Translations under genes and position numbers: made by a program | Shown: positions 1-37,567 of the stretch, piece after piece | Position numbering within the stretch: position 1 is the first letter of the stretch | How the letters are laid out: each line of letters begins with the position of its first letter | Source: Candidatus Woesearchaeota archaeon | Lineage (GTDB): Archaea > Nanobdellota > Nanobdellia > SCGC-AAA011-G17 > ARS1403 | Direction: 5' to 3' | Assembly: GCA_016181275.1 (NCBI GenBank) | Contig: JACOZQ010000027.1 | Span: 1 to 37,567, forward strand | Length of the DNA stretch: 37,567 bases | Notes under the pieces: generated by a model | What the model saw: only the letters and a program-made list of their open reading frames with translations | Told to the model about the DNA's origin: nothing | The model's database searches: none

Positions 1-45
1 GGAATTCCAGGTGTTGCAAATCTTAATTTGTCCATTCTGATTTAA
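1..45 (+). CDS. Possible 3' end of an upstream gene (partial)
   Basis: Frame 1 is open from the window edge to a TAA at 43-45 and reads GIPGVANLNLSILI. It ends 3 nt before the ATG of the next gene, which would fit an operon. Only 14 residues are visible, so no function can be given, and the open frame could be chance. Confidence 0.3.
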   Translation, partial: GIPGVANLNLSILI

Positions 46-48
46 AAA

Positions 49-780
49 ATGGGAGATTATATAAAATTAATTAATAAAGATATTGACATGTTAAATCAAT
101 TAATAAAGGAAATAAATTCAAAAGCAAATGATAAAAAAGCAAAAATCTATGCTCGGTTTTTTAAAACTGGAAAGGGAGAATATGGAGAAGGAGATGTTTT
201 CATCGGATTGACGGTTCCAGAGCAAAGAAATCTAGCTGAGGAGTATATTGATTTAAATTTTACAGATATTAAAAAACTTCTTGAAAATAAAATTCATGAA
301 TATAGATTGATAGGATTATTTATTCTGGTTTACAAATATCAGAGGAATGAAAATAAAAAAGAGATCTTTGATTTTTATTTGAAAAATATTTATGCTTCAA
401 ACAACTGGGACTTGATTGATTGTGTAGCAGACAAGATAATTGGGAAATATTTGATTGATAAAGACAAAAAAATTCTGTATGACTTTGCCAGCTCAAATAA
501 TTTATGGAAAAAAAGAATTTCAATTATTTCAACTTTTGAGTTCATAAAAAATAACGAATTTGAGGATGCATTGAAAATTTCTGAAATTTTATTGAAAGAC
601 AAACATGATTTAATACATAAAGCAGTTGGCTGGATGTTAAGAGAAGTAGGAAAAAGAAATCAGAATTTGCTGGAAAATTTTCTGAAAAAAAAATATAAGG
701 AAATGCCGAGGACAATGCTGAGATATGCAATAGAAAAATTTGATGAAAATAAAAAGAATTATTATATGAGCAAAAAATAA
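49..780 (+). CDS. DNA alkylation repair protein, AlkD-like HEAT-repeat glycosylase
   Basis: The 243-residue protein matches the AlkC/AlkD family of HEAT-like-repeat DNA glycosylases, which excise N3- and N7-alkylated bases without flipping them into a pocket. It is all-helical and carries the family hallmarks: a GLTVPEQR segment near residue 53, NNWDLID at 118-124 (Trp and Asp of the DNA-binding cleft), a Trp at 153, and HKAVGWMLREVGKRN at 190-204. Length is close to the usual 220-240. It starts 3 nt after a possible upstream stop and converges on the transporter gene, with 2 nt between stops. Family assignment is firm; exact substrate is not. Confidence 0.85.
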   Translation: MGDYIKLINKDIDMLNQLIKEINSKANDKKAKIYARFFKTGKGEYGEGDVFIGLTVPEQRNLAEEYIDLNFTDIKKLLENKIHEYRLIGLFILVYKYQRNENKKEIFDFYLKNIYASNNWDLIDCVADKIIGKYLIDKDKKILYDFASSNNLWKKRISIISTFEFIKNNEFEDALKISEILLKDKHDLIHKAVGWMLREVGKRNQNLLENFLKKKYKEMPRTMLRYAIEKFDENKKNYYMSKK

Positions 781-782
781 AT

Positions 783-2114
783 TCACCAGGTGAAATATCC
801 CATAATTGCCAGGACAATTATTCCTGCAATAGAAATAGCAACTCCTGATTTTATCATGTCTTTTACTCTAATATATCCAGTAGAATGAGCTAATGCAGAT
901 GGAGGGGTTCCCATTGGAAAAATAAAGTCCAAGCTTACTCCTATCGCTGAAGCTACAACCAGATTAGTCATATCAACTTTCAGCAGGACAGCTAAAGAAG
1001 TGATAATAGGGATTATGACAGAAGAAGCTGCTGTATTGCTCAAAAAACTTGTCATAAAAACCCCGATAATCCCCAGTATTAAAAGAACAAAGAAATATGG
1101 TTGGTTTTTCATAAAATTTCCAAGGAAGGATGAAAAAATATCATCCAGCCCAGAAATATCAATTGCCATTCCAAGAGCAATCCCCCCTCCAATAAGGATG
1201 AGTGCATTCCAGTCAACTTTATTGAAATCTTTTTCATCAAGCAAATTAAATATATAAAGCAAAGCTATTGGCACCAAAGCAATTACACTGCTATGTATTC
1301 CGTGAATGAATTCAGTTATCCATAAGAGTATAGTAATGATTAGTATTGAGATAACTTTCTTCTGCTGAGATGTAAAAATTAGATCATATCTCTTCATTTT
1401 GAGCTTGTTTTTTTCAGGCTTAAATAAATAATAAAGAATTATCCAGCAGACAAAAATCATTATTATCATAAAAGGAAAACCTCTGACAAACCATTCCAAA
1501 AATCCAAAAGAAACGCCGTTTTCTGATAAAAATTTTTGAGTAATTACATTTGGGGTGCTTCCTATTAAAGTTCCAATCCCACCTATTGTCGAGCCGTATG
1601 CAACAGCTAGTACCATTGATTTGCCAAAGTTTGATTTCAAAGGATATAATTTATTATCATGCAGGACTACAAGTGCAATTGGAATTGTCAAAGCAGCTGC
1701 AGCAGAATTGCTTATCCACATTGATAAAAAAGCAGTAACTAAAATCATTCCTAATAAAATCATTTTAGCAGAAGAATTAAATTTTCCCAGCAGCTTGTGG
1801 GCCAGGTATTCATCGAGCTTATGCTTTCTCATTGCAACAGCTAAAATAAATCCACCTAATACCAGCACAACAACTTTGTCAAAGAACTGAGCAAAAATTC
1901 TATCTGCTGGAAACTTACCAAAAGCGATTAGTAGAAGAGCAACAATAATAGCAGTTACATGAAGAGGAATTACTTCACTTATCCATAAAATCATCGCTAA
2001 AACAGCGATAGCAATAGTTGCCTTAGCCTGATGCTCCAATCCAAATGGAATAAAATAAATTCCTATAAAGACAATGAATGCAAGAAAGAAAATTAACAAT
2101 CTGTTATTTTTCAC
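783..2114 (-). CDS. SLC13/DASS-family anion transporter (dicarboxylate or sulfate)
   Basis: The 443-residue integral membrane protein has about 11-12 hydrophobic segments. It carries the two pseudo-symmetric motifs of the divalent anion:Na+ symporter family: SNSAAAALTIP (135-145) followed by GSTPN (185-189), and SNTAASSVIIP (359-369) followed by MGTPPSALAHS (about 401-411). In characterised members the two SNT motifs hold the carboxylate and flank the Na+ sites; here the first reads SNS. The protein probably imports a di- or tricarboxylate or sulfate across the cytoplasmic membrane. Substrate cannot be read from sequence. No metabolic partner gene is adjacent. Confidence 0.85.
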   Translation of the reverse strand: MKNNRLLIFFLAFIVFIGIYFIPFGLEHQAKATIAIAVLAMILWISEVIPLHVTAIIVALLLIAFGKFPADRIFAQFFDKVVVLVLGGFILAVAMRKHKLDEYLAHKLLGKFNSSAKMILLGMILVTAFLSMWISNSAAAALTIPIALVVLHDNKLYPLKSNFGKSMVLAVAYGSTIGGIGTLIGSTPNVITQKFLSENGVSFGFLEWFVRGFPFMIIMIFVCWIILYYLFKPEKNKLKMKRYDLIFTSQQKKVISILIITILLWITEFIHGIHSSVIALVPIALLYIFNLLDEKDFNKVDWNALILIGGGIALGMAIDISGLDDIFSSFLGNFMKNQPYFFVLLILGIIGVFMTSFLSNTAASSVIIPIITSLAVLLKVDMTNLVVASAIGVSLDFIFPMGTPPSALAHSTGYIRVKDMIKSGVAISIAGIIVLAIMGYFTW

Positions 2115-2342
2115 AAAACCAACCTCTCTTCTTGAAATATTATTTCTACTTAATAACTTTTCTATAAACAGAATTTCTACACTTTTTTACGGATTCATTT
2201 TTATAAAAAAATGGGAGCCTAAATTATTTCTTTTCAAACTTAATTTTCTTTCTGAAAGAAAAGTAAGAAGCTGGAATGATTAAAAAATAATATATATTTT
2301 ATATCCATAGACTATTTAAATAAAAAGCTCTTATTAAACAAT
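2115..2342. other. Intergenic region with a U-rich hairpin and the cca promoter
   Basis: This 228-nt spacer separates divergent genes. A perfect 8-bp hairpin, TTTTCTTT-CTG-AAAGAAAA, lies at 2244-2262. A TATA-like ATTTAAATA at about 2312-2320 is 23-30 nt before the ATG of cca, the spacing of a leaderless archaeal promoter. The 69-aa ORF of the track here (2074-2283) has no recognisable features. Confidence 0.5.
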
Positions 2343-3560
2343 ATGAAAACTGTGCTGAATGAAATCGTTCCAAGCAAAGAGGAGGAAAAGATTTTGAAGA
2401 AGGCAGCCGAGCATTTCATTAAAAAATTAAACGCGGGATTAAAAAATGCAAAAGCAATTCTCGGAGGCTCGGTTGCAAAAGATACTTTTCTAAAAGGTAG
2501 CTATGACATTGATATCTTTGTTCAGTTCAATAAAGAGCTCTACAAGAATAAAGATATATCAGAAATACTGCATGAGAAATTAAAAAAAGTTTATAAATCA
2601 GCTGCAAAAATCTCTGGACTGCATAAAATCCATGGCTCTCGGGATTATTTTCAAGTAATACAAGATCCATTTACATTTGAAGTTATACCCATCTTAAAAA
2701 TAAAAAAAGCAGATGAAGCAAAAAACATAACTGATATCTCGCCATTGCATACATATTGGGTGAAGAAACACGGGAAAAGTTTGAGAGATGAAATTAGATT
2801 AGCAAAAGCGTTCTGCAAAGCGAACAAGTTGTATGGAGCTGAATCTTATATTAGGGGATTTTCAGGATACACTTTAGAAATTTTAGTTATAGCACATAGC
2901 TCATTTAACAATTTGATGAAGGCAGCATCTCTCTGGAAATCGGGGATGAAAATAGATGTAAAGAAACATGGAGTTAAGGAATTAAACAAGTCAAAAATTT
3001 CTCCATTGATTGTAATAGACCCAGTTCAGCAGGACAGAAACACCGCAGCAGCATTGTCAGAAAAAAAGTTCAATGAATTTATCAAGCTTGCAAAAAAATT
3101 CTTGCATAATCCCTCAACAGGATATTTCACAAAGGAAAAATTCGATTTGGATAAAATAAAATCAGCAGCAATTCTTCGAGTTCTGCCATTGAAAGGAAAA
3201 GAAGATATTGTAGGAGCTAAATTAATAAAGTGCATGGAATATATTCATAAAAAATTAAGAGAAGAGGAATATGAAATACAAAATCATGATTGGCACTGGG
3301 ATAATGAAGCATATTTCTGGTACTTTGTAAAAAATAAAAATTTGCCAGACAAAAAAAAGCATTATGGTCCTCCGATAAAAGAAAGCAAGCACTTGCAGGT
3401 TTTCAAGAAAAGATATTCCCATTATCCGATGAAGGAAGATGGAGCCCGCGTTTATGTGGAATTAAAAAGAAAGCACACAAATGTAAACCAATTCTTAAAT
3501 GAGCTGATAAAAAAAGATTCTTACATAAAAGAAAAGGTCAGAGAGATAAAAATCCTGTAA
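2343..3560 (+). CDS. cca: CCA tRNA nucleotidyltransferase, archaeal class I
   Basis: The enzyme adds or repairs the 3' CCA of tRNAs using CTP and ATP. The 405-residue protein has the class I nucleotidyltransferase signature GGSVAKDTFLKGSYDIDIFV at 41-60, with the GS motif and catalytic Asp pair D55/D57, followed by the archaeal body and tail domains (HDWHWDNEAYFWYFV, and the C-terminal RVYVELKRKHTNV). Length is typical of archaeal CCA enzymes (about 430-450) though slightly short. It is relevant here: of the four tRNA genes in the window only tRNA-Lys encodes its CCA, so the other three need this activity. Confidence 0.95.
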   Translation: MKTVLNEIVPSKEEEKILKKAAEHFIKKLNAGLKNAKAILGGSVAKDTFLKGSYDIDIFVQFNKELYKNKDISEILHEKLKKVYKSAAKISGLHKIHGSRDYFQVIQDPFTFEVIPILKIKKADEAKNITDISPLHTYWVKKHGKSLRDEIRLAKAFCKANKLYGAESYIRGFSGYTLEILVIAHSSFNNLMKAASLWKSGMKIDVKKHGVKELNKSKISPLIVIDPVQQDRNTAAALSEKKFNEFIKLAKKFLHNPSTGYFTKEKFDLDKIKSAAILRVLPLKGKEDIVGAKLIKCMEYIHKKLREEEYEIQNHDWHWDNEAYFWYFVKNKNLPDKKKHYGPPIKESKHLQVFKKRYSHYPMKEDGARVYVELKRKHTNVNQFLNELIKKDSYIKEKVREIKIL

Positions 3561-3577
3561 AAGTATCCAATTTATTT

Positions 3578-3901
3578 TTAAGCTAACAGCTCAATCTCTT
3601 TTAATGAATTATTTTTAGCCAAAATCCAATCCATCTTGATTAAGTTACTAACAAATAGATTATCTAAATTAAGTTTATAATAATCTGATTTTCCAATCGC
3701 CTTGGTTTTTACGACTATTCTTGACTTAACCAAACTAGGAAAAAATTTTTTAATGGAGTTATAACTTACATTGCTTTCTCTTGCTATTTCAGTCATCGGA
3801 TAATCAAAGAAATGACTATCTATAAGAAAATCAAATATCCTTAACTGAGGGGTATCACCAAATTGCATCAAAAATAATGATTTATTTTTTTTAGTTTCCA
3901 T
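3578..3901 (-). CDS. Winged-helix transcriptional regulator
   Basis: This small protein (107 residues from the chosen start METKKNKSL) reads as a winged helix-turn-helix DNA-binding domain: FGDTPQLRIFDFLIDSHFFDYPMTEIARESNVSYNSIKKFFPSLVKSRIV, with the recognition helix around SNVSYNSIKKFFPSL and a wing in VVKTKAIGKSDYYKL. The ORF track starts 27 nt upstream at 3928, but that ATG overlaps a TATATAAA box at 3928-3935, so the ATG at 3901, about 30 nt downstream of the box, is the sensible leaderless start. It lies next to the HicB-like gene but is divergent from it. Target genes are unknown. Confidence 0.75.
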   Translation of the reverse strand: METKKNKSLFLMQFGDTPQLRIFDFLIDSHFFDYPMTEIARESNVSYNSIKKFFPSLVKSRIVVKTKAIGKSDYYKLNLDNLFVSNLIKMDWILAKNNSLKEIELLA

Positions 3902-3927
3902 TTTAGTAATTTTAGCGATTATACACA

Positions 3928-3935
3928 TTTATATA
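3928..3935 (-). promoter_or_regulatory. TATA box of the winged-helix regulator gene
   Basis: Read on the minus strand the sequence is GGGTATATAAATG. The box centre is about 30 nt upstream of the ATG at 3901, which fits an archaeal TATA element with a leaderless or near-leaderless transcript, and it rules out the annotated upstream ATG at 3928. Confidence 0.6.
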
Positions 3936-3980
3936 CCCTATCTTAAAGGTGCAATCAAATAATATAAAAATAAAAGAAAG

Positions 3981-4017
3981 TTTTATAAATATTAGTCTAG
4001 ATTATAGTCTATACTAA
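3981..4017 (+). promoter_or_regulatory. hicB promoter with a 26-bp palindromic operator
   Basis: A TATA-like TTTTATAAAT lies at 3981-3990. Directly downstream, 3992-4017 is an imperfect palindrome, TTAGTCTAGATTATAGTCTATACTAA, identical to its own reverse complement at 22 of 26 positions; it also contains the direct repeat TAGTCTA twice, 12 bp apart. The expected transcription start falls inside it, so a protein bound here would block initiation. HicB-type antitoxins often autorepress through such sites; that this one does is inference. Confidence 0.55.
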
Positions 4018-4047
4018 AAAATGTATTAAATGATATCATAAAATAAG

Positions 4048-4290
4048 ATGAAAAAAATAGGTTTGAATATTGTAATAGAAAGAGAAAAGATTTCTAATAA
4101 TGATATTTTCATTGCAACAAGTCCAGACATAAATGTTTTTGCAGAAGGTAAAACAGTAGATGAAGCGGTTAGCAAATTTATTGAGGGAGCAAGATTTCAT
4201 TTAGATAATTTTCCAGAAGAAAAAGAAAACCTTGTTCAAACAGAAGAAAATAGATTTGAAATGCCAATGATAACAAAAATATTTTTATAA
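4048..4290 (+). CDS. HicB-like antitoxin / HicB-superfamily protein
   Basis: The 80-residue protein has the partial RNase H-like HicB fold: an N-terminal strand pair (GLNIVIEREKISNNDIFIATSPDINVFAEGKTVDEAVSKFIEGARF) with the family pattern of strand, turn, then a helix beginning TVDEAV. A DNA-binding RHH or HTH tail is not obvious; the C-terminus ends soon after the helix. A HicA-like gene is immediately adjacent but on the opposite strand, with stop codons overlapping by 6 nt. It may neutralise that protein. Family assignment is moderately sure; toxin-antitoxin function is inferred from the neighbour. Confidence 0.7.
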   Translation: MKKIGLNIVIEREKISNNDIFIATSPDINVFAEGKTVDEAVSKFIEGARFHLDNFPEEKENLVQTEENRFEMPMITKIFL

Positions 4291-4488
4291 AAATTCATTG
4301 GGTGGTATTCCTGTTTTTGAAGCAATTTTCTTATAAACCCCAATTGTAGTCAATGGAAGAACAACAGTAACGTGAATCTCACCATTTGAAAGAGAAACAT
4401 GGCTTCCTTTTCTGCTTTTAATCTCAAATCCATGTTTAACAAGCACCTTAAGAATATCTTTTCCTTTGATAACTTTTGGAAATTTCAT
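4285..4488 (-). CDS. HicA-like mRNA interferase toxin
   Basis: The 67-residue protein matches the HicA/YcfA dsRBD-like fold: GKDILKVLVKHGFEIKSRKGSHVSLSNGEIHVTVVLPLTTIGVYKKIASKTGIPPNEF. The catalytic His of HicA toxins sits in the GSH element, which is present (about residues 33-35). Known HicA proteins cleave mRNA when not bound by HicB. A TATA-like element (minus strand TTTTTATAATCC, about 4504-4515) lies some 20-27 nt before the ATG, giving it its own promoter. It is convergent with the HicB-like gene rather than in the usual hicAB operon. Confidence 0.75.
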   Translation of the reverse strand: MKFPKVIKGKDILKVLVKHGFEIKSRKGSHVSLSNGEIHVTVVLPLTTIGVYKKIASKTGIPPNEFL

Positions 4489-4527
4489 AAAGATTAAAAA
4501 TCATAGGATTATAAAAATTTAATGGAA

Positions 4528-4562
4528 GGAAAGGCAAATGGAAAACTTGTTGTCCGTCAACG
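4528..4562 (-). repeat. Dispersed hairpin repeat, copy 1
   Basis: The plus strand begins GGAAAGGCAAATGGAAAAC, a 19-nt core identical in copies 1-3, then TTGTTGTCCGTCAACG. TGGAAAAC and GTTGTCCG can pair, with one A-G mismatch, to form a hairpin. On the minus strand it lies directly upstream of the hicA promoter. Unlike the other copies, no recognised gene lies immediately 5' of it on the same strand. Confidence 0.75.
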
Positions 4563-4689
4563 CAGTGGTTAAGATTAATTTTAAAAAAAGCAGAGCTCCA
4601 GAAGGAAAAAAGAGGTGATTAAAACCTTCCGAAGCCCAATCTCATCACAAATCAGAGACAATAAAGAAATAATACTAATTCAAAAAAGG

Positions 4690-4724
4690 TTATATATAAA
4701 TCTTTTCCATAAAGTTTATAAATA
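4690..4724 (+). promoter_or_regulatory. Tandem TATA boxes upstream of psmB
   Basis: Two TATA-like elements are visible: TTATATATAAAT at 4690-4701 and TTTATAAATA at 4715-4724. The proximal one is about 28-37 nt from the ATG at 4752, giving a very short leader. Two boxes suggest two start sites, which is inference. Confidence 0.5.
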
Positions 4725-4751
4725 CCTTGATTTTCAATAAGATAGGTTTCT

Positions 4752-5396
4752 ATGATAGAGATGGAAGAAAACTATAAGAAAACAGGCACGACCACTATAG
4801 GTTTAAAGTGCAGAAATGGAGTTGTATTGGCAGCGGACAAGAGAGCTGGTGCTGGAATTATAGTCGATAAAAGGGCTCAGAAAGTCTATAAAATAACTGA
4901 TTATATAGCATTGACAATGGCAGGAACAGCTTCAGACGCTCAATTGATTACAAAATTAATAACAGCAGAGCTGAAATTGATGGAGATAAGAAAAGACAGG
5001 CCTGTTTCGGTAAAAGAAGCAGCTAACTTGTTATCTGGAATTGTTTATCAAAATATAAGAAGGCCATCTATGATACCAGGAATTTCACATTTTATTCTGG
5101 CAGGAAAAGACTCGAAAGGATTTCATATCTTTGATGTCTATCCAGATGGCAGCTTGTCAGAATGCTCTGACTTTTTATCTTCAGGATCTGGCTCAGTGAT
5201 GGCGTATGGTGTATTGGAGACATTGTATACAGAAAACATGTCAATAGAAGAGGGGATAAAATTAGCTGTAAAAGGAATAAACGCGGCAATCCAGAGAGAT
5301 ATGAACTCAGGAGATGGAATTGATGTCATTACAATTACAGATACTGGAGTAAAAACAGCTTTGACAAAAGAGATACAAAATAAAATTGAAATTTAA
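4752..5396 (+). CDS. psmB: Proteasome beta subunit (catalytic)
   Basis: This is the Ntn-hydrolase core subunit of the 20S proteasome. The 214-residue precursor has a 12-residue propeptide ending KKTG, followed by TTTIGLKCRNGVVLAADKRAGAG: autocleavage before Thr13 would expose the catalytic threonine. The conserved Asp of AADKR (mature position 17) and a Lys at mature position 32 (equivalent to Lys33) complete the active site; SGSGSVMAYGVLE and DGIDVITIT are further family motifs. The alpha subunit is not in the window. A PAC2 protein at 33.5 kb may be an assembly factor. Start could also be Met4. Confidence 0.97.
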   Translation: MIEMEENYKKTGTTTIGLKCRNGVVLAADKRAGAGIIVDKRAQKVYKITDYIALTMAGTASDAQLITKLITAELKLMEIRKDRPVSVKEAANLLSGIVYQNIRRPSMIPGISHFILAGKDSKGFHIFDVYPDGSLSECSDFLSSGSGSVMAYGVLETLYTENMSIEEGIKLAVKGINAAIQRDMNSGDGIDVITITDTGVKTALTKEIQNKIEI

Positions 5397-5450
5397 AATA
5401 AAATCAAATAAATTAAATTTTGGGCTTGTGGTTTAAATGTTTCTGAAAAA

Positions 5451-7352
5451 ATGGTAGACATATTAAAAGAGATACTTAAGGATATTCCAAAGGATGTGGA
5501 AATTTCAATTGCTTTGTTTGAAGCAGCCAATATAGTCCTCTATACAAAAAATCGCGAGTTCTTTTTGGACAATAATGGAGTAATCAAAGATATAGTAAAC
5601 AAAATAAAAAAGAGAATTGAAGTACGCATTGATCCTAGCATGACAGTTGATCAAGAAGATGCAAAAAAAGAAATAGAAAAAATTTTGAAAGACGAAGCAG
5701 GCCAGATAAATATTATTTTTGATTCCCAAAGAAGCCAGGTTGTTATAGAAGCTGAAAAGCCAGGGCTAGTTATAGGAAAATCAGGAGAGGTCTTGAGGGA
5801 GATAAAGCACAAAACTTTATGGACACCATTAGTAAAAAGAATTCCTGCAATAAGGTCGAAATTAATTGAAAACGTTCGCCAGGTATTATATGAAAATAAT
5901 GATTATAGAAGAAATTTTTTGCACAAAATCGGGGAAAGGATATATGCAAACTGGGTAAATGAAAAAAAAGAGGGTTGGATTCGTGTTTCATTTTTGGGAG
6001 GAGCTCGTCAAGTTGGGAGATCTTGTTTGTATTTGCAAACTCAAGAATCCCGCGTCTTGCTCGACTGCGGAGTGAATATAGCAGCTTCTGGAAAAGATGC
6101 ATATCCCTACTTTGAAACACCTGAATTCAATATTAATGCATTAGATGCAGTCATAATCTCTCATCCTCATTTAGATCATTGCGGTTTAGTTCCATTGCTT
6201 TTTAAAATGGGATATCGCGGCCCAGTGTATTGGACAGCACCAACAAAAGATATTGCAGCCCTGTTATGCTTGGATTATATAAGTGTTGCATTCAAAGAAG
6301 CGAAGAAAGCGATCTTTTCAGCAACAGATGTAAAAGAGATGGTAAAGCATTCTGTATGGCTGGATTATGAGGAAGTTTGTGATATAACTCCAGATATTAG
6401 GATTACATTTTACAATGCAGGCCATACATTAGGATCTGCCATGGTCCATATGCACATTGGAAATGGTTTGCATAATTTTCTTTATTCAGGAGATACTAAG
6501 TATGCTCGCACCAAGTTATTAGAGCCGGCTGTAACAAAATTTCCAAGATTAGAGACAATGACTTTGGAATCAACTTATGGAGGGAAAGATAATGTGCAGC
6601 CTTCAAGAGAGGAATGCGAGAAGCAGCTAGTTGATGTAATAAAAAACACAATAGAAAGAAAAGGAAAAATACTGATTCCTGTTTTGGGAGTTGGAAGAGC
6701 TCAAGAAGTCATGCTAATAGTTGAAGAATTAATAAGAAAAAATATAATTCCAGAAATTCCTGTTTTCATTCAGGGCATGGTGTGGGATGTTACAGCAATC
6801 CATACAGCATATCCTGATTTTCTCAACAATCAAGTTAAGAAAGCAATCTTTCATCAAGATAATAATCCTTTTTTATCAAAGATATTTAAGCAGATAGGAT
6901 CTGGAAAAGAGAGGCAGCAGGTAATTGAGGAAACCGGATCTTGCATTATTCTTGCAACCTCCGGCATGCTTACGGGAGGAGCAAGCGTAGAATACTTTAG
7001 AGAATTAGCGGATAATCCAAGAAATTCTTTAGTATTTGTCTCATATCAAGGAGAAGGAAGCTTGGGAAGAAGAATCCAATCCGGAGAAAAAGAATTCTTG
7101 ATGGACGCTCCTGAAGGAAGAAAAGAAAATGTCTCAGTGAAGATGGAAGTCCATACAATTGAAGGTTTGTCAGGGCATTCATCAAGAAATGAGCTGACTC
7201 GTTTTGTTTATAATTTAGAGCCAAGGCCGAAAAAAATAATTATTGTCCATGGAGAATCTTCCCGCTGCTTGGATTTGGCTTCGACACTGCACAAATTAAA
7301 CAAAGTAGAAACAACCGCGCCGAAAAATCTGGAAGCAGTAAGAATAAGGTAA
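5451..7352 (+). CDS. fttA: aCPSF1/FttA transcription termination ribonuclease
   Basis: This is the archaeal beta-CASP ribonuclease that cleaves nascent RNA to terminate transcription, the CPSF73 relative. Domains in the 633 residues: two N-terminal KH domains (about 1-150, with GLVIGKSGEVL at 105-115), then a metallo-beta-lactamase domain (FLGGARQVGRSC; HPHLDHCG at 238-245 binding two zincs; GHTLGSAM; YSGDTKY), an inserted beta-CASP domain (ESTYGG; ATSGMLTGG), and the C-terminal HTIEGLSGHSSRNEL and VHGE motifs. Length is typical. It follows psmB by 54 nt with its own TATA-like GGTTTAAATG about 20 nt before the ATG. Its stop abuts the convergent next gene. Confidence 0.97.
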   Translation: MVDILKEILKDIPKDVEISIALFEAANIVLYTKNREFFLDNNGVIKDIVNKIKKRIEVRIDPSMTVDQEDAKKEIEKILKDEAGQINIIFDSQRSQVVIEAEKPGLVIGKSGEVLREIKHKTLWTPLVKRIPAIRSKLIENVRQVLYENNDYRRNFLHKIGERIYANWVNEKKEGWIRVSFLGGARQVGRSCLYLQTQESRVLLDCGVNIAASGKDAYPYFETPEFNINALDAVIISHPHLDHCGLVPLLFKMGYRGPVYWTAPTKDIAALLCLDYISVAFKEAKKAIFSATDVKEMVKHSVWLDYEEVCDITPDIRITFYNAGHTLGSAMVHMHIGNGLHNFLYSGDTKYARTKLLEPAVTKFPRLETMTLESTYGGKDNVQPSREECEKQLVDVIKNTIERKGKILIPVLGVGRAQEVMLIVEELIRKNIIPEIPVFIQGMVWDVTAIHTAYPDFLNNQVKKAIFHQDNNPFLSKIFKQIGSGKERQQVIEETGSCIILATSGMLTGGASVEYFRELADNPRNSLVFVSYQGEGSLGRRIQSGEKEFLMDAPEGRKENVSVKMEVHTIEGLSGHSSRNELTRFVYNLEPRPKKIIIVHGESSRCLDLASTLHKLNKVETTAPKNLEAVRIR

Positions 7353-7718
7353 TTAATCAAGTTCTGGTTTATGAGGTCTTCCCATCCTAACCAACATTGC
7401 ACAACCATTTAAAGCTTGATACCAATCACCTTCTTGGCTTCCAGTATGGGAATGATATGCCCAGTTCTCCAAGCGCTCTTTAAATAATCTTAAATAATCT
7501 AAGGAATTTAATTTTACATTAGGATATTGATTTCTAAACAAAGGAGACTCTTGTTGCCATACTTCATGTGCAATAATAAAACCCATAACATAGCTTTCTG
7601 AATGATAAGGAGGGTCTTCTGGATAGGCTATTTTTGCAACCGCAATAATATCATTAAGAATCCCCGTTAAACTTGGGTCATTACGGACAGCTTCTGATAG
7701 ACTATAATGTGTAACCAT
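7353..7718 (-). CDS. Hypothetical protein, 121 aa
   Basis: I do not recognise this family. The protein is soluble, with no membrane segment or signal peptide, and looks mostly helical: SLSEAVRNDPSLTGILNDIIAVAKIAYP, then MGFIIAHEVWQQESP and YLRLFKERLENWAYHSHTGSQEGDWYQALNGCAMLVRMGRP. The HE dipeptide in AHEVW is not followed by a metallopeptidase HExxH. It is convergent with fttA, the two stops being directly adjacent with no base between them. A single-gene unit is likely. Confidence 0.6.
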   Translation of the reverse strand: MVTHYSLSEAVRNDPSLTGILNDIIAVAKIAYPEDPPYHSESYVMGFIIAHEVWQQESPLFRNQYPNVKLNSLDYLRLFKERLENWAYHSHTGSQEGDWYQALNGCAMLVRMGRPHKPELD

Positions 7719-7774
7719 ATTCTTTTCTAGATTTTATGAATTTAAATATATTATTATATGATAATAGGTATGTT

Positions 7775-8623
7775 TTACTTGATAAAAACTTTATTTTTTT
7801 CCTCTAATAATTTTACAATAGCAGAAAAATCCTTATCGCCAAGTTTATCTTTCATAGCTTCATCAAAGATTTTTATTGTTTCTTTGCTTAACGGCAGGTT
7901 TAATTTCAATTCTTTAATCTCTTTCTCAGCCAATTTCAAGTCTTTATGCATTAAGTTCAATAAAAAATGAGGATTAAAATCTCTTTTTCTTATATAGGGA
8001 AGTTTAAAATTCCCCACACCATTGTTAGCAGCAGAGTTCTGCATTACATCCAATATCACATCTAGCTCAAGTCCTTGTTTTAAAGAAAATACAATTCCTT
8101 CCAGATAGCTTTGTAAAATATTAGATTGTGTAAGATTCAATGCATGTTTTAATCTTTGCCCATTGCCGGATTTCCCGCAGTAAACAGCTTTCTTCCCCAT
8201 GGCATCAAACTTTTCATTCAGCTCGTCAAATATTTTCTTATCGCCGCCAACCATGAATAATAAATTACCAGATTCAGAGCCTAGCTTAGAGCCAGTTATA
8301 GGTGCATCCAAGAATTTGACTTTTTTCTTTTCGCATTTGTCTTTAAGCTCTTTAGTTAATTCCAATGAAGTTGTACTAGTATCTACAAATATGTTTCCAG
8401 CTTTAAAATTAATTTTAGAAAATAATTCTCTAACAGCTTGATCATTTGAAACGCACATAAAGAAAACATCAGCTTCTAATTTCTCAATTTTAGTATAATA
8501 AGCTCCTTCAATTTTTTTAAAAGTCCTATTGAAGAATTTAACATAAAATCCTTTTTTAACAAGATTAGTTATCATGCCAGAACCCATTGTTCCAGCTCCG
8601 ATGAACCCAATCTTGTGTTTCAT
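7775..8623 (-). CDS. 3-hydroxyisobutyrate dehydrogenase-family NAD(P)-dependent oxidoreductase
   Basis: The 282-residue protein is a beta-hydroxyacid dehydrogenase. It has the Rossmann dinucleotide motif IGFIGAGTMGSGM (5-17), the substrate-binding motif DAPITGSKLGSESGNLLFMVGG (around 126-147), and GNGQRLKHALNLTQ, in which the Lys is the family catalytic residue and the Asn is conserved. Such enzymes oxidise 3-hydroxyisobutyrate or related acids, or reduce semialdehydes such as succinic or glyoxylic. No pathway partner is adjacent. Cofactor preference is uncertain: the residues after the glycine loop read FFNRTFKK, where an Arg could favour NADP. Confidence 0.88.
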   Translation of the reverse strand: MKHKIGFIGAGTMGSGMITNLVKKGFYVKFFNRTFKKIEGAYYTKIEKLEADVFFMCVSNDQAVRELFSKINFKAGNIFVDTSTTSLELTKELKDKCEKKKVKFLDAPITGSKLGSESGNLLFMVGGDKKIFDELNEKFDAMGKKAVYCGKSGNGQRLKHALNLTQSNILQSYLEGIVFSLKQGLELDVILDVMQNSAANNGVGNFKLPYIRKRDFNPHFLLNLMHKDLKLAEKEIKELKLNLPLSKETIKIFDEAMKDKLGDKDFSAIVKLLEEKNKVFIK

Positions 8624-8665
8624 AAAAGTAAATCAATTAAAAGATTATTTAAAGTTTTGTGTAAA

Positions 8666-8800
8666 TTATTCTAAATTAAGATCGCCTTCTTCATTAAATA
8701 AATCATCAAGAGAATCTTTTTCTCCAATCAAGGTTTTATCTCCTTCACTATCCCGATATATAATAGATACACCGCTATCTGGATTATCTACCAATATCAT
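8666..8800 (-). CDS. Hypothetical acidic small protein, 44 aa
   Basis: Not in the ORF track. It reads MILVDNPDSGVSIIYRDSEGDKTLIGEKDSLDDLFNEEGDLNLE, an acidic protein with no recognised family. Its ATG overlaps the last codons of the RHH-like gene, in another frame, so the two would be translationally coupled. A DNA-binding small protein followed by an acidic partner resembles a toxin-antitoxin layout, but nothing in this protein shows toxin function. Confidence 0.45.
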   Translation of the reverse strand: MILVDNPDSGVSIIYRDSEGDKTLIGEKDSLDDLFNEEGDLNLE

Positions 8801-8929
8801 AAACTAAGATTCCAAAGAGAATCATATCTCTAAGAACTCTTGAAGGATGTGCTCCATGACGTTCAGCTATCTCTTCAACACGCTTATACGATTCAAGAGA
8901 AAGAAGCGGTCCTTGTCTTTTTTCAACAT
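8784..8929 (-). pseudogene. Ribbon-helix-helix (CopG-like) protein gene with a frameshift
   Basis: The frame RQGPLLSLESYKRVEEIAERHGAHPSRVLRDMILFGILVYDIGR reads as a ribbon-helix-helix DNA-binding domain: a strand, then two helices. That frame has no ATG, GTG or TTG start before an upstream stop. An ATG at 8929 exists in another frame (ATG TTG AAA AAA GAC...) and hits a stop after 20 codons. One extra A in the A6 run (8918-8923) would give a clean 48-residue protein starting MLKKRQGPLL. A TATA-like GGTATTTATC lies about 25-33 nt upstream of that ATG. Sequencing error, true pseudogene or slippage are all possible. Confidence 0.6.
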
Positions 8930-8978
8930 TTAAATATCTCGAAAATAATCGGATAAATACCTTCTTAAATTGAACATT

Positions 8979-9569
8979 TTATCTCGCGCTGTCAGCCTGT
9001 CTTTCGAGCTCAAGCTTTTTTGCAATCGCAGTGCTCTGCATGTTCAAACTATAAGCGTTTATTATTTCGTCAGCAAGCGCATGGAATGCTTTTTTCTTTT
9101 TATTAAAAGATGCAGCATAAGCTCCCTGCACCATGTTTCTCAAAGCCAAATCAATCCTTCTTTGAGGTGAGCATTCGACAGCTTTTGGATATCTTGCTCC
9201 GCCATATTCTATTGCAGTTATCTCCTCTCTCGGAGCTGCATTCTCGACAGCTTTTACAAAGACTTCAACAGGATTCTTTTTGGTTCTTTCCTCAACTAAT
9301 TTTAGAGTCTTAAAAATCAAGTTATAATGTTTTACTTTTTTTCCAGTGTTATGCCCGGAAGTATATTTATGCTTTTTACCTCTATGCCCTGGAATGTTTA
9401 ATTTGTTCATCAATCTCTCGATAATTGTATAATGACTCTTATGGAATTTTATTTTCACATTTCTCCCTGAGCTCATAGGAACCAAAACTTGGTTTAAATT
9501 AATATATCTCTGAATTCCAGGATCAGAAACCTTTATTCCAGAAATATCCCAGGTATCAAACAACTTCAT
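8979..9569 (-). CDS. rps7: Small ribosomal subunit protein S7
   Basis: S7 (uS7) nucleates the 30S head and contacts 16S rRNA near the E and P sites. The protein has the archaeal S7 features: an N-terminal extension, PGHRGKKHKYTSGHNTGKK, NPVEVFVKAVENAAPREEI, GGARYPKAVECSPQRRIDLALRNM and the C-terminal KKLELERQADSAR. I chose the start at 9569 (MKLFDTWDISG, 196 residues), not 9593: GGAGGT lies 11 nt upstream of this ATG, and the gene then overlaps the previous one by only 14 nt. In many archaea EF-1A follows S7; here it does not. Confidence 0.95.
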   Translation of the reverse strand: MKLFDTWDISGIKVSDPGIQRYINLNQVLVPMSSGRNVKIKFHKSHYTIIERLMNKLNIPGHRGKKHKYTSGHNTGKKVKHYNLIFKTLKLVEERTKKNPVEVFVKAVENAAPREEITAIEYGGARYPKAVECSPQRRIDLALRNMVQGAYAASFNKKKKAFHALADEIINAYSLNMQSTAIAKKLELERQADSAR

Positions 9570-9819
9570 AATTAGCAATGACCTCCCTTCCATAATTAGT
9601 TAATCCATCACGATTGATAATTCCAGCTCCAGTTAAAGCATTTCCTAATTCAAAATCCTCTTGAAAATATTTTTCATAATCAAAACCAGAAACATTCTTT
9701 AATCCCAGCAACAATTTCTCACCAGAAGGCGTTGACAAATGCTCATTTGCTCTATCCAGAAAGATTTTTTCTGAAACATCCAAAATCCCGCCAGTAGTAA
9801 CTCTTGCTTTCAGTTTCAT
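9556..9819 (-). CDS. Hypothetical protein between rps12 and rps7, 87 aa
   Basis: I do not recognise this protein. It reads MKLKARVTTGGILDVSEKIFLDRANEHLSTPSGEKLLLGLKNVSGFDYEKYFQEDFELGNALTGAG... with no membrane segment, zinc site or obvious domain. The start overlaps the S12 stop by 4 nt (ATGA) and the end overlaps S7, so it is translated within the ribosomal-protein operon. S12 and S7 are normally adjacent, so this is an insertion. A ribosome- or translation-related role is a guess from context only. Confidence 0.7.
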   Translation of the reverse strand: MKLKARVTTGGILDVSEKIFLDRANEHLSTPSGEKLLLGLKNVSGFDYEKYFQEDFELGNALTGAGIINRDGLTNYGREVIANYEVV

Positions 9820-10253
9820 CTTCTTCCTTTTTCTATTTTTCCTCTTATTAAAGCATTAAGACTTTGATCATTAACTTTTATAACCTGCCATCTAACTCCG
9901 GGAATATCTCCCTTAGCTCTTCCCATTTTTCCGCCAATGCATTCAACAATAACTTCATCGTGCTCATTAACAAATTTCTGTGCATTATCTCTCGGCAGGA
10001 AAGCAGTTATTTTCTTTCCATTTTTAGTCAGTTGAACTTTAGCGCATTTTCTCATGGCAGAATTAGGCTGCTTGGCTTCGATTTGAACCTTGCTTAGGAC
10101 AATGGCTTTTGCCTGGCTGCTTCCCCTCAAGGGATCAGACTTCATCTTCAACCTGTAAAGCTTTCTCTTGAAGGCCTTGTCTTTTAATCTTCCTAAATTT
10201 CTTCTTCTCTTCAGCTTGTTTCCAGCTCCAAATCCATTAGGTTTATGTCCCAT
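9816..10253 (-). CDS. rps12: Small ribosomal subunit protein S12
   Basis: S12 (uS12) sits at the decoding centre. The 145-residue archaeal-length protein has a basic N-terminus (GAGNKLKRRRNLGRLKDKAFKRKLYRLKMKSDPLRGSSQAKAIVL) and the signature KQPNSAMRKCAKVQLTKNGKKITAFLPRDNAQKFVNEHDEVIVECIGGKMGRAKGDIPGVRWQVIKVN. It follows nusA by 21 nt, in the standard archaeal order L30e-NusA-S12-S7. Confidence 0.97.
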   Translation of the reverse strand: MGHKPNGFGAGNKLKRRRNLGRLKDKAFKRKLYRLKMKSDPLRGSSQAKAIVLSKVQIEAKQPNSAMRKCAKVQLTKNGKKITAFLPRDNAQKFVNEHDEVIVECIGGKMGRAKGDIPGVRWQVIKVNDQSLNALIRGKIEKGRR

Positions 10254-10274
10254 TTTATCTTCGATTGTTGATTT

Positions 10275-10688
10275 TTATTTAATTTTTATCTCGTTAATAT
10301 TAAAATATCTTGAAACAACTCTTTTTAAATCTATCAAACCAGACCTGCTCCTGCCGATTAATAAACCTTTCGTTTTGCTGTCCTTGCATGATATAATTAA
10401 ATTAGAATCTTGATTTTCAATCTTGTCAACTTTCAATGGATGAAGGTAATTTTTCACAAACTCATTTATATCGTCGTCAAAGCCAATGACTTTTATCCTT
10501 TTCTTCAGCATGTTTTGAATTTTTTTGATTTTCACGCCGTTAGAGCCTATTAATTTGCTCATATCACTTTTTGAGACAACGCAGCAAAGAATTCCATTTA
10601 GCATAAAAAGATCTTTGACTTTTACCCTGCTTAAAGTCTCGATTAGAGCAATATACTTTATCGAATCAGCATCGTATGTTATTTTCAT
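10275..10688 (-). CDS. nusA: Archaeal NusA-like transcription factor
   Basis: The 137-residue protein corresponds to archaeal NusA: two KH domains without the bacterial N-terminal RNAP-binding or S1 domains. KH motifs are visible at LIGSNGVKIKKIQNMLKKRI (first) and LLIGRSRSGLIDLKRVVSRYFNI (second). Archaeal NusA binds RNA and is thought to act in termination or antitermination. It overlaps rpl30e by 4 nt (ATGA) and precedes rps12, its canonical place. Confidence 0.92.
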   Translation of the reverse strand: MKITYDADSIKYIALIETLSRVKVKDLFMLNGILCCVVSKSDMSKLIGSNGVKIKKIQNMLKKRIKVIGFDDDINEFVKNYLHPLKVDKIENQDSNLIISCKDSKTKGLLIGRSRSGLIDLKRVVSRYFNINEIKIK

Positions 10689-10939
10689 TTACTCAAGCCT
10701 ATCACAGAAATAGAAAACGGTTTTTTGCAAACAACGCCTATTTCATCATTAGTCTCTTCCAATTCAACTAATTCTATTCTTTTTTCAAATGTTTTTATTG
10801 TGTCTTTGACATCCCGCCTGCAGTTCTTTGAAAGGTAAATTCTCTGCAGCATATCATTCTTCAATAATTTCAAATTCCTATCAGAGCCGAAAATTAATTT
10901 TTCCCTGTTGTTCAGCAAGTCATTTCTTAGTTTTTCCAT
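10685..10939 (-). CDS. rpl30e: Large ribosomal subunit protein L30e (short, divergent)
   Basis: The 84-residue protein aligns by eye with L30e: FGSDRNLKLLKNDMLQRIYLSKNCRRDVKDTIKTFEKRIELVELEETNDEIGVVCKKPFSISVIGL follows the L30e pattern of GSNxTIKLxKxGxAKLIIxAKNxP...G...LGxxxGKPF. It is shorter than the usual about 100 residues and lacks several conserved positions (for example the typical Asn-Cys region). The position before nusA supports the call. It starts 204 nt after rpoA2, so it may have its own promoter. Confidence 0.82.
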   Translation of the reverse strand: MEKLRNDLLNNREKLIFGSDRNLKLLKNDMLQRIYLSKNCRRDVKDTIKTFEKRIELVELEETNDEIGVVCKKPFSISVIGLSK

Positions 10940-11143
10940 GCAAAATCAGTGTAAAAAACACTTTTTAAAACTTATTATTTTTCAATCGCTCCGCTCTCAC
11001 ATTTTCTTTTAAAAAAAGAAATCGTGGCCAAAGAAAAAGATTAGTTTTAGTCATTGAATTTATTTTTCCATAAAATGGGGTGGGCTCCAATCGAGGAAAG
11101 GCAAATGGAAAACGCAGTTGTCCATCAACAAACAAGTCAGAAT
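10940..11143. other. Spacer between rpoA2 and rpl30e with repeat copy 2
   Basis: On the minus strand the 204-nt spacer begins with repeat copy 2 about 15 nt after the rpoA2 stop. It continues with U- and A-rich sequence (CTTTTTCTTTGGCCACGATTTCTTTTTTT) that could serve as a termination region, and ends with a weak TATA-like GTTTTAAAAAG about 30 nt before the rpl30e ATG. This suggests the RNAP and ribosomal-protein genes are separate transcripts. No ORF seen. Confidence 0.45.
11095..11129 (-). repeat. Dispersed hairpin repeat, copy 2
   Basis: The plus strand begins with the shared 19-nt core GGAAAGGCAAATGGAAAAC, then GCAGTTGTCCATCAAC. TGGAAAAC pairs with GTTGTCCA across a GCA loop, with one A-G mismatch. 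On the minus strand it starts about 15 nt downstream of the rpoA2 stop, as a 3'-UTR element would. Confidence 0.8.
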
Positions 11144-13708
11144 TTATTTCTCTTTTTTATTCAAGCCGTTTACAACTAATTTTGGAAGTCCAGTGCCGAG
11201 AGGAACAGGCTGATTTAAAATAACGTTTTCAATTACTGAATTCAAATAATCCTCTTCTCCAGTCAAAGCAGCTCCAATCAAATGCCTCATCGGGGTTTCA
11301 AAGCTGGCTCTTGCTAAAACAGATTCTTTCTCTCCTGTTATTCCACTTCTTGTAATTCCTTTTACGCTTCCATTTGCAGTCATCACGTCAGCAATCAGCA
11401 TTATATGCCTTATATTTATATCAAGACCTTGATTTTGTATAACTTTGCTTGCTTCATTTATTATAGCTTGCCGAGTAGCTTCAATTCCAAAAACACTGAG
11501 GATTTCATGAATATCATTTGTTGTCGTCCTGAATGTGTCAACTTCTTTTACTTTTAAAATTTCTTTCAAGTTGCTCCCGGAGGTTAGTATTATGAATTCG
11601 CCTTCTCTTTTTACAGGAAGAACATAACTTACTCCTTTGACTCCTTTTATGAAAACATTTTTTGCTTTCTCCTTCAGCATGTATAGTTCATTCAAGTCAG
11701 TTTCTTTTCCTTTTAATGTAATTCCATCTTTATTATCCCTTATCTGAATTCCTTTTAAAGAATCTTTAAGAACTTTCATCAAGCTGAGCTCTGTCATGCC
11801 GATGTCTTTTAATTTATTTTTATCAATGCTTATTTTTACATTCATGTTTGATATGTCGATAGCAAATTCAGTTGCAATGTCAGCAAGAATATTCTCTTTG
11901 ATTTGGCTGGCAATTTTTCTTACCTTAGCAGCATCTTTTGAAAATTCCTCATTCAAATAAACTTCCATGCTCGGAGTCTTTATTGATTTGCTCGCATCAA
12001 ATATTTCTATTAATCTTGGAAGTCCAGATGTGACCTGCATCTCTGAAACTCCTGCAAAGTGCTTAACATTTAATGTATTATGTGTTATAATGCCGTCAAA
12101 AGTTGTAAAGGTTTCTAATCCAGGAACAGATAAATCATAAACAAATTTATCATTATCTATATATTGAACTTCTTTTATTTCATCCCAAATAATATCCGAA
12201 TTAAACATTCTTCTCATAGTTTTCAATTCTTCAGAAATATCAATTTTCTTTTCTTCAGCTAATAATTCAAACTTTTTAATATATCTATATAATGCAGTTC
12301 TTCCTATCTTTTGTCTTTTAGTGAAATTATTAATATATCTTGTTGGCATTCCAATTCTTTGAGCAGTTGTTTTGAATAAATCTCCAAATCCTGAAACCAT
12401 ATCCGTAAAATCTTGCGAACTCTCATTCCAATAATTTCTTGAAAGTTCGGCCAACTTTTCCAAAGCCATTCTTTTTTTGTCAATATCACTTCCTACAAAT
12501 TGTAAAAATAAAGGAGCATATTTATAAGGAACCAATAGCCAAAATTGTCCTTTCTTATCTTTTACTTTATAAGAAAATATTTTGAATCTGTTTAATAATA
12601 AAGCAATGCCATCTATTAATTCCTTAGAATTGCTGCTTACTCTTATCATTTTTCTACTCACGGTAAAATTAGCATCTCCATCAAAATATCCTCTCAGTAA
12701 TCCAGAAACAAAGCCTTCTTCAGAAGAATAGGCAAATTCTGGAACTTTCTTGTTTCTTGAGCCTGAATTACATATTGAAATTACAAATTTGGAAAGTAAT
12801 GAAGAAGAAATTTTTAAGTCTCTGCTCAATGCAAATCCCCTTGAATTTATTTCCTCTTTACAATCTAATCCTATATCATTGATGAATTCTTTAATATTGT
12901 AAATAAAATTATCATCCATATTGGATATAGAAACTTGACCATTATTGGCATGACCTTCAGATAAGTAAGCACCTACAAAGTGGCCGAATTTCTTATCTAA
13001 AACAATCTTATTTGGAATATTCTTAGCTCTTGTTTTGCATCTAGACAACATTCCATCTTCGCTTTCGTTAACATTATTAATGTAATCATTGATCTTTATA
13101 GATTCAATGCAATTTTCAGGCAAATATTTAATCACAGGAATCCTATCGCCAATTTTTAAATCAGCTCCAATAATTGGAACAATTCTATTATCCTTTCTTA
13201 TAACAAAAGAATGATTGTTTGTTGCAGTTATTTCTCTTCCAGATGCTGTTTTTAATTTCATTAATTTTTTATTATATTTATGTCTGCTGCATTCAATAAT
13301 TCTTTTCCATTCAATTTTTTCTTCTTGATTAATACTGGGTGCATAAAATTCATAATCATTTAATGGAAAAACTTCTGTATCATTAAATCTTAAAGAACCA
13401 TTTTTCTCCATCAATCTATCTACAAATTCTCCAATCTTTAATATTTTTATTCTATCCTTTATCTTAACAATTATTTTTTCATCTTTTTGGATGCTCATCT
13501 GCGTCGCTGGTTCGCCAAAGCTTTCAGCTGTTACAATTCCGATTGCTTCTCCAGGAGAGATAATACTTCCTTCATATTCTCTTTTAACTCTTTCAAGTAT
13601 TTCTTTCAGCTGGACTTTAGTTACATTAATTTTTGAAATCTCTTTTTTTACATCATCCAATAGTTTTTCAGGGATCATTCCATGATATTCTTTGAATATT
13701 TCATCCAT
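11144..13708 (-). CDS. rpoA2: RNA polymerase subunit A'' interrupted by an intein
   Basis: The largest-subunit C-terminal part of archaeal RNAP. The 854-residue precursor is 381 residues of extein plus a 473-residue intein (residues 72-544). The N-extein ends SPGEAIGIVTAESFGEPATQM and the C-extein resumes TLNVKHFAGVSEMQVTSGLPRLIEIFDA, together giving the uninterrupted A'' sequence QMTLNVKHFAGV, the trigger-loop region. C-terminal A'' motifs include GITRSGITGEKESVLARASFETPMRHL. GGAGGGT, encoded within the end of the preceding ORF, is its ribosome binding site, 6 nt before the ATG. Splicing must occur for a functional enzyme. Confidence 0.96.
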   Translation of the reverse strand: MDEIFKEYHGMIPEKLLDDVKKEISKINVTKVQLKEILERVKREYEGSIISPGEAIGIVTAESFGEPATQMSIQKDEKIIVKIKDRIKILKIGEFVDRLMEKNGSLRFNDTEVFPLNDYEFYAPSINQEEKIEWKRIIECSRHKYNKKLMKLKTASGREITATNNHSFVIRKDNRIVPIIGADLKIGDRIPVIKYLPENCIESIKINDYINNVNESEDGMLSRCKTRAKNIPNKIVLDKKFGHFVGAYLSEGHANNGQVSISNMDDNFIYNIKEFINDIGLDCKEEINSRGFALSRDLKISSSLLSKFVISICNSGSRNKKVPEFAYSSEEGFVSGLLRGYFDGDANFTVSRKMIRVSSNSKELIDGIALLLNRFKIFSYKVKDKKGQFWLLVPYKYAPLFLQFVGSDIDKKRMALEKLAELSRNYWNESSQDFTDMVSGFGDLFKTTAQRIGMPTRYINNFTKRQKIGRTALYRYIKKFELLAEEKKIDISEELKTMRRMFNSDIIWDEIKEVQYIDNDKFVYDLSVPGLETFTTFDGIITHNTLNVKHFAGVSEMQVTSGLPRLIEIFDASKSIKTPSMEVYLNEEFSKDAAKVRKIASQIKENILADIATEFAIDISNMNVKISIDKNKLKDIGMTELSLMKVLKDSLKGIQIRDNKDGITLKGKETDLNELYMLKEKAKNVFIKGVKGVSYVLPVKREGEFIILTSGSNLKEILKVKEVDTFRTTTNDIHEILSVFGIEATRQAIINEASKVIQNQGLDINIRHIMLIADVMTANGSVKGITRSGITGEKESVLARASFETPMRHLIGAALTGEEDYLNSVIENVILNQPVPLGTGLPKLVVNGLNKKEK
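12077..13495 (-). mobile_element. Intein with LAGLIDADG homing endonuclease in rpoA2
   Basis: The 473-residue intein starts with Ser72 and ends His-Asn544, with Thr545 as the +1 residue, so Ser/Asn/Thr chemistry. Block A is SIQKDEKIIVKI...IGEFVD; block B has the TxxH motif TNNHSF (163-168); the splicing C-terminus is FVYDLSVPGLETFTTFDGIITHN (blocks F and G). Two LAGLIDADG-type helices lie between: HFVGAYLSEG (243-252) and FVSGLLRGYFDGD (333-345), both with acidic residues, so the endonuclease may be active. A helical segment (FKTTAQRIGMPTRYINNFTKRQKIGRTALYRYIKKF) may bind DNA. Base composition is similar to the host gene. Confidence 0.95.
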
Positions 13709-14228
13709 GATGATACCCTCCTTCAGATTCCAATTGAGTTTGTCCTAAAGATCTTCTATCTAAACCATATAATGCTCCCATTATTCCTCCAACAATACAA
13801 ATTGCACTTAATCCCAAAAAAGTTACATTTAATGCTCTCATATTTTTATTAAAATCATGAAGGTCTCGAATGTCTTCTGCAATGCCTCCTGCAAGGCCTC
13901 TTCTAAATTTAATATCATCTTTCTGTTTCATTAAAGAATATTGGACTGTCAACGAGTCATCAACTGCAGATAAACGTAAAACAGGTTTATTGAATGCATC
14001 TAATCTCGAATAAACTGGTTCATTAAGATATGCTTCTATTCCTTTAAGTCTACTATCAATTTCCTGAACCGCTTTTGTATAAACCATCTCAACATTAGCT
14101 GCTTCTCTTAATCTTTGAGGATAAAACAAATAAGTAGTTTCATTAACTATATTCAAAGATGTCATCAAGATTCCAGTTGATAAAATCTTTACGTAGTTTC
14201 TACTAAAAAAATTAGAGAATCTATTCAT
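13701..14228 (-). CDS. Hypothetical membrane protein inside the RNAP operon, 175 aa
   Basis: I do not recognise this protein. It has a moderately hydrophobic N-terminal segment (VKILSTGILMTSLNIVN, about 13-29), a helical soluble middle (REAANVEMVYTKAVQEIDSRLKGIEAYLNE; FRRGLAGGIAEDIRDLHDFNKNMRALN) and a strong transmembrane segment VTFLGLSAICIVGGIMGALYGL near 134-155. Its ATG overlaps the rpoA1 stop by 4 nt and its end overlaps rpoA2 by 8 nt, so it is cotranscribed and coupled. A' and A'' are normally adjacent. Function unknown; a membrane link to RNAP would be speculation. Confidence 0.75.
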   Translation of the reverse strand: MNRFSNFFSRNYVKILSTGILMTSLNIVNETTYLFYPQRLREAANVEMVYTKAVQEIDSRLKGIEAYLNEPVYSRLDAFNKPVLRLSAVDDSLTVQYSLMKQKDDIKFRRGLAGGIAEDIRDLHDFNKNMRALNVTFLGLSAICIVGGIMGALYGLDRRSLGQTQLESEGGYHHG

Positions 14229-16786
14229 TTGCTCACAGCCTCCCTCACAATTTTTCTGACATTAATTGTGCCAGCTTCTGATTTTGAAATATCAATATTG
14301 TCGTCGCCATAATTAAACTGGACAATTGCTTTGTTTGCAGTTCTTACAGTCTGATCGTATTCAACTTTTAAATCCTGCAAGGCATTGGCCAGTCTTCTAT
14401 ATAAGTATCCTGATTTTGGAGTTCTCAAGGCAGTGTCCATGAGAGAATCTCTTCCGGTCATTGCATGGAAGAAGAATTCATATGGTTTTAATCCCTGCTT
14501 GAATCCATTTTTAACAAATCCATGAGGAGCAGCTCCGAGATCATCTTTCTGGAATATTGGCAATACTCTTTTCTTATATCCATGATTTATTCTTTGTCCT
14601 CTCAAAGCCTGCTGCCCGACGCTGCCGGCTATCTGAGCTAAATTGAGCTCATTCCCTCTTGCTCCAGAAGTTGCCATTACAATTGTAGGATTATTTTTGT
14701 TAGAGTTTTCAGCAACCAAGTTACCGACTTTATTTCTCGCTTTATTCAAGACTTCCAGGATTTTCAGCTCAAGAGTTTCTCTCAAAGTTTTGCTTGGATA
14801 TGCTTCCAATTCTCCTTTTTTATCTCCCTCGATAAGCGAATCAACTTTTTTCAAAGCATCATCCATCAGGTTATTTATTTCAGAAAATATTTTTTCGTCG
14901 ACATCAGTATCCACCAAGCCAGTTGTAAAACCATAGTTTGTTACGATTCTTATTCCTAATTTTGAAATATTGTTTAATATTCTCAATGCAGTTTCAGGAC
15001 CATATTGGATATATAAGCTTCTCAACAAGTCTCCAGATTCTTTCCCTATAATGGCCCTGTCGACAATCCCTTTCTCAAGATTTCCTTTCCTGACAATTAC
15101 AGTGCTGTCCTCTGCTCCTCTCTTATAAGACAAGTTATATCCAACAAAGTTGAAATCTTTGGGAAGCAAAGTGCTCAACAGCTGCTTTCCATTTATTGTT
15201 TTTGTTTTTGGGAATCCTGAAAAGTCCTCCCACCCTATGCTCAATAATAATTCAATTGCTTCTTCTCTTGAAAATTCCATGTTTCTAGTCAATAGAAAAT
15301 TTCCGGTTATAGAATCTTGGATGCATGCAATTATATTCAAACCATTTTTTGGAGTGATGATATTATGCTGGACATGCATTAATATTTCTGCTTCAGCTCG
15401 TGCTTCTTCATTTTGTGGAATATGAATATTCATCTCGTCTCCGTCGAAGTCAGCATTATAAGGAGTACAAACACTAGGGTTTAGCCTGAAGCTTTTTCCT
15501 GGAAGAACTTTTATCTTGTGGCACATTATGCTCATTCTATGCAAACTCGGCTGCCTGTTGAATATGCAGACATCCCCATCCATCAAATGCCTCTCGACAA
15601 TATACCCCTCCTGCAGTTCATCAAGCAGGGATTCAACAGTTTCGTCAGTTATTTTTTTCTTTTTCCCGTCGAGCCTTACAACGTAGTTAGCTCCAGGATA
15701 AGTCTTAGCTCCTCTCTTTACAAATTCTTTCAATCTTGCAATGTTCCAGCTAGTTACTCTTTCATTTACCGTTAATTCCATTGCCACTTCGAGAGGAACG
15801 CCAACTTCTCCGAGCTGGATTTGAGGATCAGGGCTTACTAATGTTCTAGCAGAATAATTTACTCTTTTCCCTGTTAAGTTATGCCTGAATCTTCCTTCTT
15901 TGCTTTTTATTCTTTCAGTCAAAGTTTTCAATGGTTCTCCAGATCTATGACGAGCAGGAGGAACAGACGCAGTCGTATTATCAAAAAAGGTCGTGATGTG
16001 GTATTGCAGCAAATCCCATAAATCTTCAATTATGATTTCAGGAGCCCCTGCATTTATGTTTTCAAATAATCTTTGGTTTATTCTTACTATATCTCCTAAT
16101 TTATGTGTTAGATCATCTTCGCTTCTCTCTCCAGATTCTAATGTTATGCTTGGCCTGATTGTAACGGGAGGGATGAGCATGTTAGTCAGCACAAGCCACT
16201 CTGGTCTGGCAGCCTTGGGATTGAATCCAAGAAGAGCAACATCCTCGTCGCTGATTTTTTCAAGCCTTGCTCTTATTTCAATCGGGAAGATTCTCTTATC
16301 ATTTTCAAAAAACAAAGTTGGCTTTTCAATTCTTATTGAATATTGTTTTGCGTTGCATGAAGGGCATTTTTTTATATTCTTGCATTTTTCTTTCATCAGC
16401 TTGGCATTTTCTTTAGAGCCTTTTCTTTCGAGCATTTTTTCTCTTAAAGTAATATCTAATAATAATTTGTTGCATTCCCTGCAAGTGCACCTCAAAAATT
16501 CATGAATTACACTAGCTCCTTTTAGATAAATAACAGGACGGGCGAGATCGACAAATCCAAAATGACCCATGCATTCTTTCAATTTGCTTCCACAGCTCTT
16601 GCATCTCAATCCAGGATCGATGACTCCAAGGCGAATATCCATCAAGCCGCCGTCGACAGGATATCCCTCCTTATCATACAATTCAGGGGTGACTATCTTT
16701 GCAACGCTCATTTTTTTAACGTCCTCAGGGCTAAAAAAATTAAACTGAATGCTCCTTACTTTTTTATGAATATAATTTTCTGCCAT
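14225..16786 (-). CDS. rpoA1: RNA polymerase subunit A'
   Basis: The N-terminal part of the largest RNAP subunit, 853 residues. Visible: the zinc-binding N-terminus CKSCGSKLKECMGHFGFVDL and CTCRECNKLL...CPSCNAKQY, the switch and lid region KEGRFRHNLTGKRVNYSARTLVSPDPQIQLGEVGVP, the NRQPSLHRMSIMCHKIKVL element, and the catalytic Mg loop NADFDGDEMNIHIPQ with three Asp. GSVGQQALRGQRI and the bridge helix GRDSLMDTALRTPKSGYLYRRL follow. The protein ends at the usual archaeal A'/A'' split. It follows rpoB1 by 22 nt. Confidence 0.98.
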   Translation of the reverse strand: MAENYIHKKVRSIQFNFFSPEDVKKMSVAKIVTPELYDKEGYPVDGGLMDIRLGVIDPGLRCKSCGSKLKECMGHFGFVDLARPVIYLKGASVIHEFLRCTCRECNKLLLDITLREKMLERKGSKENAKLMKEKCKNIKKCPSCNAKQYSIRIEKPTLFFENDKRIFPIEIRARLEKISDEDVALLGFNPKAARPEWLVLTNMLIPPVTIRPSITLESGERSEDDLTHKLGDIVRINQRLFENINAGAPEIIIEDLWDLLQYHITTFFDNTTASVPPARHRSGEPLKTLTERIKSKEGRFRHNLTGKRVNYSARTLVSPDPQIQLGEVGVPLEVAMELTVNERVTSWNIARLKEFVKRGAKTYPGANYVVRLDGKKKKITDETVESLLDELQEGYIVERHLMDGDVCIFNRQPSLHRMSIMCHKIKVLPGKSFRLNPSVCTPYNADFDGDEMNIHIPQNEEARAEAEILMHVQHNIITPKNGLNIIACIQDSITGNFLLTRNMEFSREEAIELLLSIGWEDFSGFPKTKTINGKQLLSTLLPKDFNFVGYNLSYKRGAEDSTVIVRKGNLEKGIVDRAIIGKESGDLLRSLYIQYGPETALRILNNISKLGIRIVTNYGFTTGLVDTDVDEKIFSEINNLMDDALKKVDSLIEGDKKGELEAYPSKTLRETLELKILEVLNKARNKVGNLVAENSNKNNPTIVMATSGARGNELNLAQIAGSVGQQALRGQRINHGYKKRVLPIFQKDDLGAAPHGFVKNGFKQGLKPYEFFFHAMTGRDSLMDTALRTPKSGYLYRRLANALQDLKVEYDQTVRTANKAIVQFNYGDDNIDISKSEAGTINVRKIVREAVSK

Positions 16787-16808
16787 TTTAGTTTTATTTA
16801 TTTTTGTT

Positions 16809-18611
16809 TCAGTATTTGTCCTCCAATATCAATTTTGGATTTATGCACATGCTTTTTAATTCATCAAGCAGCAATTTGAATGCGTAGCTCAGCTCAATTG
16901 CATTTATCTCGACATTGTCGCCGCATCTCGTGCAATACTGCCTGTTTCTAAATGAATCATTAACAGCAAGCAGGCCACAGTTCTCACAGACGTAAATTGT
17001 TGTCTTGTCAGAATCAAATCTCTCTTTTAGTAATAATGAAGCTCCATGAGCTACTAAGCAATCTTTCTCCATCTCTCCCAGCCTTAATCCTCCTCCTTTA
17101 CTTCTTCCTTCAATCGGCTGTCTTGTTAATAGTTGAATTCTTCCAGAAGCTCTTGCATGCAGTTTATTAGCAACCATATGCTTTAATTTTAAATAGTACA
17201 TGTTTCCGATATAAATTCTGACTTTATATCTCTCACCAGTAACTCCATTATACATTGTTTCGGTTCCATCATCTCTAAAACCTAATTCAAGTAATTCTTG
17301 TCTCAAACCTTTTTCAGGCTCGGCATCGAATGTAGTTCCGTCGACAATTCTTCCAGATAAGCTTCCGACTTTTCCAGCAAGAATCTCTATTAAGTGGCTT
17401 ACAGTCATCCTGTTTGGAATTGAATGAGGGCTGTGGATAATATCAGGGCTAATTCCCTTTGATGAAAATGGAAGATCAATGCTTGGGACTGTCAATCCAA
17501 TTACACCTTTCTGTCCGTGTCTTGATGTAAATTTGTCGCCGATTTCAGGTATTCTTTGATCTCTCAATCTTGCCTGCACTAGCTTGTTTCCTTCTTCATT
17601 ATCGGTGAGAATAACCATATCAACTACACCAGCTTCTCCATGTTTTACAATTGTGCTGCTCTCTCTTCTTGTGCTTGCAGAAAAAGAGAATTCTTCCATC
17701 TCTCCTAAAAATCTTGGTGGGCTTGTTTTTCCAATTATAACATCATCTGCTTTCAATTTCTGCCCGGTGTAAACAATGCCATCATTTTCAAGATACCTAT
17801 AATCTTTTTCGCTTTTATAACCTCTAACTTCTTTATTTGGAATTCCGATTTCATCCATTAAACCGCCGGAGTATCTCAATTCCTCAACTGCATACGGCCT
17901 GAAGTAAGTGCTCCTTGCAAGACCTCTCTCAATGCTACTCTTGTTGAATATTATAGCATCTTCCATATTATATCCTTCATAGCACATCTCAGCTATCACG
18001 ACATTAAAGCCACTAGGATGCTTGTCATAATTGGAGATGCCGGCCATGAATGAGCTCACAATCGGCATCTGAGGAGAATGCAATACACTTACATCTGTAT
18101 CCATCCTCAATAAATAATTCGCAAGATACAAGCCAAGAGCATGCTTCTGATTTTTGCTTCCCCCATTTAGTCTTGCAGCTGCATCATAATTTGCATATGG
18201 GACAAGAGAAGTTGTAACTCCTAATATCGTTATAGCTCCTAATTCGAGATGCGTATACTTCTCGGTCAATTCATCTTCATTCAAAGCAATCAAAGAATTC
18301 TCTTCTTCTCCAGCATCAAGATACTCTATTACTCCATCTTTTATTAAGTTATCCCAGGTTATCTCATTATTCAGCAATTTATCGGTGTATTCCTTTGTCA
18401 ATTTGCTTTTCCCATTTTCCACGACGATTAAAGGCCTTCTCGCCCTCCCGTCAGATATGTTTAAAAATAATTCATCAAATTCCTCGTCGTAAAAAATATT
18501 CAGGCTTCTTAAAAATTCTTTTTCTCTTCTTTCTTTTTTCAAGTTAGAAATGAATTCTTTGACGTTGTCTACTTTTCCAGAATAAACTTCGTCTAGAAAA
18601 ATGTCAGTCAT
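16809..18611 (-). CDS. rpoB1: RNA polymerase subunit B'
   Basis: The C-terminal part of the second-largest RNAP subunit, 600 residues, encoded separately from B''. Motifs: GYNMEDAIIFNKSSIERGLARSTYF, DKFTSRHGQKGVIGLTVP, SPHSIPNRMTVSHLIEILAGK, MYYLKLKHMVANKLHARASGRIQLLTRQPIEGRSKGGGLRLGEMEKDCLVAHGASLLLKERF, and the C-terminal zinc ribbon CENCGLLAV...YCTRCGD. The start overlaps the rpoB2 stop by 4 nt, and AGGAGG lies 6 nt before the ATG. B is split in only some archaea, including methanogens and haloarchaea. Confidence 0.98.
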   Translation of the reverse strand: MTDIFLDEVYSGKVDNVKEFISNLKKERREKEFLRSLNIFYDEEFDELFLNISDGRARRPLIVVENGKSKLTKEYTDKLLNNEITWDNLIKDGVIEYLDAGEEENSLIALNEDELTEKYTHLELGAITILGVTTSLVPYANYDAAARLNGGSKNQKHALGLYLANYLLRMDTDVSVLHSPQMPIVSSFMAGISNYDKHPSGFNVVIAEMCYEGYNMEDAIIFNKSSIERGLARSTYFRPYAVEELRYSGGLMDEIGIPNKEVRGYKSEKDYRYLENDGIVYTGQKLKADDVIIGKTSPPRFLGEMEEFSFSASTRRESSTIVKHGEAGVVDMVILTDNEEGNKLVQARLRDQRIPEIGDKFTSRHGQKGVIGLTVPSIDLPFSSKGISPDIIHSPHSIPNRMTVSHLIEILAGKVGSLSGRIVDGTTFDAEPEKGLRQELLELGFRDDGTETMYNGVTGERYKVRIYIGNMYYLKLKHMVANKLHARASGRIQLLTRQPIEGRSKGGGLRLGEMEKDCLVAHGASLLLKERFDSDKTTIYVCENCGLLAVNDSFRNRQYCTRCGDNVEINAIELSYAFKLLLDELKSMCINPKLILEDKY

Positions 18612-20134
18612 CTTTTTCCTCCTGAATTTTTAGAATTCGAGCTTATTCCATTTTTTTGGATTCCCAATTTATCAAGTACTTCTATTACTTTTTCTTTTTC
18701 AACATCATCATGAGAAACAGTGGACAGCATTGCAAGGTTTTTTCTCAAGCCAATCGAGGTTCCTTCAGGAGTTTCAATAGGGCATAATTTACCCCAATGA
18801 GTTCCGTGCAAAGCCCTTGCTTCGAAATTTTCTTGAGTGCTGCTCAGCAAGCTGACGACTCTTGAGAGATGGCTCATAGCTCCAAGATAATTTGTCCTGT
18901 CAATATTCTGGCTGACTCCCTGCCTTCCACCAGGCCATCCTCCAGTTGCCATCGCGCTAGTAATCCTGCTAGTTAACAATTTATCTCTTATGATTATTTT
19001 TATGCTGTTGAACTTTCCTCTTTTTACAAGCCTCTGGAAATTGTACAGCATGTCATTAACTAAAACCCGCATATTAACTCTTAATAAATCTGCAAGCAAA
19101 TCTCCTGGCAGTTTTATTCTTTTATTCGAATAATGATCTTTATCAGTCAAACTTTTTCCATCTTTTGCAACCATTAAAAATCTCTTTATCATCTTGCATA
19201 AATTATATGCCTTGTCAATTCTATTTTCAGGCTTGTTTCCTAGATGAGGCAGCAAATATCTGTCTAAAAATTCTCTTGCTCTTTCAATTTTTATTTCTCT
19301 GCTCTGGGTTATACCAATTTGTTTTCCCAAGAAATCCAATGCATCTTCCTCTGTTTTCCATTCAATTCCCTTGTATAAATTTATAAAAAGATCTTCATAA
19401 TCCTTTTCAGAATTTATCATATTAGTTATTTCTTGATCGTTCGCCATGCCAAGTGCTTTTATTACAGCAATTATTGGGACCCTCTTGAATCTTGTAAATG
19501 ATAAGTATAAAGTCCCATCTTTCATCTGCTCAACCAAGTGGGGAATTCTTAAAGCGCCTGATTCAGAAAAAACCCTTAATGTATACCTGCTTGGTCCGAT
19601 GTTGGCTTTATCAACAAACATCTTGTTGCTCGCTAAATCCTCCACCATAATCAAAACCCTTTCATTCCCATTCAAAATAAAATAGCCGCCGCAGTCATCA
19701 GGATCTTCTCCAACTTCAATTAATTCATCTCTTTTCAAACCATTTAGATTACAGTGCTTGCTCCTTACCATTATAGGAATCTTTCCAATTTGGGTTGTGA
19801 AATTTTCTATCTGCAAACCGTCGACATAGGCGCTAACTTCTAAAAACAATGGAGCTGCATAAGTCAAGCTTCTTAATCTGGCTTCCATTGGAAAAACATT
19901 TCTCTTGCTTCCATCAGCTTCTATTAGCTGAGGCTCGCCAACCCATATCTTATTCAGCTTTATTAAGAAGTCCTCGACGTTTTCAGGAGTTATAGTGGGA
20001 CGAATTTCTCCAACTTCCTCAATTATCTTAATTAATTCTTTATCAATGAAGTTGTCAAATGATTTTATGTTTGCCTCTATGAAGCTCCTGTTCTCAAAAT
20101 ATTTTGCAATTAATTTTTTATAATTCTCAACCAA
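18608..20134 (-). CDS. rpoB2: RNA polymerase subunit B''
   Basis: The N-terminal part of the second-largest RNAP subunit, 508 residues. It contains GYFILNGNERVLIMVEDLASN, DKDHYSNKRIKLPGDLLADLLR, the fork region GGWPGGRQGVSQNIDRTNYLGAMSHLSRV and ends just after HGTHWGKLCPIETPEGTSIGLRKNLAML, the customary B''/B' break. The last 20 residues (KNGISSNSKNSGGKR) are low-complexity. It starts 1 nt after rpoH. The split with B' is a true gene boundary: an overlapping ATG with its own SD, not a frameshift. Confidence 0.98.
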   Translation of the reverse strand: MVENYKKLIAKYFENRSFIEANIKSFDNFIDKELIKIIEEVGEIRPTITPENVEDFLIKLNKIWVGEPQLIEADGSKRNVFPMEARLRSLTYAAPLFLEVSAYVDGLQIENFTTQIGKIPIMVRSKHCNLNGLKRDELIEVGEDPDDCGGYFILNGNERVLIMVEDLASNKMFVDKANIGPSRYTLRVFSESGALRIPHLVEQMKDGTLYLSFTRFKRVPIIAVIKALGMANDQEITNMINSEKDYEDLFINLYKGIEWKTEEDALDFLGKQIGITQSREIKIERAREFLDRYLLPHLGNKPENRIDKAYNLCKMIKRFLMVAKDGKSLTDKDHYSNKRIKLPGDLLADLLRVNMRVLVNDMLYNFQRLVKRGKFNSIKIIIRDKLLTSRITSAMATGGWPGGRQGVSQNIDRTNYLGAMSHLSRVVSLLSSTQENFEARALHGTHWGKLCPIETPEGTSIGLRKNLAMLSTVSHDDVEKEKVIEVLDKLGIQKNGISSNSKNSGGKR

Positions 20135-20135
20135 T

Positions 20136-20399
20136 TTACCCTCTTACAACCCTATAAAATTTTGCTTTATTTACAGTAGCACTAGGCCTTTCAACTTCAA
20201 TAATATCTCCGTTATCAACTTCTAATGATTTCAGTGCAGGATCTTTTTTCAGAATAATCGGTAGCTGCCTCTTGCTAACATTATATTTTTTTAGAATTTC
20301 TTCGGCAGATTTCTCATCCAGTTTTACATGCTTCAAGAGCAAGATATGATCTTGATTTGTTGATTGTTTGACAGCCAACTTAGCCTCCAGCGCTCCCAC
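20136..20399 (-). CDS. rpoH: RNA polymerase subunit H
   Basis: The archaeal H subunit (Rpb5 C-terminal homologue), 87 residues, forms part of the RNAP jaw. The sequence HVKLDEKSAEEILKKYNVSKRQLPIILKKDPALKSLEVDNGDIIEVERPSATVNKAKFYRVVRG matches the family pattern ending in YRxV. The start codon is GTG: the in-frame region upstream meets a stop without any ATG. It is the first gene of the RNAP operon, after a leader of roughly 80 nt from the predicted start site. Confidence 0.95.
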   Translation of the reverse strand: MGALEAKLAVKQSTNQDHILLLKHVKLDEKSAEEILKKYNVSKRQLPIILKKDPALKSLEVDNGDIIEVERPSATVNKAKFYRVVRG

Positions 20400-20503
20400 T
20401 AATTGTTTATCAATTATAATTGAATATTATGAAAGTTAGTTCTCTCTAAATTGACAAAAATTGAAGTGAATTTGAGCATCTTATCAAAAAATCTAACCAA
20501 AAC

Positions 20504-20519
20504 TTTATAAAGGTTTCGG
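20504..20519 (-). promoter_or_regulatory. BRE/TATA promoter of the RNA polymerase operon
   Basis: The minus strand reads CCGAAACCTTTATAAAG. CGAAAC-type purine-rich sequence directly upstream of TTTATAAA matches a BRE plus TATA box. The predicted start is near 20480, so the rpoH transcript would carry a leader of about 80 nt, unlike the leaderless arrangement seen at many other genes here. Confidence 0.65.
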
Positions 20520-20611
20520 TAGAAATTTGTAAACAAAAATCAAAATGCTTACACTGGCAAGAACTAAAAATTCCTCTAATTTCTCTTTTTAATTTTCAAA
20601 ATAGAGTTTAA

Positions 20612-20647
20612 GGAAAGGCAAATGGAAAACTTTGTTGTCCATCAGCG
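20612..20647 (-). repeat. Dispersed hairpin repeat, copy 3
   Basis: The plus strand begins with the 19-nt core GGAAAGGCAAATGGAAAAC, then TTTGTTGTCCATCAGCG. TGGAAAAC and GTTGTCCA pair with one mismatch. On the minus strand it begins about 20 nt after the tRNA-Lys CCA end, so it may mark the tRNA transcript's 3' end. Confidence 0.8.
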
Positions 20648-20666
20648 TCGGCAAAATTTAAATTTA

Positions 20667-20773
20667 TGGCGGGCCCGACGCGATTTGAACGCGCGACCCA
20701 TAGCTTTCTTCTCCTCATCAAAAAGAAAAGTTTGCTAAAAGGCTATTGCTCTACCAAGCTGAGCTACGGGCCC
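20667..20773 (-). tRNA. tRNA-Lys(UUU) with a 30-nt intron
   Basis: All cloverleaf parts are visible on the minus strand: acceptor GGGCCCG/CGGGCCC, D-arm GCTC-AGCTTGGTA-GAGC, anticodon stem ATAGC/GCTAT, T-arm GCGCG-TTCAAAT-CGCGT, and G73 followed by an encoded CCA. The anticodon loop is CTTTTA+A with anticodon TTT. A 30-nt intron (20706-20735) sits after position 37. CTTT pairs with GAAG near the intron 3' end, flanked by 3-nt bulges TA|G and AA|A, the bulge-helix-bulge cut by archaeal splicing endonuclease. Confidence 0.95.
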
Positions 20774-20825
20774 AATGGAAATAAAAAAGAAAAAGTTACT
20801 TTAAATTCTTTTTGGTGAATGTTTT

Positions 20826-21320
20826 TTAGATCAATTCAGTTACTTTGAATTTTATTTCTACCTCTCCAGTTCCAGAAGCAGTAGCTCCAACGCATAAATT
20901 TCTGCTTTCTCCTTCAAGCTTCTCGTCGACAATCATAACATTGCTTCCTTCATCACTGTCAATTATTTTATATTCATCACCCTGCGCTTTCAACAAACAA
21001 TCTTTGTCAGTCATAACTTCAATTTTTAAATCTCTATCAGAATTTACTTCAACTTTATAACCAGCATTTTTCTTCTGCGCGAATATAACATTAGTAAAAT
21101 CAAAGGGTGCATTTCCAGCTTGAACATATCTTACTCTGTCAACTAAAACCCTCCCTTCATCGCCGATGAAATCAGCTTTCTTCTCCTCATTATTGTCATT
21201 GTTTTGAGAAGGCCCGTTAATTATATTTATAGGACTAGCAGGTTTTTCTTTGCTGCATCCAGCTCCAATAACAAGGAATGCAAGCAGAAATATTCCAAAT
21301 ATAATGAAAAATTTTTTCAT
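20826..21320 (-). CDS. Predicted lipoprotein, 164 aa
   Basis: I do not recognise the family. The N-terminus MKKFFIIFGIFLLAFLVIGAGCSK is a signal peptide ending in a lipobox-like VIGAGC, so the mature protein would start at Cys22 and be lipid-anchored outside the membrane. A disordered linker follows (PASPINIINGPSQNNDNNEEKK), then a beta-rich domain: VRYVQAGNAPFDFTNVIFAQKKNAGYKVEVNSDRDLKIEVMTDKDCLLKAQGDEYKIIDSDEGSNVMIVDEKL...GEVEIKFKVTEL. It could be a small extracytoplasmic beta-sandwich. Gene is transcribed alone. Confidence 0.75.
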   Translation of the reverse strand: MKKFFIIFGIFLLAFLVIGAGCSKEKPASPINIINGPSQNNDNNEEKKADFIGDEGRVLVDRVRYVQAGNAPFDFTNVIFAQKKNAGYKVEVNSDRDLKIEVMTDKDCLLKAQGDEYKIIDSDEGSNVMIVDEKLEGESRNLCVGATASGTGEVEIKFKVTELI

Positions 21321-21363
21321 AATCTCTGCAAAAAATAGCTAGCTTATATATCTTGTGGTGAAA

Positions 21364-21522
21364 TTAAAATTCCTTATATCCATTCAAGAAGCCGGCTTCA
21401 TATGACTTCATCTCATCATTGTCTAATGCGTCTTCAATAATCTCTTCTGGATAGTCTTCTTCATCAAACGGAAAATATTTTTCCATATCCCTAATTCTTT
21501 TTAATTTGAATTTCTTTTTCAT
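21364..21522 (-). CDS. Hypothetical small acidic protein, 52 aa
   Basis: The protein reads MKKKFKLKRIRDMEKYFPFDEEDYPEEIIEDALDNDEMKSYEAGFLNGYKEF, with a basic head and an acidic tail. I chose this Met rather than the track's start (21546) because GGGGGGTG lies 6 nt upstream. No known family. The EAGFLNGYKE end recalls helical tails of small archaeal proteins. It lies between the lipoprotein and the Lrp-type regulator, transcribed toward the lipoprotein. Confidence 0.55.
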   Translation of the reverse strand: MKKKFKLKRIRDMEKYFPFDEEDYPEEIIEDALDNDEMKSYEAGFLNGYKEF

Positions 21523-21656
21523 GATTTCACCCCCCACATAACACATAAAATAAGATTATATAAAAAATTACTCGAAAATATTCTAAACAATAGGGAATTA
21601 AAAATGATAAAGATTAAATATTTGTTCAATATAGTATTAAAGGTTAATTTTGCTAA

Positions 21657-22151
21657 ATGAAATTTATGAAAATAGATCAAACCGATAGAAAGATTTTGTC
21701 AATCTTGGTTGAAAATTCTAGGTTAAGCTATAGGCAGATAGCAAAGAAAATAAATGTTTCAGCTGCAACAGTTCTAAACAGAATTAGAAAATTAGAGGAA
21801 AATAAAATAATAAAAAATTACAGTAGTTTAATTGATCATAATAAAATTGGTTTTGAAATTACTGCAATAATAGAAATAAAATTGCATAAAGGAATAGAGC
21901 ATGTTGGAGACAAAGTTTATAATGAGCTCAAAGCAAACCCCTATATAATCTCTTTATACAGTGTTACGGGCCCCTATGATGTAATAGCAGTTACAAAGTT
22001 CAGAGATAGAGAAGAATTAAATATTTTCATAGAAAAAATGGCTAGTAATGAAAACATAGAAGATACAAATACTAAGTATGTTCTGAACACATTAAAAGAA
22101 AGCAGCTCAATAAAAATAGATCATCCCATATTTTCAGAAAAAATAATTTAA
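21657..22151 (+). CDS. Lrp/AsnC-family transcriptional regulator
   Basis: The 164-residue protein has the classic layout: an N-terminal HTH, MKIDQTDRKILSILVENSRLSYRQIAKKINVSAATVLNRIRKLEENKIIKNYSSLIDHNKIGFE, then a C-terminal RAM/AsnC ligand-binding domain (ITAIIEIKLHKGIEHVGDKVYNELKANPYIISLYSVTGPYDVIAVTKFRDREELNIFIEKMASNENIEDTNTKYVLNTLKE). Such proteins form octamers that respond to amino acids. Met1 or Met4 may be the start. It is convergent with the DsbA-like gene. No target is evident. Confidence 0.93.
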   Translation: MKFMKIDQTDRKILSILVENSRLSYRQIAKKINVSAATVLNRIRKLEENKIIKNYSSLIDHNKIGFEITAIIEIKLHKGIEHVGDKVYNELKANPYIISLYSVTGPYDVIAVTKFRDREELNIFIEKMASNENIEDTNTKYVLNTLKESSSIKIDHPIFSEKII

Positions 22152-22172
22152 AAAAATAAATAAAATAAGAAA

Positions 22173-22895
22173 TTAAAGCTGTGATTCAATAGCAGCTTGA
22201 AATGCAGCAAATGGCTGAGCTCCACTCAATGGCTGGTTACCAATTATAAAGTAAGGAGTTCCTTGTCCGCCAGCTCTTTGGGCGTCACTTGCATCTTTAT
22301 TGACTTCATTTGTATATTTTCCAGAATCTAAGCATTTATTGAAATCATCTGTTTTTAGCCCGAGCTCAGAAGCCCATTGTTTCAAACTATTAATACTTAA
22401 GCTTGCCTGTCTTTCAAAAATAACATCATGATACTCCCAAAATTTTCCTTGATCATCTGCGCATTCAGCAGCTTCAGCAGATTTCTGCGCCATAGGATGT
22501 ATGCTTGTTAATGGAAAATCTCTATAGACTAATTTTACTTTCCCAGTTTTAATATACTGCTCTTCTAGTTGCTTAATAGCATCATCCCTTGCTCTCTTGC
22601 AGAATGGACACTGAAAATCGCTGAATTCTATAATGGTCAGTTTAGCATTTTTATCTCCTAAAACAGGATCATCATCTATAAAGTCTTCGGCATTTACGCT
22701 TGCAATTCCAGTCGGTATGTCAGGAATATTAGGAATATCGACAGTACCTCCAGTCACGCTACTTCCAATTCCAAATCCTCCAGTGAAAAGAGAAATCACG
22801 AAAAGGGCAGCAAAAACAAAAGTGCCTATTTTCCACAAAGTAGTTTTTTTAAAAGTTATAGAACCAGAATCTTTTCCAACATTAAAATCTTCCAT
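22173..22895 (-). CDS. Membrane-anchored DsbA-like thiol oxidoreductase
   Basis: The 240-residue protein has an N-terminal transmembrane anchor (about 21-41, LWKIGTFVFAALFVISLFTGG) and a Gly/Pro-rich linker. A DsbA-family thioredoxin domain follows: DPVLGDKNAKLTIIEFSDFQCPFCKRARDD with redox Cys96 and Cys99 (CPFC), YRDFPLTSIHPMAQKSAEAAECADDQGKFWEYHDVIF, and the cis-Pro loop GTPYFIIGNQPLSGAQPF. It resembles archaeal and bacterial BdbD/Com1-like proteins, facing outward to form or isomerise disulfides. GGGGGT 9 nt before the ATG is its SD. No DsbB/VKOR partner is adjacent. Confidence 0.93.
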   Translation of the reverse strand: MEDFNVGKDSGSITFKKTTLWKIGTFVFAALFVISLFTGGFGIGSSVTGGTVDIPNIPDIPTGIASVNAEDFIDDDPVLGDKNAKLTIIEFSDFQCPFCKRARDDAIKQLEEQYIKTGKVKLVYRDFPLTSIHPMAQKSAEAAECADDQGKFWEYHDVIFERQASLSINSLKQWASELGLKTDDFNKCLDSGKYTNEVNKDASDAQRAGGQGTPYFIIGNQPLSGAQPFAAFQAAIESQL

Positions 22896-22994
22896 AATTT
22901 ATACCCCCTTATTTTTTAAGTAAAAAACCAACACATATAAAAATCTTTGTGTTTTTGAAAAATCATTTCACTTTTGGTTTAAATTAAAAATAAA

Positions 22995-23089
22995 CGCCGA
23001 CGACAGGATTTGAACCTGCATGTCTCACGACAAAGGTTTTCTTGTTTTCAATTCGAGACCTTCAAGCGACCAGATTGCTCAACGTCGGC
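22995..23089 (-). tRNA. tRNA-Ser(CGA) with a 13-nt intron
   Basis: Minus-strand cloverleaf: acceptor GCCGACG/CGTCGGC, D-arm GAGC/GCTT, anticodon stem AAGGT/ACCTT, anticodon loop CTCGAA+A with anticodon CGA, long variable arm TGTC-GTGA-GACA (class II, as expected for Ser), T-arm GCAGG-TTCAAAT-CCTGT, and discriminator G73. CCA is not encoded. A 13-nt intron, TTGAAAACAAGAA (23039-23051), follows position 37. The bulge-helix-bulge is imperfect: CTCG faces CAAG with one C-A mismatch. Confidence 0.92.
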
Positions 23090-23135
23090 ATGAATAAACA
23101 AAAGAAATTTAAGTTTTAAAATCTTTAGTTTTGAC

Positions 23136-23270
23136 ATGGTTATAAAAAAAGAAGGATATAAATGGATTCTGTATTCAAAAGACAAGAAGAAAAAACTTGG
23201 AACATTCAGAACTAAAAAAGAAGCAGTTAAAAGAGAAGGGCAGATACAATTCTTTAAACACAATAAATAA
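23136..23270 (+). CDS. Small basic protein, 44 aa
   Basis: Not in the ORF track. The sequence MVIKKEGYKWILYSKDKKKKLGTFRTKKEAVKREGQIQFFKHNK resembles a family of tiny proteins with the pattern WxLYSKDxxKxLGxFxTKKEAxKRExQIQFFK, found as stand-alone ORFs in archaea and phages. They are predicted as two or three strands plus a helix; function unknown. The antisense 71-aa ORF of the track runs over this gene and the tRNA and is rejected. The gene lies 46 nt beyond the tRNA-Ser 5' end. Confidence 0.7.
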   Translation: MVIKKEGYKWILYSKDKKKKLGTFRTKKEAVKREGQIQFFKHNK

Positions 23271-23296
23271 TTATTGAAATTTGGACTGCAATAATT

Positions 23297-23854
23297 TTAT
23301 ACTCTTCCTTTTTCTATTTGAAGGTATTGACTTTCAAAACTACCTTTAGATCCATACTCATCTGCAAGAGTTTTTAACAGATCTGCTAGTCTGTCACTAT
23401 TATCTTTACTTCTTAATAATGATCTGTCGTGAAATACCCTGCCATCTTCCGTGATTAAGGTAGTTACTCTTGGAATTCTTGCAAGGAAACAATAACTTAA
23501 TTTAAGGGGTTCATTGTTTGAATGTGTTTCTCTAACTTCATAGAATCTGCCATCTTCTCCTCTTTGAACCACTAGATCTAATACACAACCAGCATAAACT
23601 CTTGGCGTTCCTTGAGGAATCTCATATCTATCAACATCTAAATAATGAACACCCCAGCTATCCTGATATCCACCGCTAATAATCACTCTAACTCTTTTAT
23701 CTTTTGGTAAAATGCCTCTAATTAGTGATCTAACTTTAGTTATTCCACTTCTTACTTTTTCAGTTAAATCTCCATCCTTAATTTGTGTGATTTCGTAATT
23801 TCCTTTTACTTCAAGTAGTACATTTGATTTTGATTCTTTTACTTGTGATTTCAT
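23297..23854 (-). CDS. Hypothetical protein, 185 aa
   Basis: I do not recognise the family. The protein is soluble with no signal or membrane segment. It is mixed alpha/beta, with a basic segment (VRSGITKVRSLIRGILPKDKRVRVIISGG), a beta-rich core (YAGCVLDLVVQRGEDGRFYEVRETHSNNEPLKLSYCFLARIPRVTTLITEDGRVFHD) and a C-terminal helix (NSDRLADLLKTLADEYGSKG). GGAGGGT precedes the ATG by 9 nt, and TATA-like GGTTTAAATA lies about 25 nt upstream. Direct repeats nearby may be an operator. It is divergent from the ABC transporter genes. Confidence 0.65.
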   Translation of the reverse strand: MKSQVKESKSNVLLEVKGNYEITQIKDGDLTEKVRSGITKVRSLIRGILPKDKRVRVIISGGYQDSWGVHYLDVDRYEIPQGTPRVYAGCVLDLVVQRGEDGRFYEVRETHSNNEPLKLSYCFLARIPRVTTLITEDGRVFHDRSLLRSKDNSDRLADLLKTLADEYGSKGSFESQYLQIEKGRV

Positions 23855-23890
23855 TATAAAATACCCTCCAAAAATGTATTTAAACCTATT

Positions 23891-23908
23891 CTCTGTATGG
23901 CTCTGTAT
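23891..23908. promoter_or_regulatory. Direct repeats CTCTGTAT in a divergent promoter region
   Basis: CTCTGTATGG is followed directly by CTCTGTATAA: two 8-bp direct repeats with a 10-bp period, one helical turn, so both would face the same side of the DNA. They lie between the 185-aa gene (minus) and the ABC transporter operon (plus), about 40 nt upstream of the 185-aa ATG and 55 nt before the ABC ATG. A regulator binding site is plausible but not shown. Confidence 0.4.
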
Positions 23909-23961
23909 AATCTTTGCAAATATGAGTTAAATTTTTAAATCGTTAAAATTCTTGGAAGGGA

Positions 23962-24852
23962 ATGAAAGTTCTTTCAATAACTAATTTAAACAAATTCTAT
24001 AAAGATTTGAAAGCTGTTGATAATGTGAATTTTGAAGTAGAGCAGGGTGATTTTTTCGGCTTTTTAGGACCTAATGGAGCTGGAAAAACTACAACAATAA
24101 ATTGTATAGTTGGATTGGCTAATTTTTCTCATGGAGGAATAAAAGTTTTTGGAAAGGATATTAAAAAAGATTACAGAGAAACAAGAAAATTAATAGGATT
24201 AGCTCCTCAGGAATATAATTTTGATCCTTATTTAAAAATTGAAGATGTTTTAGTTTATCAGGCTGGATATTATGGCATAAGAAAGAAAGATGTGATGCCT
24301 AAAGTAAATGAGCTCCTCAAACAATTTAAATTAGATGGGAAAGCTGATGTTGATTTCAGAAAATTATCCGGCGGGATGAAAAGAAGACTTGCACTTGCTC
24401 GAGCTCTTGTTCATAATCCTAAGCTGCTTATTTTGGATGAGCCGACAGCTGGCGTTGATGTTGAGCTCAGATTAGAATTGCATGATTATCTAAAAAAGAT
24501 AAACAAGGAAGGAACTACAATCTTGCTGACGACACATTACATTGAAGAGGTTGAAAAACTTTGCAATAAAGTTGCTATTATCCATAAAGGAAAATTAATT
24601 GCAAATGATACAAAAGATAAATTGATGCTGGATTTGGACACAGGGCATACTGAAATCTTGCTTAATAAAAAAATAAAACCTAAAATCATGAAGCATGTTG
24701 AATTTAAAGATAATAAAATAATTATTGGAAATAAGGGGAAGGAAAAGCTAAAAGAGATTTTCAAGTATGTTCAAGATCAAAGAGCCATTGTTGAAGACAT
24801 GAAAAACATTAAAGATTCTCTGCAGGATATATTCTTGAGGCTGACAAAATGA
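23962..24852 (+). CDS. ABC transporter ATP-binding protein, ABC-2 exporter type
   Basis: The 296-residue ATPase has all nucleotide-binding motifs: Walker A GPNGAGKT (36-43), Q-loop APQEYNF (81-87), signature LSGGMKRRLALARAL (135-149), Walker B LLILDEP (155-161) and the H-loop TTHYIEE. A C-terminal extension of about 80 residues (KIKPKIMKHVEF...LKEIFKYVQDQRAIVEDMKNIKDSLQDIFLRLT) is typical of the DRA/NodI exporter group. It overlaps the permease gene by 4 nt, so the pair form one exporter. Substrate unknown: drug, lipid or peptide. Confidence 0.95.
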   Translation: MKVLSITNLNKFYKDLKAVDNVNFEVEQGDFFGFLGPNGAGKTTTINCIVGLANFSHGGIKVFGKDIKKDYRETRKLIGLAPQEYNFDPYLKIEDVLVYQAGYYGIRKKDVMPKVNELLKQFKLDGKADVDFRKLSGGMKRRLALARALVHNPKLLILDEPTAGVDVELRLELHDYLKKINKEGTTILLTTHYIEEVEKLCNKVAIIHKGKLIANDTKDKLMLDLDTGHTEILLNKKIKPKIMKHVEFKDNKIIIGNKGKEKLKEIFKYVQDQRAIVEDMKNIKDSLQDIFLRLTK

Positions 24853-25607
24853 ACTGGATTGGTTTGCTGACAATAGTGAAAAGAGAGAACTTGAGAACTA
24901 TCAAGATAATCAATCAGGTGATCTGGCCGCCAATAATTTCTTCGCTGCTTTATATATTCATTTTTGGATTTTCATTAGGAGCTAATTTCGATGTTGGAGA
25001 TGTTTCTTATTTAGTATTTTTAGTTCCAGGACTGATAATGATGAATATAATAATGACCTCATATGAAGAGAGCTCGAGCTCATTGTTTTTAGGAAAATTC
25101 ATCAATTACATTCAGGAGTTATTAATATCTCCATTATCTTATATAGAACTCGTATTAGGATTTTTATTCGGGAGCATTCTTAGATCTGCTGTTATCTCTA
25201 CTTTGATATTCCTTGTGTTTTTAATTTTTGTTAAAATCAGCATTGCACATATATTTATTTATCTCTTCTTTTTATTCTTTGTTTCATTATTCTTTGCATG
25301 CGTTGGATTGATAATTGCATTATGGGCTGAGGAATTTGATAATCTTGCTGTACTGAATACTTTTTTTATAACTCCCCTCTTATTCTTCGGCGGAGTCTTT
25401 CATTCGATAAAATTACTTCCGGAACTTTTTCAAAAGCTGAGCTTGATTAATCCTTTGTTTTACATGATAGATGGATTTAGATTTTCAATAATAGGAAGCA
25501 GCGACTTCAATGTTTATTATAGCATGATTATTGTCTCTGTTCTTGCAACTGCCGGATTTTTTTATTCTGTGTATTTATTCAAGAAAGGATATAAATTAAA
25601 ATCTTAA
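24849..25607 (+). CDS. ABC-2 type transporter permease
   Basis: The 252-residue protein has six hydrophobic segments in the ABC-2 membrane fold. The family signature is around the fifth segment: NLAVLNTFFITPLLFFGGVFHSIKLLPELFQKLSLINPLFYMIDGFRF. The N-terminal helix runs IKIINQVIWPPIISSLLYIFIFGFSLG. It pairs with the ATPase just upstream (4-nt overlap), and two of each would form a dimeric exporter. Confidence 0.93.
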   Translation: MNWIGLLTIVKRENLRTIKIINQVIWPPIISSLLYIFIFGFSLGANFDVGDVSYLVFLVPGLIMMNIIMTSYEESSSSLFLGKFINYIQELLISPLSYIELVLGFLFGSILRSAVISTLIFLVFLIFVKISIAHIFIYLFFLFFVSLFFACVGLIIALWAEEFDNLAVLNTFFITPLLFFGGVFHSIKLLPELFQKLSLINPLFYMIDGFRFSIIGSSDFNVYYSMIIVSVLATAGFFYSVYLFKKGYKLKS

Positions 25608-25649
25608 AATTAAGCAAAGTTTAAATAATTTATAATTTATCCACTTGTT

Positions 25650-26432
25650 ATGTCACAGTATCTTGAATTAATAAAAAATATGCTGCTTGATTTAAGAAGA
25701 AAACCTAATATAATAAAGAAAACTTTGGCATTTATTGTGCTGTATGGAAAAAATAGAGTTTCTAAAGAAAAATTAGTTAAACAGCTTAAATTCTGTTTTG
25801 TTAAATGCTTGGAAGATAAAATCCTTGGAGATCCTACTAATAATAAAGAAAGTCCTTATTGGATTTTTGAAGGATTGATATTTGAATTCGAAAAAGATAA
25901 CTCTGTTTTTACTAAAAAAGAGAGAGTAAATAGGAACATAGAAATTGTTGATGTTGATTCAAATAATTTTAAGGATTCTCTCGAATATTTGACTAAAGGT
26001 GAATCTAGATTTTATGATATGGCATTGGGAGATGAAGACTTGGCGGACTTAATGAGCATTCCTAATTCTTTTGGAAAGGTAATCTTTATTGATTCTCAAT
26101 TTGTTGGCGATGTGCTGGGGCATTGTCCGCCTCAGAAAGAAATTATTGAGCTTGAGCTCGAAAATAAAAAATATAATTCACACATGCTTTATATAGATAC
26201 ATTTGTTGTTCTTCCTGGTTTTGAAGGCAAAGGATTAGGAAGTATTTTATTGAAATCATTTATTCAAGAAGCAGAGCGAAGAGGCTATAAAATTTTGGAA
26301 GGTCATTTCAGGAAGGAAGCTTCTGGATCTTATCGCCTGATTAGAAAGTTTGGAGCTCAATTTTTAACAGCTAAACATAACTGGCAGGACAGCGGGGAAA
26401 CTTATATGTACTGCAGATTAAAATTAAAATGA
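25650..26432 (+). CDS. GNAT-family N-acetyltransferase with an N-terminal extension
   Basis: The C-terminal half is a GNAT acetyltransferase: LYIDTFVVLPGFEGKGLGSILLKSFIQEAERRGYKILEGHFRKEASGSYRLIRKFGAQF, with acetyl-CoA-binding motif A FEGKGLGSIL at 191-200. The first about 95 residues (LELIKNMLLDLRRKPNIIKKTLAFIVLYGKNRVSKEKLVKQLKFC...) are not recognised and look helical, possibly a substrate or partner domain. The stop overlaps the start of the metallopeptidase-like gene by 4 nt (ATGA), so the two are a coupled pair. A TATA-like TTTAAATAATTT lies about 25 nt upstream, giving a separate promoter from the exporter. Confidence 0.88.
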   Translation: MSQYLELIKNMLLDLRRKPNIIKKTLAFIVLYGKNRVSKEKLVKQLKFCFVKCLEDKILGDPTNNKESPYWIFEGLIFEFEKDNSVFTKKERVNRNIEIVDVDSNNFKDSLEYLTKGESRFYDMALGDEDLADLMSIPNSFGKVIFIDSQFVGDVLGHCPPQKEIIELELENKKYNSHMLYIDTFVVLPGFEGKGLGSILLKSFIQEAERRGYKILEGHFRKEASGSYRLIRKFGAQFLTAKHNWQDSGETYMYCRLKLK

Positions 26433-27628
26433 AAAATGTAATAATTGAAAATGAAATAAATGGTAAAGTTGTAAGGTGTGTTTTTATTTTTAAGAATTAT
26501 TCTAGAAAAAATTTTAAAGATGATTTTGATGAGTTTATTTTGCTTCAGACTAAAGAGAAAAAAGTTGGTGATTTTATTGAGTATCCTCTATATAATGTTT
26601 CTGAGTTTACTGAAATACCCTATGAGTATTTTATTGAATATGGACCTAAATTATTTAGCAAAGTTATTTTTGATATGATTAGGAAAGGACATGATTTTAT
26701 TTTTTCTGATGAATTAAATATACAGATCTCTTTTCGTCGTGTAAAGGATTTAGAATTTTATTTTGAGACCGTTGATGATGCAATAAATGCTGAAAATGCT
26801 TGCTTTATAGGTGCTGGCATCTGGTTTTTAATAAACATCGTTGCTCCATTTTTTTACTTTAAGAAAATAAATGCTTCAATAATCATTAGATTTTTTCTTC
26901 ATGAATTAACACATTATATAGACCTAGTCCAAGATTATTTTAGCTGGGATAAAAAATATGAAGGGAAAATCAGAAACATTGTTGGAAGGAAGTCTGCTTA
27001 CGGCATTAACTATTTATATAACTCTTTGTTCAATCTAAGGGAAGAGGGTCTTGCAGAATTTGCTACAAGAAGCCAATCTCCTGAAATTGATGTGAATGGA
27101 GGTGCTGCGAAAACTTATAATTCTAATCTTGAAAAATTAGCATTTATTAGATATAAAAAAGATGCTTCTAAATTTTACTTTAATAATATTAGCCATGGGA
27201 ATCAAACCTCTACTGGAGAGTATTCTATTGGAAGAAATATGTGCCTTTTTATTGCTTTATCAATTGCAAAAGAAATCAACTCTTCGTTTTCAATTCGAAC
27301 GGGCAAAGAAAAAATTTCTGGAGCTAAATGCTATGATTTACTTGATAAAGACCTATCAAAGGGAATTACATTTTATGTTTCGGATATTCCAAAGGAAATT
27401 ATTAATATTGCAATAACAAAAATTAAGCCAACCATACATTATTATTTTTTAAAAGAATATGAGAAAGCTTGCGATGTTTTGGAAATTTCTGAAAAAAACA
27501 GAGCAATGACCCAAAGAGGATTTTATAAACTGGTTAAAAAAGCTAAAAAAGCAAGCACTAAACAAACTAAAAAACTAATTGAGAAAGAAGGATTTGTTTT
27601 TGTGCAATCAGACTTACAACTATTTTAA
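26429..27628 (+). CDS. Putative zinc metallopeptidase (HExxH) coupled to the GNAT gene
   Basis: The 399-residue protein matches no family I can name. It carries FFLHELTHYIDLVQDYF with HELTH at 158-162, the HExxH zinc motif, and FNLREEGLAEFATR at 202-214, where E206 or E210 would be the third ligand in gluzincin style. A hydrophobic stretch, CFIGAGIWFLINIVAPFFYF (125-144), lies just before. The C-terminus ends in a basic Lys-rich helix (LVKKAKKASTKQTKKLIEKEG). It is translationally coupled to the GNAT. Peptidase activity is inference from the motif. Confidence 0.75.
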   Translation: MKNVIIENEINGKVVRCVFIFKNYSRKNFKDDFDEFILLQTKEKKVGDFIEYPLYNVSEFTEIPYEYFIEYGPKLFSKVIFDMIRKGHDFIFSDELNIQISFRRVKDLEFYFETVDDAINAENACFIGAGIWFLINIVAPFFYFKKINASIIIRFFLHELTHYIDLVQDYFSWDKKYEGKIRNIVGRKSAYGINYLYNSLFNLREEGLAEFATRSQSPEIDVNGGAAKTYNSNLEKLAFIRYKKDASKFYFNNISHGNQTSTGEYSIGRNMCLFIALSIAKEINSSFSIRTGKEKISGAKCYDLLDKDLSKGITFYVSDIPKEIINIAITKIKPTIHYYFLKEYEKACDVLEISEKNRAMTQRGFYKLVKKAKKASTKQTKKLIEKEGFVFVQSDLQLF

Positions 27629-27673
27629 TTATTATAAAAAAGTATATAAATAAACTCTTCTTTTATTCTGCTA

Positions 27674-28735
27674 ATGGAAGATTCAAGAGTTAGAAAATTA
27701 GCTAAGCTTGTTGTTGAATATTGTGTTAGTGTCAAACCGAATGATGATGTTATTATTTTTGGCTCTAGCGAGGCTGAAGAATTTATAGAAGAATTGTACA
27801 GGCAGATAATATTAAAAGGTGCAAACCCTCTTGTCAGGATGCATCTCAAAGATGTTGATTACTTTTTTTTCAAACATGCAAATGAAAAACAACTTAAACA
27901 TTTTCCAAAACATTGGTTTGATGCTCTGAAAAAAGCAGATGCACACATAACTGTTGAAACCGAATTTAACACCAGAGATTTATCTTCTTGCGATCCTAAA
28001 AAAATTAAAATAAGAGCTGCAACCTTAGAACCAATTGAAGACATGATATTAAAAAAGAGATATACTCTTGTCTCTTATCCTTGCCCTGCCTATGCTCAAG
28101 AAGCAGATATGTCCTTGGATGAATGGAAAGATTTTGTCTTCTCTTCCTGCCTGGTTGATTGGAAAAAACTTGAGAAAAAATATTCAAATTTAGCAAAGCA
28201 TTTTACCAACGGTGAAAAGGTTCATCTGCTTGGAGATGGAGTTGACTTGAAATTTTCTATAAAGAATAAGAATGCTGTTTATGATGATGGAAAAGAGAAT
28301 ATGCCTGGCGGCGAAGTTTATATGGCGCCAGTAAGGGAAAGCATGAATGGCTGGATTAAATTTGATTATCCTTCAATATATGATGGCAGGGAGATAAGAA
28401 ATATCTCTTTGGAATTTAAAAAAGGCAAAGTTATAAAATTTTCTGCAAGCAAGAACCAGAACATGCTTAAGGCTGCGCTTGAATCTGATAAAAATGCTTC
28501 TTATGTCGGCGAATTTGGGATAGGAGTTAATCCTTATATAACGAGATTTACAAATAATCTTTTATTCGATGAGAAAATTTCCGGGACAATCCATCTTGCT
28601 TTGGGCTATGCTTACAGGGAAAATGGCGGAGGAAATGATTCGATAGTCCATTGGGACATTGTAAAAGATATGAAAAAAGCAAGCATTATTCTCGACGGAA
28701 AAATTGTCCAGGAAAACGGCAAGTGGAAGATTTAA
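27674..28735 (+). CDS. M29-family aminopeptidase
   Basis: The 353-residue protein matches the thermophilic aminopeptidase M29 family (AmpS, AmpT, PepS), dimetal enzymes that release N-terminal residues from peptides. Candidate metal ligands are present: Glu214 in PGGEVYMAPV, Glu280 in YVGEFGIGVNPYITRF, His307 in GTIHLALG, and His327/Asp329 in VHWDIVKDM. The N-terminal domain (KLAKLVVEYCVSVKPNDDVIIFGSSEAEEFIEELYRQI) is typical. It has its own TATA box (about 27641-27650) and is followed after 24 nt by the first C45 gene, which has a strong SD, suggesting an operon. Confidence 0.93.
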   Translation: MEDSRVRKLAKLVVEYCVSVKPNDDVIIFGSSEAEEFIEELYRQIILKGANPLVRMHLKDVDYFFFKHANEKQLKHFPKHWFDALKKADAHITVETEFNTRDLSSCDPKKIKIRAATLEPIEDMILKKRYTLVSYPCPAYAQEADMSLDEWKDFVFSSCLVDWKKLEKKYSNLAKHFTNGEKVHLLGDGVDLKFSIKNKNAVYDDGKENMPGGEVYMAPVRESMNGWIKFDYPSIYDGREIRNISLEFKKGKVIKFSASKNQNMLKAALESDKNASYVGEFGIGVNPYITRFTNNLLFDEKISGTIHLALGYAYRENGGGNDSIVHWDIVKDMKKASIILDGKIVQENGKWKI

Positions 28736-28759
28736 TATTGAAATAAAAAGGAGATTAAG

Positions 28760-29809
28760 ATGGGGAAGATTCCCTTTGTTAAGATTAATGCTAAAAATCA
28801 TTCTGATTTTGGATTTAAATTCGGCTCTAAGTTAAAAAAACAGATTCAAGCCAGACTTAATAAAAATAAAGAAATGTACAGGAAGTATGCAGTGAATGGT
28901 AGGCATTTTTCTATCTATATAAAAAAAGCAAAAAAATTCTTGCCTGCAGTAGAAAAAAATTTTCCTCATTTATTGGAAGAAGCAAAAGCAATAGCGGAAG
29001 GAGCTGAAGTGCCTTTTGAAGAATTATTTGTTCTGATGACTGATGAAGAGATAGTTACTTTTAGGATGTTCAGGCCGCTGCATTGCACAAGCTTAGCAAT
29101 CAGAACTTTCGACAATAAGATTTTGCTCGGTCATAATGAAGACTGGTTTTTAGAATACAGAAGAAATGGGCTTGCTTTAGTAGATGCAAAAATTAAAAAT
29201 ACAAAATTTTTATCACTAGGTTATCTTGGCAGTATGATCGGCACTTCTTGCGGATTAAATAATTATGGGATTGCGTATGCAGATGACTCTTTAAGCTATA
29301 CAAGATTTAGCTATGATGTTCCAAGAAGTTTTCATCTAAGAGCTTTATGCGAGGCTAGAACACCATTTGAAGCTAAAAAAATTTTGGACAAACATGGAAG
29401 CATTGTAAGCAGCACATTAGTTGTAAAGTCAAATGAAATAATTACCAATGTTGAAGAATTATGGAACATCGAGGAATTTTTCACAGATCGCGATTGGCTG
29501 ATACATACAAATCATCCATTATTAAAAAAAGATAGGAACAAATACAACACTGAAAAATGGTCTGTGAGAAGATGTGAGAAGGCAAAGCAGATTATTGCGT
29601 CTTCATATTTGGAGGAAAAGAGATTATCTATAGAAACAATTAAGAAAATTTTGAGGGAGCATACCACTGGAATTTGTGGCCATACAAAAGTGCACCTTCA
29701 TGATGATACGGTCACTCTGGCTTCTGTAATTCTAAATCCAAAAGATAAATGGATTATGCTGTGTGAAGGAGCTCCTTGCACAGGAGTTTATAGGAAGTAT
29801 AGATTATGA
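28760..29809 (+). CDS. C45-family Ntn amidohydrolase, first tandem copy
   Basis: The 349-residue protein resembles peptidase C45 / acyl-CoA:6-APA acyltransferase-like N-terminal nucleophile enzymes, which form or cleave amide bonds. The N-terminal part (1-108) would be a propeptide or subunit; Cys109 in LHCTSLAIRTFDNKILLGHNEDW is the predicted nucleophile, with GHNEDW the conserved downstream motif. Further C45 features are GSMIGTSCGLNNYGIAYADDSL, HTNHPLL and VILNPKDKWIMLCEGAPC. AAGGAG 7 nt before the ATG is its SD. A near relative follows with a 4-nt overlap. Substrate unknown. Confidence 0.88.
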   Translation: MGKIPFVKINAKNHSDFGFKFGSKLKKQIQARLNKNKEMYRKYAVNGRHFSIYIKKAKKFLPAVEKNFPHLLEEAKAIAEGAEVPFEELFVLMTDEEIVTFRMFRPLHCTSLAIRTFDNKILLGHNEDWFLEYRRNGLALVDAKIKNTKFLSLGYLGSMIGTSCGLNNYGIAYADDSLSYTRFSYDVPRSFHLRALCEARTPFEAKKILDKHGSIVSSTLVVKSNEIITNVEELWNIEEFFTDRDWLIHTNHPLLKKDRNKYNTEKWSVRRCEKAKQIIASSYLEEKRLSIETIKKILREHTTGICGHTKVHLHDDTVTLASVILNPKDKWIMLCEGAPCTGVYRKYRL

Positions 29810-30828
29810 TACCCTTTATAAATATAAATGCCAAGAATTATTCTGACTTTGGATTCCAGCTTGGAAGCAAATTAAAGAGCAGAATAAAATTAAGGATTAA
29901 AGCCAATAAAAAGATTTATAGAAATATGGGCTTTACTAACTATTCTGAATTTGTTGACTTTTCAAAAAAATTCCTTCCTGCTATAAGGAGATATTATCCA
30001 GAATTATTTGATCAAGTGGAGGCGATGAGCTTGGGAGCTGATGTTGACTTTGATGACTTACTTGTTTTGATGTGCGAGGAAGAATTTATCGATTCTAAGT
30101 TGACATTTCCAAGATGCACGAATGCTGCTTTGAGAACTTATGACAATAAAATTTTGCTCGGCCATAATGAAGACTGGATTCCTGGATATAAAAATAATGG
30201 ATTCTACATTGTGAATGGAAAAATTGGAAAGAATAAATTTCTCTCGTTGAATTTTATAGGATCATTGCATGCATCTTCATGTGCTATTACTAATCATGGA
30301 TTTGCATTCACAATTAATTCTCTGGAATTTAAAAAACTTAGGTATAAAATACCGAGAAGTTTCCAGCTCGCTAAGCTGCTTGAAATAAAAAACATAAAAG
30401 ACATCTCAAAAATTCTTGATTTTAAAAAGAGCAGCATAACAGGGAATACGATGTTTGTATGGATGAACTCCGAGATTCTTGACATCGAGGAATTTTGGGG
30501 GCATATTGATAAATTTGAAGAAAAAAACTGGTTTGTTCATACTAATCATCCTTTGCTGAAAGAAGATCAGAATAGGAAAAATACTAGAAAAGAATCTATT
30601 ACAAGATACAATCGGGCTGTTGAAATCATTCTGAATGAAAGTAAATTAAATGTTGATACTCTAAAAAAAATCCTTTCCGACCATAAAGCCAAGATTTGCG
30701 ACCATAGCAAAGGCGTATTTAAAATCAATACAGTTGCTTCAGCTATAATGAACCCAAAAGAAAAATGGATGATGATCTGCGATGGAAATCCATGCAGGAA
30801 TAAATATAAAAAATATTACTTGAAATAA
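29806..30828 (+). CDS. C45-family Ntn amidohydrolase, second tandem copy
   Basis: A paralogue of the preceding gene, 340 residues and visibly similar throughout: INAKNxSDFGFxxGSKLK at the start, and PRCTNAALRTYDNKILLGHNEDW with nucleophile Cys104. It also shares GSLHASSCAITNHGFAFTINS, HTNHPLL and AIMNPKEKWMMICDGNPC. Its ATG overlaps the first copy's stop by 4 nt (ATGATA). The two have diverged enough that different substrates, or a heteromeric enzyme, are possible. Recent tandem duplication is unlikely given the many differences. Confidence 0.88.
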   Translation: MIPFININAKNYSDFGFQLGSKLKSRIKLRIKANKKIYRNMGFTNYSEFVDFSKKFLPAIRRYYPELFDQVEAMSLGADVDFDDLLVLMCEEEFIDSKLTFPRCTNAALRTYDNKILLGHNEDWIPGYKNNGFYIVNGKIGKNKFLSLNFIGSLHASSCAITNHGFAFTINSLEFKKLRYKIPRSFQLAKLLEIKNIKDISKILDFKKSSITGNTMFVWMNSEILDIEEFWGHIDKFEEKNWFVHTNHPLLKEDQNRKNTRKESITRYNRAVEIILNESKLNVDTLKKILSDHKAKICDHSKGVFKINTVASAIMNPKEKWMMICDGNPCRNKYKKYYLK

Positions 30829-30830
30829 TT

Positions 30831-31298
30831 TCAAAACAAACCAAATCTTTTCTTTTCAAAATATTTCTGATGATATTCTTCTGCTCTGTAGAATTTTCCC
30901 GCTTTTTTTATTTCTGTTACTATCTTGCTTTTTAATTTTTTCTGCTGTTCTTTTTTTGATTTTTCAGCTGCTTTTTTCTGAGCTTCATTATAACAGAAAA
31001 TAACAGACCTATATTGATATCCTATATCTGGGCCTTGCCTGTCTTCTGTTGTTGGATCGTGCTCCTTCCAGAATATTTCTAGTAATTTTTCATAAGAAAC
31101 AATTTTCGAATCGAATGTAATCTGAATTACTTCTGCATGCCTTGTTGTTCCTGAGCAGACTTGAGCATAACTTAAATTTACAAATGATTCATCTCCGCCC
31201 ATGAAACCAACTTCTGTATCTATCACGCCTTTTATTTTATCAAATACTCTTTGAGGATGCCAGAAACATCCCATTGCAAATGTTGCTTTTTGTGTCAT
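30831..31298 (-). CDS. msrA: Peptide methionine sulfoxide reductase MsrA
   Basis: MsrA reduces the S-epimer of methionine sulfoxide in proteins. The 155-residue protein has the catalytic motif ATFAMGCFWHPQRVFDKIKGV with Cys11 in GCFW, then GFMGGDESFVNLSYAQVCSGTTRHAEVIQITFDSKIVSYEKLLEIFWKEHDPTTEDRQGPDIGYQYRSVIF, all typical. The resolving cysteines found in many MsrA C-termini are not evident, so it may use external thiols. A TATA-like AGTTTAAATAA lies about 25 nt before the ATG (leaderless). It is convergent with the C45 genes. Confidence 0.96.
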   Translation of the reverse strand: MTQKATFAMGCFWHPQRVFDKIKGVIDTEVGFMGGDESFVNLSYAQVCSGTTRHAEVIQITFDSKIVSYEKLLEIFWKEHDPTTEDRQGPDIGYQYRSVIFCYNEAQKKAAEKSKKEQQKKLKSKIVTEIKKAGKFYRAEEYHQKYFEKKRFGLF

Positions 31299-31344
31299 TA
31301 ATATATCAGAAGATATTTAGTTATTTAAACTTACTTGAAAATTT

Positions 31345-31356
31345 TGACATATGTCA
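31345..31356. promoter_or_regulatory. Perfect 12-bp palindrome between msrA and a small ORF
   Basis: TGACATATGTCA is a perfect palindrome in a divergent intergenic region, 47 nt upstream of the msrA ATG and 23 nt upstream of the 44-aa ORF. It has the size of a dimeric regulator's half-site pair. Function unknown. Confidence 0.4.
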
Positions 31357-31378
31357 CTTTATCACACATTATTCTGAA

Positions 31379-31513
31379 ATGCCCGCGTCTTTAACTTCTT
31401 TTGGAATGAAGGAGATTAGAAAAGACAGAAGCGGATTGGAATCGAAAATTGGAGATGCTCTTTCTAAGATGAAGCAGATTTATGAATTATTGTCGAAGCT
31501 CAAAATCACTTAG
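31379..31513 (+). CDS. Small hypothetical protein, 44 aa
   Basis: The track's 79-aa ORF (31274-31513) runs antisense over msrA at its start. The internal ATG at 31379 gives MPASLTSFGMKEIRKDRSGLESKIGDALSKMKQIYELLSKLKIT, a plausible amphipathic helical protein. No family is recognised. It ends 20 nt before the 3' end of tRNA-Glu on the other strand. Confidence 0.4.
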   Translation: MPASLTSFGMKEIRKDRSGLESKIGDALSKMKQIYELLSKLKIT

Positions 31514-31533
31514 TTCTTAAATTTAAATTAATT

Positions 31534-31641
31534 CGCTCCCTCCGAGATTCGAACTCGGGTCCCGGCCTTTCTTTTTTTTCAAGCTTTTCTAAAGCTTGCC
31601 TCGAAAGGGCCGGATCGTTGACCGGGCTAGACCAAGGGAGC
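31534..31641 (-). tRNA. tRNA-Glu(UUC) with a 33-nt intron
   Basis: Minus-strand cloverleaf: acceptor GCTCCCT/AGGGAGC, anticodon stem CGGCC/GGCCG, loop CTTTCG+A with anticodon TTC, T-arm CCGAG-TTCGAAT-CTCGG, discriminator G73, CCA not encoded. The intron (31569-31601) follows position 37 and forms its own hairpin, CAAGCTTT-AGA-AAAGCTTG. Exon CTTT pairs with intron AAAG, flanked by 3-nt bulges CG|A and AA|A, a good bulge-helix-bulge. Its 5' end is 41 nt from tRNA-Ile, so both may be cotranscribed. Confidence 0.95.
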
Positions 31642-31681
31642 TTGAGAAAAAGTTTTGTTTTAGTGTTTTTAAAAGTTTGGT

Positions 31682-31783
31682 TGGGCTCGAGCGGATTTGA
31701 ACCGCCGACCACCAGCTCTCTTAGAGTTGTAGTCTGGACAGTCATATAAGACTGGTGCTCTAACCAGACTGAGCTACGAGCCC
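31682..31783 (-). tRNA. tRNA-Ile(UAU) with a 27-nt intron
   Basis: Minus-strand cloverleaf: acceptor GGGCTCG/CGAGCCC, D-arm GCTC-AGTCTGGTTA-GAGC, anticodon stem CCAGT/GCTGG, T-arm GGCGG-TTCAAAT-CCGCT, discriminator A73, CCA not encoded. The loop is CTTATA+A, giving anticodon TAT. The intron (31718-31744) follows position 37; exon CTTA pairs perfectly with intron TAAG, flanked by 3-nt bulges TA|T and AG|A, which fixes the splice sites and the anticodon. UAU-anticodon tRNA-Ile is rare in archaea, which normally use CAU with agmatidine. Confidence 0.9.
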
Positions 31784-31824
31784 ATAACAAGTCTTAGAAA
31801 TAATATTCTTTTAAATGTTTTGGA

Positions 31825-32223
31825 TTAAAAATACAGAACTTCTAAAGCCTTGACAGATGCCCCCGCCATAACAAATATAACCCCCGATGTATAAACCGGG
31901 TCTTCTTCACGAAATTTTTTTACATAATCTGGAGCGATGCCATAAGCGATAGGGATAGCAGCTACTGTTGCTGCTAAACAATGAGATGTAATACTTTCTA
32001 AATCTAAATTAGCTCCGAATTTATTTGCAGTCTCAATAACAAATTCCCCTGCTCTTGCTACTCCATATCCTCCAATTGTAAATCCTAAAATAGATGCCAT
32101 TTCTTGATCATAATTGTGTGATTCTTTAATTCTTTCAGGCATAATTCCTTTTACTTTATGGAAAGCCCAATTACATGCTTTGATAACATATCCTTTTTCT
32201 TTTGGTATTTTAGGTATTTTCAT
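31825..32223 (-). CDS. Hypothetical protein with hydrophobic helices, 132 aa
   Basis: I do not recognise it. The protein has three moderately hydrophobic segments: ASILGFTIGGYGVARAGEFVIETA, HCLAATVAAIPIAYGIA and YTSGVIFVMAGASVKALEVLYF. It may therefore be a small membrane protein. The N-terminus is basic (KIPKIPKEKGYVIKACNWAFHKVKGIMPERIK). It lies between tRNA-Ile (same strand, 41 nt downstream) and the divergent GTPase gene. Confidence 0.6.
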   Translation of the reverse strand: MKIPKIPKEKGYVIKACNWAFHKVKGIMPERIKESHNYDQEMASILGFTIGGYGVARAGEFVIETANKFGANLDLESITSHCLAATVAAIPIAYGIAPDYVKKFREEDPVYTSGVIFVMAGASVKALEVLYF

Positions 32224-32264
32224 AGACAGTTATATTTAAAAGCCATTTAAAAATATTATCAATT

Positions 32265-33455
32265 ATGTTAATTGGATTGGTTGGAGGACCTAGTAAAGGA
32301 AAAAGCACTTTTTTTAAAGCTGCTACTCTTGCTGAAGTAGAGATATCGGCCCGTCCATTTACCACCCTTAGTGCAAAAGAGGGAGAAGCTTATGTCAAAG
32401 TTGATTGCGTCGACAAGGAATTTAAAACTCAATGCAATCCTAGATATGGCTTCTGCTTGAATCATAAAAGATTTGTTCCTGTAAAACTAATGGATGTCCC
32501 TGGATTAGTTGAAGGAGCAAGTGAAGGAAAAGGAATGGGAAACCAATTTCTTGACAGTCTAAATGAAGCTGATGCCTTAATACACATCATAGATATTTCC
32601 GGAAGCACTGATAAAAATGGAAACCAAGTTGAGAAATTAAGCCATGATCCTGAAGAAGATATTAAATTCCTTGAAAAAGAACTTGATCAATGGTATTTGC
32701 GCATTATTAAAAAGGGATGGGATAAATTTTCAAGAACAGTAACTCAAACAAATTTAGACATTAAAAAATCCCTTGCTAAACAATTATCAGGATTGAGAGT
32801 TAATGAAGAAACTGCGCAGGAATCAATAAAATCTTTGAACTTAAATCATAATCCTTCTTCCTGGAGCGGACAAGACCTTTTTAATCTGGCCCGAGAATTA
32901 AGAAAAAGAACCAAGCCGATAATAATTGCTGCCAACAAAATCGACATTGAAGGAGCTAAATTCAATTTTGAAAAATTAAAAGAAAAATATGAGATGATTG
33001 CATGCAGCGCTGAAGTTGAATTGGCTTTGAGAGAAGCTGCCAAGCATGAGCTCATAAAATATGTTCCTGGTGAAGACAAATTTGAGATTAAAAAAGACAA
33101 TGAAAACAAATTGAGCTCGGATAAAAAAAATGCTTTGCACTTTATTGAGCAATTTTTAGAAGAAAATAAATCCACTGGAATTCAGGACATTTTGAACAAA
33201 ATTGTTTTTGAAAAATTAAAATACATTTATGTTTTTCCTGGAGGTGTAAACAACTTGAAAGATTCGGAAGGGAGGATTATTCCTGATTGTTTTTTGCTTG
33301 AAGAGGGAAGCACTGCTCTTGATTTTGCATATAAAATCCACAAGGATTTAGGAGATAATTTTGTAAAAGCCATAAATGTAAAAGATAAAAAACCAATTGG
33401 AAGAGACTATAAGTTGAAAAACAGAGACGTAATAGAGGTTGTTACAAGAAAATGA
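32265..33455 (+). CDS. YchF/OLA1-type TGS-domain GTPase (archaeal Obg-related)
   Basis: The 396-residue translational GTPase of the Obg/YchF superfamily is predicted to be cytoplasmic and ribosome-associated. Motifs: G1 GGPSKGKST (7-15), G3 DVPGLVEGA, G4 AANKID, and a C-terminal TGS domain (YVFPGGVNN...DCFLLEEGSTALDFAYKIHKDLGDNF...YKLKNRDVIEVVTRK). G4 reads NKxD, so GTP rather than the ATP preference of bacterial YchF/OLA1 (NMxE) is expected. The coiled insert around 135-190 is typical. Transcribed divergently from the 132-aa gene. Confidence 0.9.
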   Translation: MLIGLVGGPSKGKSTFFKAATLAEVEISARPFTTLSAKEGEAYVKVDCVDKEFKTQCNPRYGFCLNHKRFVPVKLMDVPGLVEGASEGKGMGNQFLDSLNEADALIHIIDISGSTDKNGNQVEKLSHDPEEDIKFLEKELDQWYLRIIKKGWDKFSRTVTQTNLDIKKSLAKQLSGLRVNEETAQESIKSLNLNHNPSSWSGQDLFNLARELRKRTKPIIIAANKIDIEGAKFNFEKLKEKYEMIACSAEVELALREAAKHELIKYVPGEDKFEIKKDNENKLSSDKKNALHFIEQFLEENKSTGIQDILNKIVFEKLKYIYVFPGGVNNLKDSEGRIIPDCFLLEEGSTALDFAYKIHKDLGDNFVKAINVKDKKPIGRDYKLKNRDVIEVVTRK

Positions 33456-33496
33456 AAATAATAAGTTTTATATAGGATAACATCCCATTTTTGTTT

Positions 33497-34222
33497 ATGA
33501 AAATCCATCTTCATGAAAAACCACAGAATGTTAGATTAGTTTTAGGTTTTCCTGGTTTTGGATTGGTTGGTACAATTGCTACAAAATTCTTGATTGAGCA
33601 CCTTGATGTTAAAAAAATCGGCGAGATTGAATCAAACAAGCTTCTTCCTTTGGCTGCAATTCATAAAAATAAACTAATTGGCCCTCTTGATTTGTTTTAC
33701 AATAAAAAGTATAATTTAGTCATACTGCAAACACTATCCGAATTAGCTGGATTTGAATGGAAAATCGGCGATGTTATTGAAGAATTAACAAGAATATTAA
33801 ATATCAAAGAAGTAATTATTCTAGAAGGCTTGCCAGCAGAGAATAAAGCAAAGGGAGCTCTCAAGACTTTCTTTTATTCCAGCAATAATACAAAAGCCGG
33901 AGAAAGAATGGGATTATCTTTACTGCAAGAGGGAGTGATGATGGGAGCAACAGCAACTGTCATGCTAAAATTGGAAGATATTCCTGTTTCCGTTATATTA
34001 GCTGAAAGTCCAAGCAAATTTCCAGACAGTGAGGCTGCTGCGAGAACAATTCAATCATTGGACAAATACTTCGGAATGGACATTGACTATAAGCCATTAA
34101 TGAAAGCTGCTAAAAACTTTGAAGTCATGCTGAAAGAAATGATGGACAAAGTAAAAGAACAACAAGTTACTGCAACGCCAGCAACAAGAACAAGAGATCC
34201 TGACACTGAATACATCGGATAA
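33497..34222 (+). CDS. PAC2-family protein (proteasome assembly chaperone-like)
   Basis: The protein (241 residues from the ATG at 33497) matches the PAC2 superfamily: RLVLGFPGFGLVGTIATKFLIEHLDVKKIGEIESNKLLPLAAIHKNKL, IEELTRILNIKEVIILEGLPAENK and ILAESPSKFPDSEAAARTIQSLDKYF. Archaeal PbaA/PbaB relatives bind proteasome components or the 20S core. I prefer ATG 33497 over the TTG at 33491: TATA-like TTTTATATAG is about 25 nt upstream. The C-terminus is short and unstructured (QQVTATPATRTRDPDTEYIG). Repeat copy 4 lies just beyond its stop. Confidence 0.9.
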   Translation: MKIHLHEKPQNVRLVLGFPGFGLVGTIATKFLIEHLDVKKIGEIESNKLLPLAAIHKNKLIGPLDLFYNKKYNLVILQTLSELAGFEWKIGDVIEELTRILNIKEVIILEGLPAENKAKGALKTFFYSSNNTKAGERMGLSLLQEGVMMGATATVMLKLEDIPVSVILAESPSKFPDSEAAARTIQSLDKYFGMDIDYKPLMKAAKNFEVMLKEMMDKVKEQQVTATPATRTRDPDTEYIG

Positions 34223-34234
34223 TTATTTTCAACC

Positions 34235-34270
34235 GCTTTGCTGACGAAAACTACGTTTTCATGCTTTCCT
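34235..34270 (+). repeat. Dispersed hairpin repeat, degenerate copy 4
   Basis: In plus orientation it reads GCTGACGAAAACTACGTTTTCATGCTTTCC. Compared with the minus-strand sense of copies 1-3 (for example GCTGATGGACAACAAAGTTTTCCATTTGCCTTTCC) it keeps GCTGAyG, GTTTTC and the CTTTCC end. The stem is now perfectly paired, GAAAAC/GTTTTC, with loop TAC. It starts 13 nt after the PAC2 stop, on the same strand, and is followed by TTTTTAG. Confidence 0.55.
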
Positions 34271-34314
34271 TTTTAGATAAATTTTATAAATTATCATTTT
34301 TAATCTATACTTGA

Positions 34315-35289
34315 ATGAAAAATAGATCTAGAATAAATTGCATTGGAATTGAATCAACTGCGCATACATTTTCATGCTCTGTTGTAAATGATAAAGGAGA
34401 AATTTTAAGCGAAGAAAGAGAGATGTATAAATCTCCTGACATGGGAATAATTCCTAATAAATGCGCCGAATTTCTTAAAAACGTAAAAGACAAATTAATT
34501 AAAAAAGTGATCACAGAATCGGGAGTTAAAAAGTTTGAGCTGATTGCTTTTTCACAAGGTCCTGGAATGCCATTATCTTTATGGGTTGGAGCTAATGCTG
34601 CTAAAGAACAAGCAATAATATTTAATTCACCATTAATTGGTGTTTCACACCTGATTGCACATTTAGAAATTGGAAAATTAATGTGCAAAGCTAAAGACCC
34701 TGTTTATATTTTAGCTACTGGAGCTAACACGCAGATAATTGCTTTTGAAGGAGAAAAATATAGAATCTTTGGAGAATGTCTAACAATCGGAATTGGAAAT
34801 GCTCTTGACAAATTCGGAAGGGAGATTGGACTCGGATTTCCAGCCGGACCTAAAATTGAAGAGTTTGCTAAAAAAGGAAAATACATTGAGCTGCCTTATG
34901 TTGTGAAGGGAATGGATGTCGAATTCTCAGGGATAATAACAAAGGCAATCCGTCTTTATAAAAAAGGAGCTAAAAAAGAAGATTTATGTTTTTCTCTGCA
35001 GGAAACAATGTTTTCAATGCTGACTGAAGTTGCTGAAAGAGCTCTTGCTCATACTGATAAAAATGAGCTGCTGCTGATTGGTGGCGTTGCTGCAAATAAA
35101 AGACTAATTGAAATGCTTGAAACAATGTGCAAAGAAAGAAATGCTAAATTTGAAGTTGTTCCATTTAAATGGAGCGGCGATAATGCTGCAATGATTGCAT
35201 GGACTGGAATTTTAAATTACAAGAAAAATAAAAAAAGCTTGGAGCTAAAAAAAATTGAGATAAATCCTAAGTGGAGGATTGACGCCTGA
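34315..35289 (+). CDS. kae1: Kae1, tRNA N6-adenosine threonylcarbamoyltransferase
   Basis: Kae1 is the catalytic subunit of KEOPS, which transfers threonylcarbamoyl to A37 of ANN-decoding tRNAs (t6A). The 324-residue ASKHA-fold protein has GIESTAHTFSCSVV at the start, the metal-binding SHLIAHLEIG with His112 and His116, LATGANTQII, DKFGREIGLGFPAGPKIEEFA, and the C-terminal LLIGGVAANKRL and KWSGDNAAMIAWTG. The usual GPGLGP...LRVG motif reads GPGMPLSLWVG, somewhat altered. Not fused to Bud32, which is absent from the window. TATA-like TTTTATAAA about 25 nt upstream indicates a leaderless transcript. Confidence 0.96.
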   Translation: MKNRSRINCIGIESTAHTFSCSVVNDKGEILSEEREMYKSPDMGIIPNKCAEFLKNVKDKLIKKVITESGVKKFELIAFSQGPGMPLSLWVGANAAKEQAIIFNSPLIGVSHLIAHLEIGKLMCKAKDPVYILATGANTQIIAFEGEKYRIFGECLTIGIGNALDKFGREIGLGFPAGPKIEEFAKKGKYIELPYVVKGMDVEFSGIITKAIRLYKKGAKKEDLCFSLQETMFSMLTEVAERALAHTDKNELLLIGGVAANKRLIEMLETMCKERNAKFEVVPFKWSGDNAAMIAWTGILNYKKNKKSLELKKIEINPKWRIDA

Positions 35290-35725
35290 TCCTACTCAAC
35301 AAATCCAAACCGAAAGTCCGATAACTCTCTAAATAAGGCCCTCTAATTTCTGCATTCATTTCAGCTAATTCAATGGGATATTGGTGCTGTAAATACCAAC
35401 TAATATCTCTTAGAACTTCAATGGAATCCAATGAGCTATAAGTAAGATTTTTCCAATCCTTAATTGATTCCCCAATCTTTCTTAAATTTCTTCCTGGAAT
35501 TCTTCTATTTTTTCCACGATTGTTTTTAAAGAAATCTGCTTTATAATGATGCATGAACATTCTTTCCCCACTTATATCCGGAGTAACAACTTCACAAATT
35601 CTTATTTTTAAAACAGGACCTTTAAAATTCTCAATTGCACAATTGCAAATATCTTTTTCAAATTGAGTTATATTCCTTATTTGTGTTGACTCTGCTTCTA
35701 ATTGTTCTGATTGTGCTGATTGCAT
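35267..35725 (-). CDS. Hypothetical protein, 152 aa
   Basis: I do not recognise it. The protein is soluble and mostly helical, with a Cys-containing segment ITQFEKDICNCAIENFKGPVLKIRICEVVTPDISGERMFMHHYKADFFK, followed by NRGKNRRIPGRNLRKIGESIKDWKNLTYSSLDSIEVLRDISWYLQHQYPIELAEMN. The N-terminus MQSAQSEQLEAESTQ is polar. A TATA-like GATTTATAAATTG lies about 25 nt upstream of the ATG. Its 3' end overlaps the kae1 coding end by 23 nt in antisense. Confidence 0.6.
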   Translation of the reverse strand: MQSAQSEQLEAESTQIRNITQFEKDICNCAIENFKGPVLKIRICEVVTPDISGERMFMHHYKADFFKNNRGKNRRIPGRNLRKIGESIKDWKNLTYSSLDSIEVLRDISWYLQHQYPIELAEMNAEIRGPYLESYRTFGLDLLSRIRRQSST

Positions 35726-35809
35726 GCATTTTTCTTGATTTTTGCAATTTATAAATCTTTCTAATTTTAGTCACTTAATAGTAATTAACTTTAAAAGAAA
35801 ATAATTAGA

Positions 35810-36037
35810 TTATCGATACATTATCGTCGAGAAGAAATTAACTCTATCTAATTGATACATAATATATAAAATTATTACTATTAGAATGAGAATGGTGGCT
35901 ATCAATGCGCATTTCCCTGCAAAGTTAATTTTCTGCCAGCGTACCTGCTCACGCATCAACCTCTGAGAATATCCTAGCTTGTATGTTCCTGTTTTATCTT
36001 TCCAGACAAGATTGCTCTCATCCTTATCTATTGCCAT
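35810..36037 (-). CDS. Hypothetical single-pass membrane protein, 75 aa
   Basis: The protein has a polar N-terminal part (MAIDKDESNLVWKDKTGTYKLGYSQRLMREQVRWQKINF) and one transmembrane segment, GKCALIATILILIVIILYIMYQL (about 41-63). With basic residues before the segment, the N-terminus is probably cytoplasmic. No family is recognised. It lies 46 nt after the secretion-ATPase-like gene on the same strand. Confidence 0.6.
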   Translation of the reverse strand: MAIDKDESNLVWKDKTGTYKLGYSQRLMREQVRWQKINFAGKCALIATILILIVIILYIMYQLDRVNFFSTIMYR

Positions 36038-36083
36038 AAAACAGAACTTGAAAAGGGCTTTTATAAAGTTTGTTGTGAAGCAA

Positions 36084-37034
36084 CTATTGTTTTATTATAG
36101 TGAATCTCGAGCCCATGATAGGATTATAAAAAGCTGAGACCTTTAAATTTTTATAGATCCCTTCTAATGCAGGATTTTCCTCTGAAATTTTTAGATTTAT
36201 TTTGTCTGCCATGTTAATGATGAAGTTGTCAAGCTCTTCATTTGTATCAAACTGAATATTTGTCTTCAAAATCTCCTTCTTGTATTTCACTTTTATATCA
36301 TCATATGAACTGCAGATTATTTCGGAAACATCCGGATTATTAATTAATGGATCTATTTTTCCAAATCCCTTTATGTACTTCACAAGAAAATATTTTATTT
36401 TTTTCAGATAACTGTCGGAGTATTTTATATTTAGCTCATTGCACGTGTTTTTTATTTCATTTATCAGAAAAGATTCCTGCTCCAAAACTTCTGGATTGCT
36501 TATTATCTGCTGCTTCAATTTATTCTTTACCTGCTGGAATATTTTCCAATCAGTTGATTCCATCTCAGGCTCGACGATATTAAACTTTAAAATTCCATTC
36601 TCCTTGCTTATTGTCAGCATGAAATCCTGAAAGTTTATACCACCCCCCTTTACATTCATTCCTGCTTCTTTATTTTGAATTGGAATTACAGCTGGCGGAG
36701 CCGGAGGTAATGGTGGCGCTTCTGGAAGATTCTCATGCAATATAATTTTCCTCGGAAACTTATCCCATTCCCCATGTGTTACTATTTTTCTCTCTGGTTC
36801 CTGCTCAAAATTTTTCAGCTCGGCATGCTCATATGATTTCTCAAATCTTTTCGTTCTTGGTCTTGACGGGTAATTTTTTCCTGCAAACAATAAAGACTTT
36901 GTAAAAGATTTAACAAAGCGGACATTCTGCCTCAATTCCTTGGAAGGTTCTTTGTCGAGAATTGAAAGAAGCTTTTCCAATTCATCCAATGCTTTTTTTT
37001 GTTCTGGATTCGGAGAAATAAATTGGATCGTCAT
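36084..37034 (-). CDS. Stand-alone N-terminal domain of a type II/IV secretion ATPase
   Basis: The C-terminal 130 residues match the N-terminal domain of archaeal GspE/FlaI/PilB-type ATPases: YLKKIKYFLVKYIKGFGKIDPLINNPDVSEIICSSYDDIKVKYKKEILKTNIQFDTNEELDNFIINMADKINLKISEENPALEGIYKNLKVSAFYNPIMGSRFTIIKQ. In full-length enzymes GSRFTIRK leads into the RecA-like domain with Walker A; here a stop follows three residues later (IKQ). The preceding 180 residues are charged, with a Pro-rich spacer (PEAPPLPPAPPAVIPI). It cannot hydrolyse ATP alone. Loss of the ATPase domain or a regulatory role is possible. Confidence 0.8.
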   Translation of the reverse strand: MTIQFISPNPEQKKALDELEKLLSILDKEPSKELRQNVRFVKSFTKSLLFAGKNYPSRPRTKRFEKSYEHAELKNFEQEPERKIVTHGEWDKFPRKIILHENLPEAPPLPPAPPAVIPIQNKEAGMNVKGGGINFQDFMLTISKENGILKFNIVEPEMESTDWKIFQQVKNKLKQQIISNPEVLEQESFLINEIKNTCNELNIKYSDSYLKKIKYFLVKYIKGFGKIDPLINNPDVSEIICSSYDDIKVKYKKEILKTNIQFDTNEELDNFIINMADKINLKISEENPALEGIYKNLKVSAFYNPIMGSRFTIIKQ

Positions 37035-37051
37035 TATTAATTATTAATTTA

Positions 37052-37414
37052 TTACTCTGGGAATAATTTATGCTCTGAAGGCTGGCCTGCTTTCATATAC
37101 TTTTGAACTAAAATCAAGCCGCGCATTATTGTCTTGTTTTGCTCAACTAGGTCTGAAATTTTCCCTAACAATGGCTTCAATCTTTCATCATCATTTTCAG
37201 CTATCATATATTTTCCTGCCTCTCTGAAGAAATTAACCATGTCTTCTATCTGCTTCGATGTTGAAGACAACTGCTTTGAAACCTGATTATTGCTTTCGAT
37301 TAATTCAATTAATTTCTGCTGCAATTTCACATTAGAATCAATTAAATTCTGCTGCAATGAAGGGCTTTTTTCCGCCGCTTTCATTGTTTTTTGAGGATTA
37401 TTCTTTGCTGCCAA
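37052..37414 (-). CDS. Hypothetical coiled-coil protein, 120 aa
   Basis: The protein is almost all helix with coiled-coil heptads: SLQQNLIDSNVKLQQKLIELIESNNQVSKQLSSTSKQIEDMVNFFREAGKYMIA and LKPLLGKISDLVEQNKTIMRGLILVQKYMKAGQ. The N-terminal MAAKNNPQKTMKAAEKS is basic. No family is named. It lies 17 nt upstream of the secretion-ATPase-like gene on the same strand, so the two are probably cotranscribed and may act together at the membrane. Confidence 0.7.
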   Translation of the reverse strand: MAAKNNPQKTMKAAEKSPSLQQNLIDSNVKLQQKLIELIESNNQVSKQLSSTSKQIEDMVNFFREAGKYMIAENDDERLKPLLGKISDLVEQNKTIMRGLILVQKYMKAGQPSEHKLFPE

Positions 37415-37481
37415 TTATATCACCTAAGATTATAAATCTATGGAGTTATATAAAGATTTTGTTTTACCGTAACCGTTTAGC

Positions 37482-37502
37482 TGCTAAGAGTTTGCCTTAG
37501 CA
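37482..37502. repeat. Short perfect hairpin near the window end
   Basis: TGCTAAG-AGTTTGC-CTTAGCA is a 7-bp perfect stem with a 7-nt loop in an intergenic region. No T-arm or acceptor stem flanks it, so it is not a tRNA. Nothing else is recognisable from 37415 to 37567; the next gene lies outside the window. Confidence 0.4.
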
Positions 37503-37567
37503 TGCTATAGGTATTAAATCCTCTCAAATTCCATGTGGCTAGTACAGATATGATTGTCTCTTTAATC

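Follow-up and report, generated by a model that had tools for sequence, protein, structure and literature searches.

The codons AUA and AUG are the hardest pair for a cell to separate, and the textbook archaeal answer is agmatidine, with a TiaS-modified tRNA-Ile2(CAU) reading AUA as isoleucine. In eukaryotes, AUA is read by a tRNA-Ile(UAU) with pseudouridines in its anticodon, and anticodon-loop introns also occur. Wobble uridines (U34) can be modified by Elp3. UAU has been reviewed as generally unused in prokaryotes, on the argument that a cm5U-type U34 in this anticodon would read AUG as isoleucine (PMC8879553), while a 2026 review states that UAU anticodons encoded by archaea are converted to agm2C (PMC13206607). 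Of 167 archaeal genomes, two, those of Nanoarchaeum and Korarchaeum, carried tRNA-Ile(UAU), which was interpreted as a species-specific gain in each (PMC6000648), and a survey of 217 genomes likewise named only these two (PMC8450103). In both N. equitans and K. cryptofilum, tRNA-Ile(UAU) is present and tRNA-Ile2(CAU) is absent (PMC6000648, PMC8450103). In the bacterium Mycoplasma mobile, an unmodified U34 goes together with changes in IleRS, and discrimination by the ribosome has been reported (PMC4014445).

An intron-bearing tRNA-Ile(UAU) gene

We analyzed a window of 37,567 nucleotides, i.e., the whole stretch of DNA presented here, from a Candidatus Woesearchaeota draft genome (942,196 bases or 0.94 Mb, 50 contigs, 92.8% complete). 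Its minus strand carries a full-length match to the Rfam tRNA family (RF00005, cmscan; E 9e-11) whose anticodon loop holds a 28-nt insert. We resolved this match into the following features, listed with a candidate modification gene at higher window coordinates:

31682–31783, minus strand: tRNA-Ile(UAU) gene, intron-bearing, with A73 and no encoded CCA (Rfam tRNA, 60.2 bits; lineage tRNA model, 82.1 bits)
31745–31783, minus strand: exon 1, positions 1–37 (cmscan alignment and sequence)
31746–31748, minus strand: anticodon U34-A35-U36 (cmscan alignment, sequence, comparison with relatives)
31718–31744, minus strand: predicted intron of 27 nt at the canonical position 37/38 (length; anticodon-stem pairing CCAGU/GCUGG; four of four bulge-helix-bulge core pairs)
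31747–31750, minus strand: predicted 5′ strand of the bulge-helix-bulge (BHB) core helix, C32–A35 (pairs with 31720–31723)
31720–31723, minus strand: predicted 3′ strand of the BHB core helix, UAAG, intron positions −6 to −3 (pairs with C32–A35)
31682–31717, minus strand: exon 2, positions 38–73 (cmscan alignment)
31810–31815, minus strand: TATA-like TTTAAA, ~27 nt upstream of the tRNA (by eye, consensus only)
34315–35289, plus strand: Kae1/TsaD-type gene, t6A37 pathway (matches archaeal O-sialoglycoprotein endopeptidase/tRNA threonylcarbamoyladenosine chains, E 1e-96)

The spliced tRNA, GGGCUCGUAGCUCAGUCUGGUUAGAGCACCAGUCUUAUAAGCUGGUGGUCGGCGGUUCAAAUCCGCUCGAGCCCA, has seven acceptor pairs, a D arm, an anticodon stem (CCAGU/GCUGG), a T arm with UUCAAAU, and A73. 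Its anticodon loop joins C32 U33 U34 A35 U36 A37 to A38 as CUUAUAA, giving the anticodon UAU. Together with A73 and the A37/A38 loop, a GGG-type acceptor marks the body as that of an isoleucine tRNA, which would be charged by IleRS; we know of no archaeal determinant from which charging of a UAU tRNA by IleRS could be read from sequence. ARAGORN with bacterial settings returned no tRNA across the window, as expected for a gene bearing an intron.

Other genes of the window show structures of their own. Three further tRNA genes on the minus strand bear introns and were read as Glu(UUC) at 31537–31641, Lys(UUU) at 20670–20773 and Ser(CGA) at 22995–23089, the first of which falls below the Rfam gathering threshold and was found by the lineage model. 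The ORF for RNA polymerase subunit A″ (11144–13708, minus strand) seems to be interrupted, between GEPATQMSI and TLNVKHFAGV, by an intein-like insert whose sequence is endonuclease-like, and subunit B is encoded by two minus-strand ORFs, 16809–18611 and 18608–20134, overlapping by 4 nt.

Splicing and the anticodon call

In the window gene, C32-U33-U34-A35 can form all four core pairs with the UAAG at intron positions −6 to −3, and we found the canonical 37/38 BHB motif (hBHBh′, 4-bp core, 3-nt bulges). Computed energies were −29.5 kcal/mol for the BHB structure, −35.6 kcal/mol for the spliced tRNA, and −42.2 kcal/mol for the unconstrained minimum free energy fold of the precursor. Since the last of these is the more stable and lacks the BHB, support for the motif comes from comparison and not from energy. 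Related loci yielded 105 distinct archaeal UAU genes. An intron sits at 37/38 in 84 of them, and all but one of these (83) keep at least three of the four core pairs; the other 21 are intronless and have the same anticodon. The loop is CUUAUAA in 98 genes and CUUAUAC in the other 7, with A73 in all 105. This conservation suggests splicing at the BHB. The anticodon itself is independent of the splice call, because positions 34–36 lie in exon 1 and because intronless orthologues share it. The initial annotation had held that the BHB geometry fixes the loop as CTTATAA and hence the anticodon as UAU: loop and anticodon stand, whereas their dependence on the splice sites does not.

Distribution of the UAU tRNA and absence of TiaS

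We next evaluated how widely this tRNA occurs. A strict pattern for a first exon with loop CUUAUA, which gives a lower bound as it misses other D-arm variants and D-arm introns, matched 203 of 371 genomes of the phylum, with one copy per genome among the matches listed, and had no match in the reversed control. It was used instead of a 3-mismatch pattern that proved unspecific, picking up Lys, Arg, and Ile(GAU) tRNAs as well (317/371 genomes), while a degenerate version in which AGCTCAG was fixed had been too narrow (6/103 genomes). The 168 of 371 genomes unmatched by the strict pattern may present a mixed picture. Genomes of named species yielded at least 110 UAU stretches and, among the listed matches, most came from Woesearchaeota, Pacearchaeota, Nanoarchaeota, Micrarchaeota, and Diapherotrites, with some from Aenigmatarchaeota and a few from candidate-phylum bacteria.

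The bacterial UAU tRNA-Ile-like genes among the listed matches (L101, L184, L108, L152, L178, L193, L195, L153, and L188) include ones from WWE3, Parcubacteria, Saccharibacteria, a WPS-2 bin, and a Prochlorococcus single-cell genome, and are intronless where parsed.

Profile searches for TiaS returned no match. The TiaS_FLD domain (PF08489) was found in 0 of 117 relatives, including the genome studied here, 0 of 371 genomes of the phylum (243 of them ≥90% complete), and 0 of 46 named genomes bearing the UAU tRNA; the independent TiaS_TCKD domain (PF22641) was found in 0 of 146 genomes drawn from the phylum to which a Micrarchaeota genome belongs. All four archaeal control genomes were positive every time. 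Phylum-wide searches covered Nanobdellota and the phylum of that Micrarchaeota genome. The absence of TiaS is thus clade-wide rather than a local loss. A UAU tRNA without TiaS is very likely the ordinary state of Nanobdellota (the former Nanoarchaeota plus Woese- and Pacearchaeota) and of Micrarchaeota, and UAU decoding probably became fixed at an early stage of DPANN evolution. The initial annotation, which noted that UAU versions are reported in a few archaea such as Nanoarchaeum (PMC6000648, PMC8450103), had also suggested that this genome may have dropped the agmatidine pathway. The pathway does appear to be missing, but its absence, whether by loss or because it was never there, is not specific to this genome, given TiaS in 0/371 and 0/146 genomes and a shared UAU tRNA.

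Other tRNAs and the meaning of AUA

The lineage-specific tRNA model, whose seed included a single generic Met-type tRNA and whose matches serve as an inventory only, gave 32 matches in this genome. A tRNA-Ile(GAU) lies at contig C31, 7925–7999, and the only CAU tRNA recovered (contig C16, 941–1045, minus strand), with acceptor GCCGCUG/CAGCGGC, A73, and a D-arm intron, is of elongator-Met type. No second CAU tRNA was present among the matches read, and no Ile-type CAU tRNA among the 32 in this 93% complete draft, where the initiator Met tRNA was likewise not seen and the inventory is therefore incomplete. Thus, the search that the initial annotation had proposed, for tiaS and a CAU-anticodon tRNA-Ile2, found neither within those bounds. 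In relatives, the CAU matches inspected had Met-type GCC or GTC acceptor ends.

The elongator-Met-type tRNA here has G37 instead of the usual A, in the loop CUCAUGA, and one relative (L071) also has CUCAUG. Separately, tRNA-Ile(UAU) and tRNA-Ile(GAU) of this genome are identical at 46 of 75 positions, while in several lineages (G274, G290, and the similar loci L081 and L086) their 5′ halves are nearly identical, which suggests duplication or gene conversion.

AUA accounts for 379 of 994 isoleucine codons (38%) among the 10,738 codons counted in the window. The ORF for the C-terminal part of RpoB has 15 AUA codons; aligned by eye with the best-matching archaeal RpoB, nine of them coincide with I, two with L, one with V, three with other residues, and none with M, whereas conserved Met positions are encoded by AUG. 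The TsaD alignment, also read by eye, agrees, with AUA mostly at I, L, or V and not M. From this placement, AUA is, as judged by alignment, isoleucine in this genome.

Alternative explanations

Taken together, the best explanation is that the locus encodes an AUA-decoding tRNA-Ile, without TiaS and without agmatidine, and that this is normal for the phylum, to which we assign a probability of about 0.9. Among the alternatives, the one we would rank highest, and still consider improbable, is that the UAU tRNA is redundant, with a CAU Ile2 tRNA still being modified, either by a TiaS that has diverged strongly or by a TilS of bacterial type. The genome is a draft with an incomplete tRNA inventory, the searches for an enzyme modifying C34 covered TiaS, and the title of a paper cited in PMC9976931 gives Lactobacillus plantarum both CAU and UAU tRNA-Ile; against this stand two independent TiaS domains without a match while archaeal controls were positive, and the Met-type acceptor ends of the CAU matches inspected in relatives.

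A swap of C34 for U34 with discard of TiaS in this genome or genus alone would fit a reduced genome of 0.94 Mb and has parallels in the isolated TilS losses of Mycoplasma mobile and hemoplasmas (PMC4014445). However, with TiaS in none of the 371 genomes of the phylum and none of the 146 from the phylum that includes a Micrarchaeota genome, and the UAU tRNA in at least 203 of the former, such a local loss is very unlikely; it could be upheld only if DPANN proteins systematically escaped both TiaS profiles, and is otherwise already refuted. Least credible of all, to the point of being negligible, is a non-canonical splice site that would create another loop and an anticodon other than UAU: while the BHB is missing from the unconstrained precursor fold, the anticodon sits within exon 1, the 21 intronless orthologues have CUUAUAA or CUUAUAC, and the BHB core is kept in 83 of the 84 intron-bearing ones.

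Proposed decoding of AUA without agmatidine

Under the preferred reading, i.e., an AUA-decoding tRNA-Ile without agmatidine, the transcript would carry the 27-nt intron and be spliced at the BHB, after which a plain U34:A3 Watson–Crick pair would read AUA. The Kae1/TsaD-type product should modify A37 of tRNA-Ile(UAU), and the resulting t6A37 would support AUA reading. tRNA-Ile(GAU) would serve AUU and AUC, and the CAU tRNA would serve AUG. Discrimination against AUG would then come from U34 modification or its lack, from the ribosome, and from IleRS, and not from agm2C34.

The enzyme that acts on wobble U34, Elp3, sharpens this problem, as an Elp3-modified U34 might favor reading of AUG. Elp3 is full length in this genome (contig C48, 10276–11865, 593.6 bits, with the radical-SAM motif CSHGTCTFC) and, of the 117 relatives searched, 101 have a match above the cut-off; a few had no Elp3 match, including G107, G105, G088, G076, and G021. 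G107, a single contig with the UAU tRNA and no Elp3 match, offers a natural contrast for U34 chemistry. In several archaeal tRNAs, cnm5U34 has been found (PMC7668247). Either tRNA-Ile(UAU) is no substrate of Elp3, or its U34, once modified, pairs with A and nothing else, or the ribosome discriminates. Of these possibilities, we tentatively favor, with low confidence, a U34 that is unmodified or differently modified, combined with adaptation of IleRS or the ribosome.

Compared with the canonical system of agmatidine, tRNA-Ile2(CAU), and TiaS, the same job is done here with a gene-encoded U34, without TiaS, and with no Ile-type CAU tRNA found. The closest counterpart is the “Ile3” of N. equitans and K. 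cryptofilum, likewise an archaeal tRNA with a UAU anticodon. In those two species tRNA-Ile2(CAU) is absent, and none was found among the 32 tRNA matches of the 93% complete draft studied here; the Korarchaeum gene is also intron-bearing (PMC6000648, PMC8450103). Unlike those isolated gains, the pattern here extends over the phylum, Micrarchaeota, and the named Diapherotrites and Aenigmatarchaeota, and Elp3 is kept in most genomes of the order. M. mobile and hemoplasmas resemble it in having U34 in place of a modified C34 with the modifying enzyme gone, but they are bacterial, form a small clade, and lost lysidine (TilS) rather than agmatidine; in M. mobile, U34 was shown to be unmodified and IleRS and the ribosome adapted (PMC4014445). 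The eukaryotic tRNA-Ile(UAU) is also UAU-encoded and AUA-reading. In the archaeal genes, the intronless orthologues show the intron to be dispensable, and nothing found here points to a pseudouridine at position 34. A strict requirement of the intron for U34 modification, as in eukaryotes, was considered and rejected, 21 of the 105 archaeal orthologues being intronless.

The absence of TiaS here contradicts the statement that archaeal UAU is converted to agm2C (PMC13206607). A search of openly accessible literature found no paper joining agmatidine with DPANN; the type of system is known and, within that scope, the breadth of the pattern is apparently new.

We lean, with some reserve, towards a broader reading, in which DPANN as a whole never had agmatidine or lost it at the root, and AUA is served by a gene-encoded UAU anticodon while most members keep Elp3, the tRNA either escaping Elp3 or having a modified U34 that reads A but not G. 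This would be a second archaeal solution to the separation of isoleucine from methionine, a genuinely archaeal one beside agmatidine, against reviews claiming suppression of UAU or its conversion to agm2C. What had been two exceptions is now seen as the norm across much of DPANN: whole phyla encode UAU without TiaS, AUA makes up more than a third of isoleucine codons in the window, and Elp3 is kept in this order. The clade-wide pattern with Elp3 retained is the part that deserves follow-up. How a U34 tRNA avoids AUG is a sharp question that cultivated nanoarchaea and micrarchaea make open to direct testing. The absence of TiaS may also serve as a shared character when asking whether DPANN is one lineage.
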